44,414 nt of DNA from a bacterium (GTDB lineage: Bacteria; Actinomycetota; Acidimicrobiia; Acidimicrobiales; Bin134): assembly GCA_026709025.1 (NCBI GenBank), contig JAPOTT010000047.1:1-44414 (forward strand). The letters are read 5' to 3'. A program made the translations under genes and the position numbers. Below the pieces are notes generated by a model. That model was not told the DNA's origin. It saw only the letters and a program-made list of their open reading frames with translations, and did not search any database. Position 1 is the first letter of the stretch. Every line of letters starts with the position of its first letter. Below are positions 1-44,414 of the stretch, one piece after another.

Positions 1-3000
1 ACGAACAAAACTGATTGTATCGTTATCTTTTGGTGACCAGTTTTCTTTTTGCCCGAGTTTACCTGGCTTAAAGCTAGGTAATGGGCCAAACAAAATCTTA
101 ATCATTTTGTCGGTTGCGACCATCTCCTGCGAAGTCTGATCAGCCGCGGTAGATGCACTAGCAGCCTTTAGCTTTCTAGCGAATTGGGCGATCTCATCAA
201 TGCGTAGCTTTAGCTTGTCGTCTTCGGCTCTGCATCCATTGGCTAGGCGAGTTACCTCGGCGAACTGCTTTAACAGCTTTGCGGGCGATGGCAATTCAAC
301 TGTTTTGAGGAACCAACGCCCGCTGCCTATACGTTCTTCTGCTAAATCCCAATCACTGTCTAGGCAGCGAGCTAGCTCCTTGAGATTGTTAAGCTTTACT
401 CCAATCACTAAGCCCACAGAAATTGCTTGTTCCCATTCGGGATCGTTGAGGATCTTTTGGCGCATCTCATCCCAGCGATCTTCAAATGAATCCAGAGGGC
501 TTACTGCTATTTTTGGGGGCAGTCCTGCTTCTAATGCGTGCTGTGACAAGATACGCAAAGCGAAGCCGTGCAAAGTGGTGATTGCAGCCCCGTCTAGCTG
601 ATCTAGAGCGTCGGGGTGCTTGTTGGAGTTAGCGAGCTGTACACGCAGGCGGCTTTTCATCTCGCTGGCGGCCTTCTCGGTGAAGGTGATGGCCGCGATG
701 TTTTCCATGGCTATACCATCGTCTAGCAACGCAAGGATGCGCCCTACCAAAGCCGTTGTTTTGCCCGACCCAGCACCAGCTTCAACAAACAAGGTGTTGT
801 GCAGGTCTGTAGCTACTGCATGTCTGTCTGGCTGGTCGTTGTGGGTTGGAACAGCCGGGCTTTGTGTTTGTGGGTTTGTTGTTGGCGAGTTAGGTGTAGC
901 AGCTTCGCTTTGGATGTCGGTGTTTGTGGGAGAACACTCGGGAGATACGGAGGCAGCATCTGAGGCGTTTTCTGATACCTCTTCTACTTCGTCTGGTTCT
1001 GCTAGTTGGCGGTAGGCGGCTAGCTGCGGTGTTTTGCTTTTGCGTTCCCATGCTTTGCGGTGTTCCGCGGTGCCTATGCGGTCGGCGTTGCAGTACTCGC
1101 AGTGTTGACTGAACGGCCCTGCTGTAGCGCCAGGTCGAGGGCGGTCGCAGAAGACCCCAGCCGAGATGCCTTGTGTAATCTGGCCCACTACCTCACCGAA
1201 GCGGTTCATCACCTCCTCGCTGATGTCGTAGCCGATCACGCTGTGCTCACCCGTAGCAGTTACAAATCGGTACTCGGCTCGTACTTTGGCATTGGGTGAA
1301 TCAGAGAGGGCTTGGGCGGCTTTTGAGTAAGCGGGAAGTTGTAGCTTTGTGCCTCTTATTACCGGGTCGTGATTGTTGTTGTCTGGATTGAGTTGCCTAA
1401 AGCTGTCTGGCCTGCCTGTTTTGTAGTCGGTTACTAGGTAGCCCGAATCCCCACGTGTGTCGATGCGGTCGGCTAAGCCACGGAAGCTTACCTTTTGTTC
1501 TTTTGGAAGGTTGATGGACACCTCACCAACCGTTGGGCTGTTGTTGGCGGCCTGTTGGTTATGTCGGCCAAAACGAAGTTCGCTGGCAACTGGCGTGGCT
1601 TTGTGCTGGTTTCGCCATTCATTGTCTTTAGTCAAAAAGCGTTCTAGATCAGCACGTATCTGATTGCGGGTGTGCTGCCAAAACACCTTTGTTCCTGATA
1701 AGCCCTTGGCCTCTGTTTCTGTAAAGTGTGCCTCGGCAACCTCCAGCAGCCGTTTGCGTTGAACAGAACTCCAGGGCACCGATGGTGCAGGCACGGTGTT
1801 GTTGTCGATTTGTTCTTGGATGAACTCCTCAAGAACCTTATGTATCAGCGAACCCTTATCTAAGGCGGTGATCTCCAGCAATTCCTCTGGGTTATCTAAA
1901 CCTTGAACTCCTAGCATGCGTCCGAGGAAATAGCGCATTGGACAATCTGCCCAAGTTTCAAGGCTGGTTGGGGAGAACTCCTGGGCGAGGGGATCTGCCT
2001 CCACACAGTCAGCTAGGTTGCCATCAAAGCGGGTGAACTCATCGGAGGCACGGGCGACCACCATCTCTTGGCCCCGCTGAAGGATGCTGTTTTCTTGTAG
2101 GCACCGGGCGTGGTTGCCGAGAGCCTCTAGTTCTTGGAGCCTGTAGCCATGTGGGGTTGCGGGGAACTCAGCGGTGGCGGTGTACTGGCTAAAAGAAGCC
2201 AGATGGCGAAACCAGCTTGCGCTTTCGCTGTTAGCGAAGCTCTCCAAGTTGGTGCCATCTACGGGGTGGGCAGCTAGTACGCTAGCTGTGTCTAGCAACC
2301 ACCTAGAGGGTTGCTGCTCGTTGGCACCGGTGGTATCGGCTCTGGCATATATCAGAGTTGTGGTGTGCGCTGAGGCCATTGCGGCCAATAGCTGGCGATG
2401 CATGGTGTGGGTTTGTTCGCTCATGGCGGGGAGTTCCGCGCCAGCAGCTGCGCGTTCTCGGTCGGGTAAGAGCGGATCATCGCTGGGGTTTCTAGGGAAG
2501 GTGCCCTCGGCCATCCCGGTTACGATTAGCTTATGTAGTTGAATACCGGTTGTTTGACCAACGGTGCCGGTGATGATGCCTTCGCCAAACTTGCCGATTT
2601 GGGGCATGGGTTTTTGTAGTTCGGATTCTAGGGTGGCTCGGAAGGCGCTCTGTGGGGGTTTGGGTTCTATTTCGTCTAGAGTTGAAAGCCGGTCTAGCAC
2701 TTGTTCAATTTTTTTGGCTGCTTCTTGTTCGGGGTCAGGCCAGCTTTGGCGCTGTGTTGCGTTGCCCAAGTAGCGGTGAATCAGCTTGCGTAGCCAGCCG
2801 CACCAATTTTTCCAGTTGCTAGCCGGTTGTTGGCTAAGCTCATCTAGCAGATTGCGGGCAAAGTGCTGCAACGAATCTGCTTGTTCAGCCTCGCGCTCAA
2901 GCCTTGCTGCACGGGCACAAGACCGCTCTGGATCTTCTTGGTCGGCCTTTAGGTTTTCAGCTTCTGAGCGAAGTTGGGTGGCGTAGTGTTCTAGGGCAGC

Positions 3001-4209
3001 TTCCCACTGTTTAGCGCCTCGGGTAACCCGCGCATTGCGCGACGCACGCTCCCAAGCCACAGCAGGAACCTTTGTGCTATCGGGCAACTCATAGGGGAGT
3101 GTGGAGATGAATGCTAGGGTGTCGCTGCGCCTAAAGTTGCGGGCTTCAAGCTGCAAAAGAGCAGTTAGAAATCTGCCAGCTAGGGAGTCTGTTAGCATTT
3201 CACCGTTGGGCCCAGTGAATGGGATGTCAGCGGCTTTGAGCCCAGATTGTAGCCGCCTAATTGAGGAGTGGTTGTCGCAGAGAACTGCGATTTGATCTAG
3301 CGGTGTACCTTCACGAACAGCTGTTAGCACTTCGTTGATGGCTGCGTTAATCTCCTCGTCTGGGTTGGCCGTGCTGATGACCTGCTGCGCGTGGGCGAGA
3401 TTTTCAACTACGTGGGTGGCATCTTGGGGTAAGGTGCCGCCGCAGCGTTCTACAGCCTCCAATACAGCGCCATCTGCATTGGGATCTCCAACAAGGCCAG
3501 CCAACATGATTACCTCGGTGTGTTGGGCTAGAGCCGCGATGAGCTTGCCCTGAGAGCGGGGTAGTTTCTGGGGTAGATAGATAATGATGCGTCCTAGCTC
3601 GGCCAGAATCATGCTGAGTTCGCTGCCGTTTGCAGAAGCATTACCTTGGGGTCTTGTGGCATCTGGCATCTGTGCGGCCTCTAGGAAATCTGTAGCCATG
3701 ACATGGCGATCGTGGTCGTCGTGCCACTTGCCGCTAAGTAGTTTGGTGGCCTGATCGCAGATATCGGTAACATCGGCGGCACGCTGGCTTTGGGCTGCTA
3801 AAGCGGCGTGGGCTTCGGTGGATAGATCGCGTAGATCTTGGTAGGTACGCACCAGAGCTTGCTCTGTGGACGGGTGGTGGGCTGAGTGTCGCAACAAGCC
3901 CTGGTGTGTTTGCAGCACAGAGCGTATGGCTGCCCCAATGGTTGCTGGGGAGAGTCGCTTACGGGGTTGGTTTTTGTTGCTGACGCTAGCTAATCGCTCA
4001 GCGATTTCGGAGAGCTTGCAGAAGCGCACCGCCGCGATGCCATTGCTTTGGGCACCTAGTTGCGTTTGGGTGGCTCGCCCTACCCAACCCCGAGGCACAA
4101 CTACCGTGACCCGGCTGAGCGCCCGATGTGCTTTGTGCTCGGTAATGAGAGCGTTGAGTTTCTTTAAGGCAGGCTTCCCGTAGGAGCTGTATTCAACTTT
4201 TAAGGCCAT
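1..4209 (-). CDS. AddB-like helicase/nuclease fused to AddA/UvrD-like helicase (partial, runs off left edge)
   Basis: Likely a double-strand-break end-processing helicase-nuclease of the AddAB/AdnAB kind. One frame stays open from the ATG at 4209 to base 1 (1403 codons visible, 3' end missing); I read most of it codon by codon and met no stop. The N-terminal ~700 residues resemble AddB, a helicase-like region in which I see no Walker A. A RecB-family nuclease follows: first Fe-S-type Cys in WADCPMRYF (C756), catalytic VTDYKTG (D928, K930), then CEYC (C1037, C1040). An acidic, Ser/Thr-rich linker leads to a second, UvrD-type helicase start with Walker A AGAGSGKTT (K1150) and motif Ia TFTEKAASEMK. 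AddB and AddA are normally separate proteins, so this looks like a single-chain version. The third Cys of the usual CxxCx5C cluster is replaced by Gly. It lies 34 bp downstream of another RecB-type nuclease and is probably co-transcribed with it. Confidence 0.85.
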   Translation of the reverse strand, partial: MALKVEYSSYGKPALKKLNALITEHKAHRALSRVTVVVPRGWVGRATQTQLGAQSNGIAAVRFCKLSEIAERLASVSNKNQPRKRLSPATIGAAIRSVLQTHQGLLRHSAHHPSTEQALVRTYQDLRDLSTEAHAALAAQSQRAADVTDICDQATKLLSGKWHDDHDRHVMATDFLEAAQMPDATRPQGNASANGSELSMILAELGRIIIYLPQKLPRSQGKLIAALAQHTEVIMLAGLVGDPNADGAVLEAVERCGGTLPQDATHVVENLAHAQQVISTANPDEEINAAINEVLTAVREGTPLDQIAVLCDNHSSIRRLQSGLKAADIPFTGPNGEMLTDSLAGRFLTALLQLEARNFRRSDTLAFISTLPYELPDSTKVPAVAWERASRNARVTRGAKQWEAALEHYATQLRSEAENLKADQEDPERSCARAARLEREAEQADSLQHFARNLLDELSQQPASNWKNWCGWLRKLIHRYLGNATQRQSWPDPEQEAAKKIEQVLDRLSTLDEIEPKPPQSAFRATLESELQKPMPQIGKFGEGIITGTVGQTTGIQLHKLIVTGMAEGTFPRNPSDDPLLPDRERAAAGAELPAMSEQTHTMHRQLLAAMASAHTTTLIYARADTTGANEQQPSRWLLDTASVLAAHPVDGTNLESFANSESASWFRHLASFSQYTATAEFPATPHGYRLQELEALGNHARCLQENSILQRGQEMVVARASDEFTRFDGNLADCVEADPLAQEFSPTSLETWADCPMRYFLGRMLGVQGLDNPEELLEITALDKGSLIHKVLEEFIQEQIDNNTVPAPSVPWSSVQRKRLLEVAEAHFTETEAKGLSGTKVFWQHTRNQIRADLERFLTKDNEWRNQHKATPVASELRFGRHNQQAANNSPTVGEVSINLPKEQKVSFRGLADRIDTRGDSGYLVTDYKTGRPDSFRQLNPDNNNHDPVIRGTKLQLPAYSKAAQALSDSPNAKVRAEYRFVTATGEHSVIGYDISEEVMNRFGEVVGQITQGISAGVFCDRPRPGATAGPFSQHCEYCNADRIGTAEHRKAWERKSKTPQLAAYRQLAEPDEVEEVSENASDAASVSPECSPTNTDIQSEAATPNSPTTNPQTQSPAVPTHNDQPDRHAVATDLHNTLFVEAGAGSGKTTALVGRILALLDDGIAMENIAAITFTEKAASEMKSRLRVQLANSNKHPDALDQLDGAAITTLHGFALRILSQHALEAGLPPKIAVSPLDSFEDRWDEMRQKILNDPEWEQAISVGLVIGVKLNNLKELARCLDSDWDLAEERIGSGRWFLKTVELPSPAKLLKQFAEVTRLANGCRAEDDKLKLRIDEIAQFARKLKAASASTAADQTSQEMVATDKMIKILFGPLPSFKPGKLGQKENWSPKDNDTISFVR

Positions 4210-4243
4210 AGCTAGATTGTGCCACAGGGGTGTGACAGTTGCT

Positions 4244-5149
4244 CTAGGCTGGTGTTGGATGCCTTCTGCGTAGCTCTTCTGTGCCCTCGGGGCAGTGTTC
4301 CACAAACGGGCACCACCCACATAATGGGCCCGTGGACGCTGCAAACTCTGCTGACATGCAGCTCTCCAAAATGTTGAGCCAAGTTGTTCGTAGGTCGTTG
4401 GTGGCCTCAGCTAGGTTCTCTGCGGTAATCTCTACCTCCACCACCTCTTGGCCTAAATAGTGAAGCTGTGCCTTTACTGGTTGCTGGTGAGATACTTCTA
4501 TTAGAGCTGCCGCATACAACAGCATTTGCGTGGTGTAGTTGGCCGAGAAGCGTTTGGAAGGCACTTTGCCCGACTTGTAGTCGGTTATCACCAAGCCTTC
4601 AGGCGTGTCATCCACCCTGTCGATGATGCCCCGGAAAGGCACGCTGTTAATTTCTACCCTTACATCTTGTTCAGTGGCAGCTACGCGTATTTGGCTGGGG
4701 TCTTCAAGATCCCACAGCCCTTCAATGGCCTGCCAGCCATTCTTGCGAAAGGCCAAACCACCGCAATCATCTAGGCGAAGTTGCTGGTAGTCACGGTTGT
4801 TTTCCATGCTGGGCCAAAGCTGGCGGGCAAGTTTTTTGGCTTGTTCTACGGTGCGGTTTTCTGGTGGTTCTTGCATCAGCTTTTCTAGCACCATGTGCGC
4901 GAAGGTTCCAGTAACTGCAGCCTCCCCGGGAGGATCAGGCATGCGGTCTACGTAGCGGAACTTCCAGCGCCGAGCACACTGGCGAAAAGATGATGCGCTA
5001 GAGGGGGAGATGTACTTGGGTACATAGCGCTCGGTTATCTCGCCGTTGCTAGGTGGCGCACTGAGCTTGGTTGTCTCGGTTATCTCGCCGATTTCGGAGT
5101 TAGTTGTGGGGTTTTGTGTGAGGGTGGGGGCGGCATTAGCTGTTGTCAT
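4244..5149 (-). CDS. RecB-family / Cas4-like PD-(D/E)XK exonuclease
   Basis: Probable single-domain RecB-family nuclease (301 aa, COG2887 type). After a Thr/Pro/Asn-rich N-terminus, the core begins with YISPSSASSFRQCARRWKF, the first Cys of an Fe-S cluster, followed by TGTFAHMVLEKLM (conserved His). The active site is FRGIIDRVDD followed by VITDYKSGKVP, which supplies the Asp and Lys of PD-(D/E)XK. The C-terminus LCGWCPFVEHCPEG gives the remaining three Cys of a 4Fe-4S cluster, so all four ligands are present, unlike in the downstream fusion protein. The ATG at 5149 has AGGAG nine bases upstream. It lies 20 bp after parE and 34 bp before the AddB-AddA-like fusion, which suggests a shared operon and a role in DNA end processing. 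Substrate and partner are inferred from context only. Confidence 0.85.
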   Translation of the reverse strand: MTTANAAPTLTQNPTTNSEIGEITETTKLSAPPSNGEITERYVPKYISPSSASSFRQCARRWKFRYVDRMPDPPGEAAVTGTFAHMVLEKLMQEPPENRTVEQAKKLARQLWPSMENNRDYQQLRLDDCGGLAFRKNGWQAIEGLWDLEDPSQIRVAATEQDVRVEINSVPFRGIIDRVDDTPEGLVITDYKSGKVPSKRFSANYTTQMLLYAAALIEVSHQQPVKAQLHYLGQEVVEVEITAENLAEATNDLRTTWLNILESCMSAEFAASTGPLCGWCPFVEHCPEGTEELRRRHPTPA

Positions 5150-5169
5150 TTGGGAAGCTCCTAGGGCTT

Positions 5170-7296
5170 TTAGTAGTCGAGGGCACCTTTGTCCACCAGA
5201 TCGCTATGGGAAATTAAGAAGTCTTTGCGGCGGCCTACATCGGCTCCCATCAAGGTTTCAAACATCTCTTCGGCTGCTTTTGCATCGTCTAAGGTGAGTT
5301 GGCGCAAGGTGCGGGTTTCGGGGTCTAGGGCACACTCGGCTAGCTCGTTGGTGTCCATCTCTCCTAAGCCCTTGAACCTAGACCAGCGAATGTTCTCGGC
5401 TTTACGATTGCCCTTAGTTAGCTGTTGCGTGATGGTATCTCGTTCGGTATCTGAGAAGGCCCTGTGGGTTTTGTCGCCCACTTTGGCGGTGTAGAGGGGG
5501 GGTTGTGCGGCAAACACGCGACCATCTGTGAGCATGGGGCACATAAAGCGGTGGATTAGGGTTAGCAGCAGACACCGAATATGGCTGCCGTCCACATCGG
5601 CATCACATAAGATTACGATGCGGCCGTAGCGGGCTTTGTCTAAGTTGAAATCATCTCCAGAACCTGCACCCATGGCCGTGAACAAAGCTTGAGCTTCAGC
5701 GTTGTCTAGCACTTGTTTCACCGAGGATTTGGCTGCGTTCACCACCTTGCCTCTTAGCGGCAAGATGGCCATGTTCTCGGCGTTGCGTCCTGCTTTGGCA
5801 GGGCCCGCAGCTGAATCTCCTTCCACTAAAATTAGTTCAGAATCAGGCCCATGTACCCTACAGTCGGCCAGCTTGTCGGGCATGCCAGTCGATCCCAAAG
5901 AGGCAGCGCGACGTTTGTTTTCTAAGGTTTGGCGGGCTGAAACACGGTTCACAACAGCGTCGACGATTTTGGATTGTAAAGCTGTCATGTGGCTTTTGGG
6001 CCCGGTTTGGAACCAGCTCTCTAGGCCGTCTTTGAGTACGTTGTAAACTATGGATTGCACCGCTGGCGTGCCTAGCTCTTGCTTTGTCTGCCCGCGGAAC
6101 TGTGGTTCTGGAAGGGTTACTTTGATGGCCGCTAGCAACCCCTCTTGCACATCTTCTCGCTGAGCACGATCTTGGCCTTGTTTGGCGAGCTTAGCCAGCT
6201 TTTTGGAGTCTGCTAGCAGGCTGTCGTTCACCGCCCGGGTTAATGCACGCTCAAAACCGCCAACATGGGTGCCACCGTGGGGGGTTGGGATGTTGTTCAC
6301 GAAAGACATCACCTCGGTTCCGAACCCCTTTACCCAGCGTAGGGCAATGTCTATCTGACAGAGCCGCTCAACTGTGGTCATGGTGCCATCTACAGACACC
6401 TTTTCGGTGAAGGTTTCCTCGCCGGGGATGGATATCACTTCGGTGACAGCCTCAGCATCGCTAAGGTGCGCCAACAGATCGGTGAGGCCGCCGTGGGATA
6501 CCAACTCAACTGGCTCATTGGTGGCACCGCGGCGCTTATCCTCCAACTTGATTCGCAAGCCAGGCACCAAAAAACAAGCCTGCTGTGCTCTTGTGCGAAT
6601 CGTCTCAAAACTAAGCTGAGCATCATCATCAAATAAATCTATGTCGGGCCAATAGCGGATGCGGGTGCCTGTTTTGCGGGTGGAGCGAAGCCGTTGCAGC
6701 TTGTGGCCTTTTGCGAAGCGATCGCCCTGAAACTGTCCTGCTGCGCGCTTTGAGAACCAAAGTTGCCAAGTTGCCCCATCTCGATCCACCTCGGCCCGCA
6801 AACGCGTAGACAAGGCGTTTACTACAGAGGCACCCACCCCGTGCAACCCCCCTGAGGCACCATAAGCTTGGCCCCCGAACTTGCCTCCTGAGTGCAGTTC
6901 GGTTAGTACCACTTCTAGGGCTGAGACCTTTTTGGTGGGGTGTTTATCCACCGGGATGCCTCTGCCGTTGTCTCCCACCTCCACAGACCCATCGGCGTGC
7001 AGGGTGACTTGGATGCGGGTTGCAAAGCCTGCGCTAGCTTCGTCTACGCCGTTGTCTATGAGTTCCCACAAAAGGTGCATCAGCCCATCTGAGCCAGTGC
7101 CGCCGATGTACATGCCGGGGCGCATACGCACAGCCTCGAGACCTTCTAGCGTGACAATGTCTGAAGCGTTGTAGCTGCCGTTAGTGCTGTTTGTTTTACC
7201 CGAGCTTGTTTGGGTTGTGGGTGGGTTGGTGGCAGACGCTGTAGCTGCTTGGGTGAGCTGAGGCTGTTGGGTGAGCTGAGGTTGTTGGCTTACCAT
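5170..7296 (-). CDS. parE: Type IIA DNA topoisomerase subunit B (ParE/GyrB family)
   Basis: ATPase subunit of a type IIA topoisomerase, likely topoisomerase IV-like, acting with the overlapping A subunit to pass DNA strands. It is 708 aa. A Gln/Thr/Ser-rich N-terminus (QPQLTQ twice) precedes the GHKL ATPase: RPGMYIGGTG, then WELIDNGVDEA with catalytic Glu (E78) and Mg-binding Asn (N82), and GGLHGVGASVVNAL. The transducer is followed by the TOPRIM domain, ILVEGDSAAGPAKAGR with PLRGK, and CDADVDGSHIR. The C-terminus ends in KGLGEMD and RRKDFLISHSD. The length is that of actinobacterial ParE, without the insert of proteobacterial GyrB. Its ATG lies inside the last codons of parC (7-bp overlap), so the two are translationally coupled. 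I chose ParE over GyrB on length and pairing; a separate gyrBA elsewhere is assumed, not seen. Confidence 0.85.
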   Translation of the reverse strand: MVSQQPQLTQQPQLTQAATASATNPPTTQTSSGKTNSTNGSYNASDIVTLEGLEAVRMRPGMYIGGTGSDGLMHLLWELIDNGVDEASAGFATRIQVTLHADGSVEVGDNGRGIPVDKHPTKKVSALEVVLTELHSGGKFGGQAYGASGGLHGVGASVVNALSTRLRAEVDRDGATWQLWFSKRAAGQFQGDRFAKGHKLQRLRSTRKTGTRIRYWPDIDLFDDDAQLSFETIRTRAQQACFLVPGLRIKLEDKRRGATNEPVELVSHGGLTDLLAHLSDAEAVTEVISIPGEETFTEKVSVDGTMTTVERLCQIDIALRWVKGFGTEVMSFVNNIPTPHGGTHVGGFERALTRAVNDSLLADSKKLAKLAKQGQDRAQREDVQEGLLAAIKVTLPEPQFRGQTKQELGTPAVQSIVYNVLKDGLESWFQTGPKSHMTALQSKIVDAVVNRVSARQTLENKRRAASLGSTGMPDKLADCRVHGPDSELILVEGDSAAGPAKAGRNAENMAILPLRGKVVNAAKSSVKQVLDNAEAQALFTAMGAGSGDDFNLDKARYGRIVILCDADVDGSHIRCLLLTLIHRFMCPMLTDGRVFAAQPPLYTAKVGDKTHRAFSDTERDTITQQLTKGNRKAENIRWSRFKGLGEMDTNELAECALDPETRTLRQLTLDDAKAAEEMFETLMGADVGRRKDFLISHSDLVDKGALDY

Positions 7297-9719
7297 CGTG
7301 GTTTACCTACGTTGAGCACTGTTTGTTGCACAGCAGCGCTGTTTTCAAATGGAAATGGAACCGGTGCTTTTGCAGGCTTACCGTTATCTTCCACTTCGGC
7401 CACAAGATCAGCCACCGGTGCGATTAACGCTGTGGCTAAGCGTTCTGAGTTGGCTAGGTTTGTGCCAACCCCGCCTCTTGCGGTTGTGGGAATGTCGTAT
7501 ACCGGTGTGAGCACCACCGCCCCACGCCTATCTACCCCGATCACGGTTTCATCGCCGTAGGTTGCTGCTGCGGCAATTATTTGATCGCTGCCACGTAGTT
7601 TCATGCCCACCACGCCAGCCGCGCCCCTGCCCTGTATTGGTACAGATGATGTCTGGGTGCGTAGCGCTCTGCCCTCAGCACTAACCAACACAATTTGAGT
7701 AGCATCATTGGCGCAAAACGCGGCTACAACTTTGTCTTGGGGCTTGAGCTTGATCACCTGCTTGGTGGCTCTGCCTTTAGCAACATCTGCTAGATCTACG
7801 CGCTTGAGCGTGCCCGTGGCGGTAACCAACACAAGAGCCTCCCCGCCGGGGTTGACCAAGGCAAGCACCACCTCGCTGCGAATGGTGCCAAACACCTCTG
7901 CGGCACCGACACCACGGCTGCGGCCGGTAACTTCGGGGATAGTCGCTGCCGGCGTGCTAATCACACGGCCAGCCGAAGTTACAGCCAACACAGCATCACC
8001 CAAGTTGGCTTCTACAGAGGCGGTGAGCACATCGTGTCGGCCAAACTGTGAGCGCCGCCTGCTATCAGCAGGTGCCCGACCCACCATAGCTGTGGTGGAC
8101 AGCGTAATCACACAAGGCCCCTCGGATTGTGGGGTTAGCTCCGCGATAGGAGTGGGCTCGTACACCGGGGCATCTTCGTGAGAGAGGATCTGGGTACGCC
8201 TGTTTTGCCCAAAACGTTCTACTAACTCATCTAGTTCTAAAAGAACCATGGTGCGTTGACGTGTGGTAGAGCCCAGTAGTTTTTGCAGGTCTCTAATCTG
8301 TGCCACCAGCTCATCTCTTTCTTGGAGAATCTTTTGCTTTTCCAATGCGGTTAAGCGCCGTAACTGCATGTCAAGGATGTGGGTGGCTTGGGTTTCGCTA
8401 AGGCCCAGCGCATCTTGTAGTTGTGTGCGAGCTACAGGTACGTCGGGGGCGGCTCGGATAATCCGAATCACCTCATCAATGTTGTCTAAAGCGCAGATGA
8501 GTCCTTCGATAATGTGGTGGCGATCTTGAGCTCGACTTAGGCGGTGCTCGCTGCGTCGTACTACTACATCTAGGCGGTGGTTGATGTAGTGATTGCACAG
8601 GTCGTACAGGCCCACGGTGGTTGGTACACCGTTAGCTAGCACCACGTTATTCACCGAGAAGGTTTCTTCAAGAGGAGTGAGGCGGAACAGGTCGTAGTAA
8701 ACCTTGATGGGTTCCACATGCGGTTCGCATTCAATCAAAATGCGTAGGCCATGATGTCTATCGGACAGATTACGGGCATCATGAACGCCAGGCAGCTTGT
8801 TGGCCACGATTAGTTCGTTAATCCGCTTGACAACCTTTTCGGGGCCCACCATGTAAGGCAATTCGGTAACCTCAATGCCCCAACGGTTGCGGGTGAGCTT
8901 CACCGGTGTCATCTTGGCTTGGACGCGAAAGGCCCCTCGCCCTGTGGCGTAAGCCTGATGCAAACCTCCTTGGGCTGAATCAATCACCACCCCACCAGAT
9001 GGAAAGTCGGGCCCGCCTAGCACCTCCATTAGCTCTTGTGTGGTGGGTTTGGGCCGCCGTTTGGTCATAACCAACCTGATTGCGGCAGCCACCTCTTTGA
9101 GGTTATGCGGGGCCATGTTGGTGGCCATACCCACTGCTATGCCTGTGGTGCCGTTTACCAACAGGTTGGGGAGCCGTGCGGGGAGACACTCTGGTTCGCT
9201 GCTTTCGCCATCGTATGTGGGCCTGTGATCTACGGTGTCTTCGTCTATCTCGGCCAGCATCTCCATGGCTGCTTCGGCGAGGCGGCACTCGGTATAGCGA
9301 GGCGCAGCTGGAGGGTCGTCTAGGGTGCCAAAGTTGCCATGAGGGTGGATAAGGGGGATGGGACGAGAGATGTTTTGACCTAGCCTCACGAGGGCCTCAT
9401 ATATTGCGGCATCGCCGTGAGGATGGTACTTGCCCATGGTCTCGCCTACTACCCGGGCGCTTTTACGGTGTGGCCCGTCGGGGCGAATGCCCATGTTGAG
9501 CATGGAGTACAAGATGCGGCGCTGAACCGGCTTGAGGCCATCTCTGGCGTCGGGGATGGCACGAGAGGTGATCACCGACAAGGAGTAAGCCAAAAAAGAC
9601 TGCGACATCTCCTCAGCCACCGGCACCGGCACCACTTCTTGGGCGAAGGTGGTTGTGGTTAGGGGCTTGGCCGAGGCTTTGTCGGCTTTGTTGAATAAGG
9701 ATGGGGGTGTTTGTGGCAT
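7290..9719 (-). CDS. parC: Type IIA DNA topoisomerase subunit A (ParC/GyrA family)
   Basis: DNA-cleaving subunit of the topoisomerase encoded with parE (809 aa). Landmarks are SLSVITSRAIPDARDGLKPVQRRIL, the winged-helix quinolone region RKSARVVGETMGKYHPHGDAAIYE (residues 86-108), and PRYTECRLAE with catalytic Tyr Y142. Coiled-coil and tower regions follow (QATHILDMQLRRLTALE). The last ~300 residues form a six-bladed pinwheel-like CTD with repeated GRxxxxP/GRGAAGV units. I find no QRRGGKG GyrA box, which favours a decatenating ParC role over gyrase. The position of E. coli GyrA Ser83 is Ala (A104) and that of Asp87 is Glu (E108). Mycobacterial GyrA also carries Ala at the Ser83 position and has reduced quinolone sensitivity. 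First gene of a probable parC-parE-nuclease-AddBA-like run. Confidence 0.85.
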   Translation of the reverse strand: MPQTPPSLFNKADKASAKPLTTTTFAQEVVPVPVAEEMSQSFLAYSLSVITSRAIPDARDGLKPVQRRILYSMLNMGIRPDGPHRKSARVVGETMGKYHPHGDAAIYEALVRLGQNISRPIPLIHPHGNFGTLDDPPAAPRYTECRLAEAAMEMLAEIDEDTVDHRPTYDGESSEPECLPARLPNLLVNGTTGIAVGMATNMAPHNLKEVAAAIRLVMTKRRPKPTTQELMEVLGGPDFPSGGVVIDSAQGGLHQAYATGRGAFRVQAKMTPVKLTRNRWGIEVTELPYMVGPEKVVKRINELIVANKLPGVHDARNLSDRHHGLRILIECEPHVEPIKVYYDLFRLTPLEETFSVNNVVLANGVPTTVGLYDLCNHYINHRLDVVVRRSEHRLSRAQDRHHIIEGLICALDNIDEVIRIIRAAPDVPVARTQLQDALGLSETQATHILDMQLRRLTALEKQKILQERDELVAQIRDLQKLLGSTTRQRTMVLLELDELVERFGQNRRTQILSHEDAPVYEPTPIAELTPQSEGPCVITLSTTAMVGRAPADSRRRSQFGRHDVLTASVEANLGDAVLAVTSAGRVISTPAATIPEVTGRSRGVGAAEVFGTIRSEVVLALVNPGGEALVLVTATGTLKRVDLADVAKGRATKQVIKLKPQDKVVAAFCANDATQIVLVSAEGRALRTQTSSVPIQGRGAAGVVGMKLRGSDQIIAAAATYGDETVIGVDRRGAVVLTPVYDIPTTARGGVGTNLANSERLATALIAPVADLVAEVEDNGKPAKAPVPFPFENSAAVQQTVLNVGKPRW

Positions 9720-9839
9720 GATTGTTGTGTGAGGTTATCGGGCGGGGTTGATTTGGTGGGGTTTATCCGGTCGGTGAAGGGGGATTGATTGCTACCTGTA
9801 GACCGTACTAGCTAGCGGTGACAGTTATGGGGAATCACT

Positions 9840-9952
9840 TGGTGGATGGGTTACCGACAGGGGCGTAGATGCCTCGGTGGTAGGGGAGTAGGTGTGCTAG
9901 CGACAGGGGGAGGGACAAGCGACAGGGGGGGTAAGTGTGCTAGTGATAGGGC
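9840..9952. repeat. Short imperfect G-rich repeats downstream of the GT2 gene
   Basis: The gap between parC and the glycosyltransferase (9720-9952) contains several variants of a CGACAGGGG core. They appear after GCTAG (TGCTAGCGACAGGGGGA), after ACAAG (AAGCGACAGGGGGG) and as a decayed TGCTAGTGATAGGG. They are too irregular and too short to be a CRISPR array. Nothing else recognisable is in this gap. On the minus strand the tracts are C-rich and lie just downstream of the glycosyltransferase stop codon. Confidence 0.5.
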
Positions 9953-10690
9953 TTAGGGGGTTGGTACTTTGGTCCGGCTAACACGTACTACTTGCACAAA
10001 AGACCTTACCGCAGCGCGCGTGGCGCGCCACCCCAAGATGGACACCGTTCCGGTTGTGCGTATTTGGTGGGGAACCGGCACCTCAGCTAGGCGAACACCA
10101 GAGCGTGCGAGCATCCCGGCCAGGGCTACGTTTGGGGCGAAGATGTCTGCGGGTACTAAGGGCAAAAGGGGGGCCAGCGTGCTAGAACGCATCAGGCGAT
10201 AAGGGCAGTTCACATCGGCTAGCTGACACCCAAAAGCCACGCGGGTGGTGAGGCGAGCTAGCTGGGTGATGGCGCGTCTGCCCAACGATTGCTGCCTGCC
10301 GCTGCGGATGCCGATCACCGCATCTGTGGAGTGTCGTAGTTCCCACAGGCGGGCAAAGGAGCTGGCAGGCATTTCATCGTCAGAGTCTGTTTGAAACACC
10401 CACTCGGCGTTGTCTACCCCGTGTCGATAACCTGCCAAGATGGTGGGGCCGTGTCCCCTGTTGGGCTGTACATCTACCACTAGGCGGCTATGTTCGGCGG
10501 CAACCTCGCGCAGCTTGTGTTCTGAGGCATCGGTAGCACCATCTACGATAGCTAGAAGCTCGTAGTTCAGGTTTTGCGAGTCAAGCGAGTCGAGCATCGC
10601 CAGCCAATCTCTAGCTACCTGTCCGATTATCTCTTGCTCGTTGTATACGGGCATGATCACACAAAGGTCTAGTTGGCTATCGGGTTGCAT
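9953..10690 (-). CDS. Family 2 glycosyltransferase (dolichol-phosphate-mannose synthase-like)
   Basis: Inverting GT-A glycosyltransferase of family GT2 (245 aa), probably cytoplasmic and acting on a polyprenyl-phosphate or other membrane acceptor. The N-terminus LCVIMPVYNEQEIIGQVA is the nucleotide-binding start of GT2. LLAIVDGATDAS follows, then NRGHGPTILAGYRHG, and WVFQTDSDDEMP, which carries the metal-binding DxD. There is no C-terminal transmembrane GtrA-type extension. The ATG at 10690 opens directly with the fold. It stands alone on the minus strand, 233 bp upstream of parC and divergent from the acyl-CoA synthetase. Donor and acceptor cannot be read from the sequence; dolichol-phosphate-mannose synthase is the closest group I recognise. 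Confidence 0.8.
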   Translation of the reverse strand: MQPDSQLDLCVIMPVYNEQEIIGQVARDWLAMLDSLDSQNLNYELLAIVDGATDASEHKLREVAAEHSRLVVDVQPNRGHGPTILAGYRHGVDNAEWVFQTDSDDEMPASSFARLWELRHSTDAVIGIRSGRQQSLGRRAITQLARLTTRVAFGCQLADVNCPYRLMRSSTLAPLLPLVPADIFAPNVALAGMLARSGVRLAEVPVPHQIRTTGTVSILGWRATRAAVRSFVQVVRVSRTKVPTP

Positions 10691-10796
10691 TCCATCAAGG
10701 TATCAAGTACCAGATCGCGCGGCCCAAGTGTCAGCCTGCGCGGAATTGGTGGGGGATTGATCTCATCTGTCACACCGGTGCGCTACGGTTTGACGT

Positions 10797-12362
10797 ATGA
10801 AAGAACTCATCTATCATCGGATGTTTTACCCGGCTGTTGAGCGGTTCGCAGATAAAGAGGCAATCGTGTCGGGTAGTTACCGGGCTACCTTTAGTGCTCA
10901 CGGGGAGCGGGTCACTCGTCTAGCCAACGCGTTGCAAAGCGAACTGGGAGTAAGCAGGGGCGACAGGGTGGCCATCATGTCACTAAACAGCGCCCGCTAT
11001 CTAGAGCTTTACCACGCTTGTTTTCTGGGTGCGGGCATCATTAATCCCCTCAACTTGCGCTTAGCTGGCCCAGAGTTGGATTACATCGTGCGGGATTCGG
11101 GCACAGAGGTGGCTTTTGTGGATGCCATGTTTGCCGAACCTTTTGCCCGTGCTTTGTCGGCTGCGGGCGACAGCCCCATCCGTGCTGTGGTTCTTATGGA
11201 ATCGGGCGATGGGCCTTTCGATGTGCCACACGATGTGGCCTATGAGGATCTGCTGGCCGCAGGCAGCTTAACCACACCTGTAGAGCCCGAAGAAGATGAT
11301 CCTGTGGTGTTGATGTACACCGGTGGCACAACCGGTTTGCCTAAGGGGGTGCTGCTAGAACAGCGGGCCGAGATGCTCAACGTGTACCACGTGAGCTTAG
11401 GGATTGGCGGCATTGCAGATGACGAGGTTTACCTGTGTCAAACCCCACTCTTTCACGCAGCATCGGTGGCCAGCATGTTGGCCACTCCTGCTTTTGGTGC
11501 CAAAACAGTCACCATTCCTATGTTTGATCCGGGCGGGGTGATGAACATCATTGAGGCTGAAGGGGTCACCCAAACAGTGATGGTGCCAACCATGATTGGC
11601 ATGTGCATGCAACATCTAGAGTATCGCCCCGACAGGCTTGGAACGCTTCGGTATCTCCTCTATGGGGCTTCGCCAATGCCTGAGGCCATTTTGAATCATC
11701 TGCTAGAGCACCTGCCTAACGTGCAGTTGGTGCAGGGCTATGGGATGACCGAATGCTCATCGGTGCTTACTTTGTTGCCGCCTAGTGGGCATGTGGCTAA
11801 AAGTCCTAAGCTACGCTCGGTAGGCACTCCAGTGCTAGGCGTTACTCTGAGCATTCGCGATGAGGAAGACAACGAACTGCAGGCGGGTGAAATAGGGGAG
11901 GTATGTGCCCGAGGCGGCAACTTCATGCGGGAGTATTGGAACAAGCCAAGCGTTACCGCTGAGGCGTTTCGTGGTGGCTGGTACCACACTGGCGATGCTG
12001 GGTATCTAGATGATGATGGCTTTTTGTACCTAGTAGACAGAGTGAAGGACATGATCGTATCTGGCGGTGAGAACGTGTACTCCTCTGAGGTGGAAAGCGC
12101 TATCTCCACTCATCCGGCTGTGGCGCAGGTGGCCGTCATCGGCATTCCCCATGAGATATGGGGCGAAGCAGTGCATGCCATCGTGGTGCTTAAGCCTGAG
12201 CAAACTGCAACTTCAGAGGAGCTTATTGAGCATGCCCGCGAATCCATCGCCGGGTACAAGGTGCCAAAATCGGTGGAGTTCAGAGACGAGCCATTGCCAT
12301 TGTCGGGGGCAATGAAGGTTCTCAAACGAGAGCTACGCGAACCCTACTGGGCAGAAAGGTAA
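10797..12362 (+). CDS. AMP-forming acyl-CoA synthetase (fatty-acid-CoA ligase)
   Basis: ANL-superfamily ligase (521 aa) that activates a carboxylic acid to acyl-AMP and then acyl-CoA. The P-loop-like motif VLMYTGGTTGLPKG lies near residue 172, YGMTECSSV is the A5 motif, and GWYHTGDAGYLDDDGFLYLVDRVKDMIVSGGENVY covers A7-A8, including the hinge Asp. The C-terminal domain ends in SGAMKVLKRELRE, whose first Lys is the expected adenylation lysine; the usual T-G-K-I-L-K form is altered to S-G-A-M-K. The length is normal for medium/long-chain acyl-CoA ligases. The ATG at 10797 has no clear ribosome-binding site, so translation may be leaderless. It is a single gene, divergent from the glycosyltransferase. 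The substrate cannot be told from sequence; a fatty acid is most likely. Confidence 0.88.
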   Translation: MKELIYHRMFYPAVERFADKEAIVSGSYRATFSAHGERVTRLANALQSELGVSRGDRVAIMSLNSARYLELYHACFLGAGIINPLNLRLAGPELDYIVRDSGTEVAFVDAMFAEPFARALSAAGDSPIRAVVLMESGDGPFDVPHDVAYEDLLAAGSLTTPVEPEEDDPVVLMYTGGTTGLPKGVLLEQRAEMLNVYHVSLGIGGIADDEVYLCQTPLFHAASVASMLATPAFGAKTVTIPMFDPGGVMNIIEAEGVTQTVMVPTMIGMCMQHLEYRPDRLGTLRYLLYGASPMPEAILNHLLEHLPNVQLVQGYGMTECSSVLTLLPPSGHVAKSPKLRSVGTPVLGVTLSIRDEEDNELQAGEIGEVCARGGNFMREYWNKPSVTAEAFRGGWYHTGDAGYLDDDGFLYLVDRVKDMIVSGGENVYSSEVESAISTHPAVAQVAVIGIPHEIWGEAVHAIVVLKPEQTATSEELIEHARESIAGYKVPKSVEFRDEPLPLSGAMKVLKRELREPYWAER

Positions 12363-12589
12363 GCCAAGTACTGGTTATGGATATGCATCTTCACCACAAA
12401 GATGTTGGGCCAGACTATGGGCTTGTGTTGTTTGCATGCATCTTAAGTCATCTTGTGTAGTTCGTAATCACGGTACCGGGTTTCGGGTTCGTGAACATGA
12501 TCTGCCAAGTTTGTTCGGGCGCGTTGATAGTCTGTTAGGGGATAAGTGAAAATCTAACCAATCCACTACTGAAAAGAAGGATAGTAATT

Positions 12590-13273
12590 ATGAAGGTAGA
12601 TGTTCGTCATGCTCCTAGTTTTGCTGTGGCCCGGTGTGTGCTGGGTTCTGGTGAAAAGGTGAAAGTGGAAGCCGGTGCAATGTCGGCCCATTCCTCGGGG
12701 ATGTCATTAGAGGCCAAGATGGAAGGTGGTGTGCTTAAGGGGCTGAAGCGCAGCGTTTTGGGCGGTGAGTCGCTGTTTATTTCCACTTACACGGCTCCTG
12801 CTCAGGGCGGTTGGGTGGATGTGGCCGCCAAATTGCCTGGAGATCTTCGTGTGATCGAGCTAAACGGCTCCACCTCGTGGATTATTGAGCGAGGCAATTG
12901 GTTGGCCTCTGAAGATGGAGTAGATGTGGACACCAAGTGGGGTGGCTTTAAGTCGCTGGTTGGGGGCGAGGGCGGCTTTATGGCCCATGCTTCAGGCATT
13001 GGAAAGGTGATCGTGGCCTCCTATGGGGCTATTGATACGATCTCGCTGGCAGCAGGTGAGACGGTGGTGGTGGATACCAGCCACATGCTGGCGTTTCCTG
13101 ACACAGTTACTTACGACCTGCGCCGTGCGGTGCAAGGTCGTTCTATTCAGTCGGTGAAGTCGGGAGAGGGTCTTGTGTTTGAGTTCACCGGCCCCGGCGA
13201 CATCTTGACGCAAACCCGCAACCAAGCACAGCTAATCGCCTGGCTCAACACCGAGTTAGGTGCCAGAGAATAA
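12590..13273 (+). CDS. AIM24 / TIGR00266 family protein
   Basis: Conserved protein of unknown biochemical role (227 aa) from the AIM24/TIGR00266 family, which folds as a beta-helix-like trimer. The family signature is clear: EAGAMSAHSSGMSLEAKMEGGVLKG, then RSVLGGESLFISTYTAPAQGG, GGFKSLVGGEGGF and ETVVVDTSHMLAFPDTVTYDL. There is no signal peptide or membrane segment. The ATG at 12590 has AAGAAGGA (12574-12581) eight bases upstream. The 227-bp gap before it (12363-12589) probably holds its promoter, but I see no consensus I would defend. It converges on ferrochelatase, with only a small TCCTGC/GCAGGA palindrome (13297-13310) in between. Expressed alone; no functional partner is evident nearby. 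Confidence 0.85.
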   Translation: MKVDVRHAPSFAVARCVLGSGEKVKVEAGAMSAHSSGMSLEAKMEGGVLKGLKRSVLGGESLFISTYTAPAQGGWVDVAAKLPGDLRVIELNGSTSWIIERGNWLASEDGVDVDTKWGGFKSLVGGEGGFMAHASGIGKVIVASYGAIDTISLAAGETVVVDTSHMLAFPDTVTYDLRRAVQGRSIQSVKSGEGLVFEFTGPGDILTQTRNQAQLIAWLNTELGARE

Positions 13274-13317
13274 TTACAAGCACTCAACAAGCTAAGTCCT
13301 GCGAGCAGGATCGTAAA

Positions 13318-14280
13318 TCAACTTGCTGGCCGTTGGGTGGGTGGCAGCGGCGCTAGGCAACAGCTAGCGGGGCAGGGAGATGGCGTGGGTGCCACGGCCA
13401 TATCTACGATCATCTTTACGAAGCTAGGGTGGGTGCCAACGGTGGGTACCCGCCAAAAGCCAATTCCTAACTCTGAAGCTCGTTGTTGGGCCTCGGTGTC
13501 TAGGTCGTAGATAACCTCCATGTGGTCAGCCACAAAGCCAATGGGTACCACGATTATGTTTGTAGCTCCCGCTTTGGTTAGGCGCTCCAACTCAGCGCAG
13601 ATGTCGGGTTCAAGCCAGGGTACCTGCGGTGGCCCGCTGCGGCTTTGGTAAGCCAAGTGCCAATCCGAAATCCCCACTTGAGCTGCCACTTGTGTGCAGG
13701 CTTGTTCTAGTTGGCTCACATAGGGGGCGGTAGCGGCCATGGCTTCGGGGATGCTGTGAGCGGTAAATACCACCGCCGCATTGGGCTCTTGGCGCAGGGC
13801 CGCATTGAGGTGGTGTGCCACAGCCTCCAAAAAGCCCACCTGGTTCCAAAACGGTGGAAGCTTGTGGATTATCGGAGCGGTAGCCCCCACAGTATTTTGG
13901 GCTTGGGCTATGTCCTCGGTGTACTGGCGACAGCCCGAGTACGATCCAAATGCTGAGGTGGTCAATGCCACCGCGCTGGTGATGCCATCGCTGGCCATTT
14001 GTGCCAGCGTGTCTACCAGCAGGGGGTGCCAGTTGCGATTGCCCCAATAGACGGGGATGTGGGCGTTGCGGCCCGCAAGCTCTTGTTCTAGCGCGGCCAC
14101 AAGCTGGCGGTTGCATTGGTTGATGGGGCTGATGCCGCCAAAGAGGTGGTAATGCTCAGCTACCGCACTCAGACGTTGCTCGCTGATTGCCCGCCCCCGA
14201 GCAACGTTACGCAAAAACGGCATTACATCCTCAGGGCCTTCTGGCCCTCCGAACGACACAACCAATAGCGCGTCTGGCAA
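13318..14280 (-). CDS. hemH: Ferrochelatase (coproporphyrin/protoporphyrin ferrochelatase)
   Basis: Inserts Fe(II) into the porphyrin ring in haem synthesis; in actinobacteria the substrate is usually coproporphyrin III (CpfC). ALLVVSFGGPEGPEDVMPFLRNV opens the fold, followed by VYWGNRNWHP. FTAHSIPEAM carries the metal-binding His (H175 from this start) and PIGFVADHMEVIYDLD the catalytic Glu. One Cys in SYSGCRQY and a C-terminal PCPASCC cluster match the positions of the [2Fe-2S] ligands known in mycobacterial ferrochelatase, though the spacing of the C-terminal three differs. I start at TTG 14280, which has AGGGAG five bases upstream; an ATG at 14331 in the same frame would add 17 residues but has no ribosome-binding site. 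Divergent from the Rpf-like gene. Confidence 0.88.
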   Translation of the reverse strand: MPDALLVVSFGGPEGPEDVMPFLRNVARGRAISEQRLSAVAEHYHLFGGISPINQCNRQLVAALEQELAGRNAHIPVYWGNRNWHPLLVDTLAQMASDGITSAVALTTSAFGSYSGCRQYTEDIAQAQNTVGATAPIIHKLPPFWNQVGFLEAVAHHLNAALRQEPNAAVVFTAHSIPEAMAATAPYVSQLEQACTQVAAQVGISDWHLAYQSRSGPPQVPWLEPDICAELERLTKAGATNIIVVPIGFVADHMEVIYDLDTEAQQRASELGIGFWRVPTVGTHPSFVKMIVDMAVAPTPSPCPASCCLAPLPPTQRPAS

Positions 14281-14344
14281 AATAACTCCCTGTGCAATTG
14301 CTAGGCGATAGCTATAGCGAGGGTAGCCCATCTAAGGAGGGTGT

Positions 14345-15247
14345 TTGCAGGTTCAACAGCGTAGCCGGGTTTTTACGCTAGGCATCGTATGCATGGTGGC
14401 TGCACTGGCTGTGGGCGGGGCTGCGGTTGGCCAACCAGATAGCGCGCAGCCGGTAGTTGAGCCGGTTACCGTAACCTCCAATGCCCCGGCGTGGCGAGAT
14501 CTTGAGCGGGCGCAATACAACCTTCAGGTTGCCAGACAGTTTCGCAACTCAATAGGCGAAACCATCGACCGCATTACCCGCGATCTGTATCAGCAACGAC
14601 GGCGTGCGCAACAACTAGAGGAGTCCGAATCAGCCAAGCAGCTGCTAGCAAACGAACTAGAGCAGTTAGTAGTGCAGGAATATATCTCTGGTGGTGCCTT
14701 TGAGGAGTTCGTGTTTATATTGGATGGCGTTAAGCCAACCAACGCCTTATGGCGCCTAGAAATGTTGACGGAGCTAGCCGAGATTGCATCTGAGGTTTTA
14801 GAAGCTCAAGATGATGTAGACGCTGAGCAGGCTAGAACCCAAAACCAAATTGCCAGGCTGCAAGGCGCGCTCCCGGCGATGAGAGCTCAGATTGGCGATG
14901 CCGACCAAGCCATCAGTGCTGCAGAGTGGGTGGTATACATTGCTGAGATAAACGATTTAGCCAACAGGGAGCTAGCGCAAAATGGCTTTATAGAGCCTAC
15001 AGAGCGCCAGTGGTACAACCTGCGGTTTTGTGAGTCCAGCAATAACTACAGCGCGGCTAGCGCTAATGGGTTGTTTTATGGGGCCTATCAATTTGAACCC
15101 CGCACATGGGAAACGGTGGGGGGTGTCGGCAATCCGGCAGAAGCGTCTCCAGAAGAACAAGATGCTCGCGCACGGTTGCTGTATGCACGCCGTGGAGATC
15201 AACCTTGGCCCAGGGATTATTGCGGCAGATGGTTGCCCCGCAACTAA
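14345..15247 (+). CDS. Secreted coiled-coil protein with Rpf-like transglycosylase domain
   Basis: Probable exported cell-wall-acting protein (300 aa). A basic start and hydrophobic stretch VFTLGIVCMVAALAVGGAAVG form a signal peptide or anchor. Residues ~50-215 are charged, Gln/Glu/Arg-rich and likely coiled coil, as in peptidoglycan-hydrolase activators. The C-terminal ~80 residues (QWYNLRFCESSNNYSAASANG...) match the resuscitation-promoting-factor transglycosylase fold. The catalytic Glu is E230 in FCESS, and FYGAYQFEPRTWETVGG and WPRDYCGRW complete it, with the paired Cys typical of Rpf. Start: TTG at 14345 just after AAGGAGG (14334-14340); the four-base spacing is short, but no better start exists. 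Followed by membrane-protein genes that may share its transcript. Confidence 0.8.
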   Translation: MQVQQRSRVFTLGIVCMVAALAVGGAAVGQPDSAQPVVEPVTVTSNAPAWRDLERAQYNLQVARQFRNSIGETIDRITRDLYQQRRRAQQLEESESAKQLLANELEQLVVQEYISGGAFEEFVFILDGVKPTNALWRLEMLTELAEIASEVLEAQDDVDAEQARTQNQIARLQGALPAMRAQIGDADQAISAAEWVVYIAEINDLANRELAQNGFIEPTERQWYNLRFCESSNNYSAASANGLFYGAYQFEPRTWETVGGVGNPAEASPEEQDARARLLYARRGDQPWPRDYCGRWLPRN

Positions 15248-15313
15248 TGGTGTGCGTTGGGTTTATTTGCGTGTGTCCTACCAAGCACCACTAGTGGCTA
15301 GCGTGAGTGGGTT

Positions 15314-17239
15314 ATGAAGGTTTGGGTAGCGCTACTACTTGCCGACTGCGTGTTGGTTGGCATCGGGTTAACCTATGTAACCGGCATCAGGTTTCGCATA
15401 GAGGAGCGCTTGGCCTACGGTGCGGTGCTTGGCTTCGCTGCAATGACGCTGCTGGGCTATGCCATCGCATGGGCTGCTGGGAGCCTGAGCGGCGCGGTGT
15501 TGGTGGCAACCGCAGCTAGTGCAACTGTTTTGTCGGTTGCGGGATGGCATACCGGCATCAAAAGCATCGCCGCAGAGTGCCGCAATTGTGGTCATCGGCT
15601 GAGGCTGCCCATTACTAGCCCAGAGAACCCTGCTCCGCTGCTTATGCTCAGCGTGCCTGCTATGGCGATCTCCACTTGGATACTGCATCGCGCCTATTTG
15701 CCCGACGGAGCGGGCGGGGTGATGGCCGGTCATCTTTCGTCTTGGACAGATTGGCAAGCGCACCTCACGTACGCCTCTTCATTTGCCCATGCCGATAACT
15801 TCCCCCCCACGCTTCCCACTGCGCTAGGCGTAGAGCGTTTGCCGTATCACTTTGGTATTGATTTTTTTGCCGCCATGTTGGATCGCGCTGGCCTGAGTGC
15901 TTTTGGTGCTTTGGAGGTGTCCTCTGGGTACTTGGCCTTCGTGTTTGTTCCTGTTGTGTATCTAGTGGGCACGAGGCTTTTTGCTAGTCGAGCGGTGGGA
16001 GCCGTGTCGGTGGTGGTGTTCACCTTGCTGGGCGGCTTGGGATGGACTCGACTGTTTTCAGATATTGCCGATGGGGGCTGGGGTGTGATTTGGAACCTGC
16101 CCACCGACTACACACGTCACCACACGGGCAACATCTTGTTGGAAAACGCCGTGACCGGCAACCTTTTCCCGCAGCGCCCAACCTTAGCGGGGTTTGCCAT
16201 GTTGCTAATCGTGGTGGTGCTGTTGCGCGAAGCTCACGCCTGCGGGTCGCGCCGCTTGTGGGCCATTGCAGGGCTAATCGTGGGTCTCATGCCGATATTT
16301 CACGTGTATTCCTTTGGGATAGCGCTGGGTTTGGGCATGATCTGGGCATTGTTAGACCGCCGCTGGCAGTGGCTGTTGTTTGCTTTGCCCGCTGTGGTGT
16401 TTGCTTTGCCCGCTGCGCTTTGGATTCGCCCCTTCAACACCGAAATTGTGTTTGAGCAGTGGGTAAACGGCCCATGGATGCAAGCCCCGAATTACTCAGC
16501 CGATCAAGACTCGTTGGGTGTTTTCTGGTGGCGAAACGCCGGGGTGTTTTTGATCCTGATGCTGCTGGCGCAGCTATGGAAGGGCACGTTGCCTCGGGTA
16601 TTGCTGTGGGGTTCGGTGCCGCTTTGGTTGTGGTGGGTGGTGCCCAATTTTGTTCGGGTAGCGCCTTCGCATCCATGGAACAACACTCACTGGTTTGTGC
16701 CCATGATGCTTTTGGGGTCGTTTTTAGTGGCAGCGGTGTTGGTGCGTCTGGCCTCGGTTGCATGGTGGGGCAAAATAGGCACCGCAGCTTTGTTGTGCGT
16801 GCTCACCTTTGCTGGGGCTTTAGACATCTACAAGGCCATAGATCCAGAGGTAAATGCTTGGCCGCACCCCATAACATCTCAAGATGGGATTGCAGCCGCC
16901 CAATGGGTGCGCCATAACACCCCCGCAGATAGTGTGTTTTTGATTGGGTTTGAGCACACCCACCCTGTGCCTGCTCTAAGCGGTCGCCAAACGGTGGTGG
17001 GCTATGCGGGTTGGATAAACGATTTAGGAGTGACCGACTGGCACGACCGTCAACAACAAGCGCGTACAATGCTCACAGGTTCTGAGGGCACAGAAGCTTT
17101 GCTAGGTGCTTTTGGGGTGGATTATGTAGTAGCCGGGCCGATTGAGCAGCGAGCCGGGCTGAACCAACAGTATTGGGCGCAAAGAGGAGCATTGGTGTTT
17201 GAACAAGGCGAGTACGCCATTTATCAGGTGAGTTCATAG
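15314..17239 (+). CDS. Polytopic membrane protein, GT-C glycosyltransferase-like
   Basis: A 641-aa integral membrane protein of about a dozen hydrophobic segments, beginning MKVWVALLLADCVLVGIGLTYV. I recognise the style of GT-C glycosyltransferases (polyprenyl-phosphate-sugar users) rather than a named family. It has a large extracytoplasmic loop after the early helices (SSWTDWQAHLTYASSFAHAD, then ERLPYHFGIDFFAAML). A C-terminal soluble portion (DGIAAAQWVRHNTPADSVFLIGFEHTHP...YAGWINDLG) resembles the periplasmic tail of such enzymes. The next gene, a clearer GT-C protein, starts at the stop codon of this one, so they are translationally coupled and probably work together on a lipid-linked glycan or glycoprotein. 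A pair CRNCGH near residue 92 might bind metal. Function is inferred. Confidence 0.6.
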   Translation: MKVWVALLLADCVLVGIGLTYVTGIRFRIEERLAYGAVLGFAAMTLLGYAIAWAAGSLSGAVLVATAASATVLSVAGWHTGIKSIAAECRNCGHRLRLPITSPENPAPLLMLSVPAMAISTWILHRAYLPDGAGGVMAGHLSSWTDWQAHLTYASSFAHADNFPPTLPTALGVERLPYHFGIDFFAAMLDRAGLSAFGALEVSSGYLAFVFVPVVYLVGTRLFASRAVGAVSVVVFTLLGGLGWTRLFSDIADGGWGVIWNLPTDYTRHHTGNILLENAVTGNLFPQRPTLAGFAMLLIVVVLLREAHACGSRRLWAIAGLIVGLMPIFHVYSFGIALGLGMIWALLDRRWQWLLFALPAVVFALPAALWIRPFNTEIVFEQWVNGPWMQAPNYSADQDSLGVFWWRNAGVFLILMLLAQLWKGTLPRVLLWGSVPLWLWWVVPNFVRVAPSHPWNNTHWFVPMMLLGSFLVAAVLVRLASVAWWGKIGTAALLCVLTFAGALDIYKAIDPEVNAWPHPITSQDGIAAAQWVRHNTPADSVFLIGFEHTHPVPALSGRQTVVGYAGWINDLGVTDWHDRQQQARTMLTGSEGTEALLGAFGVDYVVAGPIEQRAGLNQQYWAQRGALVFEQGEYAIYQVSS

Positions 17240-19197
17240 TGATGTCCAGCGTGGTTCACACCATCAAACAAGAACGAAAACAACCGCTCAGCAGTTGGCA
17301 CCCCATAGCACTCTGGCGCAGCCGGCCCGAGACCGCCCTAGCAATAGCAGTAGGTGCCATTGCTGTGGCAGGTTTGGTGCTGCGCTTAGTGGAGTTGGCA
17401 GAACGCCCTTTACATCATGACGAGAGCCTAGATGCGTGGTTCTCATGGAAGGTATTAGAGGGCACCTATGAGGGGTATGACCCGGTTTATCACGGCCCGC
17501 TTCGCTTCTATCTAACCGCAGGCTTGTTTTGGCTGTTTGGGGAGTCGCATACTACGGCTCGGCTATGGGCTGTGTTAGCTGGGGTTGGGCTCATCGTGCT
17601 GCCCTGGTTCTTGCGCCGTTGGTTGGGCGCATTAGCCACGGTTGTCGCATCAGCGGTTTTGGCCTTTAGCCCTATATCGCTTTATATGACCCGCTTAGGA
17701 CGCGAAGACGCGTTGATGGCTCTGATCACGCTGGCGTTAATGGTGGTGATTGTTCGCCTTGTTGAACAGCCCCATACGTTTGAACAGCCCCAGAGCCTAT
17801 CCCGATCGCAAATGTGGTTACCCGCAATCATGGGTTTGTTGTTGGCCGCGGGCTTTGCTGTCAAAGAAACCATCTTCATTGTGGTGTTCATCTTTGGGGG
17901 CTTCTTTTTGGTCTTGCTTATTGAACAAGCCGCACAACACAGGTTGCAAGGCCCAGGTGCAGACGTAAGCGGTGGGTGGGTGCAGCGAGCCCGGTGGCAA
18001 GGGTGGGCATGGATGCTGCCCGTTGGTTTGGTGCCCATGGGCATCGCGTTTGCGGTGAGCAGTTACTACGAGGTGGAGGTGTTCTTAACCCTCGGCATCT
18101 ACGGGGTGTTACTGCTAGAGGTTGTCTTGTTGTTGGCTGGCCCGCGCACTATATGGGAGCTACCCATTGTGAGGTCGGTTCGCCGGGTGTCTGGGCGGGC
18201 TTGGCTGTTGGGCGCAGGGGTATTTTTGTTCTTCTTTGCGCTGTGGTTCACCGTTTTTTTTCAGCAGATGGGGGGCTTTTGGGATGGCTTCACCGAAGGC
18301 ATCACTTATTGGCGAGGTGAACAGGACACCAATCGGGGTGGCGAGCGTTGGCACTACTATCTCTACACGGTGCCGTTGTATGAGTATTTGGTTTGTGTGT
18401 TGGCTGCTGTGGGCGCTTGGCAGGTATTCCGCAAGCCCACCTCTTTAGGCAAGTTCATGTTGTGGACAGCGGTGGCAAGTTGGTTTTCTTACAGTTGGGC
18501 TAGCGAACGCTTTCCGTGGTTGGCGCTTCATCTAGTGGTGCCGATGGCGTTTTTGGCTGGCTTTGGCATAGAGGCGCTTTGGCAGAGGGCCAAACGGGCC
18601 TGGATGACAATTTCTTCGATATCAGTTCGGGCGCTAGCCGGAAGTATTGCTGGTGTGGTGGTGCTGGGTTTGGTGGTATCCACGTTGTTTTTTTCTTGGC
18701 GTGTGAACTATCAGAACCAGCGTATGCCCGCAGAGCTGCTTACCCAAGTACATACTACACATGATTATCTAGACACCGTGAGGCGCATCGAAGCCCTAAA
18801 CCGCTACGCCAGCCAAGTTGGTCACGAACCGGTTACGGTGGCCATAGATACCACGCTTTCTGTGCCCAACCTGTGGTATTTTCGCAAGTATCCAAGCTTA
18901 AGTTGGGCCGATACCAACTCTGCCGCGTCTGTAACCGCAGATTTTGTGCTGCACGCTACTGAGAGTGACTTTGAGGGCGCTGGAGCCAATTTAGCAGATT
19001 ACAGCACAACTAGGCTGGCGCTGCGCGACTGGTGGGCACCGCAGTTTGATTCTTACCACGATGGTTGGTTCTCAGGTTGGGCTCGCTGGCTAGTGAACCG
19101 AGAGGTGTGGAACGAAAACACCCTAGGCAGCTACGACTTTTACCTCTCGGTAAGCCCCAGAGCACTCACCTTAGAATCCGAACTCCCCTTCAGTTAG
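17239..19197 (+). CDS. Agl23-like GT-C membrane protein (TIGR03663 family)
   Basis: A 652-aa polytopic membrane protein of the TIGR03663 group, named from archaeal 'flippase activity-associated protein Agl23' and related to PMT/ArnT GT-C enzymes. After a cytoplasmic N-terminus and a first helix comes LAERPLHHDESLDAWFSW, with the acidic pair typical of GT-C first loops. YHGPLRFYLTAGLFWLFGESHTTARL and SPISLYMTRLGREDALMAL follow. Around eleven further membrane spans lead to a soluble C-terminal region (VNYQNQRMPAELL to the end). A GTG at 17239 overlaps the upstream TAG, and an ATG immediately follows at 17242; either could be used. The tight coupling suggests a two-protein glycan-transfer step at the membrane. 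Family assignment is from remembered motifs. Confidence 0.72.
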   Translation: MMSSVVHTIKQERKQPLSSWHPIALWRSRPETALAIAVGAIAVAGLVLRLVELAERPLHHDESLDAWFSWKVLEGTYEGYDPVYHGPLRFYLTAGLFWLFGESHTTARLWAVLAGVGLIVLPWFLRRWLGALATVVASAVLAFSPISLYMTRLGREDALMALITLALMVVIVRLVEQPHTFEQPQSLSRSQMWLPAIMGLLLAAGFAVKETIFIVVFIFGGFFLVLLIEQAAQHRLQGPGADVSGGWVQRARWQGWAWMLPVGLVPMGIAFAVSSYYEVEVFLTLGIYGVLLLEVVLLLAGPRTIWELPIVRSVRRVSGRAWLLGAGVFLFFFALWFTVFFQQMGGFWDGFTEGITYWRGEQDTNRGGERWHYYLYTVPLYEYLVCVLAAVGAWQVFRKPTSLGKFMLWTAVASWFSYSWASERFPWLALHLVVPMAFLAGFGIEALWQRAKRAWMTISSISVRALAGSIAGVVVLGLVVSTLFFSWRVNYQNQRMPAELLTQVHTTHDYLDTVRRIEALNRYASQVGHEPVTVAIDTTLSVPNLWYFRKYPSLSWADTNSAASVTADFVLHATESDFEGAGANLADYSTTRLALRDWWAPQFDSYHDGWFSGWARWLVNREVWNENTLGSYDFYLSVSPRALTLESELPFS

Positions 19198-19298
19198 CTA
19201 CGCGCACGAACGGGAGCATGCAGTAATTCGGGAAAAGTTCGTTTGAGGTATTGGTCAAAGCGGGGCACTGTACCAAGCAGGTTTTCTTTTTTTTCTTA

Positions 19299-19321
19299 GG
19301 TTTTTTGAATTTCAAAAAACC
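19299..19321. terminator. Palindromic bidirectional terminator between convergent genes
   Basis: An 11-bp perfect inverted repeat, GGTTTTTTGAA / TTCAAAAAACC with a single central base, lies between the convergent Agl23-like and mycoredoxin genes. It is preceded by a T-rich run and followed by A-rich sequence. As RNA, the inner pairs would open to form the loop, and the flanking U-tract serves either direction. Its position midway between two convergent stop codons supports a shared terminator. Confidence 0.6.
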
Positions 19322-19340
19322 ACAAAAACTTTAATAAAGT

Positions 19341-19679
19341 CTATGTTTGTCCGCCGAGGATTCGGTTGAGAGTTTTTGTGATTTTGGTGGGCTGAGGGGG
19401 TTCGTAGCCTACAGGTACTAGGTGTGGGGCTTGGTCTGTCAGAACTGCCATTACCTGTGCGGGAGTGGGGTTTACCATTGATGTGTTGCCCACAACCACG
19501 GTGGGCACCGTCTCGTTGCCGTTGGCTACTGAGCGCACCGTGGCGGCTGCTTCAGGTTCATCCCAGATGTTGTGCATGTCTAGGGGCACTTCAAGGGAGG
19601 TCAGCGAGCGGTGGAGTCTGTTGCAAAAGCCACAGCCTGGCCGCCAATAGAACGTAACAGCTTCAATTTCTTCGTTCAT
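19341..19679 (-). CDS. Mycoredoxin / glutaredoxin-like protein
   Basis: Small thiol-disulphide oxidoreductase (112 aa) of the mycoredoxin type, which in actinobacteria reduces mycothiol-protein mixed disulphides. It opens with VTFYWRPGCGFCNRLHRSL: a CGFC active site (C16, C19) in the thioredoxin fold. The cis-Pro motif NGNETVPTVVVGNTSMVNP follows, then a helix PAQVMAVL. The extra ~25 residues after the domain are basic and unstructured-looking. It starts 8 bp after a gene for a probable mycothiol-dependent enzyme and is almost certainly co-transcribed with it. Together the two genes indicate a mycothiol-using host. A general glutaredoxin (NrdH type) is the alternative, but the neighbour favours mycoredoxin. 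Confidence 0.82.
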   Translation of the reverse strand: MNEEIEAVTFYWRPGCGFCNRLHRSLTSLEVPLDMHNIWDEPEAAATVRSVANGNETVPTVVVGNTSMVNPTPAQVMAVLTDQAPHLVPVGYEPPQPTKITKTLNRILGGQT

Positions 19680-19687
19680 AAGATCCC

Positions 19688-20485
19688 TTACATCATATAA
19701 GGCAAGGCCAGCACTACCCGTTCGCCGATTACAGCATCGCCGCTAACGGTTACTAGCCCTTTGGTTAGCGCGCCTGCGGGCTCGATCCGACCGTTGCACA
19801 AGGCATTGTAGTTATCTATGTTGCTGTGGATTGTGACGGTTGGGTTGGCTGATGGGTGAGATGGTTTGGCCCGCCCATCGGTTACGGCAATGCCTCGTGG
19901 TCCCGCAGCATCGCCCTCAATAGCAAACACAACCGTGCTGGCTTCTGGGGCCGCAGCTTTCTTGCCCACCACAAAGCCCATGTTGCGGTGGTGCCAATCC
20001 AAACAGTGCTGCACTACCGGGCCGCTGAGGTGCCCCGGCATACCAAGTGCGCGGCGCATGTCTTGTTCGTGTGCCCAACAGTCGAACACCCGAATCTCCA
20101 TAAAAGTGCGATACGGAGCATCACCGATTGGGCTAAAACCCACCTCGTCCCACTTCGCCGGTTGGAGCGCTCGCAGCATAGCTAGTCGCTTGTTGCAGGC
20201 ATCAACCATCTCAGCTAGAACCTCCGCGCCAGCGCTAGAGCGTCTGAGTGTAATCTGCGCCTCGTTAAACGCAGCGATATCGCCTAGGGTGCTATCTGCA
20301 ACGGGAGGCTCTGGTTTTTCTCCCAGCAGCATGCACTCTAGGCCCACGATGTGGCTAACCTGATCCCGCACCGACCATCCTGGGCATTCGGTAGCGGTAT
20401 TCCACTGCTCTTCTGTGAGGCAAGCACCTAGCGTCTCAATAGAGCCCCATACGGTTTCTAGTAGGTTGATAACTGGTTCGCTCAT
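19688..20485 (-). CDS. Maleylpyruvate isomerase-family mycothiol-dependent enzyme
   Basis: Member of the MDMPI/DinB-like superfamily (265 aa), many of which use mycothiol as thiol cofactor. The N-terminal four-helix bundle shows LTEEQWNTATECPGWSVRDQVSHIVGLECMLLG, in which the conserved CPGWSVRDQVSHI segment supplies the metal-binding His. The second His region is RVFDCWAHEQDMRRALGMPGH, matching the third ligand of DinB folds. The C-terminal ~80 residues (VVFAIEGDAAGPRGIAVTDG to the end) are the SCP2-like MDMPI C-terminal domain. The annotation names only the family: true maleylpyruvate isomerase activity needs an aromatic-degradation context, and none is present here. Upstream of, and coupled to, mycoredoxin. 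Confidence 0.8.
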   Translation of the reverse strand: MSEPVINLLETVWGSIETLGACLTEEQWNTATECPGWSVRDQVSHIVGLECMLLGEKPEPPVADSTLGDIAAFNEAQITLRRSSAGAEVLAEMVDACNKRLAMLRALQPAKWDEVGFSPIGDAPYRTFMEIRVFDCWAHEQDMRRALGMPGHLSGPVVQHCLDWHHRNMGFVVGKKAAAPEASTVVFAIEGDAAGPRGIAVTDGRAKPSHPSANPTVTIHSNIDNYNALCNGRIEPAGALTKGLVTVSGDAVIGERVVLALPYMM

Positions 20486-20597
20486 GGCGTTTGCTGTGCA
20501 GGTAGTTGGAGGTGGACTAGCAGTTTGAGGTTCTCCATCTCAACAGCGCGGATCTGGGTTTTTGGCAGCATAGCGCTCATCAGTTTGGGTCTGTTTA

Positions 20598-21329
20598 TCA
20601 ACTTGGGTCTGCGGTGAAGGTACGGGCATCTTCATTTAGCTTGGCGCGTATCGACTCTGCAACTGGTTTGCGAACAGCTCTACGGGAGCCCCTAAATGCC
20701 CTTAGCGACAGATATTCGGCTAGTTCTTGAGCCTCGGTTAGCGCCGCGCTCTCAAGATCTTCTTGAGCCACTACTTTGTCTATAAAGCCCACATCGGCGG
20801 CTTGTTGCGGCGAGTACAAGCGGGCCAAGAAAATAGCCGATTGAACATGGCGTATAGATAGTCGGTCACGAGCTAACTCCACTACCGAACGGGGCATCGC
20901 CATGCCCAAGGCCGTTTCGTTCATTCCAATCTTGGCTTCCACGTCGGCCCCGATGCACACATCGCTGCACATCAACATGATGGCACCAGCACCGAGGGCA
21001 TGGCCGGTACAGGCAACAATCACCGGCATGGGGAACTCGTACTGCCGCAAGAAGAGCTCCATGCCATCGTGAAACAACTTCCCAGCTGATTCCACGCTAG
21101 ACCTGATGGTTTTTAGGTCGAACCCGGCGGTAAACACACCCGGGCGGCCAATCATCACAACTGCTTTGGCCTCCTCTTCGGCGCGGTCTAGAGCCTCATG
21201 CATGGCAGCAATGGTGTCGTGAGACAGCACGTTTACTTTGGTGTCGTCCCACTTGATGAGGGCCACATCGTTAGATATCTCACAGGTAATGAAGGGGCTA
21301 GAGGTAGAAGGGTTTGCCATAGCTGCCAC
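20598..21329 (-). CDS. Enoyl-CoA hydratase/isomerase family protein (crotonase)
   Basis: Crotonase-fold enzyme (243 aa from this start). The first oxyanion-hole segment is IGRPGVFTAGFDLKTI, where FSAGxD is the usual form. The second is VIVACTGHALGAGAIMLMCSDVCIGAD, followed by AKIGMNETALGMAMPRSVVELARDRL. The glutamates of true hydratases (for example in the E-x-x-L-G-L segment) are partly changed here to ETALGMA, so hydratase, isomerase or hydrolase activity cannot be distinguished. I start at GTG 21329, which has GAGGGG five bases upstream. A longer form to 21386 is open but has no ribosome-binding site and would overlap the promoter side of the divergent ABC exporter. Substrate unknown. Confidence 0.8.
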   Translation of the reverse strand: MAAMANPSTSSPFITCEISNDVALIKWDDTKVNVLSHDTIAAMHEALDRAEEEAKAVVMIGRPGVFTAGFDLKTIRSSVESAGKLFHDGMELFLRQYEFPMPVIVACTGHALGAGAIMLMCSDVCIGADVEAKIGMNETALGMAMPRSVVELARDRLSIRHVQSAIFLARLYSPQQAADVGFIDKVVAQEDLESAALTEAQELAEYLSLRAFRGSRRAVRKPVAESIRAKLNEDARTFTADPS

Positions 21330-21393
21330 AATAACCCCTCGGGTAATCCCGGAGGCCAAGCTCAGGGAACTATTTGCAGTGAGCACAGTTGGT

Positions 21394-22371
21394 ATGGGGG
21401 GTATTAGTTTGCTGATAACCTCTGAGTTTGTGGTTGCTGCGATCTCTGCTCAACAGTTGCGCCGTACCTATGGTGATGTAGTAGCGGTGGACTCGGTAGA
21501 CCTAGAGGTGCAATCCGGTGAGGTGTATGGCTTTTTGGGGCCAAACGGGGCTGGCAAGTCTACGGTGGTGAGGATGCTATGCACTTTGGCATCCATGACC
21601 TCTGGCAGAGCCACGGTAGCGGGTTACGACGTTCACACCCAGGGCGATCAAGTGCGCTTGAGCATCGGTGTGGCCTTGCAAGATGCCGCCCTAGACGGCA
21701 AGCTCACGGGTCGTGAAACGTTGATGTTGCAAGGGCGCTATTACGGCCTCAGCAAGCAGGCAATTGCAACCAGGATGGAGGAGGTTGCTCCTTTGTTAGA
21801 TATGGCTGCTATTGACCGCAAGGTGTCTACCTATTCTGGCGGCATGAAGCGTCGCTTAGATTTGGCTGCAGCACTAATGCACAACCCTGAGGTGCTGTTT
21901 TTAGATGAACCCACTACCGGTTTAGACCCAATCAGCCGTGCGGTGGTGTGGGATCAGGTGCGCAATCTCAACCGCAAGCTAGGCATGACTATATTTCTCA
22001 CCACACAGTACTTGGAGGAGGCCGATGCGCTAACCCACAGGGTGGGCATTTTGAACGAGGGGCTTTTGGTGGCTGAGGGCACACCTGTGGAACTGAAACG
22101 CAAGGTGGGCGCAGATGTGGTGGTGGCTCGAGTAGGGGCCGATCCCGCTAAAGCCGCCGAAGCGATATCTGCGGTAACCGGTATCAGCAACGTAGAGGTT
22201 TACGGCAACGAGGTAAGCGCCGCCACTGCCGATGGAGCTTCGGTGGTGAGTTCTGTGGCGGTGGCGTTGTCGAGTGCTGGTGTGGAGGTGGCCGAGTTGT
22301 CTATCCGTCCCACCACGCTAGATGATGTGTTTTTGGAGATGACCGGCGCTCGAATTGAGGTAGAAGAATGA
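21394..22371 (+). CDS. ABC transporter ATP-binding protein, DrrA-like
   Basis: ATPase of an ABC-2 exporter in the DrrA (daunorubicin-resistance) subfamily. Order of motifs: [21 protein letters not shown], Walker [19 protein letters not shown]-loop [15 protein letters not shown], signature [15 protein letters not shown], Walker [15 protein letters not shown], then H-loop-position region [15 protein letters not shown] (Q replaces the usual His). The ~110-residue C-terminal domain ending in [12 protein letters not shown] is typical of DrrA. The start is uncertain: I use ATG 21394, GTG 21430 begins nearer the conserved domain, and the frame is open to 21238, antisense to the crotonase. Its stop overlaps the permease start by 4 bp (ATGA). 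Confidence 0.85.
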
Positions 22372-23198
22372 GCGAAGCTGTGGTAGCTCCTCCAGCGCCA
22401 CAGAGCCCGCCTAGCACGGCCATTCGGGCCCGCCCGTCGGGGTTCTTTAGCGACGTTGCTTCGGTGGCAAATCGGGCTTTGCGGCTGTTGCCCCGAGATT
22501 TAGAAACCATTTTGCCAGCGCTGATCGTCCCGTTGTTCTTTTTTGTGGTCACCATCGGGGCCATTCAGAACTTAGCTGGCGATGCAGTCCCTGGTTTTGA
22601 CTACAAAGCCTTTCAGTTGCCCGTAGCAATTATGACAGCAGTTACCGGCATGTCTCGGGCTAACTCTTTGGTGGTAGACATCGTCAACGGCTACTTCGAC
22701 AGGTTGCTCATGACCCCAATCAACCGTTACGCCCTGTTGTTAGGACTGATGGTGGCCGACATGGTGTTGTTCTTGGTGCTTGCCACGCCTGTGCTGGTGC
22801 TGGGCTTTGCCATCGGAGTGAGCTTTGGGGCCACCGGCGTGTTGGGCGTGCTGGTGTTTATGCTGTTTGGGGCATTTTGGGGTTTGGCTTACACCGGTTT
22901 TCCCTACGCCATAGCTCTTAGAACCGGCAATCCTGGAGCGGTCAACTCCAGTTTCTTGTTGTTTTTCCCATTCATGTTCCTAACCACTGCCTGGGTGAGC
23001 CGGGAGGTTATGACAGATTGGCTAGCTGCTATTACTTGGTTCAACCCTATGACCTACGCACTAGAAGCTATGAGATCGTTATTTTTGGGTTGGGACGGTT
23101 GGGCGCTGGGGCGAGGGATTTTTGCGGTGAGCATCGTGGGCCTTTTGGCCCAAACCTTGGCCTTTAGATCTCTCAACGGACGTGTCCGTCGTGGCTGA
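22368..23198 (+). CDS. ABC-2 type transporter permease, DrrB-like
   Basis: Membrane partner of the upstream DrrA-like ATPase (276 aa). It has the ABC-2 permease layout of six hydrophobic segments. A cytoplasmic N-terminus (SVANRALRLLPRDLETILPALIVPLFFFVVTIGAI) leads to a large first loop. GYFDRLLMTPINRYALLLGLMVADMV matches the conserved amphipathic EKERGT-like coupling region, and LTTAWVSREVMTDWLAAITWFNPMTYALEAMRSL matches the family's C-terminal signature. The ATGA overlap with the ATPase gene implies coupled translation and a 2+2 complex. The cargo is unknown; lipids, small metabolites and drugs are all exported by this group. Confidence 0.85.
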   Translation: MSEAVVAPPAPQSPPSTAIRARPSGFFSDVASVANRALRLLPRDLETILPALIVPLFFFVVTIGAIQNLAGDAVPGFDYKAFQLPVAIMTAVTGMSRANSLVVDIVNGYFDRLLMTPINRYALLLGLMVADMVLFLVLATPVLVLGFAIGVSFGATGVLGVLVFMLFGAFWGLAYTGFPYAIALRTGNPGAVNSSFLLFFPFMFLTTAWVSREVMTDWLAAITWFNPMTYALEAMRSLFLGWDGWALGRGIFAVSIVGLLAQTLAFRSLNGRVRRG

Positions 23199-23289
23199 CT
23201 GCCGGGCGGGGGCGTGGCTGCATACCGCAAGGTTGTGGTGTTGGCTGTGTTGTTGGGGTGCAGAGTCGGGCAGGGTCGGGTAGCCTGAA

Positions 23290-23916
23290 GTGGTGAGCGA
23301 AACAGTCCAAGCCCAATTGTTTGAGGTCACCGAGGCTGCCATTGCCAAGGTGCTAGAGATACGGTCTAGCGAAGACAACCCCGAAGAGTTGGGTCTTCGC
23401 ATTGAGATCACAGGGGTTAGCGGGGCCGATTACACCTACGACCTAGCCTTTGAAGAGATCGCCGCTTGCAGCGAAGGGCATCGTCACATTGTGACCGAGG
23501 GGCTCGCCATCATGATCCCCGAGGATTCGGTAACCAACTTAAGCGGTGCCACTTTGGATCTGCCCAACAATCCCATGCAAGGTGGCCTTGTTATCCGTAA
23601 TCCCAACAAGCCCGATTTGCTTGCCGGAGCCAACTTGGAGTTGTCCGGCACACTGCCAGAGCAACTACAGCAACTCTTGGATCAGCACATCAACCCGTCT
23701 TTGGCCTCTCACGGTGGCTTTGCGGCCCTGAAGGGGGTAGATGGTGCCACTGCTTACATCACCATGGGTGGTGGCTGTCAGGGTTGCGCCATGAGCGCGG
23801 CCACCCTCCGAGAGGGCATCACCGTCATGATCACCGAAGCCATCCCTGAGATCACCGATGTGGTAGATGTAACCGACCATGAAGCAGGAGACAACCCCTA
23901 CTTCTCCCGAACCTAA
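23290..23916 (+). CDS. nfuA: NfuA-like Fe-S cluster carrier (A-type domain plus NifU domain)
   Basis: Two-domain iron-sulphur carrier protein (208 aa) that receives Fe-S clusters from the assembly machinery and hands them to client proteins. The N-terminal ~100 residues (VTEAAIAKVLEIRSSED...GLRIEITGVSGADYTYDLAF) are a degenerate HesB/IscA-type domain without the three cluster Cys, as in E. coli NfuA. The C-terminal NifU domain is LLDQHINPSLASHGGFAALKGVDG...MGGGCQGCAMSAATLREGI, with the cluster-binding CxxC at C163/C166. Two GTG codons stand in tandem at the start (23290, 23293), and no strong ribosome-binding site is visible. It precedes the UvrD-HRDC gene by 74 bp. Confidence 0.87.
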   Translation: MVSETVQAQLFEVTEAAIAKVLEIRSSEDNPEELGLRIEITGVSGADYTYDLAFEEIAACSEGHRHIVTEGLAIMIPEDSVTNLSGATLDLPNNPMQGGLVIRNPNKPDLLAGANLELSGTLPEQLQQLLDQHINPSLASHGGFAALKGVDGATAYITMGGGCQGCAMSAATLREGITVMITEAIPEITDVVDVTDHEAGDNPYFSRT

Positions 23917-23990
23917 AAGCAATCCCCCACTCAGATATTTGATTACTGAGGGCGTTGCCGCCTCGTCTGTAAAATGCTAGGCGGAGTGCT

Positions 23991-26729
23991 GTGAGAGGGC
24001 CTGAGTGCCTCGGCAGGAGCGTGCTGGTGAATGCTGGGCAGCCTACGCCGAGAGAGTGGGAGGGTTGTCGGCGGATTTTGGTGCAAGCTGAGCAGGTGGG
24101 TTCTAATTTGGGTCGGGAACTCAGAGCGGCATGGGTAAAGCGCAAGCCGATGGTGATCGAACTCGAAGGTGAGCTACCACCTGCCGAGCCGGTGATGCAT
24201 GCTCCATGGTGGGCACTCAAGGCAGGTTTTACCATGTCCGACGAGGTGCTTCGCTATCTGCTGAGTTCCAACACCGTGGATTGGCGCGATCCCGAACAGC
24301 CTCGGTTTGAGCCCATAGAGCGGGCGCTTGCCGTGGGTGCCCGGCAGGCCGAGCCCCACGAGCCCGGTGACGTGCTAACCGATGCTGGGCTAGCGTGGTG
24401 CGATGGCGGCCCGTTTGTTGCGTTCGCCGCTACAGAGCTTGGTACAGGGTGTGTTGGAGTTATCCCGGCAGTGCATTTAGCGATTGGCAGCCTGGCCACG
24501 CTTACCGCAACTTCTCCTCAGGCCGACTTGGCCGAAGATCAGCGGGCTGCAGTCGGCCACGGGGGTGGGGCCGCTTGCATCGTGGCCCCGGCTGGGTCGG
24601 GTAAGACGAGGGTGCTCACCGAGCGAGCCCGTTATCTGGTAGGCGACCTCGGCGTAGACCCCCAAGCTGTTTGCCTAGTGGCGTTTAACGTGCGGGCCCG
24701 GGCTGAGATGCAAGAGCGCACCGCCGATTTGCATGGCCTTCAGGTGCGAACGCTAAACAGCCTAGCGCTGGCTATTTGCAACGGCACTGGGCCGTTTGCC
24801 CGCCCCCAAAATCATGGTCGGGTTGAGGTGGTAGACGAGCTAGAGGTGCGGGATCTGCTCAGCAGTATGGTGCCTCGCAAACGCAAGGCCATGACCGACC
24901 AGATTGCTCCGTGGATCGAGGCATTGGGCGCGTCCCGCCTAGGTTTGCGCGATCCCAAAGACACAGAACGCGACTTTCACCCAGACGTGCCTGATTTCGC
25001 GGAGATTGCGCCTCAGTATGTTGAGAAGCTGGCGGAGCGTGCCCTAGTGGACTTCGACCAGCAAATCATTCGAGCCATCGAAATTTTGCTGAGCGATACC
25101 TATGCCCGAACTGCCGCCCGCCGCGCTTGTGGCATCCTGCTGGTGGACGAGTTCCAAGACCTCACGCCAGCCCATCTGCTGCTAGTGCGGTTGCTGGCCG
25201 GGCCGCGCGCCGACGTGTTTGGGGTGGGTGACGATGACCAGACCATCTACGGCTATTCGGGTGCTTCTCCCAAATGGTTGATCCAATATGGGAGGTACTT
25301 TCCTGGGGCTAAGCGCCATGAACTGCACGTTAACTACCGTTGCCCGCCGAAGGTGGTGGATGCTGCCTGCAACCTCCTCAGTCACAATCGCCACCGCATA
25401 AACAAGCAGATCACCGCAGCGACCACTCGGCCTCGCCGTGAAACAAGCAGCACAGGTACACCAAGCAGCGCAATCAGCATTAAGACCGCTCCTGATCCAG
25501 CGCCAGAGTTGCGCCGAACTGTGGAGTTACTGCTAGAGAGTGGTGCTGTGCCCACAGAAATCGCCGTCCTAACTAGGGTGAACAGCACACTGCTAGTTCC
25601 TCAGATTGTGCTGGGCGACATAGGGGTGCTGGCCAACCAGCCCGTGGGCCGCCGCTTTTTGGAGCGCACCGGGGTGGCTGCTGCACTGGCCTGGCTAGAC
25701 ATTGCAACTGCCCCAGAGCGAACTCTGCCGCCCTCCGCGCTGGTGGATGCGGCCCGTCGTCCGCCCAGGGGTATCTCTCCCCGAGCGATCGAGTGGATTG
25801 CCGAGCAGCAGAGCACCTCACAACTCAAGGCTCTGGCCAGCAGAATCAGAGACGAGCGGTCTTCCAAGAAAGTTAGGGAGTTTGCCGAAGATGTGGAGAT
25901 GTTGCGCTCTAGGTTCAAGGGGGCACATGGTCCGGCCACCACTCGGTCGCTGCTGGAGGCGGTGCGAGACGACATGGGCCTCGGTGGCAGCTTGGACACC
26001 CGGTTGGATGCATCTCGTCGATCTGTAGACCGCTCGGCCCACGGCGATGATCTGCGCGCCCTCATCTCAGTTGCTCATCTGCATCCCAATCCGGCCGATT
26101 TTCGGCAGTGGCTGACCGAACGCCTGCCAGACGGGTTTGAAAGCGCAAGCGTTAGCAAAAGCAGTGATTCGGCTGTTCAGTTGGCCACCGTCCACAAGGT
26201 GAAGGGTCGGGAATGGCCTCATGTGATCGTCTATGAGGCATCCAAAGGGCTGATGCCCCATCGCTTGGCTGGCGACATTGAAGAGGAAAGGCGGGTGTTT
26301 CATGTGGCGATTACCCGGTGTTCGGAGTCTGTTACCATCGTCTGCGGCGACCAGCCCACCGATTTTATAGTCGAGTTGACCACCCGCTATGAGCCACTAC
26401 CCGAGCCTGCACCAAAGGCCAAGACCGGCTCGCCCCTAGTTTACGCTGGAACAGCGTGGCCAGCGCCGAAAGCCAAGACCGATTCGCCTCTCACCAACCC
26501 GATGGGGGCAGCAGCGTTTGAGGCTCTGAGAGCATGGAGGCTTAAGCGCAGCCGGGCCGATGGTGTACCCGCCTTTGTTGTGTTCAGCAACGCCACATTA
26601 ATAGAATTGTCCACCCACCGTCCCACAACCGATGCTGGTTTGCGGGCTGTTAGCGGTATCGGCCCTGCCAAGCTAGCTGCCTATGGTGAAGAGGTAAAGG
26701 AAGTTCTAAAGCAAATAGTCAATCGCTAA
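23991..26729 (+). CDS. UvrD/Rep-type DNA helicase with N-terminal extension and C-terminal HRDC domain
   Basis: Superfamily 1A 3'-5' DNA helicase (912 aa) for DNA repair or replication restart. The first ~190 residues form an extension that I do not recognise (hydrophobic patches, GELPPAEPVMHAPWWALKAG). The helicase proper begins EDQRAAVGHGGGAACIVAPAGSGKTRVL (Walker A, K205), then VLLVDEFQDLTP (D386/E387), GVGDDDQTIYGYSGA, VNYRCP, VQLATVHKVKGREWPHV and EEERRVFHVAITR. A linker with two near-identical PAPKAKT(G/D)SPL segments separates it from an HRDC domain (FEALRAWRLKRSRADGVPAFVVFSNATLIELS to GIGPAKLAAYGEEV). HRDC-bearing UvrD proteins are the UvrD2 type of actinobacteria. GTG 23991 has GGAG about eight bases upstream. 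Confidence 0.87.
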   Translation: MRGPECLGRSVLVNAGQPTPREWEGCRRILVQAEQVGSNLGRELRAAWVKRKPMVIELEGELPPAEPVMHAPWWALKAGFTMSDEVLRYLLSSNTVDWRDPEQPRFEPIERALAVGARQAEPHEPGDVLTDAGLAWCDGGPFVAFAATELGTGCVGVIPAVHLAIGSLATLTATSPQADLAEDQRAAVGHGGGAACIVAPAGSGKTRVLTERARYLVGDLGVDPQAVCLVAFNVRARAEMQERTADLHGLQVRTLNSLALAICNGTGPFARPQNHGRVEVVDELEVRDLLSSMVPRKRKAMTDQIAPWIEALGASRLGLRDPKDTERDFHPDVPDFAEIAPQYVEKLAERALVDFDQQIIRAIEILLSDTYARTAARRACGILLVDEFQDLTPAHLLLVRLLAGPRADVFGVGDDDQTIYGYSGASPKWLIQYGRYFPGAKRHELHVNYRCPPKVVDAACNLLSHNRHRINKQITAATTRPRRETSSTGTPSSAISIKTAPDPAPELRRTVELLLESGAVPTEIAVLTRVNSTLLVPQIVLGDIGVLANQPVGRRFLERTGVAAALAWLDIATAPERTLPPSALVDAARRPPRGISPRAIEWIAEQQSTSQLKALASRIRDERSSKKVREFAEDVEMLRSRFKGAHGPATTRSLLEAVRDDMGLGGSLDTRLDASRRSVDRSAHGDDLRALISVAHLHPNPADFRQWLTERLPDGFESASVSKSSDSAVQLATVHKVKGREWPHVIVYEASKGLMPHRLAGDIEEERRVFHVAITRCSESVTIVCGDQPTDFIVELTTRYEPLPEPAPKAKTGSPLVYAGTAWPAPKAKTDSPLTNPMGAAAFEALRAWRLKRSRADGVPAFVVFSNATLIELSTHRPTTDAGLRAVSGIGPAKLAAYGEEVKEVLKQIVNR

Positions 26730-26744
26730 GCGCGTGGTTGGTGG

Positions 26745-28598
26745 CTAGGGGGCTAGTGCCTCGCGGGCTGTAGTGGCTATACCGGTTGCATCTAGGCCGC
26801 AGTCGGCTAGGATTTGGTCGGGTTTTCCATGGGGGATGTACGCATTAGGCACGCCTAGAATCCGGATCGCTGGTGTGTGTCCCTTGCCTCCGCAGTGGGC
26901 CAACTGATGAGCCATAGCACTACCGGCACCCCCTTCACACCAGCCGTCCTCAATCGTTACCACCACCTTGTGAGCAGCAGCATCGGCCAACATTTCTGGA
27001 TCCAATGGCTTGACACAGCGCACATCCCACACCGTGGGCGATACCCCATCAGCAGCCAATAACTCGGCGGCTTTTTCTGCGGATTCCAGCATCTTGCCTA
27101 CCGCCAACAAGCACACATCGGAACCTGCACGCACCTTGCGGCCGCGCAGCCCGCAGCCCACCTGATCTTCGGTAACCGATTTAGCTGCTGTTTTGGGCCA
27201 CCGTATCGCTACCGGCCCGGTGGTTATCTCCAACGCATCATGCAGCATTTGCTGAAGCTCTTGATATGACGAGGGGGCCAGCACAACCATGTTGGGCACT
27301 TTGGTAAGCAGGATCATGTCCAAAACACCGTGATGCGAAGGCCCATCGTCTCCGGTAATCCCAGCTCTATCCAAACAGAACACCACAGGCTGACCGTGAA
27401 GCCCCACATCTAGGTTTACCTGATCGATAGCTCTGGTCAAGAAAGTTGAATAAACAGCCACCACAGGCCGCAAACCACCCATGGCCATCCCCGCAGCAGC
27501 CGTTACCGCGTGCTGTTCGGCAATGCCCACATCAAAACAGCGCTCACCAAATCGTTCAGCAAACGGCAATAGCCCCGTTGAATCAGGCATGGCAGCGGTA
27601 ATGGCCACCAACTCAGGGCGCGCCTCAGCTTCCTTTATCAAAGCATTGGTGAACGCCTCTGTGTAGCTACCCGGCTTAGCGTAAGAGGTGTCGTGCATGT
27701 TCTTTACAGGATCGTTCTCTGCGGGCGCATAGCCCCGGCCCTTTTGGGTAAGCACATGTACCAAACAGGGGCCCTCTAAGTCGGCAACCCGTCGCAGCAC
27801 CTTTTCTAGCTTGGGCAGATCGTGGCCGTCGAAGGGCCCAAAGTAGCTGATGCCTAACTCATCAAACAGCGTGCTAGATTCCACCATCTCCCGCACCGCC
27901 GCTTTGGTTGCCCCCAGCGTGCGCCCAGCCAGATCCCCAACCCAGGGAATATTCTTGAGGGCCTTGCGAAGTTGATTGTCTGTACGCACATAGCGAGGAT
28001 CCATGCGCACCCGCAGCAGGCTCTCGCTCAAGCGAGAAACCGTCGGCGCATAGGAACGCCCGTTGTCGTTCAGCACGATAGTTACATCGCAGCCCGAGTG
28101 TCCGATGTTGTTTAGCCCTTCAAAGGCCATCCCACCGGTGAGCGACCCATCACCCACCACCGCAATCACCCTACGACGCTCATTTCCTGCGGCTTGTTGT
28201 GATGTGGCTAGGCCGTGGGCGTAGCCAAGTGCAGTGGAGGCATGGCTGTTTTCAATCCAGTCGTGAGCAGACTCTGTGCGGCTTGGGTATCCCGATAAGC
28301 CATCGGGCTGGCGTAGTGTGGCGAACTGTTGGGTGCGTCCGGTGAGCATCTTATGCACATAAGCTTGATGGCCGGTATCCCACAAGATGATGTCGTGTGG
28401 TGAGTCAAACACTATGTGCAGCGCCATCGTTAGCTCTACCACGCCTAAGTTGGAGCCTAAATGTCCGCCCGTTTCGTCAACGGTGTTTACGATGAACGCT
28501 CGTATCTCTGTGGCTAGCTCGGCTAGTTGCTCAGAGGTTAACAGACGCAGATCAGCAGGGCAGGTGATCTTGGGAAGGTGGGTGGTGGTGGTTTCCAT
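26745..28598 (-). CDS. dxs: 1-deoxy-D-xylulose-5-phosphate synthase
   Basis: Thiamine-diphosphate enzyme making DXP from pyruvate and glyceraldehyde-3-phosphate, the first step of the MEP isoprenoid pathway. Standard layout: GGHLGSNLGVVELTMALHIVFDSP, DTGHQAYVHKMLTGR, the ThDP-binding VVGDGSLTGGMAFEGLNNIGHSG, KGRGYAPAE, the transketolase pyrimidine domain DVGIAEQHAVTAAAGMA (catalytic Glu), and the C-terminal transketolase domain. The length matches the family. I use ATG 28598; the frame also has an upstream TTG at 28616 (six residues more), and neither has a clear ribosome-binding site. The two membrane-protein genes just upstream on the same strand may share the transcript. It converges on the UvrD gene with 15 bp between. 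Confidence 0.95.
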   Translation of the reverse strand: METTTTHLPKITCPADLRLLTSEQLAELATEIRAFIVNTVDETGGHLGSNLGVVELTMALHIVFDSPHDIILWDTGHQAYVHKMLTGRTQQFATLRQPDGLSGYPSRTESAHDWIENSHASTALGYAHGLATSQQAAGNERRRVIAVVGDGSLTGGMAFEGLNNIGHSGCDVTIVLNDNGRSYAPTVSRLSESLLRVRMDPRYVRTDNQLRKALKNIPWVGDLAGRTLGATKAAVREMVESSTLFDELGISYFGPFDGHDLPKLEKVLRRVADLEGPCLVHVLTQKGRGYAPAENDPVKNMHDTSYAKPGSYTEAFTNALIKEAEARPELVAITAAMPDSTGLLPFAERFGERCFDVGIAEQHAVTAAAGMAMGGLRPVVAVYSTFLTRAIDQVNLDVGLHGQPVVFCLDRAGITGDDGPSHHGVLDMILLTKVPNMVVLAPSSYQELQQMLHDALEITTGPVAIRWPKTAAKSVTEDQVGCGLRGRKVRAGSDVCLLAVGKMLESAEKAAELLAADGVSPTVWDVRCVKPLDPEMLADAAAHKVVVTIEDGWCEGGAGSAMAHQLAHCGGKGHTPAIRILGVPNAYIPHGKPDQILADCGLDATGIATTAREALAP

Positions 28599-28641
28599 AA
28601 AGGTTTGAGTACTCAACGCTACGCGATTTAGCCGTTATCTG

Positions 28642-29454
28642 CTAGCCCGACCTGCGGGTGCTGTCGGTATTGCGCCAACGATGGTAGGCCCAAGCTAGGC
28701 CAGCACCAACAGACAATGCGCCGAGTCCGCCCACAGCATCTAACCAGTAGTGGTTGGCAGTTACTAAGATAGCAAACAGGGTTAGCCATGGATAAGCCGC
28801 CATCGCCACTTTAGATAGCGGGCGGGTAAGGTGTGGCCGTAGCGCCAAAAAGCACCACAGGCTCCACGCAAAGTGCAAGCTGGGCATGGCTGCATATTGG
28901 TTGGATACTTGTTCTACAGCCCCCTCAGTGAACGACCATAACCCGCCTATCTCAGCTACGGTATCCACATAGCCGGTATCAGCCATAGTGCCCCCGTAAT
29001 CTCCGCCCGCAGCTAACAAACGGGGAGGCATAAGCGGGAATAGGGCGAACCCCACAAGGGCCAACCCGGTTGTCATCAAACCGGTGGTACGCCAGAACGG
29101 GTAGTGACGGGGGAAGCACCAGTACAGCCAGATGAGCGCAAAGGCAGTGACAGCAAAATGAAACAGTCCATAAAACAGGTTCCAGAACTGGATAAACCAC
29201 ACCCAGTCAATGAACAGATCTTGCAGCCAGCGCTCAAAGTATAAGCCGATTTTGCGTTCCCATCGGATAATCAATTCGGCGTTGGCTTGGGCTTCGGCTG
29301 GTTCCACAGCAGCCGAGCCGAAAGTGTTGCGGACAGCCGAGTAAATGCCGTAAAAGATGGCTATAACGGCCAGTTCCAGATACCAACGTGGCCTCACGCG
29401 GCTACGTTCAGTTGTTTTGGATTTAGAGCCTTTGCGTCTAAATACGGAAATCAC
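28642..29454 (-). CDS. PAP2-superfamily integral membrane phosphatase/phosphotransferase
   Basis: Type 2 phosphatidic-acid-phosphatase superfamily membrane protein (270 aa), with about six transmembrane segments and an N-terminal basic tail. The active-site halves are AAMPSLHFAWSLWCFLALRP (conserved S-L-H) and VTANHYWLDAVGGLGAL (the catalytic HxxxD motif). The first motif KxxxxxxRP is weak. The layout matches the actinobacterial PAP2_3/inositol-phosphotransferase-like group, which acts on lipid-linked phosphates. The start is GTG 29454, with GAGAG eight bases upstream; 26 bp separate it from the flippase-like gene before it. A role in lipid or glycan carrier recycling at the membrane is inferred from family and neighbour only. 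Confidence 0.8.
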   Translation of the reverse strand: MISVFRRKGSKSKTTERSRVRPRWYLELAVIAIFYGIYSAVRNTFGSAAVEPAEAQANAELIIRWERKIGLYFERWLQDLFIDWVWFIQFWNLFYGLFHFAVTAFALIWLYWCFPRHYPFWRTTGLMTTGLALVGFALFPLMPPRLLAAGGDYGGTMADTGYVDTVAEIGGLWSFTEGAVEQVSNQYAAMPSLHFAWSLWCFLALRPHLTRPLSKVAMAAYPWLTLFAILVTANHYWLDAVGGLGALSVGAGLAWAYHRWRNTDSTRRSG

Positions 29455-29480
29455 ATCTGCTCTCAGCTACAGCAGTTCGC

Positions 29481-30470
29481 CTACAGCAGTTCGCGGCGGG
29501 CTCGCTGGTAGCGTCTGCCCCCAAAAACCAGCGCTGGCAAGCCCACCAAGCTAGACACCAAGGTTAAAAAGTAAATCAGCAAGCCCATCGCAATGGCTCG
29601 TTCATCTATCACACCGAGGTCGGTAAGAAACAGCACCAGCGCACCTTCTCGCAAACCTAAGCCTCCCAACGCTATCGGCAATACTTGGATCATGAGCACC
29701 GCAGGCACAAATGCTATCAAAGCGGCAATGCTCAGCCCGTCAATGCCCACCACTTTGGATGCACACCCCGCAGCTGCTATCAGCGCTGCTTGATAGAAAA
29801 AGGCGGTGGCCAGCACACGCCCCGCATTGCGGGGTTTGGCCCGTAGCTCATCGATGCCGGTGTGCAGGCCGTTCACGAAGCGCACCCAGCCTTGTCGTCT
29901 GCTTACCAAGTCGCCAAAGCGCTGGTTGCCCACAAGCGCCATGATGGCCACCAGCGCCAATAGCGTGACCCCAGCGGTAATGGCGGCAACTCGCGATGGC
30001 GCGCCCAAGCTGCGTAGTTCTGCGTCTAGCATCAGACCCACCAAAGTGAACACCGGCAGCACTATCCATCCGGTGAGACGCTCCAGCATTACCGATGCGA
30101 AGCTGCGGGGGCCGTCGCCAGTGTCGTTAGACAGCCTAGACATGCGTAGCACATCACCGCCCACGGTGGTGGGCACAAAGTTGGAGATGAACAAGCCCGC
30201 CATGTAGTGCGAGAACATTCGCCGCCGTCGCTCATGTACACCTAGCGTGCGCGCTACCTCATACCAGCGAGCCGTGGCCAACACGTTGGCACTCACGGTT
30301 AGTGCGAGGGCACTTAGCAGCCACCATGGGGTAGCTGAGTTAACTTCTGGCCACAGCTCTTCGGCATTAAAAGACGGAGCACGCCATACCAGCAACACCA
30401 ACAAGGCCACGCTCATGGCTACCCGCAAAAAAAAGCCGAACGCGCGTCGAACTCGGCGATGCTCAGACAA
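29481..30470 (-). CDS. LPG_synthase_TM / UPF0104 family membrane protein (flippase-like)
   Basis: Polytopic membrane protein (329 aa) of the AglD/MprF transmembrane family (lysylphosphatidylglycerol synthase TM region, without the aminoacyl-transferase domain). It has about eight hydrophobic segments. Conserved marks are FNAEELWPEVNSATPWWLLSALALTV, ANVLATARWYEVARTLG, FSHYMAGLFISNFVPTTVGGDVLRM (the F-x-P-T-x-x-G-G-D-x-x-R motif is diagnostic) and LPIALGGLGLREGALVLFL. TTG start at 30470. It is the first gene of a minus-strand trio with PAP2 and dxs. Family members are thought to move or modify lipid-linked molecules; the actual substrate is unknown. The 236 bp upstream (30471-30706) separates it from the divergent lipoprotein gene. 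Confidence 0.8.
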   Translation of the reverse strand: MSEHRRVRRAFGFFLRVAMSVALLVLLVWRAPSFNAEELWPEVNSATPWWLLSALALTVSANVLATARWYEVARTLGVHERRRRMFSHYMAGLFISNFVPTTVGGDVLRMSRLSNDTGDGPRSFASVMLERLTGWIVLPVFTLVGLMLDAELRSLGAPSRVAAITAGVTLLALVAIMALVGNQRFGDLVSRRQGWVRFVNGLHTGIDELRAKPRNAGRVLATAFFYQAALIAAAGCASKVVGIDGLSIAALIAFVPAVLMIQVLPIALGGLGLREGALVLFLTDLGVIDERAIAMGLLIYFLTLVSSLVGLPALVFGGRRYQRARRELL

Positions 30471-30706
30471 GCCAGCGCCTAGCGTTTATCATGGACTTCA
30501 GATACACACACGCAGGGGTGCAAAAAGCCATCTTATATAGCATTCAAACAAGGTTATTGTCCCGACTTGGTATGGTTGAACTTGGTCTGGTTGAGGTTGC
30601 GCCTTTGTTTTGTCCATAATCCATGGTAATGGCGCAATTTAGAATAGGTTGTTGATGTGTTTAACGATGTGGTTAGCAGTGAAGTGACCCAACTTGGAGG
30701 TTATAG

Positions 30707-32329
30707 GTGAGAGCGCGTGCGTTTGCGGTGTTAGCGGTTTTGTTGTGCTTAGTGGGGGCAGCGTGTTCCAGTGAGAGCAACGATGATGGTGTAATCACAG
30801 CACAAAATGCTACTTCAGCCCCCACAGGAGTGGCTACAGATGAGGCTGATCCTGCATCGGACACAAACGGTGCTACAGGCTCTGAAGGTGCATCAGCAGC
30901 AACCGGCGATGTGTCCGGCACTTCTGAGCCCACAGATACCAACGGCACAGAGCAGGCAGGGCAGTCGAGCGAACAGGGTGAAGATGACGAACAGGGTGAA
31001 CAGCTAGTGTCTCAAGCAGACCTCGGTAGCGCAGTTCTGACAATACTCTCCTCAGATGCCGGTTTGCCAGAGTCCATCACAGATAGCCAGATTGAGTGTT
31101 TGGCAGATAGCGTAGCTCTTTCGCTAGAACCCCAGCGCATAGCTGAGTTAGCTATCAACGAAGCAACCCTGCGTGAGGCGTATAACACAGGCGGGTCGTT
31201 TTTGCTTGGAGACCGTTTTGGGATCACCGGATCTGAGCAAGACAAGCTTGTAAATAGTGCAACAGCTTGTGCAGATTGGCGGGGAGTGCTCACAGATACC
31301 ATGACCGCTCTTGCGGCACCCCCTGAGGTGGCTTCGTGCTACGGCGAGGAGGTGTCTACAGAGGGGATTGGGTTTTTAATTTCCGGGCTCTTCATAAGCG
31401 CCGAGGGCTTGCTAGATGGACAGACAGACAGCGCTAGCGAGGAGATATCTAGGCTTCTGAGAGCGTGTTTTGACCTTAGGGATTTCCTGTTCGACAGCTT
31501 AGTTGCACAGCAGGGTATCTCTGTTGAATCTGCACAGTGTGTAGTAGACAACATGTCTGATGAGCTTGTTGATGCTTATTTAGATTTAGACCCGAGCAAT
31601 CAAGAGGCCGCAGCCCCTATATTTGCCGAACTGCAGGATATCCAAAGCCGCTGTTTCACCGAAGAAGAACTAGAGCAGCTCAACGATGCCACCAGTTCTG
31701 CCAGTTCTGTGGCAGGGGATTCCTTTGAGATGTCTGTGGGGTCGCAGCCGTGTCCGCTAGAAGATGGTTCAGGGCAACAGATGTTGGATTTTGACGGCGC
31801 TCAGCCCATGTGTTTGGACACCTCTAAGGAGTATACGGCGGTTTTTGATACCACTGCTGGTGAGATGCGGGTGGTGCTCGATACCGAAAGTACCCCCGTT
31901 ACAGCCAACAACTTTGCGGTGCTAGCGCGGTATCGCTATTACGATGACACGCTGTTGTTCCGCACCGATCCCAGCATCGGCATAATTCAGGGTGGTTCGC
32001 CTCATACCAATTCGCCAGCCGACCCAGGGCCGGGCTACACGATTGTTGATGAGGGCTCTGGTTTTACTTATGAGCCGGGTCAGATTGTTATGGCTCGCAG
32101 TGGGGCTCCTAACAGTGCGAGCGCCCAGTTCTTTTTTGCGGTCAACGAGGACACTGTTTTGTTGAACGGTCAGGGTACCTATGTGGTATTTGGGCAGATG
32201 GATGCCCAGAGCTTGGAGGTGGCCGAGGCTATTTTGGCTAGTCACGCAGATCAGCCCGAAAACCCGCTGGGTGGGGCACCTAACCCCCCTGTTACCGTCA
32301 ACTCGGTAACTATCACAGAAACCGGCTAG
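30707..32329 (+). CDS. Lipoprotein with Ser/Glu-rich region, repeated Cys-domain and C-terminal cyclophilin
   Basis: Exported lipoprotein (540 aa). A signal peptide, AVLAVLLCLVGAACSSESND, ends in a lipobox with Cys at residue 22. Residues ~25-105 are a low-complexity Ser/Thr/Glu/Gln stalk. Two or three copies of a small domain (~70 aa) follow, each with SxxCVxDxxxxxL and later a Cys; the best copy is VESAQCVVDNMSDELVDAYLDL...FAELQDIQSRCFTEEELEQL. The last ~170 residues are a cyclophilin-type peptidyl-prolyl isomerase: TPVTANNFAVLARYRYYD, IIQGGSPHT, GQIVMARSGAPNSASAQFFFAVN. GTG 30707 has GGAGG six bases upstream. It probably assists folding of exported proteins. The next gene encodes a lipoprotein built from a single copy of the same small domain. 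Confidence 0.82.
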   Translation: MRARAFAVLAVLLCLVGAACSSESNDDGVITAQNATSAPTGVATDEADPASDTNGATGSEGASAATGDVSGTSEPTDTNGTEQAGQSSEQGEDDEQGEQLVSQADLGSAVLTILSSDAGLPESITDSQIECLADSVALSLEPQRIAELAINEATLREAYNTGGSFLLGDRFGITGSEQDKLVNSATACADWRGVLTDTMTALAAPPEVASCYGEEVSTEGIGFLISGLFISAEGLLDGQTDSASEEISRLLRACFDLRDFLFDSLVAQQGISVESAQCVVDNMSDELVDAYLDLDPSNQEAAAPIFAELQDIQSRCFTEEELEQLNDATSSASSVAGDSFEMSVGSQPCPLEDGSGQQMLDFDGAQPMCLDTSKEYTAVFDTTAGEMRVVLDTESTPVTANNFAVLARYRYYDDTLLFRTDPSIGIIQGGSPHTNSPADPGPGYTIVDEGSGFTYEPGQIVMARSGAPNSASAQFFFAVNEDTVLLNGQGTYVVFGQMDAQSLEVAEAILASHADQPENPLGGAPNPPVTVNSVTITETG

Positions 32330-32349
32330 CGGCCTGTATTTTTGCAAGC

Positions 32350-32412
32350 CTGTGGTTTAGCCGATCGCGCCTGTGGTTTAGCCTGCCGGTGGTTTAGTCG
32401 ATCACGCCTGTA
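32350..32412. repeat. Threefold imperfect tandem repeat, GTGGTTTAG core
   Basis: GTGGTTTAG occurs at 32352, 32373 and 32389 in the gap between the two lipoprotein genes. The first and third copies are followed by (C/T)CGATC(G/A)CGCCTGT; the middle copy has a shortened, altered tail. The unit is about 21 bp. It could be a decayed regulatory repeat or replication slippage; I see no protein-binding motif I can name. Confidence 0.6.
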
Positions 32413-32506
32413 GCCTTTGGGCGGTTGGCTAGCGAAAATTGTCTGGGAACCTTTAGCTGCTCTCATGTGTCGTAGCAGTAAATGTAATTTTCCTATGGAG
32501 GTTGAA

Positions 32507-32965
32507 ATGAAATTCGTACAAGCAATGGGGTTGGCAGTGGTCTTGTTGTTGTGTGTTGCGGCCTGCAATAACGACAGCCAAGACAATGCCTCATCTAGCG
32601 TTGCAACATCTGTGGTTGCTGAGGCCGAAGCTCCTGCGGCTACACAGACTTCTGTGGTTGAGCAGGCCCCAGAGCCGCCCCAAACAGAGATGGACGATCA
32701 AGTACTCTCCGATCAGATGCCATCGCTTGATCAGTTCCGTAACTTCGTAATGACCGGTTTGATTGAAGAGAACGGGGTGTCTGAGGCCAGCGCCCAATGC
32801 GTGGGCGACAACATTTCCGAAGATCTGTTCGAAAGATACATGGTTGCCGACTTAGACAATGCCGAGGCCGCTCAACCAGTCTTTGCCGAGCTATTTCAGA
32901 TTCAGTCCAGCTGCCTCACACCAGAAGAGCTAGAGAAGATGGGCATCGCCCCCGCAGACGGCTAA
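32507..32965 (+). CDS. Small lipoprotein, paralogue of the Cys-domain in the preceding gene
   Basis: Exported lipoprotein (152 aa): MKFVQAMGLAVVLLLCVAACNN is a signal peptide with lipobox Cys, followed by a Ser/Ala/Glu/Gln-rich stalk and one small domain at the end. The domain FVMTGLIEENGVSEASAQCVGDNISEDLFERYMVADLDNAEAAQPVFAELFQIQSSCLTPEELEKMG parallels the copies in the cyclophilin lipoprotein: SAQCVxDNxSxxL, then EAA(A/Q)P(I/V)FAEL, xIQSxC(F/L)T, EELE. The two conserved Cys suggest a disulphide. The start ATG at 32507 has GGAGG (32497-32501) five bases upstream; a longer frame to 32417 has none. Its last 103 bp are duplicated, with an early stop, at 33979-34081, on the far side of the toxin-antitoxin pair. 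Confidence 0.78.
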   Translation: MKFVQAMGLAVVLLLCVAACNNDSQDNASSSVATSVVAEAEAPAATQTSVVEQAPEPPQTEMDDQVLSDQMPSLDQFRNFVMTGLIEENGVSEASAQCVGDNISEDLFERYMVADLDNAEAAQPVFAELFQIQSSCLTPEELEKMGIAPADG

Positions 32966-33021
32966 CCTACAGTTAATGATGCTTGCTCTCTGCTGTATTA
33001 AGAGAAAGTGATGAAACCTGT

Positions 33022-33357
33022 TTAACTGTTTTTCGGGATGATTTGAATAGGGATTATGGTTTTTCCCTCGTCTCCTTCAAAAATAGCGTTAATCTGCAAT
33101 GAGGCACCAAGCCCCTGAACGTAGTTGTCGAGAGTGGAGACAAGGATGTCGTCTCCGCGCTCAAATTGGGAGACGGCAGACTGTGTGACTCCCATCGTGT
33201 CTGCTAGGTCGGCTTGAGACAGCTTAAGGATTCCACGGATTTCATGGAGTTCAATCTCGGCCAAGGTTTCCTTGCGAAGCTCCGCTAGTCGTTCTACGGC
33301 ACCGGGCCTAGCGATGATCTGTTCATGTAATTGACGGTAATTTTTTGTTGATGGCAT
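33022..33357 (-). CDS. higA: HigA-like antitoxin, XRE-type HTH protein
   Basis: Putative antitoxin (111 aa) encoded after its toxin, the usual HigBA order. Residues ~25-50 are a leading helix (ERLAELRKETLAEIELHEIRGILK). The HTH_3/XRE domain follows: LSQADLADTMGVTQSAVSQFERGDDILVSTLDNYVQGLG, with the recognition helix TQSAVSQFE. It would bind the toxin and autoregulate the promoter. I start at ATG 33357, which has AAGGAA about 11 bases upstream; the frame runs further to 33447 but would overlap the toxin. 31 bp separate it from the toxin stop. The second, broken pair at 41378-42080 has the same order and similar antitoxin sequence. Confidence 0.82.
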   Translation of the reverse strand: MPSTKNYRQLHEQIIARPGAVERLAELRKETLAEIELHEIRGILKLSQADLADTMGVTQSAVSQFERGDDILVSTLDNYVQGLGASLQINAIFEGDEGKTIIPIQIIPKNS

Positions 33358-33388
33358 TGGATTTGGTTCCTTGTAATTTTGTTTGCAG

Positions 33389-33763
33389 CTATTTTGAATT
33401 TGGGTTTTCAAGCAACCCTTCGGTGTACAGTTCTTCAATGTAAGCATCGTATAGATCGTCGGCTTGGGGGATTGCCAATTGGTACCAATCTTTCCACTGT
33501 CTAGACTTATTTCCTCCGAGCAACAAGATCACGTGTCTTCGCGGGTCGAATGCGAACAAGACCCGAAGGTCTCCATCCTTTGAGGCTCGTAGTTCTTTCA
33601 TGTTGGTGTGGCGAGACCCCTCTATCTTACCAACCACTGGTCGTTTGAGGTTTGGGCCGTGCTCTGCAAGCAGTAGCACCCTGTTGTCAAGCATTTCCTG
33701 TTGGGCGTGGGTGAGGCTGTCCCACCACGTCTGAAACTCGTAGGTGTACTCAATTTCCCACAC
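33389..33763 (-). CDS. higB: HigB/RelE-like toxin (phage-derived Gp49-like family)
   Basis: Predicted mRNA-interferase toxin of the HigB/Gp49-like family (PF05973 type; 124 aa). Conserved stretch: YTYEFQTWWDSLTHAQQEMLDNRVLLLAEHGPNLKRPVVGKIEGSRHTNMKELRASKDGDLRVLFAFDPRRHVILLLGGNKSRQWKDWYQLAIPQADDLYDAYI. The MKELR and R(V/I)LFAFD segments are the RelE-like core. GTG 33763 lies seven bases after a TATACT -10 box (33770-33775 on the minus strand), so the message is probably leaderless. A CTTAAC/TTAACT -35-like site lies about 17 bases further up. The pair sits between two copies of a 103-bp lipoprotein gene end and 0.9 kb upstream of the type I-G cas operon. Confidence 0.85.
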   Translation of the reverse strand: MWEIEYTYEFQTWWDSLTHAQQEMLDNRVLLLAEHGPNLKRPVVGKIEGSRHTNMKELRASKDGDLRVLFAFDPRRHVILLLGGNKSRQWKDWYQLAIPQADDLYDAYIEELYTEGLLENPNSK

Positions 33764-33769
33764 CCCCTT

Positions 33770-33797
33770 AGTATAAGTTGAATGTTATAGTAGTTAA
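33770..33797 (-). promoter_or_regulatory. Promoter of the HigBA-like pair
   Basis: On the minus strand, TTAACT (33792-33797) and TATACT (33770-33775) lie 16 bp apart. TATACT ends six to seven bases before the toxin GTG, which places the expected transcription start at or beside the start codon, so a leaderless mRNA is likely. Confidence 0.5.
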
Positions 33798-33851
33798 GAC
33801 TTATATCTTGCTCAAAGTTGTATAACCACCCGAGCGCTAGATTACGAGGGC

Positions 33852-33869
33852 CGGGGTGTTCACCCCGGC
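33852..33869. promoter_or_regulatory. Perfect palindrome CCGGGGTG-TT-CACCCCGG
   Basis: An 18-bp perfect inverted repeat with a two-base centre stands about 90 bp upstream of the toxin start. It is too GC-rich for the surroundings and has no T-run after it on either strand. It could be an operator or a remnant mobile-element end. The rest of 33776-33978 holds nothing I recognise. Confidence 0.45.
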
Positions 33870-33978
33870 AACAAGCAGGTGGGAAGTCGCTTGGTCGAGG
33901 GTAGCTCCCCGACTTTCGTCAAACGTGGGTGTCTACAGTTATGCATTTACCCGTTGCTCGGGTGTTTATTTACGATCT

Positions 33979-34081
33979 CGAGGCCGCTCAACCAGTCTTT
34001 GCTGAGCTATTTCAGATTTAGTTCATCTGCCTCACACCAGAAGAGCTAGAGAAGATGGGCTTCGCCCCCGCAGACAGCTAA
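33979..34081 (+). pseudogene. Duplicated 3' end of the small lipoprotein gene (decayed)
   Basis: This 103-bp stretch aligns without gaps to 32863-32965, the last 34 codons including the stop of the upstream lipoprotein gene. It starts CGAGGCCGCTCAACCAGTCT and ends at an equivalent TAA. Differences include an early in-frame TAG (CAG ATT TAG) where the gene reads CAG ATT CAG. The two copies flank the HigBA-like pair as direct repeats, which points to insertion or duplication around that module. There is no start codon or ribosome-binding site, so this is a remnant. Confidence 0.85.
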
Positions 34082-34301
34082 CTCACCACTCTGGCCATGT
34101 AGCACCCACCCACCCCACAATCCTATCTATGGTGAGTTGTAACGAAACAGATAATGAAGCCACCACGAGTCGACTGCATGCCTTTGGGTTAGGAGCAGTT
34201 ACAAACGCAGACGAAGCTCGGGCCATCGAGTGTCAAAGCCAACTCGTGTCCCACATATCACAGCTACCGGGCACCGTAGTCGGGCTATTCGTCGGAAAAT
34301 A

Positions 34302-34330
34302 TTGTAAGTTGGTGATGTCATTACTATACT
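34302..34330 (+). promoter_or_regulatory. Sigma-70-like promoter upstream of the crRNA-like unit
   Basis: TTGTAA (34302-34307), a 17-bp spacer and TATACT (34325-34330) form a good promoter on the plus strand. The expected transcription start is near 34337, which is the first base of the match to the pseudo-spacer. A second TATACT follows at 34354-34359, seven bases before an ATG (34366), but its -35 region (AACTTG, or TTGATT at 14-bp spacing) is poor. This region probably drives whatever the crRNA-like unit controls. Confidence 0.6.
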
Positions 34331-34333
34331 AAC

Positions 34334-34371
34334 TTGATTGGAGCTTTAGCGACTATACTAAACATATGGTA
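34334..34371 (+). promoter_or_regulatory. Predicted crRNA-like guide target site with TTG PAM
   Basis: TTG (34334-34336) precedes ATTGGAGCTTTAGCGACT (34337-34354). The spacer at 34535 begins ATTGGCGCTTTGGCGACT. Sixteen of 18 positions agree, and the two differences fall at positions 6 and 12; beyond 18 the match ends. TTN is, from memory, the PAM selected by the I-U/I-G Cas4-Cas1 of Geobacter. Binding here would cover the expected start site of the promoter at 34302-34330 and the second -10 box. Confidence 0.75.
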
Positions 34372-34377
34372 AGATGA
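34366..34377 (+). other. Three-codon minigene candidate (ATG GTA AGA TGA)
   Basis: A start, two sense codons (the last is AGA) and a stop lie seven bases after the second TATACT box, so a transcript could begin at the ATG itself. CreT toxins and phage bar-type minigenes work by trapping tRNAs for rare codons such as AGA, which makes this a candidate toxin element. An overlapping longer frame (34374-34640) runs through the crRNA-like unit and is not believed. This is a hypothesis from position only. Confidence 0.25.
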
Positions 34378-34498
34378 TCAACATGAACACTAATAACAAG
34401 CTAATCAAATGTATTCTTCTACGGCTTGTGGTGGAGCAAGCGGGGTCAGAGGTGTCTAATGCTATGGGTGCGGTGGTGAATCATGCTTCAAGTGGTTC

Positions 34499-34605
34499 AT
34501 TCGTTGGGGTTCTATCCTCAACCTTCATTGAAGAATTGGCGCTTTGGCGACTTCAACGCCATAGACCATATTGCGTCGGGTATCAAGCCCGGCCTTCGTT
34601 GCACC
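34499..34605 (+). ncRNA. crRNA-like solitary CRISPR unit (CreA/CreR-type guide RNA)
   Basis: Two degenerate 36-nt repeats flank a 35-nt spacer. Pseudo-repeat 1 (34499-34534) agrees with the array repeat at 24 of 36 positions without gaps, including CTTCATTGAAG at its 3' end. Pseudo-repeat 2 (34570-34605) agrees at 23 of 36, again ungapped. Both keep a stem in the same place: TTGGGG/CCTCAA with one wobble pair, and GTCGGG/CCCGGC with one wobble pair. The first ends in ATTGAAGA, matching the 8-nt tag ATTGAAGC expected after processing by a Cas6-type enzyme. The spacer (34535-34569) has an 18-nt partial match in promoter DNA at 34337. The unit lies 78 bp before csb1, whose downstream partner csb2 would supply the Cas6 activity. 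The array proper is at the other end of the locus, so this is not a stray array end. Confidence 0.8.
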
Positions 34606-34682
34606 GGTTGTTGACTAATTGTCACAGGGGCGTGAGATGATGTTGTCCACGTTAAAAAACTAACTTGAAAGGAGTTTGGTAA

Positions 34683-35903
34683 ATGTCTGAATTGACTTAC
34701 GAGAAGCTGCGTGATGCGGTGACGGGGGGAGCTGTAGCGTTACGTTCCCGAACGGAACTGCAACCGGCTGACGGGCCCGGAGGGAAGGTTTTCCCGCCGA
34801 CATACTCAGTCTCCTCTGGCCAGCACAAGTATGCGGTGGAAGTCCGCCAGGTGGGAGATCGAGAAGTGCAGACGGTGCTGTTGGACTCGGTGGCCTCACA
34901 GGCAAACCGTGCCGAGTTGGCTCTGCTTGAGGGCTGGGAGTCTGGTAATTTGAATTTTCCCGTGCCTTACGTGGATTTCTCAACCGAGAACGGCGAGTTC
35001 GATGACATCGGCCGATTGACGGTGCTTGAGACCCCCCACCGGTTGGCCGATGCTATTTTCAGAGACAGCTTGCTTGATGGCACACTGTTCCGGCTGTCGG
35101 AGATGGGTCGAGCTATTACAGATGCTCAACCTCGCAACGCCACGGCCTTGTTCCGTTACGCTCCTACCGCGTTGTTATTCGGTCAGTGGGATTCCACCGG
35201 CCCCAAGGGTGGTCTAGGGTCAAAGTTTCAGCGGGCCTACGTGTCAGAGATCGTTGGCCACGATGTGCAGGTCGGCCGCAAGGTAGGCAGCCGGCTGGAC
35301 CCGCTTCAGATTGAACGTGAGGCAGCAGTGGCATACGAACATAAAGACCCGAAGCAGCGCTGGACATTAGATGAAGCCGAAGCGGTAGTGCAGAAGGGTA
35401 AGCCTAAAGTAGTTGGAGGTGATGGTCGTCCATCTGAGATCAACCACAGCAACATCCCTCCCACCATTGACGAAACAGCGGGCGGTGTAACCATTTCAGC
35501 AGCGGTGCAGACGACAGTGATCTCGTTGGCGGCATTGCGACGTTTGCGCTTTGCCAGCCACGGTCGAGATGTCGAAACTGCGGCCCGAACTGCTGTCGCC
35601 GCGCTCGGCATAGCTGCCGTTGTCCTCCAACATGAGATGGATCACGACCTGCGCTCTCGGTGTTTGCTGATACCCCAGCATTCGCCCCAGATTGAGTTGG
35701 TCGGTCGGGATGGCTCGGCCCCAGAAAGCGTCGATATCGATCGCAACAGTGTTTCGCAGATCTTGAGTCAAGCTGCTCAAGCATCATCTGGGCTGGGCTT
35801 GGCATGGGAAACTGCCCAGATCAAGCTTCAGCCAGCCCCCAAGCTGTTGGAGTTACTGCGCCGCAGTCGTGAAGTTTCTGCCCGCGAGACACCGGAGGCA
35901 TGA
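34683..35903 (+). CDS. csb1: Type I-G Cas7 (Csb1, GSU0053 family)
   Basis: Backbone subunit of the type I-G (I-U) Cascade, which polymerises along the crRNA spacer (406 aa). It opens MSELTYEKLRDAVTGGAVALRSRTELQPADGPGGKVFPPTY, then VLLDSVASQANRAELALLEGW, RLADAIFRDSLLDG and PTALLFGQWDSTGPKGGLGSKFQRAYVSEI, the Csb1 signature. RLRFASHGRDVETAARTAVAALGIAA lies in the C-terminal third. ATG 34683 has AAAGGAG eight bases upstream. The bases just before that site (ACTAACTTG, 34659-34667) repeat the nine bases in front of the crRNA-like unit's target. First gene of a tight operon, three bases before csb2. Confidence 0.9.
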   Translation: MSELTYEKLRDAVTGGAVALRSRTELQPADGPGGKVFPPTYSVSSGQHKYAVEVRQVGDREVQTVLLDSVASQANRAELALLEGWESGNLNFPVPYVDFSTENGEFDDIGRLTVLETPHRLADAIFRDSLLDGTLFRLSEMGRAITDAQPRNATALFRYAPTALLFGQWDSTGPKGGLGSKFQRAYVSEIVGHDVQVGRKVGSRLDPLQIEREAAVAYEHKDPKQRWTLDEAEAVVQKGKPKVVGGDGRPSEINHSNIPPTIDETAGGVTISAAVQTTVISLAALRRLRFASHGRDVETAARTAVAALGIAAVVLQHEMDHDLRSRCLLIPQHSPQIELVGRDGSAPESVDIDRNSVSQILSQAAQASSGLGLAWETAQIKLQPAPKLLELLRRSREVSARETPEA

Positions 35904-35906
35904 TCC

Positions 35907-37586
35907 GTGCTTGCCATTGAGGTGAATTTCCTCACTGGCCGGTTTGTGGCTACTGCCCACAACGACCGGGAGGTCAGTGAGTGGCCGCCGCACCCGGCCA
36001 GGTTGTTTTCAGCGCTTGTGGCTGCTTGGGCTGAAGCCGGAGGAGATGTCGCAGAACGAGAGGCTTTGGAATGGCTGGAAGCTCAGTCGCCACCATCCCT
36101 TGCGGCCTCAGAGGCTGATCCTCGCAGGGTTGTCAGCTATTTTGTTCCGGTCAATGATGCTCGGGTTATCAGCGGATCTTGGTATGACCGTCGCAGCCAG
36201 ATTCTTGATGATCTGGAGGATCAACTTGATGGGGAACTCAAACGCTCGGGCGGGGAGTTGACAAAGACGGCGGAGCGGTTCCGCGACAAGATTGGCAAGG
36301 AACTGGATGTCAATGACCAAGTGTTTAAAATCGGGACTACATCGGTAGGTTCGGCTCTTGAACTTTTACCCGATGGCCGAGCCAAACAGGAGCGCCATTT
36401 TCCTTCTGTGACACCGAGTGAACCACGCATTACCTTTGTTTGGTCCGAGGCCGAGCTTTCGGAAGCAACCAGAGCATCGTTGGATCAACTTTTGGCGCGG
36501 GTCACTCGCCTGGGCCACTCGTCATCACTGGTGTCTTGTCGCATAGTTCATGACCCGCCGCACCCCAACTGGAATCCTGATGGGGGAAGCCACGTTCTTC
36601 GATGTACTGGCTCTGGACAACTGGCTGCGTTGCAGGAGAGGTTCCAACAGCACCAATCTATCAAGCCGAGGTCGCTGCCTTTCTCAGCGGTCCGCTACAG
36701 CAACAGGCCGAGCGAGCCAGGCTCACCAGCTCCTTTGGAGCCTGACACCGATGGAGAATGGATCGTCTTTGAGTTCATGCTCAAATCGCAGTCGCGGAGA
36801 TTTCCTTCAACCCGTGTTGTTGAAGTAGCTACTACCATGCGCGCCGCTATTATGTCTCATGCTGAAGATCCGATTCCAGAGCGCCTAAGCGGCCACCAGT
36901 CGGGCGGTGCGCCGACTTTGGAACCGCATGTGGCGTTTTTGCCGCTGCCGTACGTTGGGTTTAAGCATTCAGACGGGCGGCTCATGGGTTTGGCGATGTC
37001 GCTGCCCTCATCTCTGGACGAGGCATCCCGACGAGCAGTTCTGCGAGCCATCGGCCGCTGGGAGGAACACTCTGGAGCAGATATTCCCTTGACTCTCCAG
37101 TTCGGCAGCAGCGGGATACTCCAGCTTCAACGCAAAACTGGCCCGATTGATCTCATATCGCTTAGGCCAGATATCTGGCAAAAACCCTCGTTGCGCTGGG
37201 TGTCAGCCACCCCGATTGCCTTGCCCACCCATCCTGGAGCGCTGGGCAGGGGGAGTGCTGCAGCCCGGGCTAAGGCGTGGGCTCGAGCCGAACAGTCGGT
37301 GGCGGCTTCCTGCCGTCATGTGGGCCTGCCCGAACCAGCCCACATTGATCTGCGGCTTGATCCTTTCGTTAGGGGTGCCAGACCGGCTGGCGATTTTCCG
37401 CCTTTCCGCCAGCGGGGTCGCGACGGCAAACTGGTGGCCCGTCGCCTCGTTCATGCGGCCTTGGTGTTCGACCAGCCTGTGAAAGGTCCACTTGTATTGG
37501 GGGCTGGCCGTTTTTTGGGTCTGGGCCTGATGCGGCCAACCGATGAACCAGTTCCTACGGTGAACAAAGGAGACTCCGATGAGTGA
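35907..37586 (+). CDS. csb2: Type I-G Cas5-Cas6 fusion (Csb2, GSU0054 family)
   Basis: Csb2 combines a Cas5-like part, which caps the 5' tag of the crRNA, with a Cas6-like part that cuts the precursor RNA in the repeat (559 aa). The N-terminus MLAIEVNFLTGRFVATAHNDREVSEWPPHPARLFSALVAAWAEAG is the family signature (WPP-P-RL-SAL). ARVTRLGHSSSLVSCRI lies in the middle, and the C-terminus has RHVGLPEPAHIDLRLDPFVRG...RRLVHAALVFDQPVKGPLVLGAGRFLGLGLM, the Cas6-like G-rich loop. GTG start at 35907. The end overlaps cas3 by 8 bp. It should process both the array and the crRNA-like unit. Confidence 0.9.
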   Translation: MLAIEVNFLTGRFVATAHNDREVSEWPPHPARLFSALVAAWAEAGGDVAEREALEWLEAQSPPSLAASEADPRRVVSYFVPVNDARVISGSWYDRRSQILDDLEDQLDGELKRSGGELTKTAERFRDKIGKELDVNDQVFKIGTTSVGSALELLPDGRAKQERHFPSVTPSEPRITFVWSEAELSEATRASLDQLLARVTRLGHSSSLVSCRIVHDPPHPNWNPDGGSHVLRCTGSGQLAALQERFQQHQSIKPRSLPFSAVRYSNRPSEPGSPAPLEPDTDGEWIVFEFMLKSQSRRFPSTRVVEVATTMRAAIMSHAEDPIPERLSGHQSGGAPTLEPHVAFLPLPYVGFKHSDGRLMGLAMSLPSSLDEASRRAVLRAIGRWEEHSGADIPLTLQFGSSGILQLQRKTGPIDLISLRPDIWQKPSLRWVSATPIALPTHPGALGRGSAAARAKAWARAEQSVAASCRHVGLPEPAHIDLRLDPFVRGARPAGDFPPFRQRGRDGKLVARRLVHAALVFDQPVKGPLVLGAGRFLGLGLMRPTDEPVPTVNKGDSDE

Positions 37587-40338
37587 CCTGCTGGTAGACC
37601 ACTTTCCATCCTATTTTCGCGACGTGCATGGCGACGACCCATTCCCGTGGCAGCGTCGACTTACTGCTCAGGTGCTCGAAGAGGGCCGATGGCCTGAAGT
37701 GATTGACCTGCCCACTGGAACCGGCAAAACCGCTGTTCTCGATACCGCAGTATTCGCCCTTGCAGCCAAACCGGAGGTGTTCCCTCGCCGTGTGGTGTTC
37801 GTGATCGACCGCAGGATCGTGGTGGATCAGGTGGTTGAACGCGCCCAGAAGATTAAAGGCAAGATTGAGGAGGGGGCGACTCAGGAGCTACGGCTTATGG
37901 GGAATCGGTTGAGAGAGATCGGCGGGGAATCACTGCTTGGGGTTGTCGCACTGCGAGGAGGCATCCCAATCGAGGGGGAGTGGGCCCATCGGCCTGACGA
38001 GCCCTGGGTGATGGTGTCCACCGTGGATCAATTCGGGTCTCGGTTGTTGTTCCGCGGCTATGGAGTCAGCCCCAAGATGCGGCCCGTTCACGCAGGGCTG
38101 GCGGGTAACGATTGCTTGGTTATCCTGGACGAGGTTCACCTGAGTCGGGCCTTCGCTCAGACGTTGCAAGAAGTGAGTGCCCTGGGTAGCAACAAGCATC
38201 TTCCTAAGAGGTTCCAGGTAGTCGAGATGTCGGCCACGCCAACAACCCCCGGCGAGCATCAGGAACCCTTCCGGTTGACCGAGGAAGACCTAAATGGTTC
38301 CCCCGAGCTTTGCCGTCGTGCTAAGGCGGCAAAATCAGCGAAGCTACGGGAAGCTGGAACCAAGCAGCCCCATATCGCCATTCCCGCTGAGGTTAAAAAG
38401 ATCCTGAAGTCCGACCTTGACGAGACGATTCGGAGCGTGGGAGTGATCGTCAATCGAGTTCGGACAGCACGCGAGACTCATCAATCCCTTAGAGAGGCGG
38501 GCTATTCGGTAAATCTTATCACCGGTCGGATGCGTCCTCTTGACAAAGCAAGATCGCTGGAAGTTATCTCATCTGTGGTCGATCCCGACAAGAGGCCAGA
38601 CGATGAGGGTTTAACCATCGTTGTAGCCACTCAGGCAATTGAGGTCGGCGCTGATTTCAGCTTCGACGCGTTGATAACCGAGGCCGCCCCCATCGACAGT
38701 CTGCGCCAGCGGTTCGGGCGTCTCGACCGGAGGGGTACGTTGGCTGAGCAGACGGGCAGGCCAGCCAAAGCCTGGATTGTCGGTGTCAAATCTGCCCTCA
38801 ACCCCAGACAACCCGATCCAGTATATGGACACTCGGCCCGAGCTACTTGGGAGGAATTGCAGAGGTTAGAGGGCTTCGATTCCATCGATTTCAGTCCATT
38901 GTCTGAGAGGTTTCGTAATGTTCCGGAAGAGTGCTCTGCACCTCGGGTTCAAGCACCCTTGTTGCTCTCCACATACATGGATGCTTGGGTGCAGACCAAT
39001 CCCGAGCCAGTTGTACAGCCAGCAGTGGACTGGTTCTTGCACGGTATCCAACAAGAGCCTCAGGTGGCAGATGTATTCATCGTGTGGCGCTACGACCGAT
39101 CTCTGTCAGGGCTGAGAGAGGTACCGCTTCGCCCAGCTGAATATCTTCAAGTGCCAATCAACGCTGTAAAAGCCTGGCTTGGTAGCGCTAAAGAGGAAGT
39201 GTCTGTGACTGATGTCAACGGGGGCTTTAGCGAGGAGGTAAAGGGACTTGACAACTCGGTGGGTTCGACCTGGTGTCGATGGCAAGGGCATGACGAAGAA
39301 CCCGAGTCGATTTCTGCTCGCGATATTCAACCCGGAGATGTAATCATCGTGGATCCAGAGCTTGGCGGCCTCTCAGGCGGTACTTGGGATCCAGGCTCTA
39401 AAGAGCTAGTAGAGGATTTGGGAGATGAAGCACAACACGCGTATGGCCAGCGCTTCACGCTTCGACTCGATAAGCAGCGGCTGTTGCCAAAGAGTTGGCC
39501 AGCACCGCCCGTTCCAGCCGATGAGGCCAGTGCTCTAGAGCCTCTGGCTGAGCGCATTGACGGTTGGTTGGCCGAGGTGGATTCCTTGCCTGGCCTGGCC
39601 GATTGGCAGCAGAAGGCAATCGGAGAATTGAAGGTTAAACATGAGGTGAGAAATCTGGATGATAAGTACTACGTCCTGGTCTCCGGCAGGGTCGATTCAT
39701 CAACTTTAGATGGATCTGATCAGTCCGCGTCGTTCACAGGTAGTGGCGTTACGCTGCGCGAGCACTTGAGCGGTGTGGGGAAGCGGGCCGCGGACTATGC
39801 CCATCGGCTTGGAATAAGCGAGGCAATTCAGTCCGACCTGGAACTTGCCGCTCAACTCCATGATCTGGGCAAGATCGATCCTCGGTTCCAGAGACAAATG
39901 GTGGGGGACGACGAAGTTCGCCAGGCCATGCAAAACGAGCCTTTGGCGAAATCGCTACCCGGCGCACGTCCCTCACGCGGGGGATGGCCACCGGTGCGAC
40001 ATGAGATCATGAGCGTTGCCATGGCCCAGTCCAATTCCGAAGTTTTAGCCAGGGCCCATGATCCAGATCTGGTGCTGCATCTGGTTGGAACCCACCATGG
40101 TTATGCACGGCCCCTCCCGCCCATAAAGGAGGATCAGCGACCCGAGGTGCTTAGCTTTGATCATGAGGGCATTCCTATGGAAGCCAGCACCGATCTGGTG
40201 GATGGGCCTTTAGCTCTAGAAATGGCCGACCGCTTCTGGTGCCTAGTCGAACGCTACGGATACCACGGTCTAGCTTGGCTGGAAGCCATTCTCAGACTTG
40301 CAGACCATCAACAAAGCGCCGAGGAGGCCAAAAGATGA
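37579..40338 (+). CDS. cas3: Type I-G Cas3 helicase-nuclease with C-terminal HD domain
   Basis: Target-degrading Cas3 (919 aa), recruited by Cascade to unwind and cut DNA. The SF2 helicase comes first: FPWQRRLTAQ, Walker A DLPTGTGKTAVL (K50), FVIDRRIVVDQV, MVSTVDQFGSRLL, DEVH box CLVILDEVHLSRAF (184-187), EMSATPT, VVATQAIEVGADFSFDALITE and QRFGRLDRRG. The HD nuclease is at the C-terminus: ELAAQLHDLGKIDPRFQ (H761-D762), RHEIMS and GTHHGYARPL. Most type I Cas3 proteins have HD first; HD last is typical of I-G. ATG 37579 lies inside csb2, and the TGA overlaps the next ATG. Confidence 0.92.
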   Translation: MSDLLVDHFPSYFRDVHGDDPFPWQRRLTAQVLEEGRWPEVIDLPTGTGKTAVLDTAVFALAAKPEVFPRRVVFVIDRRIVVDQVVERAQKIKGKIEEGATQELRLMGNRLREIGGESLLGVVALRGGIPIEGEWAHRPDEPWVMVSTVDQFGSRLLFRGYGVSPKMRPVHAGLAGNDCLVILDEVHLSRAFAQTLQEVSALGSNKHLPKRFQVVEMSATPTTPGEHQEPFRLTEEDLNGSPELCRRAKAAKSAKLREAGTKQPHIAIPAEVKKILKSDLDETIRSVGVIVNRVRTARETHQSLREAGYSVNLITGRMRPLDKARSLEVISSVVDPDKRPDDEGLTIVVATQAIEVGADFSFDALITEAAPIDSLRQRFGRLDRRGTLAEQTGRPAKAWIVGVKSALNPRQPDPVYGHSARATWEELQRLEGFDSIDFSPLSERFRNVPEECSAPRVQAPLLLSTYMDAWVQTNPEPVVQPAVDWFLHGIQQEPQVADVFIVWRYDRSLSGLREVPLRPAEYLQVPINAVKAWLGSAKEEVSVTDVNGGFSEEVKGLDNSVGSTWCRWQGHDEEPESISARDIQPGDVIIVDPELGGLSGGTWDPGSKELVEDLGDEAQHAYGQRFTLRLDKQRLLPKSWPAPPVPADEASALEPLAERIDGWLAEVDSLPGLADWQQKAIGELKVKHEVRNLDDKYYVLVSGRVDSSTLDGSDQSASFTGSGVTLREHLSGVGKRAADYAHRLGISEAIQSDLELAAQLHDLGKIDPRFQRQMVGDDEVRQAMQNEPLAKSLPGARPSRGGWPPVRHEIMSVAMAQSNSEVLARAHDPDLVLHLVGTHHGYARPLPPIKEDQRPEVLSFDHEGIPMEASTDLVDGPLALEMADRFWCLVERYGYHGLAWLEAILRLADHQQSAEEAKR

Positions 40339-41240
40339 ATGGAACGCACCTCACAGGACTTGAAGGCACAAACCCTCTTGGGTTTTTTGCCGCTCTAGGT
40401 ATTCAGGTCGCATCTGAAGGCTCTTCTGAGGAGCTTCGTCTTTGGTGGAGCGATGATGTTGTGCCTCATGCCGTAGTGGATGAGTCTATTTCTATTGAAG
40501 CAATCATTACGCAAGCGATGACCATCTTGCCTGCTTGGTTGAGGAGTCCAGCTATCACTTCTGGTCTTAAACCTACTGGTGACATCAAGTTCAATGAATC
40601 AGACATCACTACTTACCTTCACAATGCTCGGCTCGCTGGTCCTAATGCTGGTTTAGCAGCATGTTTGGTTGCTGAAGGCAGCTTAGACAACAGTAGTGCA
40701 GCTAAGCCCACTGATCTGTATTTCACTGCTGGACAGCAAAAGTTCCTGAAGATGGTTAAGGACATCCTCGAGGGAGTGACAGCCGAAGATTTGAAAATTG
40801 GCATGACTGGGCCTTGGTCTTACCAAAGCAAATTGAGTTCTCTCATGTGGGATATCTCAGATGATAGTAACTACGCTTTATTAGCGAGTAACCCTGCAAA
40901 AGAAAAGAAACTAACCAATCCTGGTGCAGAAGCTCTTGCTGTTTTGGGTATCAGTAACTACCCGGCATTTGGCAGTACTGGCCGAACATTGACTCAAGGG
41001 GCCTCTGGAGGCTGGAAGCGTGGAGCTTTTACATGGCCTATTTGGACAAAACCTGCATCGCGTAGAGTTGTCTCCTCACTGCTTGCTCATACCACAGCTA
41101 GCGAACCGGGGTTGAATAAGCGGGCATTGTGGTATCCGTCTTGGGGTATCTCACGGATAATGCAGTCAGCTATACGACGCAGCGATCAAGGTGGCTACGG
41201 GACGTTCAGCCCCCCAAAGGTGGTCTGGTCTCGTGAGTGA
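40335..41240 (+). CDS. Type I-G Csb3/'Cas3-extension'-like protein (candidate small Cas8)
   Basis: CRISPR-associated protein (301 aa) found with csb1-csb2-cas3 in I-G loci. It starts MNGTHLTGLEGTNPLGFFAALGIQVASE, an N-terminal GLEG-x-NPLGFLAALG motif. It then has RLWWSDDVVPHAV, CLVAEGSLDNSSAAKPTDLYFTAGQQKFL, MTGPWSYQSKLSSLMWDISDDSNYALLA, GAEALAVLGISNYPAFG, TQGASGGWKRGAFTWPIW and IRRSDQGGYGTFSPPKVVW. ATG 40335 overlaps the cas3 stop (ATGA). No Csx17-sized large subunit is present in the visible operon, so this may fill the Cas8 place or extend Cas3; I cannot tell which. Base composition looks more AT-rich than csb1-cas3. Confidence 0.72.
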   Translation: MNGTHLTGLEGTNPLGFFAALGIQVASEGSSEELRLWWSDDVVPHAVVDESISIEAIITQAMTILPAWLRSPAITSGLKPTGDIKFNESDITTYLHNARLAGPNAGLAACLVAEGSLDNSSAAKPTDLYFTAGQQKFLKMVKDILEGVTAEDLKIGMTGPWSYQSKLSSLMWDISDDSNYALLASNPAKEKKLTNPGAEALAVLGISNYPAFGSTGRTLTQGASGGWKRGAFTWPIWTKPASRRVVSSLLAHTTASEPGLNKRALWYPSWGISRIMQSAIRRSDQGGYGTFSPPKVVWSRE

Positions 41241-41365
41241 TGCGCTCACCTTGTTGTGAATAGGTAAACGCGTATAAGTGCTGAGATGGACTGTCGCAGG
41301 AGGGAGACGATGCGTCATCCAAACTGGAATTGAAATATAGCTTACTATCTATATAAATTCTACTC

Positions 41366-41371
41366 TATAAT
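41366..41371 (+). promoter_or_regulatory. Consensus -10 box of the second toxin-antitoxin pair
   Basis: A perfect TATAAT ends six bases before the toxin ATG (41378), so the transcript probably begins at the start codon, as for the pair at 33.7 kb. TTACTA (41342-41347) is a possible -35 site. The gap 41241-41377 otherwise holds an AT-rich stretch and no gene. Confidence 0.55.
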
Positions 41372-41377
41372 AGTGGG

Positions 41378-41752
41378 ATGGCTTGGGTAGTCAATGGCAC
41401 TGATGAGTTTGCTGCTTGGTTTGGTGAACTCAGTGAATCTCAACGGGATGCAGTGATTGCAGTTGTAGAACTTCTTGCTGAGTATGGCCCTAGCTTAGAT
41501 CGACCATTTGTAGACCGTATTAAAGGATCAAAGTATCACAACATGAAAGAGCAAAGACCTCGTGGTGCTGCTAGGAATATTCGCATCTTGTTTATTTTTG
41601 ATCTTCGACGCGAGGCAATGCTTGTAGTGGGGGGAGACAAGAGCGATCAATGGGAGCGATGGTAGAGCCGAGCCATTCCTCGTGCCGATCTGCTCTATGG
41701 GGAGTATTTGGATGAGTTAGTCGCTGAGAAATCAATTGAAGACATCAATTAA
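41378..41752 (+). pseudogene. HigB/RelE-like toxin gene interrupted by an in-frame TAG
   Basis: Homologue of the toxin at 33389-33763, inside the cas operon. The first 95 residues are intact: FAAWFGELSESQRDAVIAVVELLAEYGPSLDRPFVDRIKGSKYHNMKEQRPRGAARNIRILFIFDLRREAMLVVGGDKSDQWERW. A TAG (41663-41665) then stands where the intact toxin has Tyr (QWKDWYQLAIP). In the same frame the sequence continues SRAIPRADLLYGEYLDELVAEK and ends at TAA 41752. Reading through gives 124 residues, exactly the length of the intact homologue. So this is one nonsense mutation in an otherwise undamaged gene. The short product may be inactive, or may be kept as a harmless partner of the antitoxin. Confidence 0.85.
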
Positions 41753-41765
41753 AAAGGAGACACAC

Positions 41766-42080
41766 ATGGGGTATCATAATTTTAACGACATTGTTGGGGA
41801 GATTAGCCTTGAGCGTCGTGCTCGCATTGAAGCGCTGAAGCAGGAAGCTAGAGCTGATGCTGTGGCGTTCAACTTGGCAGAGTTACGCCGCCACCGTGAG
41901 ATGACTCAGGTTGAGTTAGCTCAGTGCCTAGAGCGAACCCAAGCTTCAGTCTCGGCTATGGAATCAGCAGGTGATAATTTGCTGTCTACATATCGTTCAG
42001 TTATAGAGAGCTTAGGCGGTCACCTTGAGATGGTGGCTGTCTTTGATAATGAGAGAGTAGTGCTCCCCGGTAGTAGCTAA
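41766..42080 (+). CDS. HigA-like antitoxin, XRE-type HTH protein (inside cas operon)
   Basis: Putative antitoxin of the broken toxin just upstream (104 aa). The leading helix SLERRARIEALKQEARADAVAFNLAELRRH resembles that of the antitoxin at 33022. The HTH is MTQVELAQCLERTQASVSAMESAGDNLLSTYRSVIESLGGHLEMVAVF. ATG 41766 has AAGGAG (41754-41759) six bases upstream; 13 bases separate it from the end of the toxin frame. It is intact although its toxin is cut short. Lying between the effector and adaptation parts of the CRISPR locus, it could also regulate cas4-cas1-cas2 transcription, but that is guesswork. Confidence 0.8.
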   Translation: MGYHNFNDIVGEISLERRARIEALKQEARADAVAFNLAELRRHREMTQVELAQCLERTQASVSAMESAGDNLLSTYRSVIESLGGHLEMVAVFDNERVVLPGSS

Positions 42081-42181
42081 GAAAATATTACTTCTAGTTG
42101 ATGATTTGGTATTCAGTCAGAGGTAGTTCAGTAACTAGGATAACTATTGTATGTGCAGTTTCGCAGAGGTGAGTGGGTTTC

Positions 42182-43822
42182 GTGAGCGATGTACCTGAAC
42201 TCATTCCAGCCAGAATGGTTAACGAGTTTGAGTACTGTCAAAGGCTGTTTTATCTAGAATGGGTTCAGTCCCGCTTTGAGGATAATCCCGACACTGTGGA
42301 AGGCCGTTATGTGCATCGCAACGTGGATGCAGGTGGCGGGCGTATGGAAGATCCAGATGAGGAGAGTCCAGTACGGAAGGCCAAGTCAGTCACTATTAGT
42401 TCCGAGAGCTTGGGGCTGATCGCCAAAGCAGACATTATTGAGGGTCGGGGGAATAAGGTCACTCCGGTTGAGGTAAAGCGAGGAAGGCCACCGAAGCATG
42501 GCCCGGCGTGGTCTCCTGAGTTAGTCCAGATATGTGCCATTGGGCTCATACTTCAGGACAACGGATATGACTGTTCGGAGGGTCAGATCTTCTTTGCCGA
42601 ATCGCGTGAGCGCGTCAAAGTGCCTTTTGACGAAAAGCTTGTGTGGCAGACGTTGAACGTGGTTAGAGGTATTAAAGAGGTTGCAAGTTCTGCGGATCCG
42701 CCACCTCCACTACTTGACAGTCCTAAGTGCCCCAGGTGTTCTGTGGTAGGCATCTGCTTGCCTGACGAGACAAATCTTCTGGCTGACCGTTCGGATGTTC
42801 CGCCCCGTCGTTTGACTCCTAGAGATTCCGCGGCCCGACCCCTGTATGTAACTGAGCAGGGTACAAAGATTGGGGTCAGAAAGGGGCGGGTTACGGTTTC
42901 TCAGCATAAGGAAGTTCTCCAAGAAGTCAGGATGATCGATGTATCTCAGGTGTCAATATACGGAAATGTGCAGATTAGTTCACAGGCGATGAGAGCGATG
43001 TTTAGTCAGCAGGTTCCAGTTTGCTGGTTTTCCTATGGAGGGTGGTTCCAAGGCATTGCAAATGGGCTTCCTTCTAAGCATGTTGATCTTCGCAGGCGCC
43101 AAGTTGCTATTGCAGCGCAGGCGGGCCTGCCGATTGCCCGGAAGATGATCGAGGGCAAGATCAGAAACTCGAGGACACTGCTGCGGCGAAATTCGCGAAA
43201 TGATGTCAAGCCGATTTTGGAGCAGTTGAAGTCGACTGCCGACCAGACAGCAGAAGTGGACAGTGTGGAATCTCTACTTGGTGTAGAGGGTGTGGCAGCT
43301 CGGCTCTATTTCTCGCGTTTCTCGGCGATGCTGAAAGATGACTTGTTGGGAACCTTCGACTTTCAAGGGCGAAACAGAAGACCTCCTCGTGATCCGATCA
43401 ATTGTCTGCTCTCTTACGTATATTCTTTATTGACCAAGGATCTCACCGCGGTAGCGCTAGCTGTCGGCTTTGATCCCTACTTAGGAGTCTTCCACAAGCC
43501 TAGGTTTGGTCGCCCGGCGCTAGCCCTTGACCTTGCTGAGGAGTTCCGCCCCCTCGTTGCCGACTCTGTAGTGGTTAACGTTATTAATAACGGCGAGACT
43601 CAGGAGAATGCGTTCATAGTAAGAGCTCAGGGGGTTGCTTTGACGCAGCAAGGGCGCCGGTCGGTCATCGCTGCTTATGAGCGCCGTCTGGATCAAGAGG
43701 TCACTCATCCTGTGTATGGGTACAAGATCACCTATCGCCGTGTCCTTGAAGTGCAGGCACGGATGTTGGGCTCGTACTTGCTTGGTGAGATCCCCGACTA
43801 TGTACCGTTCATGACGAGGTGA
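42182..43822 (+). CDS. cas4-cas1: Cas4-Cas1 fusion (type I-G adaptation nuclease-integrase)
   Basis: Single-chain adaptation protein (546 aa from this start). The Cas4 part (1 to ~200) selects and trims PAM-containing prespacers; the Cas1 part integrates them with Cas2. Cas4: IPARMVNEFEYCQRLFYLEW (first Cys), LIAKADIIE, VTPVEVKRGRPPK (PD-ExK Glu/Lys), QICAIGLILQDNGYDC, then CPRCSVVGIC, the other three Fe-S ligands. Cas1: LYVTEQGTKIGVRKGRVTV, IDVSQVSIYGNVQISSQAM, LLGVEGVAARLYFSRF (catalytic Glu) and VFHKPRFGRPALALDLAEEFRPLVAD (His, Glu/Asp). I use GTG 42182, nine bases after AGAGGTGA; GTG 42173 is too close to that site. Cas4-Cas1 fusions are a hallmark of I-G. Confidence 0.93.
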   Translation: MSDVPELIPARMVNEFEYCQRLFYLEWVQSRFEDNPDTVEGRYVHRNVDAGGGRMEDPDEESPVRKAKSVTISSESLGLIAKADIIEGRGNKVTPVEVKRGRPPKHGPAWSPELVQICAIGLILQDNGYDCSEGQIFFAESRERVKVPFDEKLVWQTLNVVRGIKEVASSADPPPPLLDSPKCPRCSVVGICLPDETNLLADRSDVPPRRLTPRDSAARPLYVTEQGTKIGVRKGRVTVSQHKEVLQEVRMIDVSQVSIYGNVQISSQAMRAMFSQQVPVCWFSYGGWFQGIANGLPSKHVDLRRRQVAIAAQAGLPIARKMIEGKIRNSRTLLRRNSRNDVKPILEQLKSTADQTAEVDSVESLLGVEGVAARLYFSRFSAMLKDDLLGTFDFQGRNRRPPRDPINCLLSYVYSLLTKDLTAVALAVGFDPYLGVFHKPRFGRPALALDLAEEFRPLVADSVVVNVINNGETQENAFIVRAQGVALTQQGRRSVIAAYERRLDQEVTHPVYGYKITYRRVLEVQARMLGSYLLGEIPDYVPFMTR

Positions 43823-43825
43823 CAC

Positions 43826-44125
43826 ATGGCACAAGGACGTAAGCGATTTTTGGTGGCGTATGATATCCGCGATCCTAAGCGTCTTAGGAAGGTACACAAG
43901 ATCATGGTGGGATATGGCTGGTCGATGCAATACAGCGTATTCATTTGCGATCTCGATACGATGGAGCTGATTGCTATGAAGACAGAATTAGCAGACATCA
44001 TCCACCATACTGAGGATTCCATTGCTATGATCAACATCGGTGATCCGAATCAGCGAGGCAGAGATTGCTTCCAATTTATGGGAGTGTCTACTCCCTTGCC
44101 GACTAGCGGTCCTGTCATATTATGA
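43826..44125 (+). CDS. cas2: Cas2
   Basis: Small ferredoxin-fold protein (99 aa) that bridges two Cas1 dimers during spacer integration. FLVAYDIRDPKRLRKVHKIMVGYGWSMQYSVFICDLD carries the conserved Asp of YDIRD and the QYSVF strand. HHTEDSIAMINIGD and a short C-terminal tail complete the family. It begins three bases after the cas4-cas1 stop, with AGGTGA inside the end of that gene as ribosome-binding site. It is followed directly by the leader and the array. Confidence 0.93.
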   Translation: MAQGRKRFLVAYDIRDPKRLRKVHKIMVGYGWSMQYSVFICDLDTMELIAMKTELADIIHHTEDSIAMINIGDPNQRGRDCFQFMGVSTPLPTSGPVIL

Positions 44126-44294
44126 TGCGAGCGCTAATGTGGAGTCACGAACCCTCGGCAGCGCTCGCAAATGCATAGCAGCAATGGTTTTAATGGTCTT
44201 TGATAAAAGAATAGAACTCAGAAAAGCTTCTTATATTAGACCGCTCGCAAATCCCCGCAAACCAGCAGGTCATGGCGGGGTTTTAGCGCAAGCG
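44126..44294 (+). promoter_or_regulatory. CRISPR leader
   Basis: The 169 bp between cas2 and the first repeat. It contains an 11-base direct repeat CGCTCGCAAAT at 44162-44172 and 44242-44252, with the inverse GCGAGCG at 44127-44133, and AT-rich sequence between. These may be leader motifs read during spacer integration. The promoter for the array should lie here. Confidence 0.65.
44253..44284 (+). terminator. Hairpin followed by TTTT at the leader end
   Basis: CCCCGC (44253-44258) and GCGGGG (44275-44280) form a 6-bp stem with a 16-base loop, followed by TTTT. It could end the cas operon transcript or be a structured leader element. The T-run is short and the loop large, so termination is uncertain. 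Confidence 0.35.
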
Positions 44295-44414
44295 GTTCGG
44301 GGGGTTATTAAACCCCCCCTTCATTGAAGCTGGAGTTTGAGCGGCATATATCACGCTCGTAATGCTGTTCGGGGGGTTATTAAACCCCCCCTTCATTGAA
44401 GCTGTGGAGTGGGA
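44295..44414 (+). CRISPR. Type I-G CRISPR array, first two repeats (cut by window end)
   Basis: Two identical 36-nt repeats at 44295-44330 and 44367-44402 flank a 36-nt spacer (44331-44366), and a second spacer begins at 44403. The repeat has an 8-bp stem GGGGGGTT/AACCCCCC with loop ATTA (hence GTTC-stem-CTTC) and ends in ATTGAAGC, the expected 8-nt crRNA tag. CTTC-ATT-GAAG is a second small hairpin at the 3' end. The array lies after cas2 in the orientation of the operon. Only the leader-proximal, most recently acquired end is visible. I recognise no source for the spacer. Confidence 0.95.

Follow-up and report, generated by a model that had tools for sequence, protein, structure and literature searches.

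A solitary crRNA-like unit with a PAM-flanked self-target beside a type I-G cas operon

Directly ahead of a type I-G cas operon in an acidimicrobial genome lies a solitary mini-CRISPR in which two degenerate repeats enclose a single spacer, and this spacer partly matches a PAM-flanked site at a nearby predicted promoter, P1. We think it quite probable that this is a one-spacer CRISPR, now degenerated, and that it supplies a crRNA-like guide with which the I-G Cascade represses P1, as in the CreA/CreR class. By its sequence, the unit appears to be of the creA/creR kind in a CRISPR subtype for which we know of no described case. CreTA has been characterized for types I-B and I-F in the open literature (PMC8501985, PMC10097628), and a review from 2025 raises the question of whether other CRISPR types have comparable mechanisms (PMC12737573). 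No I-G example of CreTA or CreR was found in the open literature, a scope that leaves out the primary CreR and first CreTA papers, which may hold one.

The unit and its surroundings

The window (the whole stretch of DNA analyzed, 44,414 nt) contains a complete type I-G cas operon, which curated NCBI models confirm as the subtype named in the preliminary description, and the start of a CRISPR array:

34683-35903, + strand: csb1 (cas7g), TIGR02570
35907-37586, + strand: csb2, a Cas5-Cas6 fusion and the expected processing nuclease, TIGR02165
37579-40338, + strand: cas3g, TIGR02621
40335-41240, + strand: I-G protein adjoining cas3, NF049934 "Cas3-extension family", by position a candidate for the large subunit
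42173-43822, + strand: cas4-cas1 fusion, NF049935
43826-44125, + strand: cas2, TIGR01573
44295-44414, + strand: start of the CRISPR array, with a 36-nt repeat, cut by the contig end

The array repeat, GTTCGGGGGGTTATTAAACCCCCCCTTCATTGAAGC, stands at 44295 and 44367, and 10 further exact copies lie on another contig. The I-G Cascade is minimal, without Cas11 and without Cas5 at the 5′ end of the crRNA. Upstream of csb1, the solitary unit reads as follows:

34499-34534, + strand: pseudo-repeat 1 (psiR1), ATTCGTTGGGGTTCTATCCTCAACCTTCATTGAAGA, with a hairpin and the 8-nt handle ATTGAAGA; 24/36 matches to the array repeat
34535-34569, + strand: psi-spacer (guide), 35 nt
34570-34605, + strand: pseudo-repeat 2 (psiR2), ATTGCGTCGGGTATCAAGCCCGGCCTTCGTTGCACC, with a hairpin and a degenerate 3′ tag; 23/36 matches to the array repeat

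These two ungapped 36-nt pseudo-repeats and the 35-nt spacer between them agree exactly, in coordinates and in counts, with the preliminary description, which was also correct in placing the unit 9.7 kb from the array and in calling the 3′ tag of psiR1 conserved (ATTGAAGA against ATTGAAGC). Apart from the array itself, psiR1 and psiR2 are the two best ungapped repeat matches in the window. Within the 900 nt upstream of csb1, the best pair at array spacing reaches a score of 47, as compared with a mean of 32.7 (sd 1.5, maximum 41) in 3000 first-order Markov shuffles of the same region, and the single-repeat match of 24 is never reached in these shuffles (maximum 22). The unit exceeds chance. 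Both hairpins had been described as kept in place. This holds for psiR1, whose hairpin is in the same register as that of the array repeat and whose stem has changed on both sides, from G–C to T–A and from T–A to G–C; its folding energy of −10.9 kcal/mol is equally low in 0.7% of shuffles. The hairpin of psiR2 is weaker evidence and, on energy alone, less sure, with 9% of shuffles folding as low. The unit thereby has the anatomy of creA, with two degenerate and divergent repeats, one psi-spacer, and a retained hairpin and 8-nt handle, and intact type I effector genes adjoin it. An 88-aa ORF that runs through the unit (34374-34640) has no Pfam match and was set aside as being of chance length.

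The surrounding region holds further features. A HigBA-like toxin–antitoxin pair (Gp49/DUF891, PF05973, and an HTH protein) occupies 41378-42080, between the I-G interference and adaptation genes, and a second such pair (PF05973 and HTH_3; 33022-33763, − strand) lies just upstream of the mini-CRISPR unit on the opposite strand. The C-terminal part of the ORF at 32417-32965 is partially duplicated at 33950-34065 (EAAQPVFAELFQI...CLTPEELEKMGFAPADS). A reading of the segment 33930-34065 as a decayed cas2 with an old leader was rejected: it is the partial copy of that ORF, and the leader comparison came up empty.

The self-target at P1

Between this segment and csb1, we find or predict the following features around the unit:

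34302-34330, + strand: predicted promoter P1, TTGTAA-N17-TATACT, start at about 34337 (9/12 in a consensus scan)
34334-34336, + strand: PAM of the self-target, TTG (TTN)
34337-34371, + strand: protospacer (self-target), with the seed match at 34337-34354 (16/18)
34337-34498, + strand: RNA expected from P1 ahead of the unit, a candidate creT proposed from P1 and the layout
34620-34641, + strand: P2, the likely cas promoter, TGTCAC-N10-GATGAT, downstream of the unit

The psi-spacer has one standout match within the window, at 34337-34354 (target ATTGGaGCTTTaGCGACT, guide ATTGGcGCTTTgGCGACT), with TTG on its 5′ side. This target, which the preliminary description lacked, is the strongest evidence for the unit. 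Within the first 18 positions the guide and target differ at 6 and 12 only, and when these two are left free the site is the sole exact match in the 2.2-Mb genome. Among 2000 shuffled seeds, none reaches even 14/18 at a site with a TT PAM when the same 900-nt region ahead of csb1 is scanned. Past position 18, only 1 of 17 positions matches, so the pair is neither a duplication nor the product of a normally acquired spacer. According to the structural study of the I-G Cascade, pairing follows a 5+1 pattern in which each sixth base flips out; Csb2 leaves an 8-nt handle, and the PAM in vivo is TTN (PMC9638904). The protospacer begins at the predicted +1 of P1, about 160 nt upstream of the unit. 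As in creA, the psi-spacer is complementary in part to a site that has a PAM and lies at a predicted promoter close by; the PAM for this species is taken from other I-G systems. P1 itself is a consensus match of a quality expected 1.0 times in shuffles, which says nothing on its activity. These sequence features lend good support to the earlier proposal of a CreA/CreR-like regulatory guide for the I-G effector: a PAM-flanked self-target lies at a nearby predicted promoter, the mismatches are confined to Cascade flip-out positions, and the same signature recurs in other I-G loci.

A mechanism can be proposed on this basis. The psi-repeats in a transcript of the unit would be cut by Csb2, leaving the 8-nt handle ATTGAAGA, and the processed small RNA would be expected to begin ATTGAAGAATTGGCG. 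The guide would load into the I-G Cascade and pair through positions 1-18 with the TTG-flanked site at the start of P1, the flipped-out bases 6 and 12 excepted. Because pairing stops at position 18, Cascade would then sit on P1 and block transcription instead of cutting the chromosome.

The signature at other type I-G loci

Loss of the pseudo-repeats from relatives that keep the cas genes, which had been named as a refutation of a regulatory unit, is what we observe in the five closest csb1 relatives (84-88% identical): none of them has the unit, and no alignment to the window is obtained for their upstream regions. Among more distant relatives there are units that have the same anatomy and a different sequence. 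The absence from the five closest indicates that the unit turns over fast; CreTA units of like anatomy and differing sequence among relatives are known (PMC8501985). Searching for the unit upstream of csb1 in related I-G loci, as had been suggested, gave two outcomes. When pseudo-repeats were sought by identity to each locus's own repeat, only the window rose above shuffles on the + strand, and the search was therefore driven by the handle, seed and PAM, which did recover matches. This signature consists of an I-G-like 8-nt handle followed by an 18-nt seed with a matching site close by. When a TT PAM was demanded, 38 loci yielded 7 matches (one of them a tandem repeat) against 0 in five shuffles of all loci, and a control on coding windows yielded 2 in 302. 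With no PAM requirement, 60 loci yielded 11 TT-preceded matches upstream of csb1, whereas 20 shuffle sets averaged 1.15. Some of the matches in relatives are weak, and about one TT-PAM match is expected by chance.

The mismatches in these matches are in phase with the flipped-out bases. Across 12 independent matches, 27 of 50 mismatches fall at positions 6, 12 or 18, where 8.3 are expected (P about 2e-9). The matches were picked on score and PAM, and mismatch phase was not used, except that the scan that gave L149 and L150 also let in matches whose core was perfect with position 6 disregarded; both loci qualified by score as well. Two loci from looser scans, L073 and L074, were left out of this count. 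The handle is identical to that of the locus's own array in L117, L119, L115, L068 and L073, and a hairpin, which was no selection criterion, stands at the expected place of psiR2 in L081, L082, L064, L074 and L149. The phase of 6, 12 and 18 offers a practical, repeat-independent way to find such guides. A secondary peak comes from position 3, where the guides of L082, L064, L119 and L115 begin TAG and their targets TAT.

Several candidates were discarded: L080 as a tandem repeat, L104 for an array upstream, and L118 as mis-oriented in one scan. L067 (whose handle is unlike its own repeat), L093 and L095 were kept as weak matches only, and further actinobacterial loci gave 0 TT-PAM matches. 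Upstream of csb1 we also noted, at L087 (250-357), a 37-nt direct repeat in two copies about 70 nt apart that is unlike I-G repeats and, at L094 on the minus strand, a solitary repeat-like palindrome, GTCACGCCGGACAATTGTCCGGCACTCCACGGTGCC, with 26/36 matches to that locus's own array repeat.

Three of the loci share a conserved small ORF of about 45-67 aa between the guide target and csb1 (positions relative to csb1):

L117, −309 to −105: small ORF
L119, −291 to −117: small ORF
L115, −291 to −51: small ORF

The ORF carries the motif MGF[IV]PR..S.G.L...YW.WR.HK.ED and is found in only four genomes of the class (E below 1e-13); it has no Pfam match and no homologue in the window. We regard it as a candidate guide-repressed toxin or regulator. 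In L081, L082, L064 and L068, an ORF starts beside the target and the guide diverges from it.

The signature extends beyond the class to two plasmid-borne loci:

L150, 10267-10560, Thermus thermophilus JL-18 plasmid pTTJL1802: CreR-like unit of one psi-repeat, a guide, and a GC-rich inverted repeat with a T-run; target beside the csb1 −35
L149, about 10420-10550, Methylomagnum ishizawai plasmid: two-repeat unit (psiR1-35 nt-psiR2) with a self-target, upstream of a disrupted csb1

In the Thermus unit, the last 9 nt ahead of the guide (CGTTGCAGG) are identical to its own array repeat, and the seed pairs with a TTC-flanked site over positions 1-15, save 6 and 12. The target abuts the csb1 promoter TTGACA-N17-TATGCT, and as in CreR the guide of JL-18 is thus aimed at a cas promoter. 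The region occurs on 14 Thermus plasmids, with the guide-target match intact in three of the five compared. Position 11 has changed from T to C in both the guide and the target of T. thermophilus HB5018/TF19; the PAM and −35 have been lost there by deletion, and we do not count this double change as proof of co-evolution. The Methylomagnum target is TTG-flanked and matches at 13/18, with mismatches at 6, 8, 12, 15 and 18. On sequence evidence from Acidimicrobiia, Thermus and Methylomagnum, subtype I-G can be added to those with guides of the CreA/CreR class. T. thermophilus is a tractable organism that makes this reading testable and lets one ask whether loss of the I-G effector, as by an anti-CRISPR, is sensed.

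The repressed product, known systems and rival explanations

What P1 would drive depends on where the cas genes have their promoter. A TGTCAC box (TGTCAT in some) lies 50-100 nt upstream of csb1 in most relatives, with 0.06 expected per 125 nt, and it is also present in some relatives without the unit. Together with the −10-like hexamer, read by eye at N10 after the box, the conserved TGTCAC(A) box is likely the I-G cas promoter of the clade, or an operator. In the window this conserved box stands between the unit and csb1, which makes it probable that csb1 is served by a promoter of its own, P2, and that P1 is not the main cas promoter; P1 and the unit resemble a cassette placed ahead of P2.

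We see about an even chance that the product of P1 is a small toxic RNA or mini-ORF (about 34337-34498) silenced by the guide, such that loss of Cascade would harm the cell, as in CreTA. The cassette-like arrangement upstream of a separate cas promoter fits this reading, as does the finding that relatives without the unit also lack the P1 region. The small-ORF loci are consistent with it as well, their targets overlapping the promoter region of the ORF (which has a strong Shine-Dalgarno sequence in L117), and in L081, L082, L064 and L068 the guide and downstream ORF diverge as in the Acinetobacter I-F CreTA. The toxin, however, is only a candidate. The P1 transcript of about 160 nt has no clear mini-ORF with a Shine-Dalgarno sequence, ATG GTA AGA TGA at 34366-34377 being the candidate, and the small ORF of the relatives has no known domain. 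A less probable reading, which we consider possible but doubtful, takes P1 as the cas promoter: its transcript would carry the guide and read on into csb1, and Cascade with the guide would shut P1 when effector is plentiful and crRNA scarce, as in CreR. The order of P1, unit and csb1 on one strand agrees with this, no terminator having been found between the P1 transcript and the cas genes. So does L073, where the target is overlapped by a promoter (TTGACA-N17-TAATCT) and immediately followed by the unit; csb1 begins there about 44 nt past the psi-spacer, too close for a toxin to fit in. T. thermophilus, with its target directly next to the −35 of the csb1 promoter, also agrees. Against it stands the TGTCAC-N10 box downstream of the unit, found upstream of csb1 in most relatives too. 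For the window we lean toward the CreTA-like reading, since csb1 seems to have its own conserved promoter and the unit-less relatives lack the P1 region too. L117, L119 and L115, with L081, L082, L064 and L068, favor a separate repressed product for the window's clade, whereas L073 and T. thermophilus favor cas autorepression.

CreTA has been described in type I-F (Acinetobacter WCHA45) and type I-B (Haloarcula, Halobacterium) (PMC10097628, PMC8501985). The window shares with it two divergent degenerate repeats, an 8-nt handle, and a single psi-spacer whose partial match lies within the cas locus, beside a PAM and at a nearby promoter. The I-F CreA pairs with its target except at 6, 11 and 18 (PMC10097628), so both guides are unpaired at position 6. 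The window differs in its I-G effector, which has Csb2 in place of a stand-alone Cas6 and no Cas11, in a toxin that is only a candidate, and in a psi-spacer of 35 nt versus 20 nt in the I-F CreTA. CreR, which is cas autorepression in type I and V-A (review PMC12737573), likewise has its guide in a mini-CRISPR next to the cas operon and directs it against a promoter upstream, and the T. thermophilus I-G unit does target the csb1 promoter. In the window, the promoter targeted is probably not the conserved cas promoter, P2 being nearer csb1; I-G goes unnamed for CreR in the open literature we found, a scope without the primary paper. In CrePA, the guide represses a protein toxin (PMC12737573). 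The target in L117, L119 and L115, overlapping the promoter region of the conserved small ORF, is similar, but this ORF has no known domain and its toxicity is putative. Somewhat short of an even bet, in our judgment, is the broader idea that I-G makes wide use of self-targeting, crRNA-like guides to switch transcription, with three layouts, acting on a separate small RNA (the window), a conserved small protein gene (L117, L119 and L115) or the cas promoter (T. thermophilus). If true, this would add a new subtype branch to the CreA/CreR class, and one clade would have a small protein under Cascade repression that had not been described before, possibly a toxin.

Readings that give the unit no regulatory role fare less well. 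A decayed, functionless remnant of a second array would explain the degenerate repeats and the absence from the closest relatives, and is nonetheless unlikely: the psiR1 hairpin has been preserved through changes on both sides, and a PAM-flanked target with mismatches at 6 and 12 only, recurring in other loci, is unexpected for debris. We give very little credence to a self spacer acquired by accident (autoimmunity) and degraded later. Its chromosomal match does have a PAM, but an acquired spacer would match over its full length, not merely to position 18, and the repeats are degenerate. Equally improbable is an origin from a mobile element that left the repeats behind as a decoy or anti-CRISPR. 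Racrs are phage-encoded solitary repeats that act as repeat mimics (PMC10651486), and the unit resembles them in its solitary degenerate repeats; it differs in lying in the host chromosome, between P1 and the cas operon, with a matched self-target of which a decoy has no need.
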